A stretch of DNA of 64,000 nt from Nymphaea colorata (lineage: Eukaryota > Streptophyta > Magnoliopsida > Nymphaeales > Nymphaeaceae), in NCBI RefSeq assembly GCF_008831285.2, contig NC_045143.1:15846464-15910463 (forward strand). The letters are read 5' to 3'. Below, piece after piece: positions 1 through 64,000 of the stretch. The position numbers were made by a program, and so were the translations under genes. Each line of letters begins with the position of its first letter. Position 1 is the first letter of the stretch. The notes beneath the pieces were generated by a model, which saw nothing but the letters and a program-made list of their open reading frames with translations, was not told where the DNA came from and searched no databases.

Positions 1-3000
1 TGTGAACTATCCGTGTCATCACCTTTCTTTCTGACTTGTTTTACATGGTTTAAAGATGTTTCAAGGAATCATTTGACAATGGGACTAGTAGCATATTAGT
101 CTATGATGTGTTTTAATGATCGAAGCAGATTTATAGAACACTATGTTAACAACATTTTATGATATATGGACCAGTATGCTACTGTTCCCATTGCCAAACC
201 ACACCCGAAGGTGTTCTGTCAGATAAATGTATTTGCATGTTGGAGAATCTACGAAGGGTGAAAAATTCTAGATAGAAGTATGTCACATAAATTGCAGAAA
301 ATAAGTAGGTTTCTTAATATTGCTACGTTGGAGAAACTGTGAAGTGTAAGAAATTTAGTTAGGGAAACACAATTTTTTTATGGAAGCACTGCTGATGGAA
401 TGTGTCTGCATCTAATCAGTTGGCGAGCTCTGTGTTGTCCTGCGCAGGAAGGTGGTGTCGATTGGTCGTCGCTGGATACATTTGATAATGCAAATATGAT
501 TTTTCTTGCCTTCACGGCTAGATTATCAGATTCTGATGGGCTGACTTCGTTGCGAGGAAATACTTGGTGTTCCCAGCCTGTGGATAGGGAAGGTGAACGC
601 AAAAGCCTCCTGAGCGTGGATTGGGGTTATGTGGGGTTTGGAGGAGATTGGGTTCCTGATGAGATGTGGTTAAAAATGGGGGAAGGGCAAGGTTCTTGAC
701 CGAAAATTGGGGGTGAGGTGTTTTCTTACTTGGTAAGGGAGGAGGATCAATTGAGATGTATAATGTTGTTTTGTTGTTGGTGGAAAAAATATAATCTAGA
801 TTTTGGTGCCTTGAGGGAAAAAAAAATCGACGCAACATATTAGATAATAATAAATTTAAGTAATAATTTAATGAAATTAAAAAAAGAGAAAAAAATCATT
901 TGGAAACGTTGAGTCTATCATGAAGCGAAGCGAGGCTATGCCTCGAGGCATTGAAGCGTAAGCTTCAAGACTAAAATGATGAAACTTAAAATATGCATAA
1001 AAATAATGAAAAAATTAAAAAAAAACTAATGCTCAATATGAAAAAGAGTGTAACACACTGATCTTTTCCTAAACTGAGAAACATTTGTATGTATTTAAAA
1101 TTTTTTCATTATAATTTTATCACTAGTAAAAAAATTTTTAATAACTAGTATATTAAAAATTTAAAGGAATGATATATGCTACAGCAGGAACCATTGGTAA
1201 GCCATAAACTGTTGGGTCTTCTATATATCAGTCCTATCCTCATATGCCTCACATTAAGGCTAATCTGTTGCGCGTAGGCAAAGGAAATTCGTTGTCTTTC
1301 CTCACATGCAGTGTAGCTACTAGCTAATTTCCTATACCGCCTGCCAATATTTGTTATGGCTAGTGGTTTCGCTGTAACCCCTGCGTTCTTTTTTTTTCTT
1401 TTGTAAAAATATTGTGAGAGTAAACATACAGTATGAAACCAAGAATTTTCTGTAACACAGTTTAAAATAAAAGATAATTGGTGGCATCTTTTTTGCAATT
1501 AGTTTTAGATATATCGAGATTGTTTCTGAGATACTCTTCGATTGGCATAAATGAGTAATTGTAAGTATTACAAAGATATGACACAAAAGATACGTTTACT
1601 ACTAAGGAGACAAATTCCATCTTAGTTAGTATCCCAAGAATGAGGTTGATGAAAGAGATGGAACTGATTTGCTATGTGTCAGCTGTAAGAAATTTGATGT
1701 ATGTGTAGGTCTACACTCGCGCAGGCATTGCATACATCAGGGGAATATTAGATACCTCAGCAATCACAATTTAGATACGTGGAGAACAAACTGAATGGAT
1801 AATGTGGTATTTACAATCACAAAAAGATTTCATGCTCACATACAAGAAATGAGATCAGTTGGGGATTCTCAGGTACTTAGACCCTGACTTTATTGGGTTT
1901 CTCATGCCTAGTTATGTCAATATGTTGATTCATAGACAAGCGTTAAGCAAACACCTATAGCTACTTTCACTATGGGAACACAGTTGATAACTTGTTATGA
2001 GACACATAAGACTATGAACAATATTAAAGGACTATTAAAGTAGTTTTATAACTAATTAATAATATGGTATTTTTTAGGCAGGGCAATTAGGATGGAGGTA
2101 ATTGAACTCTAATGACCATAATCGTTCAATCGTTTTAACTAGTGGCCTGGGTAATAGAAGAGTCAAGTACCTACCCCACTGTGATGCTAGCTTGGCCTTG
2201 AGAGGAATCGCTATAAGCAGAAAATCTGTACAGTGTCTATTCTTGGAAAGCCATTAAGGCACTTGTGTAAGAGCATATAGTTCAACAGGAAAATGAACTC
2301 GGGCATGAACTCCCTCATTGAGCTGGCTTTTAGTTGAAGTTGACACAAAATATTATAGCAGATTACGTGCACTAGCAGGAAGGATGTGTTTCATCTGATG
2401 GATGCATAGACCAGAACAAGGATTCTCATCCTTCGCAAATCAGAAATCTTTCGACTAATCTTAGTTTTGTAATGCTTTCTGGTTTCTATACTAAATTGAG
2501 TGTCTCGCTGTCCTTAGTTTCGGAATCTAAAACCAAAAGGTGATTGTCTACAACCACGAAGATAGTTTGAAGCATTGGTAGGACCAAATAAACTTGGTTG
2601 TTAGAACAGAATATAAGTAAGTTATCCTTGAGAACATGAGTACTGGAGAAAAAAGTTGGGGACAAAGCTCGCTAATGCTGGCCAATAAGAGTGATTTAAA
2701 CATTTTGGTCAAATTTCATGGGGCATAACATCGTTGGTTAGGTTAGTGGCATTTTAAGAAATTGGTAAGGGTGCTATATCCACTTGGCCCCGACCTCACC
2801 TTTAAGAAGTCAAGAGTTCAATGCCGACGCTTGCTTTAACCCCTAGGTGTCCCAGTAAGTGTCTCGTTGCACTTTTTACGCGTCACATGCTACCGTCGAC
2901 CACCACAGTCCATAAGAATCAACAAATAACAGATTTTGGAAAGAGCAACGGGAAAGACATCGGAAGAAAAAAGTAGTGGAGGACGCAGGGATCGAAAATG

Positions 3001-4001
3001 AGAGGTTTATTTTCGAGGGTGGTCCGATACCTCAAAAATAATGTGTTTTGCGCGTGCGCGAGCCATTTTCTTTTATGGCGTTGGTTGCATTGCTATCTCC
3101 ATGACCATTATCGACACAAGTTTGGTGATTCTGAATGAGTGTGCAATGCTGGAGAAATGCCGGCTTATTTTTAATAACACTGAAACCCGCATTTCTTTCT
3201 CCGGAACGGCTTATGTCTATACCACTGTGCACAATTTAAAGGTAATAACAAAAAATATTCCTATTTAAATATTTAAAAAACTTCTTAAAAACATAAGGAA
3301 AAGCTTACTAAACAGGTTACAAGTCTAAAATATATATATTCCTTTTAAAAAATCGAATAAATACCTCAAATTACACCGCCCGCCAATCTTCTTTTTTCCC
3401 TTTCAGGTTATATTTGTAGGCACGCAAGTCGATCACGCAACTCGGCCTCCTTATCCTTTCTTTGCTTTTTATGGAGGAAATAAAAGGATTGGCTACTCTA
3501 GAAACAAAAGGGCAGAAGAAAAGAAAAAAGAAAGAAAGAAAAAAAAAAAAAAGTAGTGACACCAAGCCTGTGCTTTGTGTATATATATGTTGCCCTACCC
3601 CAACCCTGAAGGCACCCAGTCTCCGAAACCGCCTTTCTCTATTCCTGCGTATCCCTTCTGTCGTCGTGCTCATTTACAAGCAAGGTTTCTGTTCTCTCCC
3701 TCGCTCTCTTTCTGCCATTGTTGATATGTGAATTTCTTTTCCTTCTTTAGCGGGATATATATTTTTCCTCTGGTAGGACATTTTCTGCCAAAATAGCTGT
3801 AGATAATCGGTCAAAACAATCTCGGCAATTCTGGGCATCCGCTCATATATATCTTGGCGTCTTTTTTTGTTCCTTTGTGCAGATCTTGATCTTGTATTCC
3901 ATCCCTGTTCCCGTCCGTGATTTTGCCGGTGGGTCTATTCCCCCCTTCTGCTTGCTAGGTGTGAGCCGGGGATCAGTTTCAGAGAAGACAAAAAGAAAGA
4001 G
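1..4001. other. Gene-free 5' flank upstream of PDX1
   Basis: No recognisable gene. The longest ATG frame on the plus strand (400-699, 99 residues) resembles no family I know and is probably chance. A- and T-rich runs are common, for example at 830-1140 and 3240-3360. The last 250 bases before the PDX1 ATG are pyrimidine-rich and contain TATA-like strings near 3750 and 3843-3852. One of these may serve the PDX1 promoter, but no single site can be chosen. Confidence 0.5.
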
Positions 4002-4931
4002 ATGGCCGATACTGGTGTGGTGACCGTTTACGGGAATGGTGCCATTACTGAGGCCAAGAAGTCCCCCTTCTCCGTGAAGGTGGGTCTGGCTCAGATGCTT
4101 CGTGGTGGTGTTATAATGGACGTTGTCAACGCGGAGCAGGCCAGGATTGCCGAAGAAGCCGGTGCCTGCGCGGTGATGGCCCTTGAACGTGTTCCCGCTG
4201 ACATCAGGGCACAGGGAGGTGTTGCTCGGATGAGCGATCCGGGCCTCATTAAGGAGATCAAGCAGGCCGTCACCATCCCTGTTATGGCCAAAGCAAGGAT
4301 AGGCCATTTCGTCGAGGCTCAGATCCTCGAAGCCATCGGCGTCGACTATGTTGATGAGAGCGAGGTTCTTACTGTAGCCGACGAGGAGCACCACATCAAC
4401 AAGCACAACTTCCGTGTCCCCTTTGTCTGTGGCTGCCGGAACCTGGGCGAGGCCCTCAGGCGGATAAGGGAGGGGGCGGCCATGATCAGGACTAAAGGAG
4501 AAGCTGGGACGGGGAATATTATAGAAGCCGTCAGGCACGTGAGGTCCGTCATGGGTGATATCAGGATCCTCCGCAACATGGACGATGACGAAGTTTTCTC
4601 TTTCGCGAAGAAGATATCCGCTCCTTATGACCTGGTGATGCAGACCAAGCAGCTTGGCAGGCTACCAGTGGTGCACTTCGCTGCCGGTGGCGTAGCCACG
4701 CCTGCAGACGCTGCCTTGATGATGCAGTTGGGCTGTGATGGCGTCTTTGTGGGCTCTGGCATCTTCAAGAGTGGTGATCCGTCTCGGCGTGCTCGCGCCA
4801 TAGTCCAGTCTGTAACCCATTACAGCGATCCTGATATCCTTGCAGAAGTGAGCTGCGGCTTAGGTGAAGCTATGGTTGGCCTTAACCTCAAGGATGATAA
4901 AGTTGAGAGGTATGCAAGCCGGTCAGAGTGA
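4002..4931 (+). CDS. PDX1: Pyridoxal 5'-phosphate synthase subunit PDX1
   Basis: Complete intronless frame of 309 residues, ATG at 4002 and TGA at 4929-4931. PDX1 is the synthase half of the ribose-5-phosphate-dependent vitamin B6 pathway: with ammonia from the PDX2 glutaminase it condenses ribose 5-phosphate and glyceraldehyde 3-phosphate into PLP, in the cytosol. The family is a (beta/alpha)8 barrel forming a dodecamer. Seen here: the near-invariant core [20 protein letters not shown] (about 35-54), the first catalytic lysine in [11 protein letters not shown] (Lys97), the second in [12 protein letters not shown] (Lys165), and the phosphate-binding [19 protein letters not shown] stretch followed by [14 protein letters not shown]. 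Length equals that of Arabidopsis PDX1.1 and PDX1.3. The absence of introns is usual for plant PDX1 genes, so this is not by itself a retrocopy. All key residues are present, so an active enzyme is expected, not the catalytically dead PDX1.2 type. Confidence 0.98.
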
Positions 4932-5050
4932 TCACGGAGCAGCGGTAGCAGCAGCAGAAAGAAGAAACTCGAGAATGAGCACGACTCTAGGTGATTGCCA
5001 TTAGCGAGACCTTCAAAACTAAGATAGTAGAATGAATAAGGAGTATGCTA

Positions 5051-5310
5051 TACTATTACTTGCTCTGCTCAAGCTTTGCTTTATGCACAAGACTGTTGGT
5101 TCTCCATAGTATTACTTGCTCTGCTCAAGCTTTCGTTTATGCATAAGATTGTTGGTTCTCCCATTCGATGTTTAGATTTAAGGTGATCAAACAGAATTTG
5201 TTTGTCCGATTTGTGGTGGGCGATTAGACAGATGCGTGTCCTTCAATTTGTTGTTTAGTTTCGAGGTGATTAAACAGATTGCTGGTCGTCGAATATGTGG
5301 TTTGTTGCGG
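5051..5310. repeat. Short tandem repeats downstream of PDX1
   Basis: Two near-identical copies of a 55-57 bp unit (about 5051-5105 and 5108-5161), each containing TTACTTGCTCTGCTCAAGC and ending TGTTGGTTCTCC. A looser second pair with period about 75-80 follows (about 5166-5220 and 5243-5300), sharing GTTTAG...GGTGAT.AAACAGA. They lie 120-380 bp after the PDX1 stop, so part of them may be in its 3' UTR. Confidence 0.7.
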
Positions 5311-6047
5311 ATCCAGAGGGTTGCCATAGAGTCCTAAACAGATTTTTGGTTTCCTCCCTCTCTCTCCCAATTATACTCCTTTCTATCATCTTTACTCGAT
5401 GTGCAGCTCGGGCCGCTAATCAAGGTTATGCGTCTCTAGTTCCGTTCATCTTTCGAACTTCTGATGATTAGATGGCCGTTTTCTTCTCTTTTTAATTTAC
5501 AAACACCACCCCGGGTCTGATAGTGGATGCTTCTGTTAAAAACTGGGCCATCTGTAGACTAGGCCTAAACAAGTTCGGAATGGTAAAAGGCCATCGCAAG
5601 AGGGTCTTCTTGCCCAAACCGATAACTGAGTGTCTCTTAGAGTCCCTGTAAATGTCTTATCCTGCTCCTATGAAGTTGTAGAACAGAAGTTTCTCTTTCA
5701 ATTATGGGAACGAGGAACATCCGAGTGAGTGACCACGCCCATGTGATATCTAATATCTTGCTACCCCTCGGTTCTTTCCCTTGCTTGTTCTATACTTCCG
5801 ATGCAAACCTGCAGGTGTGAGGGCCTCCCTAACCTTTCTTATCCAGAAATTGGAGCTGCTTAACTGCTATCCCCAAACCTGGAAGCACATCAGCAAGGTA
5901 CAGAGGTATAACTTATGCATCAGCTCTAAGCATCGGAACAAGCACGATTTCTACCATCTGAAGAGGAAGGTTGTTTCAACAGTGCAAATCTTGTAGTCTG
6001 TGGTGGCAACAGAAGAAAAACAGCTGAGAGTTAGATTTCTTCGTTCA

Positions 6048-6680
6048 ATGGCATTCACAAGGACTTTCTTCCTAGGGAAGATGGTTAGAAAAGACTCCAT
6101 TCTTTGGAGAACAATATCAACTTGTGTTAAGAGACTGGGAGAGAGCTTTTGTTTCAGGATAAATGAAGCGTTCAGTTATTCTAAACTCGTCCTCGACAGA
6201 TTTATCCACGCCCACCCCTGCACAATAGGACACCTAGTCCAAGTTTGTTGTCCACCCACAGTGCTAAAGGTAGACATAGATTATTGCCCTGGAGGTGGCC
6301 ATGAACCACTGAAAGCCCATATGGATTATTTAAGCGACGGGTGCACTTCTTTACAATCTTCTTTAGCTAGGATGACGACTACAGGTCTTCCAAATAGCAT
6401 TTTTGAAACGATTACCTTGACTAATAATTTGGTTTTTGACAGCCCAGACCTTCCACATTACGGCGGAAACTACCAACTTCCAACATTTGTTCATCCAGCC
6501 TCTTTCGAAAGAGGCTGCCAACCAGTGCTGCAATTCTTGAGATACAGCAGAGTGTGGAATTCTCCTCCACCTGAATTTATCAACAATGAGATGGCAAGAG
6601 TAAGCCACATATTTGCAACCAAGGAAAAGATGCTAGGAGTCTTCCACATGGTTCAAAGTAACACAACGCACATCTACTAG
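6048..6680 (+). other. Unrecognised 210-residue open frame
   Basis: ATG at 6048, stop TAG at 6678-6680. The same frame is open upstream from about 5781 apart from one TAG at 5994-5996, so roughly 900 bases carry a single internal stop. I recognise no domain. The protein is rich in Thr, Ser, Phe and Cys, with no signal peptide or obvious membrane segment. The base composition is close to the spacer around it, and no splice structure is obvious. It could be a decayed gene, a transcribed non-coding RNA or chance. Confidence 0.2.
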
Positions 6681-7585
6681 CAATTTGAAGCGACATTGCA
6701 GTCTCTCTGGCGTAGGCACTTTGTTCTCATAAGCTAGAAAGGGAATCCACTGGAATCTGAGGTGGCTATAGCTATATTACATATGAAAAGCCCTCCACTT
6801 CATGTATAGAGTGGAGCTGCGAACACGATCCCATTTACTGTTCCTTCTAAATTTTTGCACCTATTTACCATTCCAAATCGGAAATGTCTGTTCTGGATAT
6901 ATCAGCCTGGTTAGTTAACTGGATTTTACTAGTGATCCGACTAGCCAAGTTAAGGTTCTAACCATGTCTGAAATCGGATAACATATACTTAATAGAAGTA
7001 TTTAGGATAGGTATCAGTTGGGGACAAATTTTCGACTGGAACCGAGTTCAAAAGAGTATAAGATTGCCACAGGTCAATCCAAAATTTGGCCTTCTCGCCG
7101 TTTCTCACTCTCCATTCCACCTGATTTTTAACCTTGTTCTGCCGCTTAATCATGTTCTTCCATAACCAAGATTAGAAAAGGTAGTCCTGCCTACTAGTTA
7201 TCGAAAAGGGACTTGATAATATGTTGGCGCATTTCTATACAACACAAAAGCCAGGAATCCAGAGGTGGTTTCAACTTACGGATTTTCGTTTCAATTCAAA
7301 AAAAGGGACTTGGTTGGTATGTGAAGCAGATGACACGACAATAACTGAATCTTGATAATACTAATGCACACGAGCACAGTGTTTTTGGAGCACGCTTCTA
7401 AGTTGGAAGTATCAATCTGGAACATGTATTCACTCAAGGCACCTCTGAATTATTGGCTCGAGAAGTGATCGGGGTGGCTGGTTTGTCTGTAGATGGCCTG
7501 TTTGGATATTTAATTGTCCCATCTACCGTGCGCAGAAACAGCCGTGACAGTTGATTTGTATTGGCTGCTTTCACAATCTTTGCAC

Positions 7586-7918
7586 ACGCAGCGTCATAAA
7601 ATATGCTGATTCCTGTTGAGTTTCCACCGCTAAGATGTGAGCATTATCTCTCTGCTAAGGAGTGTAAATCCTTTCTGCCGGCTGCTTGTTATAGACAGAT
7701 CCTGAAATTAAGCACTGTGTGAAAGGAAGCATAACACGCAGCGTGATAAGATAAGTAGATGGACGGTTAACATCTGTACAGTACAGAGATTCCTATTGAG
7801 TTTCCACCACTAAGATGTAAACATTATCTCTGTGCTGAGTGTAAATCCTTTCTGCCGCTGCTTGTTATAGACAGATCCTGAAATTAAGTGCTGTCTGAAA
7901 GCCAGCATTCTTAACACG
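7586..7918. repeat. Two-copy tandem duplication, about 150-180 bp unit
   Basis: Copy 1 (about 7586-7736) and copy 2 (about 7737-7918) both begin ACGCAGCGT.ATAA, run through TTGAGTTTCCACC.CTAAGATGT and TGTAAATCCTTTCTGCCG, and end in GACAGATCCTGAAATTAAG. Copy 2 has about 30 extra bases after its first 20. The copies differ at scattered positions, so the event is not recent. Confidence 0.75.
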
Positions 7919-9154
7919 GACAAAGTTTACTGTTCATCTGCGGCTGGACAAGTGGTTAGGTAAAAAAAGTATCTTATGTTTTAGGTATTTAATTGCAATA
8001 AGATCAGTTTCTTTGTTATTTTGCTGCTCGAATTGTGACCACTGTTATTGTCTTTTCCTGCACTAGAAGGTGATCGTCTTTCACGCCATCCTCTGGCAAG
8101 GAGAGTATTAAAATTGTTTTACTTCCGAACCATGGTATGTTCAGTCCGATCTTTCTTCAAAAAATTATGGGTTGTATGGTGGAAGGGGATCGAACACGAC
8201 TATACCACCGAATATTGGAAATTATGTTCGTGTGATGAGAATGACATTTTATTCTCAAGGTGGTTCTTGTTTGCGACGGAGCATGGGAGCCTTAATTTTT
8301 CTAATTACTTCTGTACCAACTCAATTTGTTCATGTAATAATATACAACATAGTTAGCTGACTCGCTGAGTTGGCTCTAGAATCGCCGAGTCAACTCGAAT
8401 TGTTGGAAAACCTGGCGACGAATCAAATGTTGGTCCGGTTTGCCCTTGGCTCAACTGACTCGCCTGACTTGGTATCAGCCTGACTCCTCCATTCAAGTTA
8501 TTTTAAAACTCGATTGAGTCAACGAACCTGATGATCCGGCCATCTGCCGATCCGAGTTCGAATCACAGGTTTGCTGATATACAATATATATTTTTTCTCA
8601 GTAAGATCGGTGTAAAAAAAATGTTTTTAAAAGGAATGGCATGTCAATTTTAAAAACATTTCATTCTTTCCTTATTGTTAAACTTTTTTACAATGATATA
8701 GCTTACATATCGAAGCCTTGTCTTCCTAGTAACATATATGTGTTGGTATTTGATAACGCATATTGACTATGACGTCTTCAAATACGAAGTTCAGATCGTT
8801 GCATAAAGTTTTGACGATCTTATGAAGTTGTTTTGGTATGACTTGAACAGTACAAATGAAGTCAGAATGTCTTGAGTTAATGTGATTAATTCACAAATAC
8901 TTGCGAAATTCCAGCATATGTGGTTTGAATTTTTTAACGAGATGTCCTTGTTTTAGAATTATGTCTTTTTATATACAGTTAAAATTTTCGAAAATTTTCT
9001 TAGTTTTATGGTTTAGATGTATATGCTGGATGCATCTATACATTGGATCCATAGAAAATTAGTCTAGTATATGTAATTTCACATATTCACATATGACCAT
9101 AGTGTGAAATAGAGCTTTTCTAGTTGCTACTCTCTCTCTCTCCTTGCGGTTTGT

Positions 9155-9410
9155 TACTGTAACTAAAGGACTTCTTGTCCCCAATTTTTGTATGTAGGGG
9201 ACGTCTTGTCCTCCAATTTTAATATACATTCTCATTTTATCGGCTCTCTCTCTCTCTCTCTCTCTAGCAAAACTAGAAGATAGATAAAATGACACACACA
9301 CATACGTGTATATATATATATATATAGTCCTAAATGCAGACCCTACTCTTGAACATACCTTCTTGGACATTAAATTTGAGTCATCCATCTAAAATCAAAT
9401 GGCCCAAACC
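9155..9410 (+). mobile_element. Decayed LINE 3' tail, first copy
   Basis: The words GTATGTAGGGGACGTCTTGTCC (about 9190-9211), a CT-rich run and a terminal part around 9377-9410 (GAG.CATC.ATCT...AATGG...AAACC) parallel, in the same order, the 3' part of the better-preserved LINE fragment downstream: 9798-9820, the CT-rich part, and 10087-10120. I infer an older 3' UTR remnant of the same LINE family. No coding sequence is left. Confidence 0.4.
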
Positions 9411-9413
9411 ATT

Positions 9414-9533
9414 GGGTGCGATCATACCAGTACTAACGCACCGGATCCCATCAGAACTCCGAAGTTAAGCGTGCTTGGGCGAGAGTAGTACTGAGATGGG
9501 TGACCTCTTGGGAAGTCCTCATATTGTGTTCCC
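9414..9533 (+). rRNA. 5S rRNA copy (solitary, probably a retro-inserted pseudogene)
   Basis: 120 bases match plant 5S rRNA along the full length: the start GGGTGCGATCATACCAG, the middle CCGGATCCCATCAGAACTCC, the internal pol III promoter GAAGTTAAGCGTGCTTGGGC (box A/IE region) and GATGGGTGACCTCTTGGGAAG (box C region). It ends near GTGTTCCC and is followed by TTTT (9534-9537), which resembles the pol III terminator. A few substitutions are visible against the usual plant sequence, for example CTCATATTG instead of CTCGTGTTG. It is a single copy, not an array, and joins LINE coding sequence immediately downstream, which argues for a retrotransposed chimera rather than a working rDNA unit. Confidence 0.85.
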
Positions 9534-9537
9534 TTTT

Positions 9538-10145
9538 AAGATGGCTCATTTCAGCTTGGTGGCGCATTTGGGAAGAGCGCAACAACAGGGTATTCAGGGA
9601 CACCTTCTCTTCGTCAGATGGTGTGGCTAGTCTTGTGCAGGAGGATGTCCAGTTTGTCATTCGGTTAAGGCGCCGTGGTTCGTCTGCGGCTAGGTGACGG
9701 TACCGCTTCTTCCTTCCTCTCTATTCACACATTTCTTCTCACTGTGCATTGTATTGTATATTTCGCCTTTTTGCTTTTGTTTTTGCCGATTGCTTTTGTA
9801 TATAGGGGATGTCATGTCCCCAAAATTTATTATATTCCCCCCCCCCCCCCCCCCCCCCAATCCCTCTCCTCGTCACTCTTTCTCTCTGGCTCTCTCTCGA
9901 TGGCATTGGTCATGCCAAAGGATGTCTGCCGTGCCGTCCTGGCCCCACCGGTGACGGCAGGGCTGCTCCCTCCCTGCCGTCGCCACGGGATTGCTCCTTT
10001 TAGAACGTATGAGAGGGGAGAAAGTAGGAGGAGATGGGAAGAGAACAGAGAGAGACGGACAGAGAAAGGAAAAGGAAAATAGATCTGAGCCATCTGATTT
10101 AAGATCGGATGGTTTGGATTTGATGTCTACAAATGTCTAAAAAAA
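9538..10145 (+). mobile_element. LINE (non-LTR retrotransposon) 3' fragment fused to 5S
   Basis: The frame ending at the TGA at 9695-9697 reads ...SAWWRIWEERNNRVFRD..., the motif found in the C-terminal zf-RVT/RNase H-adjacent region of plant LINE ORF2 proteins. A 3' UTR follows with TATAGGGGATGTCATGTCCCC, a long C run and a CT-rich part. It ends near CTGAGCCATCTGATTTAAG...GGATGGTTTGG and a short A run at 10139-10145. Only the last 50 or so codons of ORF2 remain; the reverse transcriptase core is absent. A weak possible target duplication, ACCATT, stands just before the 5S start and again at about 10150-10155. Confidence 0.6.
9837..9858. repeat. Poly(C) run of 22
   Basis: Uninterrupted run of 22 C on the plus strand inside the LINE 3' UTR. 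Such a run is prone to replication slippage and sequencing error, so the exact length should be treated as uncertain. Confidence 0.9.
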
Positions 10146-11398
10146 CAGTTACCATTCAGTAAAACGAAAATTTGTATACAAGGACTGAAACTTAGGGAGA
10201 GAAGAGCCTGATCTCCCATTTTCCAAGCTTTACAAAATCTAGAGCACGTAGCGTGGGATCAGATGTCCCAAATAAGCTGTTGGCTTAGGATAGGGAAGCT
10301 AGAAAAGGAAACTCCACAGGAAAAACCTTGCCTCGATTTATATCGGTTAGAAAACAACTTTATATTTATCCATCCAGGCCAATGATACGGATTCTGAGGT
10401 GCTCCAAAGATTATGCGAAATTATATCCATCCTTCCAGGCCTTTGTATCCATCCTTCCCTCATAGTTATTTCATAATTTGAACGTGAAGTAAGCTTCTTT
10501 TTTATTGTTTTAACAAAACTAGCTAATAATATGTTCTATAGCTTGGTCAACAAACATTTGAAATGAGGACAACATTGATGTCATTCACACTCTACTTTTT
10601 AGTTAAAAGAGATAGACAACAGCACATCACCTCCATTATCTCCATCACTGTCCTCTCCTCCGAAACTATGCTTTTGAACTGCCAAAGTATAAACGCTGTG
10701 TGTGGATGACATTAAGTACTCATTATGTCCCTCTCAATTTGCATATTTCCCCTTCCTTAGTTTACAATCCATTCTAAGCCATAAACACGAAGAAAAGTTG
10801 AAGTGTGTTTCGAACTTCCAGCTCTATGATGGCAGTTTTCATCTTCCAGCCATTATAAATATGCTTGAATCAGATTTTTCTATGATCATCACCCCTCTAA
10901 CTCTCTCCCTTCATCCCTCTCGTTTTGTATCTCTCTCTCTCTTTCTCTCTTGCTTCAGAAATTTTTCTCATCATCAATTAACTTTTCAATGGTAATCTTT
11001 GTTTAGACATATGTACATTTTGTACATAAAATCACAAGTGATATTTATCTGCTTTGGCCATAGAGATGTGAGGTCTCGATATAGCAGTGAAAAAAATCGC
11101 CGGTATAAATCGGACATAATCGTCCCACCGCCATCTTTCGCGGCTATAGTCAGAAAAATTTCCCAACGGTTCACAAATTCCCAACACCCAAGGTTGGGAA
11201 TCATTTTGCCAACGAAATTTTTACCAATATCTCTAGAGCCATCAGCATCGGAAATGCCAACAACCTTAGGGCGTCTTTGCCAATAGTTTAGGCCGTCGGC
11301 AATGTCAGTGACTTACACTAACATTTTTTTTTAAAGGTGTATTTTACGAAGACTTTTAGCAATACAAAATAAAATAAAATAAAAAAACCTTTCAACCA

Positions 11399-11402
<4 letters not shown>

Positions 11403-11435
<33 letters not shown>
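11403..11435. repeat. (TA)n microsatellite
   Basis: About 16 TA units in an AT-rich spacer. Confidence 0.95.
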
Positions 11436-11437
<2 letters not shown>

Positions 11438-11725
11438 ATCCTTATGTCAAGAATTTCAAGTAAAGAGTACGACGACACGGAAAATTTGTCGCTCGTGAAC
11501 TTACTGTCTGCAGTAGTTCACGGCAGTGAGAGGCGTCGCCCCACCCCCGGCGGCAGTGGGGGATGGCGAAGGCCTCCCCTCCACTATTCCAGCGACGCTT
11601 CGCAGGGCGTCGACAGAGTGGTCGAAGGGAGGGGACGGCCTTCCCCTCCAAAAAGCAGTTTTTTTTTTTATACTTTTTTTTCTCTTTTACGAGTGTGTGG
11701 ACGCTCTATAAAAAAATGTACGTTA

Positions 11726-11785
<60 letters not shown>

Positions 11786-11838
11786 TTATATTTATATATA
11801 TATATATTTATATATATATATTTATATTTATATTTATC
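11726..11838. repeat. Compound (CT)n(TA)n(TTTATA)n microsatellite
   Basis: A CT run (about 11726-11747) passes directly into a TA run, then into TTTATA-type hexamers. The same CT-into-TA arrangement recurs at 18533, 21654 and 16412, and seems characteristic of this genome. Confidence 0.95.
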
Positions 11839-14067
11839 AAGATTTATGACTACCATGCATTTGCTCCAAAAAAAGATGATTACGACATGTATCATGTGAA
11901 TGACATTGAAGCATTGAAAGTATGGTAGAGCAAGTGACATTTGTATGAACAATGTTATTGGGGGAAGATTGATGCACACGACAGCCCCCTTTGCAAACCT
12001 TCCTATCATGGAGGAACATGTGCTCCAGGAATCGTCGATTTCTCCTCCTCTGATGTATGAATGTATGATCCATCTCTGTCTTTCTGTGATCTCTCTCGTC
12101 TCATCTTTGAAGAAGTTTCCTGCCATCTTCCAGCTAGCTAGCTAGGACAAACCGACCTTGCTTGTCTCTTCGATGGGCTTAGAAAAGGAAGGTGCCGCGA
12201 AGCCACTCGCATTCAAGCCGTCAACTGCAAGTGGCCAAATCGAGTACCAGCTACGGTGCAGCGACGGGTGCTGCTCTTTTGGTTGCAGGTGCTTGCACGT
12301 GAAGGCCATGCAACACGCAACATGCATATCTTCGCATTTGAATTGTCATTCTTTATGAATCTTCCATTTTAAACTTCCATGGAGAAGGAAATTAGGAGCA
12401 TGCATGTTGATGGTCTGTGTGATGCTGTATCACAGGCTTATTATTTAATCATAATAAAATAAAACATTTATTTATTTGATCATGCAATCTTTTATGGATA
12501 TTACACACTCTACATGTCAATCAAGAAATATAGCTTCTCAAGAAATATAGCTTCTCAATGGCACTTTCTTGCTTGTAAGAAAAAGATGTTTTATCAGTTA
12601 ACGATTTAAAATTAAGCAATCTGCACTAATTATATTGAATCCTTCAGGGCTCTCCTTCAAGCATCGCCAATCCAATTGATTACTGACCTAAGTAACCTGT
12701 TGTTGGTCATGCGTCCTGCCATTTTACCTCTATGTATGCATGCATATTTTGCAATACAATTTTGTGAAACAACCTTTATTTTCTCAGGTACGGCGCTGAT
12801 ATTGCTTGTGCATGGTACTATTATAAACTTCATGCAGGTAGCTCTTTTTTGCATGATTTTAATGCCAACTATTCTTCCGTTAGATTCAAAGGGGCGTGGT
12901 GCATGCAACTTCTTATTAATGGGTTCTTTGTTATTTTGCAAAAGCTAGTGTTAATGTGAAAATACTCAAAATATTAGCCCTTTAGCATTTGCAAATAAAA
13001 CAAATTAAGATCATGCAATCTACTGCATTTAAAAACAAAAAAAAAAAATTAAAAATGCTTGCAGATCACAAGGAGGACGATGAAGACAGTTTTATGTGGT
13101 CAAGAGGGGATGAGGCTTTCAGTCTTTGAATTTTCGAAGTGTGGGCTTTAACCTAAGCAATGACTTTTTGCCTTTAGGAACGGTTGCCGCCGTCTTTCTA
13201 TTTTTGGTTTGGGGATTCACCTTAGCTGCTATATCATATATACGCTCGGCCATCGGCAGGAACAAGGCAAGGCCACTGTGTTGCTTGCTGTGTTAGTAAG
13301 TTGGAGATCTCTCTCTCCTTTCTGTAATTATAGCTTGCCGATTGAGGGATTTAGATTTTAAGGCTAGGTTTTCTTGTTGATTTTCCTTTCATAGTTTTGT
13401 TGCTTATTTAATAAATACTTTTTTATTTGATCTATTGTTTTTTCTTTCACTTTCATGAATGTCATTTTTCTTAAATTTCGAGATCTACTTTAAAGGGAGT
13501 TAAGTCAAGGACCCTACATCGTATTTAGGATTTACTTTAAGAAAAATATTATTGCGAAGATCTTGAACATGCTTAACGATTGAAAATGGATTAGGGGATG
13601 AAATTGGAAAGCAATAGTTCAGTGAATGCGTATTCCGATTGATTTTTCTTCCAATTAGTTAGTATGACGATTAACTTCCACTTCCTTATAATGGAAATTG
13701 ATCCAATTGCGGGAAGAGGAGGTCAGGTGGTGTTTTTGGGTTTTGACGGGCGTGATAGTTGGAGAGTTTTGGGTCTTAAGCACGGGCCACATTTATAAAA
13801 TTGTTGGTGATTATAATTACTTAATTTGCTTTTTGAACACTGTTTACTGCAACTGTTGAAATTTTATCGACGATATATCTTTGCTCCCTGAGCGCAGCCA
13901 AAAGTTTTTTGGCTGGTCTGCCACGCATCCTCTATGAAGTTGCGAGGAAACTTCATGCATGATGCCTATATTAGTGGGCATCTCCAGTCCCGAGTTCCCA
14001 TCTCACGACCAAATTAAGAGTGAAACGGATCAAGTTAGTTGCATTATTTGCTAGCCAGCTCGATTCC

Positions 14068-14417
14068 ATGGATTGCAAGCGGATTAATGGAGGAGAGGAC
14101 GGTGGGGCACTACTACCGGATGAGCGGAGGCTGGAGAGAGGGCTTGGATCGGCTAAGGGCAGCTGGAGGGTCCCTAAGACGAAGCACGGCGGGCGCACAG
14201 CCCACAATATGTCCTCCTCCTCCCTAAGAAAGAAGTCGGACCTGACGCTGCTGTCCAAGGTCCGGCTGGGCTTGGTGTCGGCCGTGCTGGCCAACCTACA
14301 GGAAGTCATTCTCGGCACCAAACTCTCCGTCCTCTTCCCCGCCATCCCCGTTGCCTTCATAGCCTACTTCTACCACTTTGGAAATGTAAGCAAATTCATT
14401 AATTATTGGTGGCATGC

Positions 14418-14459
<42 letters not shown>

Positions 14460-16413
14460 TGCTTATCTTGCACACGCACGAAACAACCCCAGTTAGTTTC
14501 TTCGTTTACCCTTCCTACTTGAAGTCCTCCGTAAGAAGATCGATGAAGTAATCGTAATACACGCTGCCCTTGAAGCTGCGTAAGGCTTCAACTGTTGATA
14601 TTGACCACCCGATCGAGTTAAACTTAGTTTGAAGAGAAAGACTGATTGTCTGCTTTTTTTCTGCTGTTGTATATAAAACTTCGAACGTCAGGTATGGATC
14701 TTCGCGCTGAGCCTACTGGGTCTCACGCAACTCGCGGAACGTGTAAGCTTCCTGACAGAGTGAGTATTGGAGCTTTTCTCCCTTTCTTTCCATCTCACTC
14801 CCTCTCTTTTCTTATGCTCGTCTCTCCACATTATTACAGGCAGATTGCACTTTACACTGGACCAACAGGTATAGCATTCCCTTAACTATGAGACTGATGC
14901 GAGATAATCCCCCAACGAGGAAAGCTGTTGTTATCTTTTGTGAGACCTGTATATGATATGATACCGTCCTTTCAGCTCTTCTCAGGACACTTCTATAACC
15001 AGTCCTGCTCTGTAACTAACGACTGTCCGTTTCTTACCCACGACGCGAAACGACAAAACATCATTCTGTCTGACTCCGCCCGAATAATTAATGTTACTCT
15101 TCAGTCTTGCTTTGCTACGGAATGACATTTTAATCCGGTTGCCCACGGCTTCACAATTGATCTTCCTCCCTCTGTCCCTCAACATTCAACCACACACACG
15201 CACCCCTTCGGCCCCGGTCAACGAGCGCCAACTTTTTGAACACAAAAACGGACTTCTTGGATGAGTAGACATCAATCAAACTCTAAGGTTTTCTATTTTG
15301 TCCTTGAAAAATAAGATAGAGTACTCCGTTCCATCGCTTTGTATGAATTAGGAGTCGGGCTTGATGATTATGCATGATGCTAAGCTTTAATTTGGCTTTG
15401 AGAATGTGACTGCAGTTGGGGGTCTCCTGAATGCGACGTGCGGAAATGCCACCGAGCTGATAATAGCGATATTGGCTCTAGCCAAGGGCAAAATGGAGGT
15501 TGTCAAGTGCTCCTTGCTGGGCTCTGTTCTTTCCAATATGCTGCTGGTGCTGGGGACTTCCCTCTTCTTGGGAGGACTCAAGAATATGGGAAAGGAGCAG
15601 AAGTTCGACCAAGTGAGGAGCCGGACTACCACCGCCTCATATATGCTATGCTTCAATTTTCCTTTTTGTCTTTTCAATTCAACCTCATGCATCTCGGCAC
15701 ACGTATACACCATGCGGAATTAGTATATATTATAGGCATACTTTACTTGACTGATTGCGGCTTTCTTTCATTCGTTTTAATTTGTCACATATATATTATA
15801 GGCATACTTTACTTGACTGATTGCGGCTTTCTTTCATTCGTTTTAATTTGTCACATGTGACAGACGCAATCCGGAGCCACTTGCAGTCTTCTCCTGATGT
15901 CCTCGCTCTGCCAACTGCTGCCTTTGATTTTCAGCTATTTTGAGAGCACCGGTTCTGTGCCCCAAGGTTCCCCTTTGCACTTGTCCAGAGCGGGCAGCAT
16001 CCTCATGCTCATCGCTTATGCCGCATACCTTTTCTTTCAACTCAGAACACATCGCCAACTGTTCGAGGCCACAGAGATGGTAAGATGGGCAAGTTAATTC
16101 AACTGCATCCAAATTATAATTTCTTTAACCTCATCAGCGGCATCCGCTGATGACATGGGCCCCGGAGCTCATTCGTCCTCATTATGAGCCGGCCCGCGCG
16201 GCACTTACTCTCTGCCCCCTACTTTTTCTCCCACCTTACAATCATCTACAAAACGAAAAACGGGGAAAAAAGTGTAAAGTTAACCAGTAATTAAATAATA
16301 GCCTTATGTACATTGTAGAACGAGCTATGTTACTTGATCTGCTTAATTATCACCTTATGAAGAATTGGTGTTACTAGAACTGATCCTTCTCATGATCAGC
16401 TCTGCAGCAGTCA

Positions 16414-16445
<32 letters not shown>

Positions 16446-17631
16446 ATATATATATGCATTCCACTAACAACAACATTGTTTGGGTTGATGGTTACAGACA
16501 ACATTTGAAGATGAGGATGGTGAGGTTAATGAAGAAGAAGTAGTCATAGGTTTGTGGAGCGCCGTCTGTTGGCTACTTGGAATGACGGCCATAATCTCAA
16601 TCCTCTCGGAATTAGTGGTTGGCACCATTGAGGTCGTCCCTCTCTCTCTCTCTCTCTCTCTCTCTGGTATGTACGCTTCTTAATTTGATGTTGTTATGGT
16701 AAACTCAACTTGATCTTCCAACTAGGACGCGTCGGAGACATGGGGCCTATCTGTGAGCTTTGTCAGCGTAATCCTACTACCTATTGTTGGAAATGCAGCA
16801 GAACATGCAGGCTCAATCATTTTCGCAATGAAGAACAAACTGGTCAGTATATCTTATACATCAACCTTGCACCATTTAGTTTTTACATACTTCGTCCCCT
16901 TCCACTCAGCTCGCTTGCTCGGCCGCTTAGTCCCTTAGTTATTGTCTTGTTTGCAGGATATCTCTTTGGGGGTTGCCATGGGTTCCGCGGCCCAGATTTC
17001 TCTCTTCGTGGTAAGTTGCATGCAGATTAACTGCATCAGCAGTGATAAAAACTATTTGAGCACTTGGTCATATGATAGGCACTTACACGTTTCTTTTCTT
17101 TAGGTTCCCTTGATTGTAATTGTCGGTTGGATAATGGGAATCGATATGGACCTTGATTACAAGCTCCTGGAGACAGCTTCCTTCATCATGTCGGTCATCG
17201 TCACGATGCACATTCTACAGGTTTATGCAATTCTAGTTGGCATTCATGTACAGAAATCAATAGAACAAAAGCAAGCAGATCATCTGACACATTTTATTAT
17301 TCTCATCCTTGGGGTGCCTGGCTGATCTGATGAGGAATTCTGAATGGCAGGATGGTGTTTCCCACTATATGAAGGGATTGGTCCTGCTTCTCTGCTACCT
17401 TATGATCGGAGCCACCTTCCTTTTGCTTCAGACTCCCTCATGCGGTAAGTATACTCAAACAGCAGCAGTACTCTTAAATGCTGTGCTGCTGAACCCATCA
17501 CTATGGAGAATAATGCATCCCTCTCTCCCCGTCTGTACCTAACTATCTTGATCCATCATTTAGCAGAGCACAATAAGAGAATCCCCGTTGTTGGCGGAAA
17601 GCAGTCATTGAGAAGAGACATCCTTGTGTAG
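14068..17631 (+). CDS. CAX: Vacuolar cation/proton exchanger, CAX family
   Basis: Eleven exons join in frame to 469 residues: 14068-14385, 14692-14759, 14840-14868, 15416-15612, 15864-16079, 16498-16632, 16726-16842, 16957-17010, 17104-17220, 17351-17444, 17567-17631. All introns are GT-AG. CAX proteins use the vacuolar proton gradient to load Ca2+ and other divalent cations into the vacuole. Both signature repeats are present: c-1, GNATELI (about 148-154), and c-2, GNAAEHAGS (about 343-351), each carrying the ion-binding Glu. The acidic stretch [12 protein letters not shown] lies between the halves, and the hydrophilic basic N-terminus (about 65 residues) is the usual place of autoinhibition. 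The frame is open further upstream but only to a GTG, so the ATG at 14068 (MDCKRINGG) is chosen. The final short exon ([13 protein letters not shown]...) is the least certain; without it, read-through past 17444 would give a different tail. By position next to TAAC it is most likely the CAX4-like locus of type I. Confidence 0.93.
14420..14454. repeat. (TA)n microsatellite in CAX intron 1
   Basis: About 17 TA units, 35 bp after the exon 1 donor. Confidence 0.95.
15724..15856. repeat. 66-bp perfect tandem repeat before CAX exon 5
   Basis: Two copies (15724-15789, 15790-15856) of a unit starting TATATATTATAGGC and ending TTTGTCACA. No difference between copies was seen, so the duplication is recent. 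It doubles the pyrimidine-rich tract of intron 4. Only the second copy is followed by the CAG acceptor (15861-15863). Confidence 0.93.
16412..16456. repeat. (CT)n(CA)n(TA)n microsatellite in CAX intron 5
   Basis: Compound run about 40 bp upstream of the exon 6 acceptor. A further (CT)n run at about 16639-16665 starts seven bases after the exon 6 donor. Confidence 0.9.
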
Positions 17632-18532
17632 GGGAAGCTTGTTAATCACCCTCATGCACCAAATTTCCAAAATACAGAGGTGGCTCCATTGGGCCCTAGC
17701 TGAGTCACCCATGCACGAGGGCAGTGGGGGAGAGGGACTCGTCCGCATACGTTTCCCTCTCTTCAAGTCTTCGTGCCGCCATCCAAGGAGGAAGAAGCGA
17801 GATGAAAAAGTTGATCCCGTGTTTCATATGCATGTTTTATTCGTGCAAAATATGAGTCACCGTGAGCTCCTATATAGGTTTTGGCGCCTGATCGGCTGTA
17901 GTGTATTCCCGTTTTTCATCTTCAGTGGATCATCTTTTTGTTGCCTATCTTATTAGTACCAGCAGTCTCCTGTTTTCTTGCACCAAAAATGAGAATAGAG
18001 AGAGACAGAGAGCGGAAGAAGGTTAGCATTGAACGTTACAATGAGTCCAACCCAATGTTTGAACGAAAAGCAACGAAAGGAAAGTCACTCGAATAATGGG
18101 TTCAAAAGACACATAATCAGAAAACCGAGCTTGCAACGAGTCATTGATCAGCCCCTTCCCCTTGACTGGGCCACCTAAAAACTGTACACAGGTAAGATTT
18201 GGCTCCTCATTAATATTCCATAGGCAAGCACATCATTCCTAAATAGCCATCCAACGAACGAGCGAGCGAGCGAGAGATATTCAAAACATGATTCAATCAG
18301 AAAAAAATTAAAGCTCGCATTACCTTTAAATCACTTTCAAAGCATCAAATTTGGTAAACTATATATGTAAAGGAAATGTCAGTAAAAGATAGGAGATTGA
18401 TTATAAAGGAAATATCAATAAACCAATTGGATGAGTACAACATAGGAGATTGATTATACAGGAAATATCAATAAAAAATAGTATTACGAAGAACAATGGA
18501 GACAGAAGATTCCTGAGAACTGAAATTTGTGG

Positions 18533-18596
<64 letters not shown>

Positions 18597-18697
18597 TTAT
18601 ATTTATATTTATATAAATTTGTGGCTCTCTCTCTCTCTCTCTTTTATATACATATATATATATATATATATGCACACACACACATATATATATATAT
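18533..18697. repeat. Compound (CT)n/(TA)n/(TTTATA)n/(CA)n microsatellite
   Basis: Two CT-into-TA blocks separated by AAATTTGTGGCTCTCT, which also precedes the first block, so the whole block was duplicated. Confidence 0.95.
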
Positions 18698-18699
18698 AA

Positions 18700-18945
18700 A
18701 ATAATGGAGAACAGAACTTTTACACCATATTCACTTTCATGCAGGCTTGCAAGCAAAGCAGAAAATCAATTTTGGTGCGTGCACACTGCACGTGTGCCCA
18801 AAAATTAAAAATAATGCTGTAACAGCAAGCTACTCATATTCAAACAGAAGAGAAAATATTATTTTACAGGCATCCAGTGGAGAAATAAAAATATTGTATT
18901 ATTCTAATATCAAATATGAAACAATTAGCTAAATATCATATTTCT
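18700..18945 (-). repeat. Dispersed repeat E, copy 1 (inverted partner at 29.5 kb)
   Basis: On the minus strand this reads GATATTTAGCTAA...TTTCTCCACTGG...GTGCACGCACC...GCTTTGCTTGCAAGCC...GTGAATATGGTGTAAAAG. The same words occur in the same order on the plus strand at 29535-29770. By eye the two are roughly 80-85% alike. It is probably a transposable-element fragment; no coding sequence or clear ends. Confidence 0.7.
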
Positions 18946-20254
18946 CCTACATTTTGTAATAGTCAGTAAAGCTTTATATCGACACTTGTCATGGACATCA
19001 GTAAATTTTTAACCGACCGACATTATTAATCGTCATCGACTTACATTTATGGGTCCGTAAAAGTGTGATAATTTTTTTTATTAATCTGCATAGGACGTAT
19101 TTTTTCCCTCTTGAGACTTTAATCAGTTTTTAAATTTCGTAGGGTTTTGGAGTTTTCAAACCATCTAATAATCAATGTTATTAAATTTAGGTTGAATTGG
19201 TCTGATTCGAACCATTCAAATTGAATCGGCTCCAATCATATCTGATTCAAGGGCTTTCAACAAATCTGAACATGTGTTTCGTTTTTTTTTTTTTTAAAGG
19301 TAGTTTCTGACATGCTTCCCATGGGCCTTTCGCAGAGCATTTCCCTTTTGAACAAAAATATGAAACTGATCATATTCTTTCTATTTTTCCTATTAAAATT
19401 AAGGTATTATTTTGACTGTTATCAATAATTGTTTTTATTAATATTATTATTATAATCATACTCTTGATGTTCTAAAAAATTTTAAAGTTAAAATATATGT
19501 TTTAATTCATTCGATCAGAGATTCCATTAGCTTTCCATTCAATTAAAAAGGTGAAATTCCTTAACCATTCGTTGAGACATTTCTCCAGCTTTTCCCCTTC
19601 ATTTTCCTTCATCTATTCGCATGAATGCAGATTCACCTTGACTTCATCCACCACCAGAAACTAAAGTTTCTCTTCTCTTTAACATTTCCTGGTCACATGA
19701 AACAAAGGGGTGCATCTTGTCCTCCTATTCCAATAACAATCCCTTTTCTCTTCAAGCCAAACGAAAGAAGAGACACCATAAGACTACTGGTTCTTCAAAA
19801 CAGAGCTCCACCTTGGTCAGATCAAGGCTTACCTTTCACTTTTAATTCCAAACAATTGATGTCGAATCTGAGTTTCCGGTACGTCAATGTAGAATCGAAC
19901 CGACAACGCACCTTCTACATGACCGCCTGCTCGATCAACTATGTTTTACACCGGGTCAAACAACACTGGAGAAATTAATGCGAAGAAGATTGAGGTGGTA
20001 GCACATTGATTTTTGTGGTTATGAACCCTACCTATGTTCGAGTGGATTTGCCCTAAAAATCGTAGCGACGACCTAACCACATTCTCAAACCTTGGCTTTC
20101 AACAGCAAGAACACTCGCTTCTTGATCATTAAACTCATCACTTCATTTTCAATTTCAGACAAACAAGCTCGCCTACAAGGAACAGAGATCTCAGGTGGGG
20201 GCTTGAGTTGGTTTATATGTTAATTTGAAATAAAAAAACAGTGAACTTAGTAGC

Positions 20255-20645
20255 CGAGGCAGGTGTAGGCTTGTGTGGGCTGTTGCCCACACAGATCCAC
20301 AAAACGGTTATTTTTGTATTGACACCTCAGAGTTATTTTTTCTTGCTGCCCCTTAAAAACTGACAACCTAAATACGACTTTCCCTCGGCGAGAAATTTTA
20401 ACTATCACTAATTTTATTACGATGCAACTTAAAAACTAAATATCTGGTCGGAAATGGAGCCAAAGGGTATCGGACTTTGCAAATTAATTAGGAACCATAA
20501 AAATATTTAACGGAAAAATGGAAACTAAAAAAATGTTGCTTCTATGCTTCCGAGCTCGGTGCTGTGAAAACGGTAAATCGAATCGATCGGCCAGGCTGCC
20601 CATGCTGAGAATCACTTCTGATTCAGCGATTTCACGCGAAATATA
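20255..20645 (-). repeat. Dispersed repeat A, copy 1 (inverted partner at 31 kb)
   Basis: The minus strand reads AAATCGCTGAATCAGAAG, GGGCAGCCTG, CTCGGAAGCA, CATTTCCGACCAGA and ATTAGTGATAGTTAAAATTTCTC, then TTTAGGTTGTC. These appear in the same order on the plus strand at about 30985-31370. A shorter third copy lies at about 38885-39190. It is unidentified transposon-like material. Confidence 0.7.
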
Positions 20646-21650
20646 TTAATGTGAGCCCTTGCCAACGTTATCTTTTTTAATGACTTCTGAACTTTACATA
20701 AGCAAATAAGGTAAATCGTAGCTTAAAAAGAATTCGTCGCCAGAGAAAAGTCTTCTGGCTATCGTCAAGTGGATGTTTACCAAATATTCTCAACTCTGGC
20801 CCCAAAATTAACACACGATGTTCGAGGGCCGGTCCCTGCTTTTAAATATGCGCATGAATTACTAATGTATTACCTTATTTGTTAAAGGCTCGTGGAACTA
20901 TTTCAAAGCCGTTTTCCCTCTTTAATAGTGTTTAACTGTCTATATGACTGAAAAAGAGCTGCACTTCCATGGATATGGATGTCCAATGAATCGAAACTCA
21001 GGCTCAACTCAAACTCAACAGGTTGACCTTGACTCAAACTTGATTCGTTAATAAATGAGCCGTGTTTGAATTTAAAAATGAACTTGTTCCAGAAAATGAT
21101 CCGAGCTCAAGAAGCTCGATTAAACTCGTGGAGACTGAATTTATAAAAGGTGTTTCTGTAAATTGAAACAAAACAAGCTAGCTTAAATGGGATGGCCCTC
21201 CGGCTGGCAAGGGAGAGCTTCAAGCTTGGTTGTTTGCACCAACTTAAAAGGAAAATTTCCTATAAAATGGCTCGGCTAAGCTCAAGCCAGATCTCAGCTC
21301 GAGCCTAACCGAGCCAGGTTCGAGCCGTCGGAGCCAACGGCCTCCCCATCCTCCATTTCTTGCATCAATAAAAAATAAATAAATAATGCTGGTCACCCGA
21401 CCCTTGCGGCGATGGCCTGCTGCCGCTTTGCCATTGCCGGCAGGTCCGCCGCCAGCGAGGGGGAGGCTTCCCTCTTCTCGTTGACGGGGAGGGAGGTTCC
21501 CTTTCCTCAGATGCTCAACGGTTTCGTCGATTGTCTTTTGTTTTGTTTGTCCTTTTTTTTTTTAGGTTTTTAAAATCAGAAACATGGGTCACCCGTGTTG
21601 ACGGCCCACACCAGCCGAGCGTTTTTGTTCGGCTGGTATTTGCATCATAA

Positions 21651-21653
<3 letters not shown>

Positions 21654-21726
<73 letters not shown>
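21654..21726. repeat. (CT)n(TA)n microsatellite at left end of inverted duplication
   Basis: CT run then TA run. The homology of the left duplication arm stops at this microsatellite, and the matching right arm ends in a TA run at about 38685-38706. Confidence 0.95.
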
Positions 21727-21729
<3 letters not shown>

Positions 21730-23468
21730 GATGAGCAGACACAGTTCAATCCCTTGTAGATGTCACTGTTCGGGTATCAAAGTACTACTGCGACGCCATG
21801 CCCCAGTTCCAAGTTTTCTCAGCATTCAACTGGAAAAATCACAGTTGTTAAGAGACAAAATGCAGACTCCTTAAGCAGCAACCAGAGTCTCGTTTTTTTT
21901 CACCCAAACCTATTAAGGAAAGTTTACCGCAATAACCAAGGCTGTGAAACTAGAGGAATGCAGGAAGGTATTTGTCTCCTACCACATATTCCCTTGATGA
22001 ATGAAGTCACAGACTCGCAGACAGACACAGCATGAGGGCCTGCAGTGAAAACTCCCATTAAGCATATGAATCCACTAAATGTAAATTTATTGCTTTTACA
22101 CCTCTTAAGTGGGAAAACAAACAGTTTTTACCAAACGGGCATACTTGTACATTCCCATACGCTAGATTCCTCGCCAATAAAAAATGAAAATGCCGCACTA
22201 TGAAGCAAAATCAGGAAGTCAGCAAGGGTTGATTCCAGTTAGTTTTTGTTTCTTTCTTCCATCAATCCCTGAAACTCCTTTTGACTTGATTCGATGAGAC
22301 ATTTCACGGTGTCAAACATTGTCAGGCGAATGCTGCAAGAAAATAGTTAAGAGGCATAAAAGTCATGGTACAGCAACCAAGACAAAGTTCCATTGACAAG
22401 ATAAAATAATACGTTCAGAGAAAAACCTGCTGTTCGGTAGATTTTTCAAAGCATTAGGCACAAAGCCCCTATATAACCCAGCGACTCCATCACGTGCAAG
22501 AATACCTACTTGTCAATCAGGTATTTAGATTTTGTTCCGTAAAGAAGTGCAACTAAGATGCTTATACCAAAATTCAGAACGGACAGTGTAATAAGTTGCA
22601 GACAGCATCTTAATGAGTGCCCAATTTAACAATTAAAGAAAAAAAGACAAAGGAGAAAACATTCTGCAAAGGACAAAAGAAGTAGCAAAGATAAAGGAGA
22701 TCAGAATTATACAACTTCAGAAGTAACCAAGAGTTTGTGTATTCATAAAACCAATTTGGATCCAAAGTGGGGTCAAGCAGCGTTGTCATACTTCATACTT
22801 GGCAGTCTTGGTTATTTCAGGTTTCTCCTAGAAAATGGTGTGTGTACCGTTCCTCAAAATGCAAATTCATAACTCTATAATCAGAGGTTCAAGATCTACC
22901 TGAGGGACTACACTGCTGCTTGAAGGACGGTTCAGATTCAGATTTCCCTTCAAACTTGTGAAATGTATAACTTTCTCTTTGAACTTCAACAAAATTAGGA
23001 ATTTTCTTTTTCTATAGTTCATTTAGATGTCAAAATTAATTATTAGTGTTGGTATTACTATTGGAGCTCAAAAGGAACAAAGGCTTCACTTATACAGTAC
23101 CATTAAACCTCTTCCTAGAGCAAATGTCCAACTTCAACATTGATAAAGTTCTCTTTACAAAAACACTCATAGACAGCTATGATCTTCCTCCAACGCATGT
23201 TGGCAAAGCCAGATCCTATAGATGTGACCACCATGATTATTTTTTGAGGAATAAACTCTTGGATGATTTCTCGGATGAAATTTTGTTTATAGACTTGAGA
23301 GTACTATGAGCTATTGATTTTCAAATTCCTCGATTGCCAAATTAACTAATAGCGTACTCCTAAATAGATCCCTAGATCACACCTTTGCATCAAATTCTAA
23401 AATGGCATGTGAAAAAGTGAGAGGAATCATGAAACTGACAAACCCACACCCTCCTACCATTAGGAGGA

Positions 23469-23505
<37 letters not shown>

Positions 23506-23575
23506 CACACACACACAACTTGATGTACACTGGTTCCTGCGACCTAGGAAAACATGGAACAGAAAACAAATCTTC
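21727..23575 (-). repeat. Left (parental) arm of inverted segmental duplication
   Basis: Covers sequence just past the TAAC 3' end, TAAC exons 9 and 10, and about 1.07 kb of intron 8. Its reverse complement matches 36120-38705, with mostly scattered substitutions and small indels. Landmarks shared by both: CAGGAACCAGTGTACATCA next to a (GA)n run, GTTGGAGGAAGATCATAGC, AGGAAGAGGTTTAATG, AAAGAAAATTCCTAATTTTG and the last coding exon. Introns are included, so this was a DNA-level event, not a retrocopy. Confidence 0.88.
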
Positions 23576-23925
23576 ATGATGTATTTCTGTGAAGTCATGT
23601 CAAAAATGTGTCATCAAGAGAGATATCAATGGAGGACTGTCCCATGTGGCTAGTAAGTGCACTAAAATGATTCTGAGGCTAAGCCATGTAGGTGCATGTG
23701 GTACGATGCTGCAATTTCCAGACATGGGTACAGGGGTATGTCTGGTCATATGTACATTATAAGTAAAAACTATATATATAATCATGAATTAAACATATAG
23801 TTTCATGAGATCATGAAGTGAGTGCATATACATATAACTTCCAAATTATGAAGCAGATTCAAAAGGATTATTTCATCACTGATAGGAATATTTTAACGCA
23901 GTGCAGTGCAGGTGCGGTGGGGAGA

Positions 23926-23988
<63 letters not shown>

Positions 23989-26900
23989 GTACAGTTGATT
24001 AACTGTGTAACATAATATATAACTTTTATTCACGTTATTTTTAATTGTAGATGACACGTTAGAGTGTCAAATGATGTCCTCGTCATCCCTTTCTGAAAGG
24101 GATGACAGCTGCCATCCCTTTTTAAAGGGGATTTACAAGGATAACCGTCTGCTCTCCTTTTTATTCCCTTCTAAAAAGTGAGTGTGCATGTGTGTGTGTG
24201 TGTTATGCATGAAAAGGGGAGACGAGAAAAAAGGATACAAAGGGGGGAGAGAGAGAGAGGAAAAAAAGGGATTTTTCTTTTACTGTGAAAGGGGGATGAG
24301 TGCAGTCAGCAGCACCCAGATGCGTTCTGTGCCGCATCCATTATCTAGTAAGGAGGCTCTCAAGAATAAGTTGATCCAGAAAGGAGTGTCTCCTTATAGG
24401 AGGTGCTGCCCCTCCTTCCCTCATTTTTGGTTAGATAATAAACAGAGCAAGAATAGACCAACCACATCTCTTTTAATCACTTGCCTCGTATTTAAATATA
24501 ACACCCAACGGTTATTTATTTAGCTTTGCTGAACAGCTTTTATATATATACATACATACATACATAATATCTCCTTATCCAAGTTGTCCACCAATTTTAA
24601 ACTTTGTTGTCTCTCATATAGAGTGTTTGATATTGACATTTATGTTGATAACCACGAAACTTAGCTTGCTAAAGAAGAAGCACACCATTGCAAAATAGGC
24701 CAACAAGCATCATTTAGTCTGTAAGGTTAGGCAAACTAGACCAATAGTTGCAAATATACAAGCCAAAAGTGATCATCTTACCAGGCTCAGCCCCATGAAT
24801 GAAACCTAAAACTCACCTAGCAGGCTAGCACTCGAATACAACAGCTTCACATTTTCTAAATCAACTATCACAAGCTTAGGTACCATATGAACACTTGATT
24901 CAAACTCCAAAGTGTTTTATGACATTACATGATGCTATATCATTTTTTAACCTTCAGCTGATGTAATTTGCATTTTTCAGTTTAGCTTTTATCAAATTCC
25001 TCCATATTAGCACTATTTGCAGAAGGTGTTTCATGACATTAGTCAATTTGACTTGCATTTTCAGTTCAAGTTATATACAGTTCCTAATATATTTGTGCTA
25101 TCCATTTCAGGACAGCCATGTACTTGAGAGAATCCACAAATTAAGGCATATTGGATATCACTCCTAGTAGAGTGCGCACTTTTTTCTAGTTGTAAAGGAA
25201 AATGGAGAATCATGGCCATATAGGACAGCTCTAAATATGAAGAATAACCAATTAAATACTTATATGAAGGTAAAAAATGATTGGTCATAAATACTTGCAA
25301 ACAACTAAAGAAAAACAACCGTTGAGGTCATAAAGAGGGAAAACAAATCTTAAGGGGTAAACAATTACACTAAGGACAGAAAACAGGAATAGTATGAGAA
25401 CAGTAGATGGCAAAGAGTCCAATCGAGCACAACTAAAATATATTACCTGAAAAGGCATCAATTACATTTTTGTAGGGCGAGCCTTTCATTTGCATTTGCC
25501 TTCTCACAGTATCTAAAGGGTAACACATGAGAGTAGCCAGGCTTGCAGACACCAGTGCAGTTGCAAGTGATGATTCTGGTCGGCTTTGGTATCTCTCAGG
25601 AAGAGATTTCTTAACACTGGTAAGAAAAGGGCACTTAGTCCTTCAGACACCTAAATAGCTACAATCAGCTACTTGATCACAAAACAAATCAAGAAAGACA
25701 TGAACTCACACATCATAAATACAAAAGTTAACAGCAATATATGGAGCTATGCTCAGAAGAGAAGGTCCAAGACCACTATAAAAGGAAGCCCATCCTTCAT
25801 CTCGTAACATGGCTAGAGCAACCTGAAAAAAAATTGTCCACATTTAACAAGTTAAACAAAGTAAGGAGAAACAGAGAAACAGATATGGATTCAGTTTTTC
25901 AAAAGACAAGTGAAACAGACATCTAATCATAAATTGACCTGAGTCATTGTCTTACAGCCTGGTTCAACTGCCAACCTTAACCTTAGAACATCTAAAGGAT
26001 ATGTTATCTGCCAAAACCGATATCAAGCTTAGAACAAACAAAAACTGCAAAGTGAAAAAGTAACCGTCCTTCCTCAAGAATACTCCAACTTACAAGAGTT
26101 GCTGTCATGCCAGCACATGCTCCAGAAACCAATCTGCCAGCAATAGAGAGTTCCTTGTCTTGACCTTTAATAAGTTTCTACAGAAAGATACTACTGGCTG
26201 TTACCATCCATTATTGCAAAAGGAATTAATATTCCCATCTAGCAAGGCCTGCAAAGTTCTTGGTGTAATTTCTTTATTCCTGCTTAGCATCACTTCAGAT
26301 TAAGAAGATCTGATCATGCATTACATTCTTTAAGACAAAAGGTAACTTTAAGAATCATGCTTCACTATTTCAAGACGCACATAAATCCACTACTTCAAAA
26401 GAAAAAAATTCCGGTTAACATGTCTCTTTGGTCTCTGTGTTTAAAAGAATGAAAGAAGTGATACAAAGATGCAGTGAACGTAAACTAGTTAACCATGCTT
26501 CATAACCAATATACAAGAATTACTCTGAGTAATTAATGTTAGAAGGATTAAATGTGATAGGAAATCAGATTCATTAATTATAGGAAATCAGATTCATTAA
26601 GTATTTAATTTCCTTGAGAAATTCCAACTAGGCACCAGCCTCTCCAACCAAGAATTTGGAATTAGTGAAGCATGAAAACCCAATTAGTTTCCACGAATTT
26701 GAAGACTTTATTTGATAGTATTTGTACCTCACAATTGCCATGAAAGAAATAAGTTTCTCAAACCAACCTTTCCATGGCCATGTGGTAGCAAGAATTTTTG
26801 TCAAACATATAATCCAGCTTCAAGGCCTGGTAGCAAAGAGCAGAGGGGAAATTAAGTTGGTTAAATTCCAAAGAGAGTATCTTTTAGATGAGTGTCCCTT

Positions 26901-29021
26901 TTCACATGGATATGAGTAAACATCATATCAGATGTGTATCACGTGAAGAAATGGTAATGATAAAAGAAAGATAAGACCTTGTTATTCATTAACAAATATG
27001 CATACACTAAAATGCAAAGATGAAAAAAAAAATGACAAGCACTAACAAGATAATACTTCATACAACAGCTAAAATAGACCATAAAGACAAGATCAAATAA
27101 GGAAGCTATCACATGCTTACAAATGGATAGATATTGAAAGACTATAGAAAATAAAAAATGTCAATAACCACAAAACAAAACAACTCTGTCCTACGAATTA
27201 GAGTTCTTTAACTCTAATACCTTGTATGCTTCATATGAGAACAGCTGCACGGCACTATATGGAATGATCCGCATGACCTGAAAATTGATACAAGAAAAAC
27301 ATCTACACTTTGCATAATAAAAATGCCCTGTTTGCAAAAGAAGGCAGCACAAAAGTCAGCATACCTGAGGGAGATTCCCTTTCCAATAACCTTTAACACC
27401 ATCCTCTTTTCCTATCATCATTAATGCCTGAAATTGCAGTGTCAACAAATTAACTTTCACTAGGTTCAACTGTTTCAATCCAAAATAAAAGAAACAAAAT
27501 ATAAGCTACTAGCTTCTACTTTCTGCAGGAAAATGCTCGACACTGGATGCCTTTTAATTTGCTATTCATCAGGTTCTCAAAATGAAAATGCTGGAAGCAA
27601 CAACAGCTAACATTCAAGTCAAAGATAACAAACAGGCATTGACATGCAGAAGCGATGTTCACTTTCTTTTTCTTTTCCAATTCCTCTATGTAATATAAAT
27701 ATGCTTACTTGAACAGGAGATCGATCCAAAAGGATCTCGAAGAAGAATTGAGACATACTTCCAACATCAAAGATCATGAGAAATAGATGCAAAATAATTT
27801 AGACAAAGAAAACCAAAGGTTATAGATCAATTACACATGGAAAAGGTTTCCTCACATATCGGCATAAACGAAATTTTGGTTATCTGCAGCAAAATAGTTC
27901 CACTCTATTGTTTGCCAACTCTGGGAAACTGCAGCTTGCAATCTTTCCTCATGATGATATGAAAAGAAAAACTTTATGCCAGGGGATCGAGAAGCCAGTG
28001 GCGTACTACTGAGATAGCATCATCGGCCATATTTTATCAAAAAGGAGATGGAGCAAACGCAAAAAAAGTTGGAGCACCTAAGTTTGAAAACTAACCTCGA
28101 CGAGCGTATGCATCAAAATCTATCTAATAACGAGACTGCCGGAGGAAGCAAAAAAGTTGAAAGATTGCAAAGAATTCAATAAAGCTCGCGAACTCACTAG
28201 GCTCTGTAACAGATACTAGTGAAGTGGCGCACTTCAAAACATCGTTTCCATTCTTCCATATGTCCATTGGATGGTATGGCATTCGGCGTCTATTTATACT
28301 TTTGTTCAACTACCCGGAGTTTGCCAATTTACAGAACAAGCTATTCTTCGCGAGCTCTTTCGTGGCAAGATCTGAAGCCCAAATTTGACTAAGCTTAATC
28401 TTAGTTAGTCCATGCAAGGAAAACGATTCAAAAAAGTGGGTGCATACGTGGAGACACCAAATCTAATGGCAGTAAAAGGAACCAACCTCAAGGAACCCGA
28501 TGCCCTTCTTCGTACTTCCTTCTACAACCCGCAAACCATGAGTCTGTCAGAATACCACGACAAGTTAAAGAATATAGAGTAGGGAACCGGATAACGAAGA
28601 AAACGAGAAGGAGGTTGGAGAGAGAGAGACGGACCTGCATGAGAAGCTTGATTCTATCAAGAGGGGCAGTAACAGTCTTGGCAGCGGCACCGGCGAAGGC
28701 CCCGGCCGAGAACAGGGCGACGTCTTTGGGTACGAAAGATAGTAATGCCAACGGGTGCTTCAGGAACTGCTCCACGCTCAGGAGATCCTTGGAACCAGTA
28801 TCCACCACATGACCTTCCTGCTTCTTCTTCATCCCCTCCTTGTCGAGGAGAAGCGATGCGAAGCACCCAGCTGCGCCGTCCTTGCCCCCAACCTCGGCGT
28901 ACTCAGGGGAAGAAGATGACAAGGAGAGGCAGAAGGGCTGGCCATTTGAACTTTCCGAATTACGATATCCCAACGGTCGAAGTGAGGGGATTTGTCGCCA
29001 TTGCACTCTTCCTTCTCTCAT
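22239..29021 (-). CDS. TAAC: Thylakoid/plastid ADP,ATP carrier, mitochondrial carrier family
   Basis: Ten exons on the minus strand, in coding order: 28635-29021, 28487-28543, 27365-27427, 27221-27277, 26094-26177, 25939-26007, 25710-25822, 25447-25616, 22427-22505, 22239-22332. They join to 390 residues; all introns are GT-AG. The family moves ADP and ATP across plastid membranes, and Arabidopsis TAAC (At5g01500) exchanges ATP for ADP across the thylakoid. Three carrier repeats each show PxDxx(K/R): PLDRIK (about 120-125), PLDVLR (220-225), PLDTVR (310-315). The Ser-rich N-terminal about 90 residues fit a plastid transit peptide. The RRRMMM hallmark of mitochondrial AACs is absent; RRQMQMKG is present instead, as in TAAC. 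The start ATG at 29019-29021 is the first in frame. A shorter overlapping frame (MATNPLTSTV...) starts just inside and stops early. Intron 8 is unusually long (2.9 kb) and full of repeats. Confidence 0.93.
23470..23503. repeat. (CT)n microsatellite in TAAC intron 8
   Basis: CT run followed by CCCCACACACACACA. The partner in the right arm is the GT/GA run at about 36182-36228. Confidence 0.9.
23927..23984. repeat. (TA)n microsatellite, about 29 units
   Basis: Longest pure TA run in the window, inside TAAC intron 8. Confidence 0.95.
24082..24106. repeat. Perfect 11-bp inverted repeat (hairpin)
   Basis: GTCATCCCTTT, spacer CTG, AAAGGGATGAC. A related CATCCCTTTTTAAAGGGG follows 9 bases later. 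It lies in TAAC intron 8 and is perhaps part of a small transposon. Confidence 0.8.
24298..24500 (-). repeat. Dispersed repeat D, copy 1 (inverted partner at 30.6 kb)
   Basis: Contains GAGTGCAGTCAGCAGCACCCAG, CAAGAATAAGTTGATCC, AAAGGAGTGTCTCC, AGGAGGTGCTGCC and TCATTTTTGGTTAGATAAT. The reverse complement of 30560-30745 shows the same order. It may be a small non-autonomous element, since GCAGCACC near one end and GGTGCTGC further in are complementary. Confidence 0.65.
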
Positions 29022-29534
29022 TGAAGCAGGATCCTTCGTTCGTCAAACAGCAGAGAGAGAGAGAGAGAGAGAGAGAGCGAAGGAGGAGGTAGGAAAGGCC
29101 CCTAGCGTGACTGCATATCCGACTCAGCTCGCGCTTCTGATAACGCAGAATACCCAAAATATCCAGCTCAACGCGCACCCTCCCTAGTCCCACGACGGCC
29201 ACTTTGGCACTTTCCTTCCTTTGTACCGAACTCCTCCTAGCTAGTCCTCCCATCACTCCCTTCCGAACAGTACACGACCCACTTATTATTATTAGCTTTA
29301 ATAAAGTCGTTTCTTTAATTGAGTGGAAAGCTAATTAAAACATATATTTTAACTTTAAAAATTCTAGAAAATCTAGAGTGTGATTACAAATACAACAGAA
29401 AAATTAATAAATTACTTTTTATTAATAACCTACTAATAATACCCTATTTGGGAACAAAACTTAAAAAAAAATAAAATGAATAACAAACACAAGAAACTGC
29501 TCAGAATTTAAAAGTGATAAGTATCAGTCATCAA
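29022..29534. other. Region upstream of TAAC
   Basis: Holds the TAAC 5' UTR with a (GA)n run at about 29047-29078 (read as (TC)n on the TAAC strand), then AT-rich sequence from about 29280. No TATA box was chosen. Confidence 0.5.
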
Positions 29535-29770
29535 CATATAACAAATTGTATGGGAAACATGATATTTAACTAACAGTTTCATAATTGACATTAGAATACA
29601 AGATTTTTGTTTCTCCACTGGGTACCTACAAAATAATATATTTTTCCTTCTTTTTATTTTATTTTTCACGCGTGCAACGTGCACGCACCAGAATGGAATT
29701 TTCGGCTTTGCTTGTAAGCCCGTATAAAAGTGAATATGGTGTAAAAGTTTTGTTCTCCATTTTATTTGAA
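29535..29770 (+). repeat. Dispersed repeat E, copy 2
   Basis: Plus-strand partner of 18700-18945 (inverted orientation), with shared words GTGCACGCACCA, GCTTTGCTTG and GTGAATATGGTGTAAAAGTT. Confidence 0.7.
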
Positions 29771-30559
29771 AAGCTTTTGACCAGAAGGACACAAAAATGC
29801 TCACCCGATTTGGGAACAGAAAACCTTCACAAATGTAAAAAATACAATTGGGTCTTTTCCGAACCAAAAAGGAAAACAAAACAAGGTTAGGGATGATAGC
29901 AGTCTTCATTTTCATTTTTCAGTGGAGGGCAGAATATCAGCTTCTTTAATTTCATGTTCAGTTCAATTCAATTCAATTCTGGTGGATGGGAATATTAATT
30001 CCTTTTGCAGTCATAGATGGTAACAGCCAGTAGTATCTTTCCGTATAATATAAACTTATTAAAGGACAAGATTGGTTGCTGGAGGAGAATGACAGCAACT
30101 CTCCTTGCTGAGGAAGGAGGGTTACTTTTTCACTTTGTTGTGAGCTTGATATCGGTTTGGGCAGATAACGTATGCTTTAGATTTAAAGCTGTAAGGCAGT
30201 GATGACTCCGCTCAATTTATGATCTGTTCATTTGTCTTTTGGAAAACTGAATCTATATTTGTCTGTTTTACCTTTCTCGTTTAAGTGTCTCGAGGAGTAA
30301 GTGCCCTTTTCGTACCAGTGTTAAAAAGAAAGAAATCTCGACACCAAAGCCCTGCCCGAATCATCACTTGCAATGCGACTTTTACTTTTTAAAGTGAGAA
30401 TCTCTCAAAACACATATTTTTATACAACTTAGATCCAAAACTATCAAAAGCAAACCAAATATTACATTAATAAAAGAAAATTATCATGTTTTGCGGTCTC
30501 ATCCCGTCACTCCCTTCTCCCTCTATCCTCTCCTTTTTTTCACGCGTGACCCACAAACG
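29771..30559. other. Gene-free stretch
   Basis: No gene recognised. AT-rich sequence with short polypurine runs and no clear repeat structure. Confidence 0.45.
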
Positions 30560-30745
30560 ACACTCACTTCTTAAACACAGGGGAGCAGACTCATGTGGCT
30601 GGTCCACTCTTCCTTGGTTTATTAATTATCTAACCAAAAATGAGGGCAGCACCTCCTAAAGGGAGACACTCCTTTCCGGATCAATTTATTCTTGATAGAT
30701 TCCTTCCTAATCCTAGATAATCTGGGTGCTGCTCACTGCACTCGT
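30560..30745 (+). repeat. Dispersed repeat D, copy 2
   Basis: Inverted partner of 24298-24500. Confidence 0.65.
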
Positions 30746-30781
30746 CGCTTCTGTTTGGTTATGTTTGTTTCACTTTGGATC

Positions 30782-30867
30782 TCAAATCCACAATGATTTA
30801 AGATTCCCGGATTACAAATCCATGGATTTAAGATCAAATCCACAATGATTTAAGATTCCCGGATTAC
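30782..30867. repeat. Two-copy tandem repeat, period 52
   Basis: TCAAATCCACAATGATTTAA followed by GATTCCCGGATTAC occurs at 30782-30815 and again at 30834-30867 without change. Similar AAATCCATGGATT words recur at about 58960-59000, suggesting a MITE family. Confidence 0.9.
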
Positions 30868-31400
30868 TGCTTTAATTTAATTCTACCATCTACCGGTGAC
30901 CACAAACATGATCCGGACCTATTGTTGTGAAAGGGAGAAAATAAAATTTCCTTTGGAATTTTAAAATTTTATGCATATATTTGTCGGTTAAAATCGCTGA
31001 ATCGGAAGCGACTCCCAATGTGGGCAGCCTGATTCGATTGCGAGACCGAACTCGGAAGCACAGACGCAGCATTTTTAGTTTTTCACTTTTTTTTTCAGTT
31101 AAATATTTATGTAACACATTATCCGACCATCAGATACGACGGAGCTAAAAGCTTTTTTTTGGTAGGCTAAACAAATTTCAATTTCTTTTCCAGGCCAGTG
31201 TCCTTCGGTTCCATTTCCGACCAGACATTTTTAGTTTTTTAATTATATTGCTATACAATTAGTGATAGTTGAAATTTCTCACAAAATAGGATTTAGGTTG
31301 TTGATTTTCAAGGGGCCGCAATATAAAAATAACAGGCATCATTAAAATATCCATTTTGTGGCTCTAAGTCGCACAATCCTTTTGCCCTTTTTGAAACCAA
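30868..31400 (+). repeat. Dispersed repeat A, copy 2
   Basis: The part 30985-31370 pairs with 20255-20645 (inverted). The part 30875-31030 pairs directly with 38885-39185: CTA.TGACCAC, ATCCGG.CCTATTGT, AAATCGCTGAATC.GAAGCGA.TCCCA.TGTGGG. Confidence 0.68.
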
Positions 31401-34400
31401 GTGTAGGAGCTTAACGGCTTCCCATTTAGCAATTCAAAAGCCAAGGGCTGCAGCCAGCAAATAGCACTACACCAAGCGTTGGCTACGAAGAGTGCTTAGG
31501 TATAGACACGTTAGCGCGCGAGGTTTGACTTTGAGAATAAAATATTCTCCCACGCAATATTAACTCCCGCCGGATTTGGGGAAACGCATTCTCGAAGGAG
31601 GGAAACGAGAGAAGGGAAAGGTCGAGAGAGAGTGGGGAAGGCTAGGTTTGCTGATGACTCCTTCCGTCGGCCTCAAGATGAAGTACGCTCTGTCGCTCTC
31701 TGCTTCTGCCATGCAAAAGAGGAAGAAGAAGTGAAGGACAATGCTTGAGTTCTCTACATCTGGACACATATACTCTCTCCCTATCTCTCTCTCTTTCTCT
31801 GCGTCTGGGAAAACTGTAGGCAGACTAATCCTTTTGCTTTGTACTTTGCTATTTCAGGTTATGATTTCTATTACTGCGTGTTTCCCAAATTGGTTTTCTG
31901 TCATCGTATTCTTTGTTTCTGCAGTAAGGAAAGGTATATCAATCTTCCTTTTCATTTTTGTTTGCTGCTTATATGATTATGCTTTCATTAAACCAGAAAG
32001 AACAGAAACACACTTCTATTTTATTGCATATGTGATGCATCAATTTCTAATATGAGTATGTGATTACTGCCGCTTTATATTTCCTTAAATTATTTTTTCT
32101 GCAATTTCTAGTATCATGATTCACAATTTAGTGGTGGATTTCACTATTAGAAAAAAATATGTACCTTTAATCTTGTGGCGTCTAGTTTTCTAATCTGTGT
32201 TGAGAACAAATGTGCCCTCTATGTGTTACATAGAAGTTTAAAATATGAGTACATGCATGCCATGCATGGATCTAGTGTTGTTTAGGTCTCATCTCATCGT
32301 CTCAACATAACCACTCTTTTCATCTCATGGTAACTGGTCCTTACAAGTTAATCCATCTATATGTTCTTATACTTAATGCAGTGCAACAAAAGCCTCTGTA
32401 GTCGACATCTCCGAGGAAGATCACCAGCAATAATCTCTGTAGCTAGCTATGGCTTAAGCCGTCGATGCCGGACGAGCTCTAAGTCCAACCTTATATATAG
32501 CAAGCGACTGAAGCTTTTGCCTCTCCAAGATTGCCGGAATAGTGGACGATTCTCCAGATACAGGTGCTACCTTCTCTTTGACCCGTCTGAAGGTTGAGGC
32601 GAAGGAAGATAAACGTATAACAGCTTGGCTTTCTATTTTGTTTTTCGTGTTCCATTGGAATATGATTAGTGTGGGTAGAAACATATAGTTTAAATAGACT
32701 TTATTAATTTTTTATGGCATTAGTTTTGATGAAGTTTTCCTTGCTAGTATTTGGTCGTTTAATTTTGTATCCTCATATTGAGAAAGGGTCTGCTTTTACA
32801 TTTTTTGTAGTCATCTTAAGTGTTCTATGTCTTGCTTGGTGCGACTATTTTGACTAGTATGTATTTATTTATCCATAAATCTGGACAGTCTACTGCATTG
32901 GTGAACAATTATCACATTAATGAATTTTTTCTCATTCATGCTGTGTCACTCATTCAAGGATGCAGGGGTTTTAGATTGTCTTGCATGATGTGGCTGTTTT
33001 GACTAGCATGTATTTATCTATCCATAAATCTAGACAGTTTCCTGCATTGGTGAACAATTATTGCATTAATGATTTTTTTTTATTCATGCTGTGGCTGCTG
33101 GGGGGTTTTGACTTGCTCCCCTTTGATTGAGGCTTTGTTTTTTAATCCAGTTCTTTCCTAGACCAATCTCATAGCTGTTTTTTTTTTTTTTGAGGCATTG
33201 CAGATAGTGTGCTTAATTTTTATCTTCTTTTACATGTTTGCCATATTCCATTGTCATTATTTTCTTGTATTCACATTCACGACTAATCATCGTTGTTGTC
33301 TTTGTGTCCTTGATATTCTTTTTTAGCTTTTCCCTTTCCCCCTTCTTGGTTCTGGTTCCGCCCTATGCTTGGCTGGGAAATTTCTTTTCCACATTGGAGA
33401 ACTTGGAGTGAGGGTTAGTTCAAAATTTTGTCATGATGTAAGAATATTTTCTAGGGTGAAATTATTTTGAGCAACCTTGCAACTCATGCTTGTTATTATT
33501 TAGGGAAGCTCTTTTTATATCTTTTTTCTATTTACTCATTCCCACTATTTGTGGAACTAGAACCCTTATTCACTAAGAACCCCATATGCGTCAAGGACTT
33601 GTAGTCTCTAGGTCATTCATCTTTTGTAGAGGAACTTGTAGGAGAGTGTGATGGAGCTCATTGTTCTACATCCTACCAACCTATTACACAGGCCACTGTA
33701 GTTTCATAAACACTCTTTCTTTGGGGAAAAGAGAGATTCCCTATATTGGAAATGTATCATTTGATGTCAAGAGTTTTCCAAAAGTTTTATTTCAATTTTA
33801 GCCCTATATTTGTTCAAAAGGAGATTTTTGCACAATGGTATGCCGTCATTTTATCTTTAGTATTCTTCTAAGTAAAAGGAGAAACTTTCAAATCCTTGTT
33901 GTCAGTCAACGGGAGGTAAAACTGGAAAGAATATCAATATGAGTAGTGAGAAAGAATCCAATGACATTGAGGAAGTCAAAGATTAGGAAAAGTTATTAGT
34001 CTTAGGCTCTTAACAATCAAACATTTGCAAGGGTTTAGCAGGAGAATGCTATGATAAGGAAGCCTTAGCGTCTTGTAAAATCTTGGCAGGTAGCAAAATG
34101 AGAGTTGAAAATGAGCTCAGGGCAGGTGTACTTGTTTCTTTGGGTCAATATGTGAGAGTACCAGGAAGATGTAAGGTTGATTTTCATCTCTCCTGTGAAA
34201 TTATGTGACCTATGTACTTTTGTCTAGTTGTGGCCTGAAGCCTTTTGATCTTGAGCAAGTAAGTCTGAGGGGTATTCTGCACCTGCTAGCCTAAGCCCAA
34301 CTGGTTTGAGAGCTGCCGTCGCTATAGGGGTTCAGTAGAAAGCCCAAAAAGCGCAGCATTGCACACGACAAAACTACACAACCACCAAAGAGGTGGAGCT

Positions 34401-36119
34401 TTGTAGTAGCTTTTGAGGTGGTGAGGTATTTCCCTCAAAAGTGAAAGGTGGCTTAATTAGGGAAAAAAAAAGCAAAATGAAAAGAAAAATTCAGAATCAA
34501 AAGCAAAAAAAAAACAAAAGGAAAATCAAAACAAGAAAAGGAAAAAAAAAATGCCTGCCAAGAGATGGATGACATGAACACTGAACTCTCAAAGTATTGA
34601 ATGCAAAGATCTTTTGCAGATGGATGGTTCTAGGTCAATATTTGTTCCTTCTTTATGACTTTCTATGAAGTTGAGGACAATTCCTCTATGTTCATGTTTT
34701 GAAAATGGAGATAAATCTTTTTTGGAGATTCGACAACATTGGCGCGAAATGAATCCTAAGACTTGATGAATACTTCTGGTAAAGAAGGCTATATCTCCTC
34801 CACACTACGGGCACTCGAAGCCTATGGGGCAAAGAATTGAAAGTTTTTTTGAGCTATTTTGAAGGCAAATCTTTTGCAAAGAAAAACTTGACATCTTTTG
34901 CTACATTCTTGGCTCCTGGATAGTGGAGCGATCTAGTTAAGACTTGATGGATGCAAGCCTTTCATTCCTTTGATGCTAGTCCGTTCACGGAATGGATGAA
35001 GCACCTCAAATTTAGTCCACTCATGCTAAGCGTGATGCCTTCCCCGCTGTTCCCTAGATTTACTTTTTGCCTCTAAATTTGATTTCAATCTTTCTCTCCA
35101 ATACAGTTTTCAACTAAAACCTCAACATTTTCCCTCTTGCTCTATTTTAGAATCCTAGCTATGGAGGCACCCCCTTAGGTCCTGTGAGGTGCTTAGGTGT
35201 TGTGTGTCCCTGTTCGTTGTATCTGCCTCAAAATGCCAAATGCCCTCTTAGGAAACTACAGAGACACATAGGGGTTGTTTAGCATGTAATTTGTTAAGCA
35301 GAAAAAAATTTGGTTGGCCCCAATGAAATGAACCTAAATGGCATGGCATCACTGTACTGGTATGTTCATGAAGGTTTTTGATATGGCATAAGAAGAATTT
35401 TGAGCAAAAAATTCTTGATTAGCATCACTGTACTGGTACCTTTCATATTTATGCATGATTGTCTTCTTCTAAGTACTTGTATTCCCATGTTTATGCATGA
35501 TTGTCTTCTTTCTAAATACTCGTAATACACTTGCAAAATTAGTGTTGAACTCTATATTAACATTAAGTTGCTTTGCAGCCAATGTCATTGGAATAATATC
35601 AATGGTTTTTGGAGTTATTGGTCGTCTTTCATTGACATTGTTTCTCACCTCGGGTGCAAAGTTTGCAGCATATGTGTGAATTAGAACTGAATCTTTTTTA
35701 AGTGTCAGGATTCAATGGACTGACATACAAGAAGGGTAATTCAGATGTGACTTCTCAAAGAAACCATATTGGTGCAAGCTATTTATTTTCTGAAAAGCTT
35801 TGAGCCAGTAATATGAGGTTTGTATACAGATGGCCATTCTTGCAAGTTTAACATATATTTAATTTTTCAAATGCATTTAGATGCCATTTTCATTGCGCTA
35901 TTACCATTTTGTGCAGCTTGTGTCATGTCTGCCAATGTGGTGAAACTTTCGAGGAAACTGCACAATTGAATGTTTCGCTATGGCTACTAGGTCCTTTCTA
36001 TAAACCTGATACTCTTTAGTCTCTGAGCTGGCTAACTAATGTTGAATTGGATTTTCTTTTGTTCATTTGTTTGATAGTCCACTGCCAGTGTGGGTTCTCG
36101 TGAACCTTTTTGCATCTTG
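31401..36119. other. Gene-free stretch between repeat A and the duplicated TAAC fragment
   Basis: I recognise no gene. It holds a two-copy repeat with period about 150 (about 32847-32995 and 32996-33110, sharing TTTGACTAG.ATGTATTTAT and TGCATTGGTGAACAATTAT). A pair of 34-bp tandem units lies at about 35451-35524 (TTATGCATGATTGTCTTCTT). A region rich in A-tracts is at 34440-34560. In Arabidopsis a RUS5 gene (At5g01510) sits between TAAC and AIRP2; I saw no sequence suggesting it here. Confidence 0.45.
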
Positions 36120-36182
36120 TAAGTTTGTTTTCCATTCCATGTATTCCAAGGCCGCAGGAACCAGTGTACATCAAGTTGTGTG

Positions 36183-36231
<49 letters not shown>

Positions 36232-36844
36232 TCCTCCTTATGGGAGGAGGGTGTGGGTTTGTCAGTTTTGTGATCTACGTGATCTATTTAGGAGTCTGCT
36301 AGTAGATATTTAGGCAATTGAGGAATTTAAAAATCAATAGCTCATGGTATTCTCAAGTCTCTAAAAAAAATTCCATCGGAGAAAGCATCCATGAGTTTAT
36401 TCCTAACAAAAAAAACTTGCTGTTTACATCTGTAGGATCTGGCCTTGCCAGCATGCGTTGGAGGAAGATCATAGCTGTCTATGAGTATTTCTGTAATGAG
36501 GACTCTATCAATGTTGAAGTTGGACATTTGCTCTAGGAAGAGGTTTAATGATACTGTAAGTGAAGCCTTTGTTCCTTTTGAGCTCAAATTACTAATACTA
36601 ACACTACTAATTAATTTTGACATTTAAATGAACTATAGAAAAAGAAAATTCCTAATTTTGTTGAAGTTCAAAGAGAAAGTTCTACATTTCACAAGTTTGA
36701 AGGGAAATCTGAATCTGAAGCGTCCTGTGAGCAGCAGTTTAATCCTTGAGGTAGGTTTTCAACCTCTGATTATAGAGCTATGAATTTGCATTGCGAAGAA
36801 TGGTACACACACCATGTTCTAGGAGACACCTGAAAGAACCAAGA

Positions 36845-36852
36845 CTGCCAAG
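36845..36852. repeat. Left 8-bp target site duplication CTGCCAAG
   Basis: Identical to 37735-37742. The uninterrupted site exists once, as CTTGGCAG at 22798-22805, in the parental arm. Confidence 0.9.
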
Positions 36853-37734
36853 CAATGTTGTAAAAAACGTATCGTAAGCCGTATCGGTCCGGCCAATAGA
36901 TATGTTGTATCGTAAAGTATCGTAATGTAGCGTATGTGCATCCTAAATGTATTTTTTTAATTCAAAAAAAGAAACAAAAGAAAAGAATCAGATAAATCAA
37001 GAAAAATAAAAATTATGTTTTTTTTACATGAAAAAACATGTTATACATAATGGGAGGCTTATTATAAGTATGAAGTTACTTTACAAACATTAATAAGTGG
37101 TCATAATATCATATAGTAACACAACATGATCTAAGACATCTAGAAACATAATTTATAAGATGATCTGCATTCTACATAATAACTCAAAAGTCATAAGATC
37201 CATGACACATCAAAAACCAAGTTTTGCATACACTATACATCACATCACACGACAAAATTGTTCAATGTTAATGCAAATAACAAATGAAAACAGCTTCATT
37301 CATAATATTTATTATCTCATTCTCATTTTCATCTTTTGTAGAAGATATAAACCCTCTTTATCTAAACAAGAATCAATCATCCATGCACAAATCTGCCTCC
37401 AAATTGACTATTTCATGATGAAACTGATTATTCCTTTTGAAAATTGCCACAATCTCCCCCCTCCTTCAACTATTAGAAGAGGGAGGCAAGTTTTAAAAAT
37501 TAGTTTGAAAAATGGTGGTTTTAACCCCATATCTTTCATAATAGACATGTATTGGACGATACGGTGTGTATCGCCCTATGTCATCCGATAAAGGTTGTAT
37601 ATTGTTCGATACATGCGATACACATACGATACACCACTTGTTTGTGAAACAGGTGGTGTATAGTATCGTTAATTTAAAAAGTGACGGTATGTATCGTACG
37701 ATACGGCCCGTATCGTACGGTACATGCAACACTG
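36853..37734. mobile_element. hAT-like non-autonomous transposon, 882 bp
   Basis: Bounded by perfect 8-bp direct repeats CTGCCAAG, the duplication length typical of hAT elements. The ends are imperfect inverted repeats: CAATGTTGTAAAAAACGTATCG on the left, and on the right, read inward, CAGTGTTGCATGTACCGTACGATACG. Many short GTATCG/CGATAC words crowd both sub-terminal zones (about 36870-36930 and 37555-37720), as expected for transposase-binding repeats. The interior is AT-rich with no transposase-like frame, so it depends on a transposase made elsewhere. The parental arm has the empty site, which proves insertion after the duplication. Confidence 0.9.
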
Positions 37735-37742
37735 CTGCCAAG
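37735..37742. repeat. Right 8-bp target site duplication CTGCCAAG
   Basis: Second copy of the target duplication flanking the hAT-like element. Confidence 0.9.
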
Positions 37743-38884
37743 TATGACAACGCTGCTTCACCCCACTTTGGATCCAAGTTGGTTTTATGATTACACAAAC
37801 TCTTGGTTACTTCTGGAGTTGTATAATTCTGATCTACTTTATCTTTGCTACTTCTTTTGTCCTTTGCAGAATGTTTCTCCTTTGTCTTTTTTTTTCTTTA
37901 ACTGTTAAATTGCACACTCATTAAGATTTTTTTGCCTCTACTTAGTCTAGTCTTATATTGCTGCATTCACCTGACAATGTTTACCGTGAAATGTCTCATC
38001 GAATTAAGTCAAAAGGAGTTTTAGGGATTGATGGAAGAAAAAAACAAAAACTAACTGGAGTCCACCCCTGCTGACTTCCTGATTTTGCTTCATAGTGCGG
38101 CTTTTCATTTCTTATTGGCGAGGAATCTAGCATATGTAAGCGTACACATATGCGCCTTTGGTAAAAACTGTGTTCGTTTTCCCTCTTAAGAGGTAAAAGC
38201 AATAATTTTTACAGTTAGTGGATTCACATGTTTAATTGGAGCTTTCACCGCAGGGCTTCATGCTGAAATGTCTCTGTGACTTCATTCATCAAGGGAATAC
38301 GTGGGGAGGAGACAAATGCATTCCTGCATTCCTCAGTTTTACAGCCTTCATTTTTGCTGTATACTTTTCCTAATAGGTTTGGAGTGAGAAAATGGGACTC
38401 TGGTTGTGATTAAGAAATCTGCACTTTGTCTCTTCTCACCCAACTGTGATTTTTTTTAGTTGAATTTTGAGAAAACTTGGAACTGAACTCTCTTGGGCGC
38501 GGCGTTGCAGTATTTGACGGTACCCTTGGACTTGTGTTATAATATTTAACTGCCACTGTGATTTGTTTGTTAAATTCTGAGAAAACTTGGAACTGAACCC
38601 CCTTGGGCGCGGCGTTTGCAGTATTACTTTGATGGTACCCTTGGACTTGAGCTATATATTTTGTCTACAAGCAATTGAACTGTATATATATATATATATA
38701 TATATACATTTGGTTGCCTCGTTTTCCACATGAGTACACTAGTCTAAGGTTTATTATAATAATGTGAAATTGCAAATGGATCGAATTAGGCCAGTAGGTC
38801 TGGAGTTTTTTTGGCTGTACCAACTATGATTTCAGTCCAGCTATCGATGCATTTAGATTATCTGGATCTGGTGGAATACTGTTC

Positions 38885-39190
38885 TAATTTAATCCTAGCA
38901 TCTACTAGTGACCACTAACATTATCCGGGGCCTATTGTCTTGAAAAGAGTTAGTAAATGGTCGTGGTAACTGGTAAGCGGCACGGTTCGAACACTTGAAA
39001 TTGCGTCATTACTCGACCGAATTCAGTCACTGCCCTTATCACCCACTTTCTTTTGCTATTTCAAAGGAATTCAAACTTTTCTAATTTGAATTCGTCTATA
39101 TATATTTTTTTTGAACGTTTGAAAGTTTTATGTAATAATATTTATCGCTTGAAATCGCTGAATCAGAAGCGATTCCCAGTATGGGCTAAG
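38885..39190 (+). repeat. Dispersed repeat A, copy 3
   Basis: Direct partner of 30875-31030, with AAATCGCTGAATCAGAAGCG near its right end. It directly precedes the cis-prenyltransferase gene and so may form part of its promoter. Its place after the right duplication arm mirrors copy 1 relative to the left arm. Confidence 0.6.
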
Positions 39191-39345
39191 TTTCAAAAAA
39201 ATGGTCGTCATAATCCTCCCCTGGCGTCCGACAGGCGGCCCACAGTTCAACTTCCTTCATTCTCTTAAACCCTGCCCGATACAAAGTTTGGAAAGCCTTC
39301 TTTTTGCTTCTCGCGCTTCGGCTGCACAGTTCTCATTCACATATC

Positions 39346-42300
39346 ATGCGGACCCAACCCCTCGACAGGATGCCGCCGCTGCTTCCTTCGAGCTCGCGTC
39401 CTCCTAAGATGGGATGCTCCATCAGGGTAGGGAGGAGGAGCAGTTGTGGTCGCAGGGACCGGTTGGCTCTGTGGATGCCAGCGGTCCACTTCCCCGCCCG
39501 GTCTCCTCCGTGGAGTAGAGGGTCAGGATGGGGCTTCTCGTCGTGTCCTTCCCGCGCCTCGGCATCATCTTCATCTGCCCCAAAGAGCTACGCCACCTGG
39601 AGTAAAAACCAAGTTCAGGATGAAGAAGAAGAAGGGAAGAGATCATCCTGCCCGGAGGGGCTGCAGACGGGATCCCTACCGCAGCACGTGGCAGTCATCA
39701 TGGACGGCAACTCGAGGTGGGCGCGGAGGAGGGGGCTGCCCGTGGCGGCGGGGCACGAGGCGGGAGTCAGGGCGCTGCAGGAGGTCGTAAGACTCTCGTG
39801 TGCCTGGGGAATCCCCATCCTCACCGTTTTCGCCTTCTCTATGGACAATTGGAACAGGCCTCAGGTGAGTGAAAGCCTTCTCCCCATATCTCCTCCCTCC
39901 TTTGTGAGCTCCTGACCTTTCAAAAAAAAGAATCTTGACTTTTTTTTGGATCATGACTTTTTCATAATGAGTCCTGACCTTTCCAGAAGTTTGGTATGGT
40001 TTTCTGCGTTAGGCTGGTTACAGCACGGGCGATGGATTTGTATCGGAAGGTGGTGGCTTCTTCTACTTCTCCTTTTGTCTGGTTTACCGTAGTAGACGGA
40101 GTGTCGTCAAGTTCTTTCCTCGTCTGCTTTCTTTCCCAAAATGCTCCGTACTCTGTACCACTTGCTATCTTCCCTGCAATTTGCGGTCCATTTTTTGTTT
40201 TTTCATTTTCTTCTACCTTGTAATGTAGATAGCGCGCAAAGAATCTGCTGGCCTCCCGATTCACTAGTTCATATGCTCTTCTATGTGGCAGAGGCGTCAA
40301 TTCCCAACTCGAGACCACCTCTCCATTTGGCGTACTTGGCCAGTTTCTACTTTTACTCGCTTGTAGAGCTAAAACATGGTCCAAAGATTCTATGGAGATA
40401 GTTGTAGGTCAACGTTCAGCCAGAACCATGCATCCCTTCCCCAGGCTTCATCATAGGCGTTATCATAATTACCAATTAGCGAGCATTCCTTCTTGTCCGA
40501 TGCAGCAAGGCCGCGTCAGTCATCTAGCTGTTTACTTCTGTATATTGACTCAAAAGCAATAGTTGTGCAATTTAATAATGGGTCGGCCTCTAGACCACAT
40601 CCGAGGAATTACCATGTCTCTGAGTGAGGTTATGTTCATTATATAAATGTGTCCGCATGGAGAATTGAGACGCCGCTATATTCTTTTTATCCCTTTGTTA
40701 GAACTAATTCACTTGGTACCCCGTCGTTTTTTCCAGGCAGAGGTCGATATCTTGATGAGGTTATTTCAAAGCGTACTTAGGAATGAAGTTGCTACTTTGA
40801 AAAGGTAACCTTATCTGATCCATTCTTTAATGGAGTTGGTGTTAAAGCATAAATTTTCTGCGGCTATGCAGTTGTATGTATTACTCAATACATTTTTGGT
40901 CTATGATTCTCTATATCATCTTTGCAACTTCTATAGGATTGTGCATTGGTTTGGAAAAGCCACATTTTTGGTGTTATCAACCTTAACATGAATTAGTAAT
41001 GGTTCTCCATTTCCGCTGCTTAACATGCTAAAAAACAATAGAGGAAGTAGAACATTTTTTGTGCTAATAGCTGGAAAGCATGATGATGGGCCAAAAGTAT
41101 GTGGGTGTTGCGAGATATTGCATGGAAGGATGACATGGTATTTGTTGAAATTAGGATTTGGGGACATGTCTGTGAACACATGGTGGCGTACAATTGGATA
41201 TTGCAAGGATAACTTGTCTTGTATGACACTACCTGTGAGCAAGTCCTGAAGCAATTGTGGAAATAAGAGCAATTGTTCGTGTATATATATATATGGAGTT
41301 CTCTTGAGACTTTAATTAATGAAAGGTAGGTTTTGCTAATTTTATTATGACAAAATAATCCAAATCCTTCTGAAGTTTTGCATGACATGTATATCTCTCA
41401 AACTATGTGAATTCATGACAATCAAGTTGGGTCTTGAAATTGTGATTCTTGGAGAACCTAAAAAATATCATGCAGTCAGCTTGAAGGAGATTGAGTGGAA
41501 GGTAGATATTTTTAACGGTCAAACATATAAAACAGACTTTTTAGACTGTTATGAGAAAGGTTTTTATACTACTCATATTTGAAAGAGCACGTAAATTGTA
41601 GTAAGCTTCGAGAAGAAGCTCCAACTTGGTGGGAGCACTAATAGTTGTCAAAGAACTCATAAATAGAAAGCCATTAAATTGCAGAAGATGAAGCTATCGA
41701 CGCTCTAATCTTTGCCAGTCGGTTATGGTCACATTCTATGTCAATTATACAGCGTGAGGATGAGGATAGGAGGATGTGTTGAAGAGAAAGGACACAATTT
41801 GTCCAATCAGAGCTCCAAAACCGTGAACATGGCAGAAAAGAAGGTTGATGGATGCAAGATGTGACCAACAAAATAATTCTCAAAGAAGGTGGTTGACTTA
41901 TGCAGATGAAGACACATTTCTAGGTGCTCTTTTGCGGACTTTATAATCGTCTGAAAAAGAGAAGTAGGTGTCATGGTCAACAATTGAAACAGTCAAATGC
42001 ATTCCTAGATCATTGAACAATATGAACTGTCCTGTTTTCTGTTTCGGTGGTTCGGATGTGTATCATATTGTAATAGAAGTGGCATAGTTGAACATCAACT
42101 TGAAGGCGTGCTTACCATAAATGGAGGAGACAGATGTATAACAATTAGGCAAAAAGAGGTTGAAAGTTGAAACCTAGTAAAATTGAAGTAAGGGTTAAGC
42201 CAGGAGTAGTGATCTACTAAAAAGGGCGGGGGTAGGTCTTGTGGAGCTCCCAAAACCTGCAACTTTGGCATAGATCACGTATTCCCTTCAAACTCTGTAA

Positions 42301-43678
42301 GTCAAGTTCTACATTTATTCAACTATGCTTATTTGTATACTTTTCTCTCCCTCTTCTGGTTTACTTTTAATTTGTCTGCAAATACAACGAGGATTCAACT
42401 AGAATTCGTGAATAGATTTACTGTCATTTTCTTAGCTGATTACCTTTTAAGCCTTGTAATGACGAGGTGTACTAATCGTGTTGAGTATGTGATGGCAACA
42501 ATTTTGTGATCCCAATGAATGATGAAATATTATAATTCTCAGCAATGGGTTTCATGATTCCAGTCTCAATCAAACCTATTACGAATAAATATCTCAGACA
42601 CTAGTCTAATCTAAGAAATCAGTCTAGAAATCTCATAGAAGAAATATTGCCGGCAAAAATGCGTCATTGCTTGCACCATGAAACCAGGTTCCAGATACAA
42701 AGTACCATAGGAATTTGGTGTGCCTTTTTGTTTTGGAACTGAGGCTCATCCTATCCTTACTTTTTATCCGCACTCTGTAGTGCTTGAAGTTGATGAACTA
42801 CTAAACTTTTCATTCACACTTTAGGTATTGTTCTTGAAGTTAAATGAACGTATCATCGGTGTCTTCTCTTTATAGCAAATTTGTCTCCAGTGTCAACTGT
42901 GAAGGGCCATGTTTGGTGTACTCTTTATGTTGTGCTGCACGAAATCGAAGTAACGCTTAGTCGTCTGTAACTTTTTCTCTGGTTTCGTCCTGATCACTCG
43001 TTCTGTCATACTCTGTGGACATTCTAGGTAGGAAGCATGCGGCAGCCTTCGTGATATCTTGATGTAGGAATATACACTGTGGATGTTATCTCATGTTTGT
43101 TTGTTGTTGTTGTTGTTTTGTTTTGTTTTTTTTTTTTTTTGGGTCCCTTCTTTAACAGAGAAGGGATTCGGCTCTGTGTAGTGGGAGACAAGTCCAAGCT
43201 TCCAAAATCCTTACAGAAGTTGGTGGGTGAAGTGGTGGAAATGACAAAAGCAAACCATCGCCTTAAATTGGTTGTAGCAATCAGCTACAGCGGCCGGAAT
43301 GAAATCGTGCGAGCGTGCCAGAAGCTTGCCTCTAGAGTAAGAGATGGGGAACTCTGGCCATCAGATATCACGGAGTCGATGTTTGAACGAGAGCTGGACA
43401 TGAGACTTGAAGGAGGCTACCCTGATCCAGATTTAGTTATTCGGACTAGCGGAGAGCTGAGGTTGAGCAATTTCTTTCTTTGGCAGTTAGCATACTCCGA
43501 GCTTTTCTTCACAAAAACATGTTGGCCTGATTTTGGTGAGGCCGAATACGCAGAGGCACTGCTTTCATACCAAACACGGCAGAGACGATTTGGCAGACGA
43601 GATGATGAAATGCGAGGCAGGCGATTTCTCAAGCAGAAGGATGAATCAAATAGTGTTGCGCAAGGGGGGGCTATTTGA
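39346..43678 (+). CDS. CPT: cis-Prenyltransferase, probably plastid polyprenyl diphosphate synthase
   Basis: Three exons (39346-39864, 40737-40804, 43159-43678) with GT-AG introns join to 368 residues. The enzyme adds isopentenyl diphosphate units in cis to an allylic primer, giving polyprenyl diphosphates. The single-subunit plastid members make plastid polyprenols or short cis-terpene precursors. Conserved regions are complete: HVAVIMDGNSRWARRRG with the Mg-binding Asp120, FAFSMDNWNRP (about 162-172), the YSGRNEIVRACQ helix, and RTSGELRLSNFFLWQ (291-305) followed by AYSELFF and WPDF. The first 110 residues are Ser/Arg/Pro-rich with few acidic residues until 92, like a chloroplast transit peptide. 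The ATG at 39346 is the first in frame; 39370 and 39409 are alternatives. The closest known type by wording is AtCPT7 (At5g58770). Intron 2 is 2.35 kb with no recognised insert. Confidence 0.93.
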
Positions 43679-46636
43679 ATGAGCTTCAGGGGGATGATGT
43701 TTGCTAGGTGCCTCGATTGTCAGTAAATGTGGGAATCGTAGTATCAGGCGCCCGCAATATGGCTAAGCCGGGTTAGAATCTGGCTCGAGTGTTTTTTTCC
43801 TTTTGTTGTTCGCAGCGAAGAAACATCTGCAACGCTTGAAATATGGACGGATGCACTGGACGTCTCTAGCGGTTATGTGGGCGTTGACTGCAGCAGCAGT
43901 CATGAACCTCTCTGGATTTTGGTAGCCAGAAACGGTCGGTCGTATCCACCTTGCACTAGCGAGAGGATGGTCACACTTGTTGACAGGACAGGAGGAGATA
44001 CGGGCGAGGGGGAAAGCATGGCGGGACGGCATATATCTATAACTATCAGCGGGACAGGAAGCACCGAAGCCTGCGTGTTTTGATGATATACATGACGTAG
44101 AGGTTAGCACCCTGACTACAAACAGGCGTATCGGTCCAAATCGATGGTTTTCTGCTCCTGCTGGTTTCCCTTCAGGAAGAGACGATTGGGGGCGGCCGTC
44201 AAAGAAGAAAGCGGGTCGGTTCGAATCTGGCGATGAGACCGGTTACTACGGAAACGTTGAGCCACCCTTGCGTTTTTCGTTGGTTTGTTCTCACAACACC
44301 GGTTGTCCTGCACTTTTGAATCTTATACAAAGAACTCACGAACCATGAAAAGTAGGGGCGTCGGTTTTTCTGCAGGCGCCCGCGGTTTCATCATTATCTA
44401 TGTGCGCTAACCCCCTTGCCGCCAAAAGCTTAAGAAAATACCATGGAAGTGCAATGAGCTAACTTTAGATGGGGTGGTAGTAAAGGGGGCTATGGGCGGG
44501 TTGGTTGGTCATGTAAACTGGTAAGGTAGGGAGAGGGCCCCGTGGAATAAATCATAGGTGAGTATTCTCTGCTGCCACTGTTTCTGTACTCATGCGGATG
44601 GTTGCTCTCTCTCTCTCTCTCTTTGTTGCATCTGTATAAGTGGGTGGGGGAATGTGTATACGACTGAGAGGGGGCCGACCTTGACCTTATCCGAAATCCT
44701 TGTCGGTAGGGACGACGAAACAGGACAATTGGTGGCACTTCTGGAGGGGACGATAAGATGTGGAGATTGTACGGCTTAAACATCACACTTAAGTAAAACT
44801 TTGAAGATAATTAAGCGAAGGAAAGGAAACCAGAAAAAGACCCGGTGCTCTGTGTCTTAAACTTAAACCTCATTCTACGGTAGCTGAGCGAGGGAGAGGG
44901 TCTATGTATACATGTACTTGTTAGATGGTCGACGATTCCATCAACTTAACTGTCCGCTTTATTTTTCTCAAATCAAGGATATCGGGATTGGTAATAAATT
45001 TTCTAGCGTTGGTAGTATATTTTCTAGCGTCCCTTTTATACGGCACTGGTCCTTCCTGTCAGCGGCTATCGAGATCCGTAATTATACATAGAGGTGTTTG
45101 CAGTTGGGAGAAATGTGAAGCCCATGTTTTGTGTATCACGTTACGGGATAGGTGGCCCCAGTTGGCCGAAGATGGTGGTGGAAGATATTTATTCACTTGA
45201 GCAGGGATGGTCCCAATATCTCGCCTTTCCTAGAGCGTGAGCCTTATGTTTTAATTTGGCAGATTGCTGACGGACGAAGAACGGTTGAAGAAGAACGCAA
45301 ATGCCTGAAAGCTAGACGGGCGGATAGCTGCTGACGGATATCAGTGCTCTTTGGAATATTTATCTTTTCCGTGTCATCTTATCTAAGCTCGATCCAGCCC
45401 AGTCAGATAAAAACAACAAGGCCGAAAGGTTTATTTATGTATCGAATCGACTGACTGTGGATAGACCTGGCGAGGCCCTTTTGTCTTTGGCGGTTGCAGG
45501 AGGCGGCGGGAATTTATACCTCGGGAACACTATTCATAATTTACGACTGCAACTAAAACCGGCAATTGACGAAACTGAGAGTGAGAGGAGAAGTAGGTGT
45601 GAAGGGCGATGATGATGCAGGGGCTACTGACCGCGGGGATAAGGCGCAATGCTTTGTCTGCTTGAGAGCAAAATAAGAGTCTCTATTATTTATTTATTGG
45701 TACTGATTATAATATTCGCAGTAGGGAAGAGGGGGGGAGAGAGGGGTTGGAGAAGGGAGATTCCTCTTCCTCTCTCCTGCTGGGCCCCGCCCCGCTTACG
45801 GCCCTCCTACCCGTCCCTAATCACGTACCCGCTACTACCCCACGTCACTCACACCCCAACCTAGATATTAACACCTACGCATATTATCGCCCTAACATTT
45901 TTTTTCCGGAAAATATTTTTATTTTACCGAAATGCTAACGTCGTGAACGCTACCAACCGGTAGGAGTAAAGGTATCTTGCCTCCCTTGGTTTTAATTAAT
46001 TATCACAAAAGATAATGACAGGAGATACAATTTGAAGGAAGTGGTGTTGTCGTAAATAAGAACGCATAAGTGAGCTAAAAGTCAAGCATCCAATGATGCT
46101 TATCCCGTTTCCGGTGACCGAAGAGATCGTCAGGCAGAGAGGAGGAGGGAGGGAAAGGTGGGCTGCGCCGTGTCATCGGTCCCTCTCGCTCGCCTGATCG
46201 GCAGGAGGGACGTTGCCATTGGGAATTTGTGTGTTTTTGAGAGAGAGAGAGAGAGAGAGAGAAGGAGAGAAAAGGGTTCCTGGTGTGACCTGCTGTTCCT
46301 AGCAGCCTTCCACGTGGTTCTAGAAACGGAGGGTGCCTCTGCATTTTACCTCGTTCCACCCTGGGTCGTCTCTTTGGTGGAGAGGGAAGGAGAGAAAAAG
46401 AGAGCGAGCGAGAGTTCTCCTGATGAGGATTTCTGTTTCAGTTAAATCGGGTGTGGTTGTTTTCCATCATCTAATGAGGGTTTCTGTTTCAGTTGAGGGT
46501 CGGGTGTGGTTGCTTTTCATCATCTAAACATGGTTGTGAGAATTTACTAGAATCTGGCTGCCCTTTTACTATAATCTGGACTACACTTGTTGTTGTTCTT
46601 GTTGTTGGGGAGAGAGAGAGTCCGATTACGGCCGCA
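43679..46636. other. Spacer between CPT and AIRP2-like gene
   Basis: No gene recognised. It includes the CPT 3' UTR and, next to 46637, the presumed 5' UTR and promoter of the RING gene, with a (CT)n run at about 44606-44621 and a (GA)n run at about 46238-46262. Several overlapping open frames occur on both strands but none resembles a known protein. Confidence 0.5.
46423..46527. repeat. Two-copy tandem repeat upstream of the RING gene
   Basis: Units of 51 and 54 bp (46423-46473, 46474-46527) share ATGAGG.TTTCTGTTTCAGTT, GGGTGTGGTTG and CATCATCTA. Each contains a TTTCAG that could be a splice acceptor, so a 5' UTR intron is possible. They lie 110-215 bp before the ATG. Confidence 0.8.
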
Positions 46637-48510
46637 ATGCGCAAATCCTTCAAGGATTCCCTCAAAGCTCTCGAAGCTGATATCCAGCACGCCAACACCC
46701 TGTAAGTATTCTCCACCCCTTCCCTTAACACCCTGTAATTTTAATTTTTAATGGCACGCTTGATTGCTGAATCGATGATCCGCTGCCTTCCTCTTCTTCT
46801 TACTCTAGTTGTTGTTACAATAAAGTTCACGGTCAACAATTAGGTCGGACGGCGCTTTATTATCGGATGCTCGGGCAATTTGCCAATTTCTTGAGAAAGT
46901 CCCCTTGATTTTGTTGGGACATCACCTGATTTTCAAACCAGCCTCTTTCGATTTTCCGTCGCCGTGAAGGTTCTTGTGTTTGAGGGATGGGGATTTTGCC
47001 TCTTGCTGTTTCTTCCCTTCACCGTTCAAGAGAGAGTGGTGCCTGCTTTTAGATGGTCTTCACCTCGCTAGACTAGGGTTATGCTTTGCGCCGGCCAAGT
47101 GATTAATTCAGTTTTCTGGGAACACACACACACACGCAGAGTAGCATGTCAGTTCCAACTGAAGCATTTAATGTAACATACAGGGCGTCAGATTATCCAA
47201 GGGAATATGATGGGGCGTGCCTCCAAATGAGATTGTCATACAGCCCGGCAGCTCATTTGTTTCTTTTTCTAGTGCAATGGACTGATTGCAGTCTCGCTGG
47301 TGCTCTGGGATTGATCAGGATCCTGATTTACAAGGTGAGTCACATTGTTATTGACTGTGCTGGTATTCATTACTCACTTAACCACTCTCTTCCTTTTTCT
47401 TCCTTTATTTTTACTTCCAATGCTAGCCCATTGGCACTCAATTGCGCTTCCATTCCTTTTTCCTCATCTGTTCGGGTATTCCGGTTGTATATTTCCTTCA
47501 AATTTTGTAGTTTTTTAACTAGCCGGCGTACTTCAGGTCTATGTAGATGGGAAAACCACGATGTCCGTGCATGAAAGAAAAGCCAGCATCCGAGAATTTT
47601 ATGGTGAGCCAGCTCATTTTCCTTTCTCGTTACTTTATAGCACGCTTTCTTTTTGTTCTGTGTCTTCAGCGTTTTGGCCGGTCGGCGTCTTATATTGGAG
47701 TTTCTCATTGAGCAGCTGTAATCTTTCCTTCTCTGTTACAACTCCAAAGAGGTATAACTGATGCGGAAGATCGAAAACAGAGAGAGGCTTGTAGAGAAAA
47801 GTACAAGAGTAGAGATGACGAAGAGAGGGGAAAATTTACTGAAGTAGATATCGAGAGGGAGGAAGAGTGTGGAATCTGTATGGAGCTGAACAGTAAGGTT
47901 GTCCTGCCAAATTGCAACCATGCTTTGTGCATGAAGTGCTACCGTGATTGGTAGGGGGGACTCCATCACACCTTGGTTTATTTTGTTTTTGTTGCTTCCT
48001 GAATCCTGATCCTATAAATTCTGTTGGGCAAACAATGGGATTATTGGTAACCATTATGGTAGCTTTGGGAACCGACCCTCGTTTTGGATCCGGAATAATC
48101 GTGCTTTGGTTTTAACACTTGCCCCCAGAAAGAAAAGTTGTCTTTGCCAGCTTTTTCCTCCCTCCCTCTCTCTCTCTGCCTCTCTCTCTCTCTGCCTCTC
48201 TCTCATTTTCTTAGGATTAGTTTGTTGGTTAAAAGAATCCAAAAAAAAAAAAAGGAAAGGAGTTGAAAAAAACTAATGCTACAATTTTGATTGCTGCAGG
48301 CGAGCACGGTCACAGTCGTGCCCCTTCTGTCGTGATAGTTTGAAGAGAGTAAATTCAGCTGATCTTTGGATATATACTGACAGTCGTGAAGTTGTTGACA
48401 TTACAGCGATCTCCAGGGAAAACCTGAGAAGGCTATTTCTTTATATAGATAAATTGCCGCTTATTGTTCCAGATTCTGTTTTTGTTTCATATGATTCTCA
48501 TGTCAGGTGA
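46637..48510 (+). CDS. AIRP2: RING-type E3 ubiquitin ligase, AIRP2 family
   Basis: Five exons (46637-46701, 47184-47334, 47537-47603, 47716-47950, 48300-48510) join to 242 residues, the same length as Arabidopsis AIRP2 (At5g01520), a cytosolic E3 ligase that promotes abscisic-acid and drought responses. The N-terminal half carries the family's highly conserved MRKSFKDSLKALEADIQ start, MRLSYSPAAHLFLFLVQWTD and YVDGKTTMSVHERKASIREF. A C3HC4 RING finger follows: C146, C149, C161, H163, C166, C169, C180, C183 (CGIC...CNHALCMKCYRDW...CPFC), then RDSLKRVNSADLWIY and a short tail. All zinc ligands are present. The intron between exons 4 and 5 splits the Trp codon inside the RING. All introns are GT-AG, and the start ATG is fixed by the conserved N-terminus. 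Confidence 0.96.
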
Positions 48511-51500
48511 TTGTGGAAGTTATTCTGGAGCAGTAGCATTATGCCTCCAGCTTTTAGTCAAAATTTGGTTGGGCTCATTTCCTTGGTCCTGGGATGATTA
48601 TTGTGGTCCGTGGACTCTTTGGAGGAGCTTTGTTGGCGCTGTTTGAGCAATGTGTACAGGGAAAGCATTAGCTTATGTATAGGATGTAGCTATGTAATTA
48701 AAATTGTACATTCTTAAGAAAGCTTCCTTTGTTCTGAGAGTCAAAGTCTACAGTTATTTCTGATAATATATTATCCATATATCCCCCATGCTTCTCAATG
48801 TCTTTAGCCGTTGTTTTCCTGATGCTTGAAGATTATTTCAGAGTGATGAAGCTCTTGTTTTGAGGGAGCTGATTTTTGTTGAGTGATGTATGCTGCCCCA
48901 TCAGTGATGGGTTTCTGTGTCATTCGATGCTGGTTCATTTCATGTTTTCTTTAAACTCTCTCCACGCTCTAATCCTTTCTTCTAGTGGGGGGTCTCATTT
49001 TTTTAAGATCGTCAGGGCAGCTGGAATCCTGGGCCTTCTGATGTTTATATATGTCGAGGTGTCCAAATGGTGGTCTAATCTTCTATTGGTGATAAATTTT
49101 CTTCATAGCGATGGAGATACTCTGTTTGAATGACGTTATGGCAATTGGACATGTATATCTACCCTCAGCTTTTTTCGGTTTTGTTCTGCACTAATGTCTC
49201 TAGCAGTAAGAAGAGCTAATGATTCGGTAAAGGCTTTTCCATCTCTTCTGTAAGGTTTTGTTTAAATTGTGTCGCAGTTTAGTGGTGTTATTTTATTGTT
49301 AGTGCTGCCAATATCAGCCATTATGTGAGTTTCTTGATGTTTGCCTGTTTAACCACTGTACCATGGTTCTTGTGACTAATGTGAATGAGATAGGTCCAAT
49401 TTTCATGGAAACCCGACTAGGTCTCGCTTATCCATGTCTAGCTATCTTGAAAGGTAAGCTGCAAAATCATGGAGCACTTGGCACAATACACCTAAGAAGC
49501 ATGCGAAGCAGGTTCTTGATCGATCATTTGTACATGTTCTGCTATTTGGATTCTGGAGGTTAAGGGACTCCAATCAAGTGAGATTTGCTGAACAGGAAAT
49601 AGTACCTGATTTTGTTGGCTAGCTTGTGGTGGTGCTGACTAGTGCTTGTTCAGCTGCTAACGGTTGTCAAAAGTGATGCAAAAAAATGGCTCTGGACAGT
49701 AACTTGAGAATATCGCATTGCTTTTTCTTGATCTGATCAAGCAACAAAAATGAAGTCCCAAGGCTCCAAGTATGCTGAACTGCAAAGGCTTTGATGTTAG
49801 TTGCTTGAGCGTTTTGCGTGATGTAAATTTTTTAGGGCGACTTGCTAATGGCAGGCTAATATGGGACTCAACCAAAATCAGGAGTCCGGTTCTATTGGTT
49901 GAGATGGAAGCATCTTTTCCAAGTTGGGTCTGTATACTCTTTGCTTGTCTGAGCTGACCCCTTGAAGAGGTATTGTCTCTGGTCCAGGATCTGGTCATCA
50001 CCTCATTCAGTATCTTTATTATGTGGTCTTTCTCGAATCCCTGATGGTTGGTGCAATGGTCAGGACAAGGGTTGGTAGGAGATCAGTTTCTATTTCGATA
50101 CCCTAAAGTGAACGAGATGGGGTATGTGGGGTTTGAAGAACTATAGTCCACAATGTAGCTATGGACGACAGGCAGTTTACATGTAACGATTCTACACTGA
50201 TCTTAGCCAGAAGGCTCAGAGAGGTATGATTACTAGTAATACAGTAACACCGCAAAATTCCTTTAAATCCAAAAGAAACCACTTTTGAGGTGTATAGTTG
50301 ACCATGCTGGTTTAATCTGCAACACCTACTGTTGCCTCCTCAGCGTAATACTACAAGGTAAAGGATTCTCAATGTGTACAACCCCAAGGAAATCCCTTGA
50401 ACCCCAAGAACTTAACAAGCAGGGTGAGGCTCAGTAGTGCCAAATACCATAACTAAGCTTGTACCACTCACCAGTTGCCTACCTTCTGTGGAACGTTTTT
50501 TGGTTGCGGTTATGACTGATTATGTTTGTGCAAGTAGAAAATATTATCTAATAAAAAGAACATTGCGTTTTTATGCAGGTTCTAAGAACACCGTGTTCTA
50601 CTGTTGTGTTTGGCATTTGCTTGTTGGATGTAAGTCTATAATCACTCCAAGTATCTTGGAATATGAATTTGGTGTTTGAGATAAAAAGTGTCCGAAGAAC
50701 ACAAATGCTTTTCCTGTCAATCATCTTCTTAAGGGTGTTATGCCTGTTTCATGAAATTCGTTTACTGGGTGGTGCAATGCCCTTTGGTAGGTTCAAGGCA
50801 ACGTTCTATAGGAAGCAGACGATACTGGCATTAAATTTTAGATGGAAACCTGAGCGTCAACTGAACTGAAAATGGAAAGAAACTTTTAGTAGAAATCACA
50901 GGCCAAACTTTGGGTGAATGGTATTGTCAATCCTTCAAAGTTCATCGAGTTAGATAAACAAAGGAACTAAAGACAAAATTAGTGTAGAGAGTAAGTCTCT
51001 ACTTCAGTCAATTGATTCTTAAGGTGTCCTTTCATCAGAGCCTCGATCCGCTTCCTCACAATCAAAGACAATCATAAATAAGTAAAACCAACTTGCTCGA
51101 CCATAACGGTTGAGGAGATTAGGAAACCGTCAACAGTAGCGATAACACAAAGGCCGAACCACCTGCCTAATCCCAGCTTACCTCTCGAAAGAAAAGAAGA
51201 AGATATTGCGGGTTAGGAAAAACACCCAAAGGAGATCTAGTTCTCTATCAACGAACAAATAGAGAATACGACCCCCTCCATGCATCGACTCTCTCCACGG
51301 AAGCTAAATTTTTGAACACAACAGCTTAAAGTTAAATTGGATGAAATATGTGCGTAAGTGTTCCTTCAGTTTATAAATGGAACTACATACATATGAAACA
51401 AAGGATATACAATAACTTTGGAGGCTGCCTAGAATTACAAGGTGCCCCGAAGATGACTTGGGAACCACTAAAGGATCCCAATCCCTTCTTTCCACCCTGA

Positions 51501-53989
51501 CTACCATTAGAAAGTTGACAAGAAATACATGTCATCCGATAAATCATGCATCGCCACCTTTACTGATCCCACTCCTTCGAAAGCCGTCACGCACCAAGGA
51601 GTCCAGATAATAGGGGCTAACCTCTTGTGATTTTAGCATCTTCGCCCTTTTCAAGGAAAGGAGTCCAGACAATAGAAGGTGTCACATTTTACTTCTGACA
51701 TTTGAAATTAATAGGGCAAAAAATTGATTCACTTACAATCGGCGACGATCAAAGGTCATCTTGGAAGATGGTGAGGGATTTTATAATGCTGAGGAGAAGG
51801 TTCATGATTCTATTTTTAACTAACGTCCAAAGAATTAGAGTGACACCCCACGTATGTAGGGAAGGACTTCAGCTTTTCTATTCGTTTACACTTTTCTGGA
51901 TATGTAACAAAGGCTAATTCCAATCTACCGAATTCAATACTAAAGTCGGCTCGTGCATGATTGTTACAACATGTATCAAAGTTGAGTTCAGAACTAGAAC
52001 CGTTGGACGTTTCACGCAAGAAGCCTGCTGATTAAAAGAGTGATCAAACACTCCAAGTATGTGAGAAAGACTAGTTAAATATCCATGTATCAAGTTTTTC
52101 ATGAGTTATGGTCCGTTACGAGGCACATTGGGATGTGCTCAGCTATCAGCTAGGTTTCATCGATTAAAATTTATGGACAACCCCAAAATCATGTAACCAA
52201 ACACTTATTCAAGTCCTCTCTTCCCGCGATTGGGAAGGGAGAAGAGGGACGAACATTACTCCTGAACATAGAGTTTCATGAAGTCAGACGACGTTGTCTT
52301 CTTGCATGTGTACGACCTCCTAGGTTCTTGATACTTGTACATTGCATCGAGTACAATCATCTCCTGATCAAGAATGAACATCAGAATCGTCTTCTTTCTT
52401 CCGTGCGAGCGCTTATGTTCTTGATACTTATAAATTGCAGCACCAATCATCTCATGATCAATAATGAAAAGAGTTTTAAGCAATTTAGTATATATCCTTA
52501 TCGAGACTAGGAAAAAGAAATACAAGTTATTTTATTACAAATGTAAGCTTCACATTTATGGTCTCATTAATAAACAACATCACATCTTGTGGTTGTAAAT
52601 AAAATTAATTTGACATGGCGACGAACTAAATTTGCCCTTGTTATGAATGTTTGAACTCAAATAGAACGCCATACCGTAGAATAGAAAATTCTACCTTATA
52701 AGCATAAAGAAAATTATTATTATAACTCATTTTAAACATACCATTGGTAGCAACACCATTCCGAAAAAAGGTTTTTCCCTTGGTTGTAGTTATAAGTTCA
52801 GACTCAATACAGTAAATCTGGAGAGATCTAGTTGTTTTGAACATGTGGAGCATAGTAAAGATTTTCTAAGTCATGATCGGGTTTCTCAAATCATGAGTCA
52901 ACAAGTTGACGGAGTTTGAGTTATTCGATGCAAAATCACTGGCCATACTAAAGTTCTACAGTTTCTAGCATGGAAATGAATATAAACGCTAAAGATACAA
53001 GCCCAGCAGCATGTCTAAGTTAATACCTCGAAATATCTCAATCTCATACATAGAAAGCCAAAATTACTAATTTCTAATTAAGTAATGAATGACTAACTTG
53101 TCAAGAAAAATGAAAAATCACAACATTCGGAACTAAGAAACAAGGCCTTTCAAAACGTGTGTTCATAAAAGCCTTGTTGACAAAAAGTCACACACTTTTA
53201 GAAAATAATTCTGTTTTTTAATTTCAAATTATTATTTTGAAATCCTACCAACAAAAACCTTGTTGGCAAAGGCTGCATGTAAAAGTTGATGATGAATCCT
53301 GAGGAACTCTTTTAAACAAAATCACCTAATTATTTACGTAGAGGCTTGCATCCATGTAGGTTGGTGGATGAAAAATTATTTACGAACATGAAAAAACTCG
53401 TGCTCATTAGTTAAGTTGTTTTAAAGATCAAATATTTCTTCCATTAACCCAAGTCAAGTCCATTTCTAATTTAGGAATGGCGAAAAGGGCTAGGAATTGG
53501 AGTAGAGCGGTGTTTTCCTTTTGTCGAGGGAAGAGGGCGCCGGAGAGTGAAGCGAGCGAGAGAGCACTAGGCTCGAGGGACAAGAACATTGGGCCAAGCG
53601 GGGATGGCTCGAGGGAAACCGGCGAATGCCCGCAGCACGCGGCCTCTAAAACATGCCTCTTCTGCTTCGCTACACACCCACCGTCTCCATCCGATAGAGA
53701 TTTTCACCTTTGAATTAAACTGCGGACTCTGGCGGAGACGACGACCTTCTCATGCCTGCCTGCAACGTTCCCCGCCTGCACTCAACTCCTCCTTCTCTCA
53801 TCCCATCCCCCATTCTTAGCAATGTAATGTTCTCTTTTTTCACTTTACTCAATCTCGACACTTTTTTTTTTTTTTTTGACGCACATGTAGGTGCGAAAAC
53901 AATTATAGAGGAGAGAGAGCAGCTTCTTGGTTCCACCTTCCGCTGCAGCTCCTGGTAATCCGTCCAGTAATCGGTATCCGCCGTATTAT
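48511..53989. other. Spacer between AIRP2-like gene and CYP90A
   Basis: No protein gene recognised in 5.5 kb. The first few hundred bases should be AIRP2 3' UTR. A U2-like fragment is listed separately. From 50.9 kb on, the sequence looks like weathered transposon or LTR material but no ends could be paired. A CGTGTG word (BRRE variant, bound by BZR1 in Arabidopsis) occurs at 53156-53161, about 0.83 kb before the CYP90A TATA box; a six-base match is weak evidence. Confidence 0.45.
50191..50227 (-). pseudogene. U2 snRNA 5'-end-like sequence
   Basis: Read on the minus strand, this starts ATACCTCTCTGAGCCTTCTGGCTAAGATCAGTGTAG-A. That follows the 5' end of U2 snRNA (ATACC, CTCGGCCTTTTGGCTAAGATCA, GTGTAG) with a handful of changes. 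After about 37 bases the resemblance is lost: the branch-point recognition region, Sm site and 3' stems are not seen. No plant snRNA upstream element (RTCCCACATCG type) or TATA box stands in front. It is most likely a truncated pseudogene or the head of a U2-derived retroelement. Confidence 0.5.
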
Positions 53990-53999
53990 TATATAAATA
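53990..53999 (+). promoter_or_regulatory. TATA box of CYP90A
   Basis: TATATAAATA stands 80-89 bp upstream of the ATG at 54079, a good match to the plant TATA consensus. It predicts transcription start near 54025-54030 and a 5' UTR of about 50 bases. A poly-T run (about 53862-53878) lies further upstream. Confidence 0.6.
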
Positions 54000-54078
54000 G
54001 CTTACCTTGTAAGGGGGGAGGAGAAAAAGAAGAAGCGCAAGCGAAGGTGATTTCTTTTTTTCTCTTCATTTGTTGGCA

Positions 54079-57385
<3,307 letters not shown>

Positions 57386-59270
57386 AGACAAGAGGCGATG
57401 GATGGTGAGCTGGAGGGTTGATTAATTTCTTGACTTGCAAGGCTTACCATGAGTGCTGGGTGCTGATGATCTAACCTCGCCTGCACATGTCATGCTGCTG
57501 AAGTTATGTGTTCGGTAGTGGGCGAACTATATGTATATACACACATGACTTGTCTCAAAGAATGTATTTTACATATAGCATTTATATAAGATTTAGAACA
57601 AGGAGCAGCTTCTGCTGTGTCGACCAGTGATGTACATCTGATTGTTTCTAGCTACTTCCCCTTGGGCAATTTTGTTTTTTTTTTCAGCCCCCGCTACCCC
57701 GCCGCCCAGCATTCCCTTAAGTAAATTAAAATGTGACGCTCAATAATGCTAAACAGTAAACTGTAGTCAGGATGCGGTGGTGGGTCACACGGTTATCTTG
57801 GCTGGCCTTCTTTTGGCATCAACTCCGCAGTTTGCGATGCTTGCGCCGCATGCACTACTGGTATAATTTGCTAAACTGAGGTCGCCGAAAGCCCATCTGT
57901 CCGTTGACGCTGAAAGATGGCCATATATTCCCACCTTTTCATATGCTATATTGATTTCAGGACCGTGAAACTTTTCATGAGAGAGTGACCACAAAAAATG
58001 AAAATACTATTGACACAAAATAGTTGACAAATGGTCGCCGGTAACTATACGAAAAAACGAAGGAAGACAGAGCGGAAAAGGAGACATCAGACAAGGAGAG
58101 AAGAGAGAGAGAGAGAGCCAGGGAGAGGGAGCGAAAGCAGAGTTGTGCATGCTCTACACCCTCAAACATACAAATGGAGGCAAAAGGGAGAAAAATGTCT
58201 GAGTTCCAAATCTGCCACCACTAACAGATTAATCAAGACTTCCAAGTGAAAAACTTGAGGTCTAGCTAGCTAGATGCATTAGGAAAGGGGAGAACAAAGC
58301 AACCGCGAGCGGTACCAAGGTAGGGGTAGGGGGACCGTGTGAACTGTGAACTGCACCTGTGGTTCAACTCTTGTTCTTCTTTCACTTTTGGCGCCTTCTT
58401 CTGAGGCTTGTCATTAGCTTAATCCGCAATTACAAGAGCGGCCTGCATTGTGAGCCAAATCATATAATCCTCCATTCTCACTCTCAAAAGTTTATTGAAG
58501 TTCCACAACGTGAAGCGGTGCGGTCAATCCGCCGCAGCACTGTGGATTTCTGACCACGAGAGCAGATGAGGAGTGAAAGGGGATTCATAATTTCAAAAGC
58601 AGAAGCCGCTAGCGGGCTACGTGTTTGCAAGAATTTAACTAAAGATACGTGTCAACTGCTCCCTGATATCTGTCGCCACGTGGAAGAGCCCCTCCCCTCT
58701 CCTCCACCATCACTTCTCCAATAATGACCGCACATGTACAGACGTTCAAATTCTGGGGTCCCGGCTGCTACGGTTGCCGACCGACGCCGGCGGCCGGCGT
58801 CGGCCTCGGTGATGGCGATGGTACATCCCTTTCACCCCCACGCTACCCATGATTTAGATCCGCACAAGTTTGCGTACTCAAAAACTCCCTCTTTAAGTTG
58901 TGTTTGATAGTTGGGGATTTCAGACCTTGGATTTGGTGTAGAAATCTGCAGAGCTATCAAATCCATCGCGGATTTTAGAATGAAATCCATGGATTCAAAG
59001 GGGGAGGGATCCGACCTCCAACGCGGATCTTAGATCCGCGCGGGAGGCCGTGGCTCGAAGAGCCCTGCAACGATGCCACCAGCATAGTCTCTCTCTTTCT
59101 CTTGTGATACAATCTGAGGGACGAGCCCTCACTTTCTAGTAGTTGGGAAGCGCTTTGAAGCCCCTTACTGTTGTTTGGAAAGGAGGGCTTTCAAGCATTT
59201 TTTTTTTTTGCAAAATCAGAGGGCTCTGAGCCTTCTTTTTCTGCCGTAGAAGGAAGACATCGAAGTTTTC
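57386..59270. other. Gene-free stretch after CYP90A
   Basis: The first 250 bases are probably the CYP90A 3' UTR. The rest shows no gene. The part 58900-59000 has TTTGATAG...AAATCCATGGATT words shared with 30.7-30.9 kb and is probably a decayed MITE. A (GA)n run on the plus strand at about 58100-58118 lies in an otherwise unremarkable region. Confidence 0.45.
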
Positions 59271-59357
59271 ACTTTTCGGCAGAAAAGGAGGCTCCAATTA
59301 GCCTTCTGATTTTGGCCAGGAAAGAGGGCTTGGAGCCCTCATTTTCTGCCGAAAAGT
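59271..59357. repeat. Small inverted repeat able to form a hairpin
   Basis: Left arm 59271-59295 (ACTTTTCGGCAGAAAAGGAG...) is complementary to right arm 59332-59357 over about 24 bases with one or two mismatches or bulges; the loop is about 36 bases. A third related copy of the right arm (GGCTCTGAGCC...TTTTTCTGCCG) lies at about 59221-59246. In one frame the DNA reads repeated EGxEPSFSA-like units, which reflects the repeats rather than a protein. Confidence 0.75.
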
Positions 59358-62300
59358 AAGATTGGTTTTGGTATGGTTCAGGAAATTCAGACGTCGTTAC
59401 AGTGGCATGTATAATGTTTTTACCAGCCAGTTTTTTTTTTTTTTCTTATATTGAAAATGGAGAAAAAATGTAATAACATTCTATTTGTATAATGCGTTCA
59501 ATGTGAGGCTACATGTAAGCTGAATATCAGCTGATATTTTGAGGAAGGCGATTTCGGCACCTTATGGTTGCTGCGACGGATAAGATGTGACTTTTGCAAC
59601 GTCGATATGGACCAATATAGCTAGACCAATTCTGAAGTTTGGGTTTCAGATAAACTCATCAGAATTATTGAACAGGAAAGCTTTTTGCAGTCGGAGGAAA
59701 GGATGTCATGATGGAAGGGAGGAGAGGGACAGGGCGGAGGAGGTCCACCGGCCGGCGGGTTTGGCCAGCACCATCTTTCTACCTTCTCTATATTTTTATT
59801 TTCAATTATAGACATACGCCAGCTCGTTCCTCATCAGCGAAATGCAGGAAAAGAGAAACATTATCTGCAAAACAATCAAACCATACTTAAAGAAAAGGAC
59901 AACGGTGTCGACACAAGCCGCTCAGACCTGTAAAGTAAAGGAAGCATCGTCCCCCAAAGAGAGAGAGAGAGAGAGACAAAAAAAAAAAAAGGTTCTCTCA
60001 CATTTTCCTTTCTTTTATCTTCAAATAAAAAGATCTTTTATCTTCAAATAAAAAGAAGAGAGGGGGAAAGAACAGGGAAGGACAAAAGGAGAATCAGGTT
60101 TGCTTTAATTGTTTTCCAGCTACAAAGGAGGGGCGCGTGATTATCCTTTTAGGTTGGTGGGAGGTTAAATTCGTCACAGAAGCAACAGCATAAAACTCCC
60201 TTCATTCTCAAACACGTCACCGCTTCTTCTAACACCTGGTTTTGAAAAGAAAAGGGAAATAAAACCCTAAACTTAAAAGGTCAGCCGCACATAACAGAAT
60301 TTTTTCAAGATAAAATACATTTTTATTTAGATGAATACCGTCAGCGATAATTTCAAATCTAAACCCCACCACTCCATGTTCCTAAATATAAGTCTCGATT
60401 TTGAAGCCACCTAACGAACTAGAAGCTATCTTCATTATTGACTTTAAAACTATATTTAAAATGTAAATTACTATGAAATGCGTGAGATTAATGTCTTTTT
60501 CTTTTAATATTGAGTATGCTATGAGAGACACTTTTTCAATTTTACAAGTTGAAATCCTTAGGTGTTGCCGTTTAATATGAGATCCTCTCGCTTTTCTCTC
60601 TCATCACTCTTCAACTCAAGAGCACAGACGCGTGCGGTCGTTTGACCCCACAGACGATGGTGGTGGTACCGTTAGGCGATGCATCCAACGTATCTTTTCG
60701 TCTACTGGACCCTTTCCTCCCACCCCCAAGTACGTTGACGCAAAAACTAAAAATTTCTTAGAAAAAATATCAGCCACACATCTCCCTCTCTAAATAGCTA
60801 GAGCTTAGTTAACACTATTAGATCATTGATGTAACTATACGTATTCAAGCTGTCGCCTAAAATATCTCTATCAACTATCGTTCGAATTGTAAGAACTGAC
60901 TAAAAAATACCATTTGCCAAAACACTTTGACATCACCGCCCGTACGCCTGTAATTCTTCTGCGTGAACCCTCCAAGTTTAAAAATGTGAAACTCAAAGGG
61001 AAAGTTCGTAAATCTCCAATGCATACATTAGATTATAAAAGGATTCAAATCAGGGATCTTAAGTTTGTCAACTTCAAAAGTTGGACACACGCAAAAAAAA
61101 AAAAAAAGACGATTTCCGTGTTAAAACATTTTTAGACATTCTGGAAAAGAAAGAGCAAGATGTTTCAGGCCTCAAGTTATTTGACTATTTCTTATAAGAC
61201 CAATATATTTTGAACGTATGTTCTGTTTATAAACAGGCAAAACAGTTCTTAATTCTTGTGCATATCTATTTGTATTTTCCCTTGCTCGCGGTTGACTTTT
61301 TCTGCATGTTTAGGGCTTGAATTGGGGATCGTAGCAGGATCTATTGGGGCTCGCAGTACTAGCAAGGTAAACATGTGGTCGTTTTGTTGACTTTTTCAAT
61401 CTTCCTCTTGATTGTTCATTTGTTAATGCTAGTACTATGCACCACGAAGGAATGGAAAATTTAGCTTATTTTATTATGATTGTGCAACTGAACAATGTTA
61501 GCATAAGAGTTTTTTTTGCATGTAGATGTCATGTTTCTAAGAAGGATCAATTCGGATATGGCCCCACTTCAATTTTGAGTTGTTGTTTCTAATACGATTC
61601 ATGATTGTACAAATAGCTTGTTCGGCACGGCACTGTAAATCAACCTTAATTATGGTTGCATGAGCATGTTTTTGTGTAAGATGAATAGCACAGGGTCATA
61701 TGTGTTTTTTATATCATTGTTTCCTATGTTTGTTGTTCTTTTCAAAATTTTCAGTATTTCTTCTGGGTATTATATTTTTCACCATGTTAACCTTACCACA
61801 TAATAGCTTAACACCTCCCTTCACCGTTTCACCTTCAACAAAATGGACGTGTACACTCGCTGCATAGATAACCTACTGTCAGCACTGTTAGAGGATACCT
61901 AAGATATGTAGAATTGTAATATGAACTCGATTCATTTTAACCAGTAATTCCAGATCAGCAACCGTCTTCATCCCCCTAACATCAAATGCTGGAATGCATC
62001 TCGTCCCCCATTTTCATAAAAAAGTGTGTACGACGTGTAGAGAGCTATAATATAAACGAAATGATTTGGACTTCTCACCCTGACCATGCAGACAACTTTC
62101 CTCATTGAACAATTATCATCGTTGAAAACTATTAAACACTGACCATCAACAAGGAGGGATCCTGAAATCTCCTTATTGAGCTTTCAGTAAGAAGATGAAT
62201 AGAACTAATTGTCAATGAAATGTTAGGACCTAGCTTTCCAATATCTGATGGATATGACTTCTACCTCAGCCCCCTCACTAAGCATGGTTGGACTGATCGG

Positions 62301-64000
62301 AGATCCCTCAATTTTAGACGCATTTTGTCTGCGGCTTTCTCCAATGGTTTCCACAAATGCATTGGATCCAAACAACACCAAAGCCAAAGATAAAAAAACC
62401 GTTGGAGGCACCTACTCACATATCATGTTATCCTCCCCATCCCCAGTCTTTCGCCTTTGCCATGAAACGACCCGAAACTATAGCGCTACAGCAATCAAAG
62501 CATGGTGTGCCACCCGAGCTACCTAGGGCTGAGTCAAATCGTTTTGATACATAACGACCAATTTTGCTTCATTAGGTAGTGAATATAAAGTCATCAGCAC
62601 GCTGACAATTCTCATAAAACCAAATGTGCAGTCCAAGTTGCCGGGCAAAAACACCTGTGGTGGCCTCATCTCTATTTGGTTGGCAGGCTGAAACATAACT
62701 ACAACAAATGGAAAAAGCAATGCATGCTTTAACATTCATGCGACAGATCCCAACACACACACACACGACATGAGCATATTATAAACAAAAGGACGAGACA
62801 GTAACATTACTGAAAGAGAAAAACCTTGTGCAATTAAATTAAAGAAACGAACCAAAAAGAAACAAAGAAATAATTTAAACAAAGAAACAACGCAATTACA
62901 GAACATTCAGGAACACGTACACAATTTTCCAACTGAGCCAGCAAGGCAGGAGATTTTAACTCTCTTGCTCCACTTATAATTTTATAGAGACACCATAATG
63001 TAGGAAACTTTTATCAACACATTGCAGTACACCATGTTTCTTATTTGTTCAGTTACCCGTTAGAGAAGATCCTCTTGAAAAAGCCCCCACATGTTGTAAA
63101 TGACGAGAACATGCCGTGACGACTGGCTACAACTAGAAACACCAAAAGACAAGTAACTTGCTGGAATTATCAATCAACATCAAAGCAGATCCATATCAAG
63201 CTAAGTCCAGATGTCTTTGAACAAGAGAAGCTAAGGAAACATCTAGCTGTTCAGTCATAATCCATGTACCCAAAAAAGTACAAACAATATGTCAGCAGAT
63301 CAGAAGGATACAGTAACTGCATTTATAGCAGCTAATTTTGCAGGATCGTAAGCATTCACATGGACACTCCTAAGAAATGGAGCAACCGTGTTTCAAAAAC
63401 TTCAGGACATGGTTATGGATCTGGACACCTCAGAAAAATGGTAAATACACAACTTTCTGGAGTTCAATCAACTATATTACCTTCTTTTAATTATGGAATT
63501 ACAATATGCTGACGAATGCACTTACCATGTATTGACAATCTTATTAAGCATGTATATAGCCATGTTCAGACAGCACCCAAGCTTTTTGGAAATGCTCTAC
63601 GCATGTGCAACATGCATTTGACATAGATTAGAGGCCAACCATATCGTATAGACTTCTTTGAATGATCAAAATTCCCAAGATTTCCTCCTTTTCCCACTCT
63701 GCTAAGAAGCCTAGTCATCTTTCACTATGTCACCTGAGTGTGGCGTGTGGTTGCTGGTGTAGGTGCAGCTAATCATAAAAAATAAATGACAATGTCATAA
63801 GTTATAACTTAAAAGATATAATATAAGTATATAACTAATCAGTAAATATAATCATAAAAATATGTCAAATACTCAAAATGCAGACATGCATCATCTTATC
63901 CTTTTCCAAACTACCTAGTTTCCTACATGTGCAGACGGTGTATTGCACGGCTGCTAGATAATTCTTGCAGCAAGCAATGAGAGATTGATAATTGTAAAAC
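59358..64000. other. Gene-free right end of window
   Basis: No gene recognised. A (GA)n into poly-A run lies at about 59958-59990, beside a direct pair of AAAAAGATCTTTTATCTTC-like units at about 60015-60055. An exon-like patch (61313-61366, acceptor TTTAG and donor GTAAAC, reading GLELGIVAGSIGARSTSK) could belong to a gene continuing elsewhere, but no neighbouring exon was found. Open frames near 62.2-62.6 kb on both strands resemble nothing known. Confidence 0.4.

Follow-up and report, generated by a model that had tools for sequence, protein, structure and literature searches.

Features of the locus

The window, by which we mean the whole 64-kb stretch of Nymphaea colorata DNA that was analysed, looks like plant nuclear DNA from its Pfam-matched frames and its repeats. 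Pfam searches with five open reading frames returned SOR/SNZ (3921-4928), a mitochondrial carrier, a cis-prenyltransferase and a piece of a P450, and the fifth frame gave no match. The SOR/SNZ (PDX1-like) frame at 3921-4928 is open and apparently intronless over 336 amino acids. Elsewhere, 15724-15856 holds a 66-bp unit twice in tandem, the copies being identical (100% matches); the probable cause is a duplication of very recent date or an artefact of assembly. The locus considered here comprises a complete 5S sequence, a TTTT joint, a LINE-like 3' end that is repeated in the window and an enclosing inverted repeat, arranged as follows:

9166..9226, + strand: upstream relic of a LINE-like 3' end with two hairpin words (9166 and 9197), from sequence match
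9357..9413, unstranded: left arm of the enclosing inverted repeat, directly before the 5S sequence
9414..9533, + strand: complete 5S rRNA-like sequence that heads the chimera
9534..9537, + strand: TTTT at the joint, a putative pol III terminator or copy of a 3' U tail
9538..9697, + strand: frame resembling the C-terminal end of a LINE ORF2, 52 codons from 9539 and a TAG
9698..9836, + strand: LINE-like 3' UTR with a hairpin word at 9805-9821
9837..9858, + strand: C22 homopolymer just behind the LINE-like end (second-longest C or G run of the window, 7)
9859..10077, unstranded: probable interior of an inverted-repeat host, with a hairpin at 9950-9984, judged from the fold and the empty-site joins
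10078..10136, unstranded: right arm of the enclosing inverted repeat
10139..10145, + strand: A7 run, the LINE tail of the original prediction, more probably outside the chimera

The 5S head

The sole Rfam match at the gathering threshold in the whole 64 kb was to RF00001, on the + strand at 9414-9532 (99.4 bits, E 1.7e-20), and it covered model positions 1-120 of 120, upholding the original prediction of a full-length 5S sequence at 9414. With E values up to 1 the only extra match in the window was a sub-threshold one to a bacterial sRNA, which we regard as chance, and a tRNA scan gave none. Against a rice-like 5S reference there were 10 differences in 120 positions (3, 18, 24, 80, 81, 95, 108, 110, 114 and 115), nine of them transitions and one a transversion, with none in nucleotides 25-79. 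If the promoter boxes lie where we take them to be, boxes A and IE are unchanged and positions 80, 81 and 95 fall in or next to box C. With the boxes so placed, the claim of intact internal promoter words stands for boxes A and IE but not for box C. As RNA, the 5S sequence folded no better than its shuffles (z 0.82), and we therefore do not claim a retained 5S structure. The copy looks like a decaying pseudogene, presumably without function.

The joint and the LINE-like tail

The 5S end runs through C at 9533 into TTTT at 9534-9537 and from there directly into the LINE-like tail; the predicted CCC-TTTT joint is thus real, with an open frame behind it. This frame is free of stops from 9539 to 9694 and closes with TAG at 9695-9697. 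Its translation starts RWLISAWWRIWEERNNRVFRD..., and the stretch WRIWEERNNRVF, with the pattern W..IW.ERNNR.F, resembles the end of a plant L1-clade ORF2. Pfam gave nothing above its cut-off for the tail (DUF3475 only, below cut-off), a literature search on ERNNR-type motifs returned no papers, and the peptide had no second copy in the window (other matches at E 1.1 or worse). In the viral_contigs collection, which is not of plants, 86 stretches fitted the pattern and none was confirmed as a relative.

The hairpin word GGGGATGTCATGTCCCC stands at 9805 in the LINE-like 3' UTR, and 9794-9834 matches 9186-9226, in the relic some 0.6 kb upstream, with 83% identity over 41 bp (E about 1e-6). With up to three mismatches allowed, the window has the word three times on the + strand (9166, 9197 and 9805) and one time on the - strand (4050). 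Since both the word and the 41-bp match recur, the window has more than one LINE-like 3' end. The two words of the relic at 9166-9226 lie 31 bases apart, as though the LINE terminus had been tandemly duplicated. The fold of 9780-9836 shows a hairpin, yet is no better than its shuffles (z -0.76); the upstream relic folds better than shuffles (z -2.6).

Judged partly on the motif and partly on the shared 3' end, the tail is probably LINE-derived and of the L1 clade, and this half of the chimera is more weakly assigned than the 5S half. At the locus, a cellular RNA copy identified by Rfam abuts, on its 5' side, a fragment that the shared 3' end and the ORF2-like motif mark as the probable 3' part of a LINE.

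Extent of the unit and the enclosing inverted repeat

The original prediction carried the LINE 3' UTR and its A run as far as 10155. A LINE-like 3' UTR does reach about 9836, but beyond it come the C22 run and then an inverted-repeat arm. The C22 homopolymer is placed exactly behind the LINE-like end at 9834-9836 and is the sole C or G run longer than 7 in the window. Sequence 9357-9413 matched the reverse complement of 10078-10136 imperfectly with a score of 44, the maximum of 300 dinucleotide shuffles being 30. The arm 9360-9413 alone scored 42, as high as none of 498 window slices; in direct orientation the arm motif scored 31, just over the shuffle maximum and again reached by none of the 498. 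Because the LINE likeness stops at about 9834-9836 and the two arms pair, an end at 10155 is doubtful, and the chimeric unit probably ends near 9836-9866, with a size of about 0.42-0.45 kb. No poly(A) tail was seen at 9836-9866, the A7 run standing only at 10139.

Since the inverted repeat encloses the chimera, 9859-10136 is probably part of an older foldback or MITE-like host element. The imperfect 57-bp inverted repeat and its interior may themselves make up such an element of ~0.35 kb. With the boundary originally predicted, the arms would be split between the target and the inserted LINE, so that a nested insertion is the simpler view. Nesting predicts a longer inverted repeat once the insertion is removed, and 9413 was joined to each candidate post-insertion base. 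The best of 243 join points (9500-9984) was 9866, with a score of 69 as against 44 unjoined, and the best join outside the 9866 plateau scored 60, at 9710; a score of 69 was equalled or passed by 27 of 7,795 arbitrary window slices. The joined empty site folded with z -3.0 (join 9859) or z -3.4 (join 9866; 200 shuffles each) and the interior of the element alone with z -2.6, compared with z -0.13 for the present 791-base stretch (20 shuffles). However, the match added by joining is pyrimidine-rich, and 98 of 300 shuffles reached that match alone; by joining energy, too, 9866 (-4.1) did not stand out from the 66 joins, of which 9538 was the best (-7.8). The chimera is likely nested in the inverted-repeat element, beside its left arm. 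No other copy of this host was found in the window at E <0.1. As to the marks of a TIR- or MITE-type element, the inverted repeat is present and the exact candidate duplications outside the arms are only TAAA or AACA (four letters).

No candidate target-site duplication is convincing. ACCATT immediately precedes the 5S sequence and recurs at 10151-10156 (six letters, P 0.012; 8-12 letters, P 0.14-0.47), with CAGTT separating the second copy from the A7 run at 10139-10145. For a nested insertion the candidate pair CCCAAACCATT / CCCAATCCCTC agrees at 8 of 11 letters (P 0.046, the lowest value among 8 lengths, with 0.09-0.63 for the rest). Behind the LINE the 5S end recurs no more than chance would allow: CCTTTT stands at 9996 (P 0.12), and longer words gave P 0.63-0.77. 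Weak insertion marks are compatible with a LINE event, since a dicot survey had just a single retrocopy with a perfect fit to the standard L1 marks (PMC4838847).

Copies, transcription and other 5S-bearing structures

No second copy of the chimera was found in the 64 kb by Rfam, sequence match or peptide. The 5S core pattern had no match in the genome_contigs and viral_contigs collections, and the 5S sequence none among plasmids and phages; these collections are not of plants, and the misses therefore say little. Two structures that would have spoken against a chimera, namely a 5S inside an LTR and a 5S array, were sought in the window and were absent. A Cassandra TRIM was rejected within the window, where there is one 5S and where 9000-10300 holds no LTR-like direct-repeat pair (CT-rich words only). 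A solo LTR, against which the absent repeats speak less strictly, fits poorly with a complete 5S that has a terminator and a LINE-like frame behind it. A tandem 5S rDNA array was likewise rejected, with one 5S in 64 kb and none of 33 tandem-repeat rows covering it.

The unit had also been credited with the architecture of a SINE founder. Its sequence does not form a pol III unit that spans head and tail free of terminators: TTTT at 9534-9537 parts the promoter from the LINE tail, and T5 runs follow at 9768 and 9780. Pol III should halt at TTTT and at the later T runs and give a transcript without the LINE tail, which weakens the idea; with a single copy in 64 kb besides, we found it unsupported.

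Proposed origin of the chimera

The reading we lean towards, with modest confidence, is a single 5S-LINE chimeric retrocopy running from 9414 to about 9836-9866, made by a LINE beside an arm of an older inverted repeat and since decayed. A plant LINE, probably of the L1 clade, would have begun to reverse-transcribe its own RNA from a primer at the target and, some 300 nt into the LINE 3' end, switched template to a 5S transcript with a 3' U tail; alternatively, the 5S and LINE RNAs may have been ligated beforehand. Either a switch onto the U tail or a ligation would yield CCC-TTTT and then LINE. The cDNA would have gone in beside the left arm of a short foldback/MITE-like inverted-repeat element already in place, and the inserted chimera would then have decayed as a pseudogene. 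A retro-chimera is favoured because the 5S is complete at both ends, in sense and 5' of the LINE, with TTTT at the joint. As an account of the joint, the retro-chimera of the original prediction is the best explanation, while its outer boundary is probably wrong.

A 5S filling model positions 1-120 and then TTTT is what a copied 5S transcript should leave, and the ORF2-like frame of the tail, with a 3' end that recurs in the window, fits a probable LINE partner. Nesting draws on the inverted repeat (44 against a shuffle maximum of 30), its rise to 69 at join 9866 and the better fold of the empty site (z -3.0/-3.4 against z -0.13); it is weakened by the pyrimidine-rich gain (98 of 300 shuffles), by an energy that does not favour 9866 among the 66 joins and by the direct match of the arm motif (31 against 30). 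The duplication of 8 in 11 letters is unconvincing, and poly(A), which ends almost all flowering-plant L1-clade LINEs (PMC3747384), is absent at the proposed end. Alternatively, one retrocopy might extend to 10138-10150 with a long LINE 3' UTR, the inverted repeat then being chance or a quasi-palindromic motif common to two LINE 3' ends, those of the upstream relic and of the chimera. The A7 at 10139-10145 would be its end and ACCATT its duplication, and the direct arm match, above all shuffles and all 498 slices, would suit a shared motif. We nevertheless think this unlikely, with CAGTT lying between A7 and ACCATT, longer duplications at P 0.14-0.47 and the inverted match surpassing the direct one in both length and score (44).

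Two insertions could also be envisaged, a 5S retropseudogene either taking up a 5'-truncated LINE immediately at its back or itself landing in front of an existing one; TTTT is a plausible neighbour of a LINE target, and none of the duplications is proof of one event. A LINE behind a genomic 5S should, however, repeat the 5S end, which was not seen beyond chance (P 0.12; longer words P 0.63-0.77), and a junction exactly at the 5S end would require coincidence, so that two independent events appear quite improbable. Capture of 5S and LINE pieces as DNA by an inverted-repeat transposon of the Pack-TIR type would account for the repeat around the chimera, but random capture does not predict a 5S bounded exactly by model position 1 and a terminator, and the exact duplications outside the arms have only four letters; it is decidedly improbable. 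Membership of a multi-copy SINE family with a 5S head and a LINE-derived tail is, in our view, very improbable. Nucleotides 25-79 are unchanged against the rice-like reference and the tail is LINE-like, as such a family would have it, and 5S SINEs are known in animals (PMC10886601) and reported in a fungus (PMC5063351); against it, pol III should be stopped by the TTTT that parts head from tail and by T5 at 9768 and 9780, the window lacks a second copy and ORF2-like coding sequence is kept, as in a truncated LINE. That the locus should be an early copy of a plant 5S-headed SINE lineage, born when an L1-clade element switched templates onto a 5S transcript, would likewise be very improbable. 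Most likely it is a decayed one-off chimera rather than a working new mobile element.

Comparison with known systems

A search of open-licence papers, mostly at the level of their listings, found no plant 5S-LINE chimera. If confirmed, the locus would be a plant case of a pol III transcript fused by a LINE, the 5S being sense and full-length. It would thereby show the kind of raw event that could give rise to 5S-headed SINEs and, on a speculation quoted in PMC10886601, to the Cassandra promoter as well. As a single decayed copy, it would be a fossil of the mechanism and not an element.

Of LINE-1 chimeras whose RNA type is known, PMC13174262 (2026) compiles 253, 70.9% of them with U6 and 10.5% with 5S; U6, 5S and other RNAs are joined at the LINE 5' side, with template switching, RNA ligation and twin priming as the suggested routes. 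As here, a small pol III RNA stands 5' of a LINE 3' fragment (PMC13174262, PMC4476161), and most U6 pieces are full-length and in sense, as is the present 5S with its U-tail signature at the joint; the U6 transcript also ends in U from a pol III terminator (PMC4476161). The 5S pieces of the LINE-1 chimeras are typically antisense and truncated (PMC13174262), whereas the plant 5S is sense and full-length; many (20/27) have duplications of 7-17 bp, whereas here none is convincing and the proposed end has no poly(A).

Cassandra TRIMs are also plant elements with a 5S promoter sequence, but there the 5S-like part lies mid-LTR (PMC10853983), whereas the chimera has one complete 5S, a terminator and LINE-like coding sequence, with no LTR pair found. 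The animal SINE3-type 5S SINEs, as outlined in PMC10886601, share with the chimera a 5S promoter head and a LINE-like tail; in the chimera a terminator stands between the two, and the 64 kb holds no second copy. WEIRD-MGL of Magnaporthe differs in its RNA, its fungal host and its many copies, yet it too fuses a non-coding RNA copy to the 3' part of a LINE, and PMC2104539 credits these fungal chimeras to template switching.
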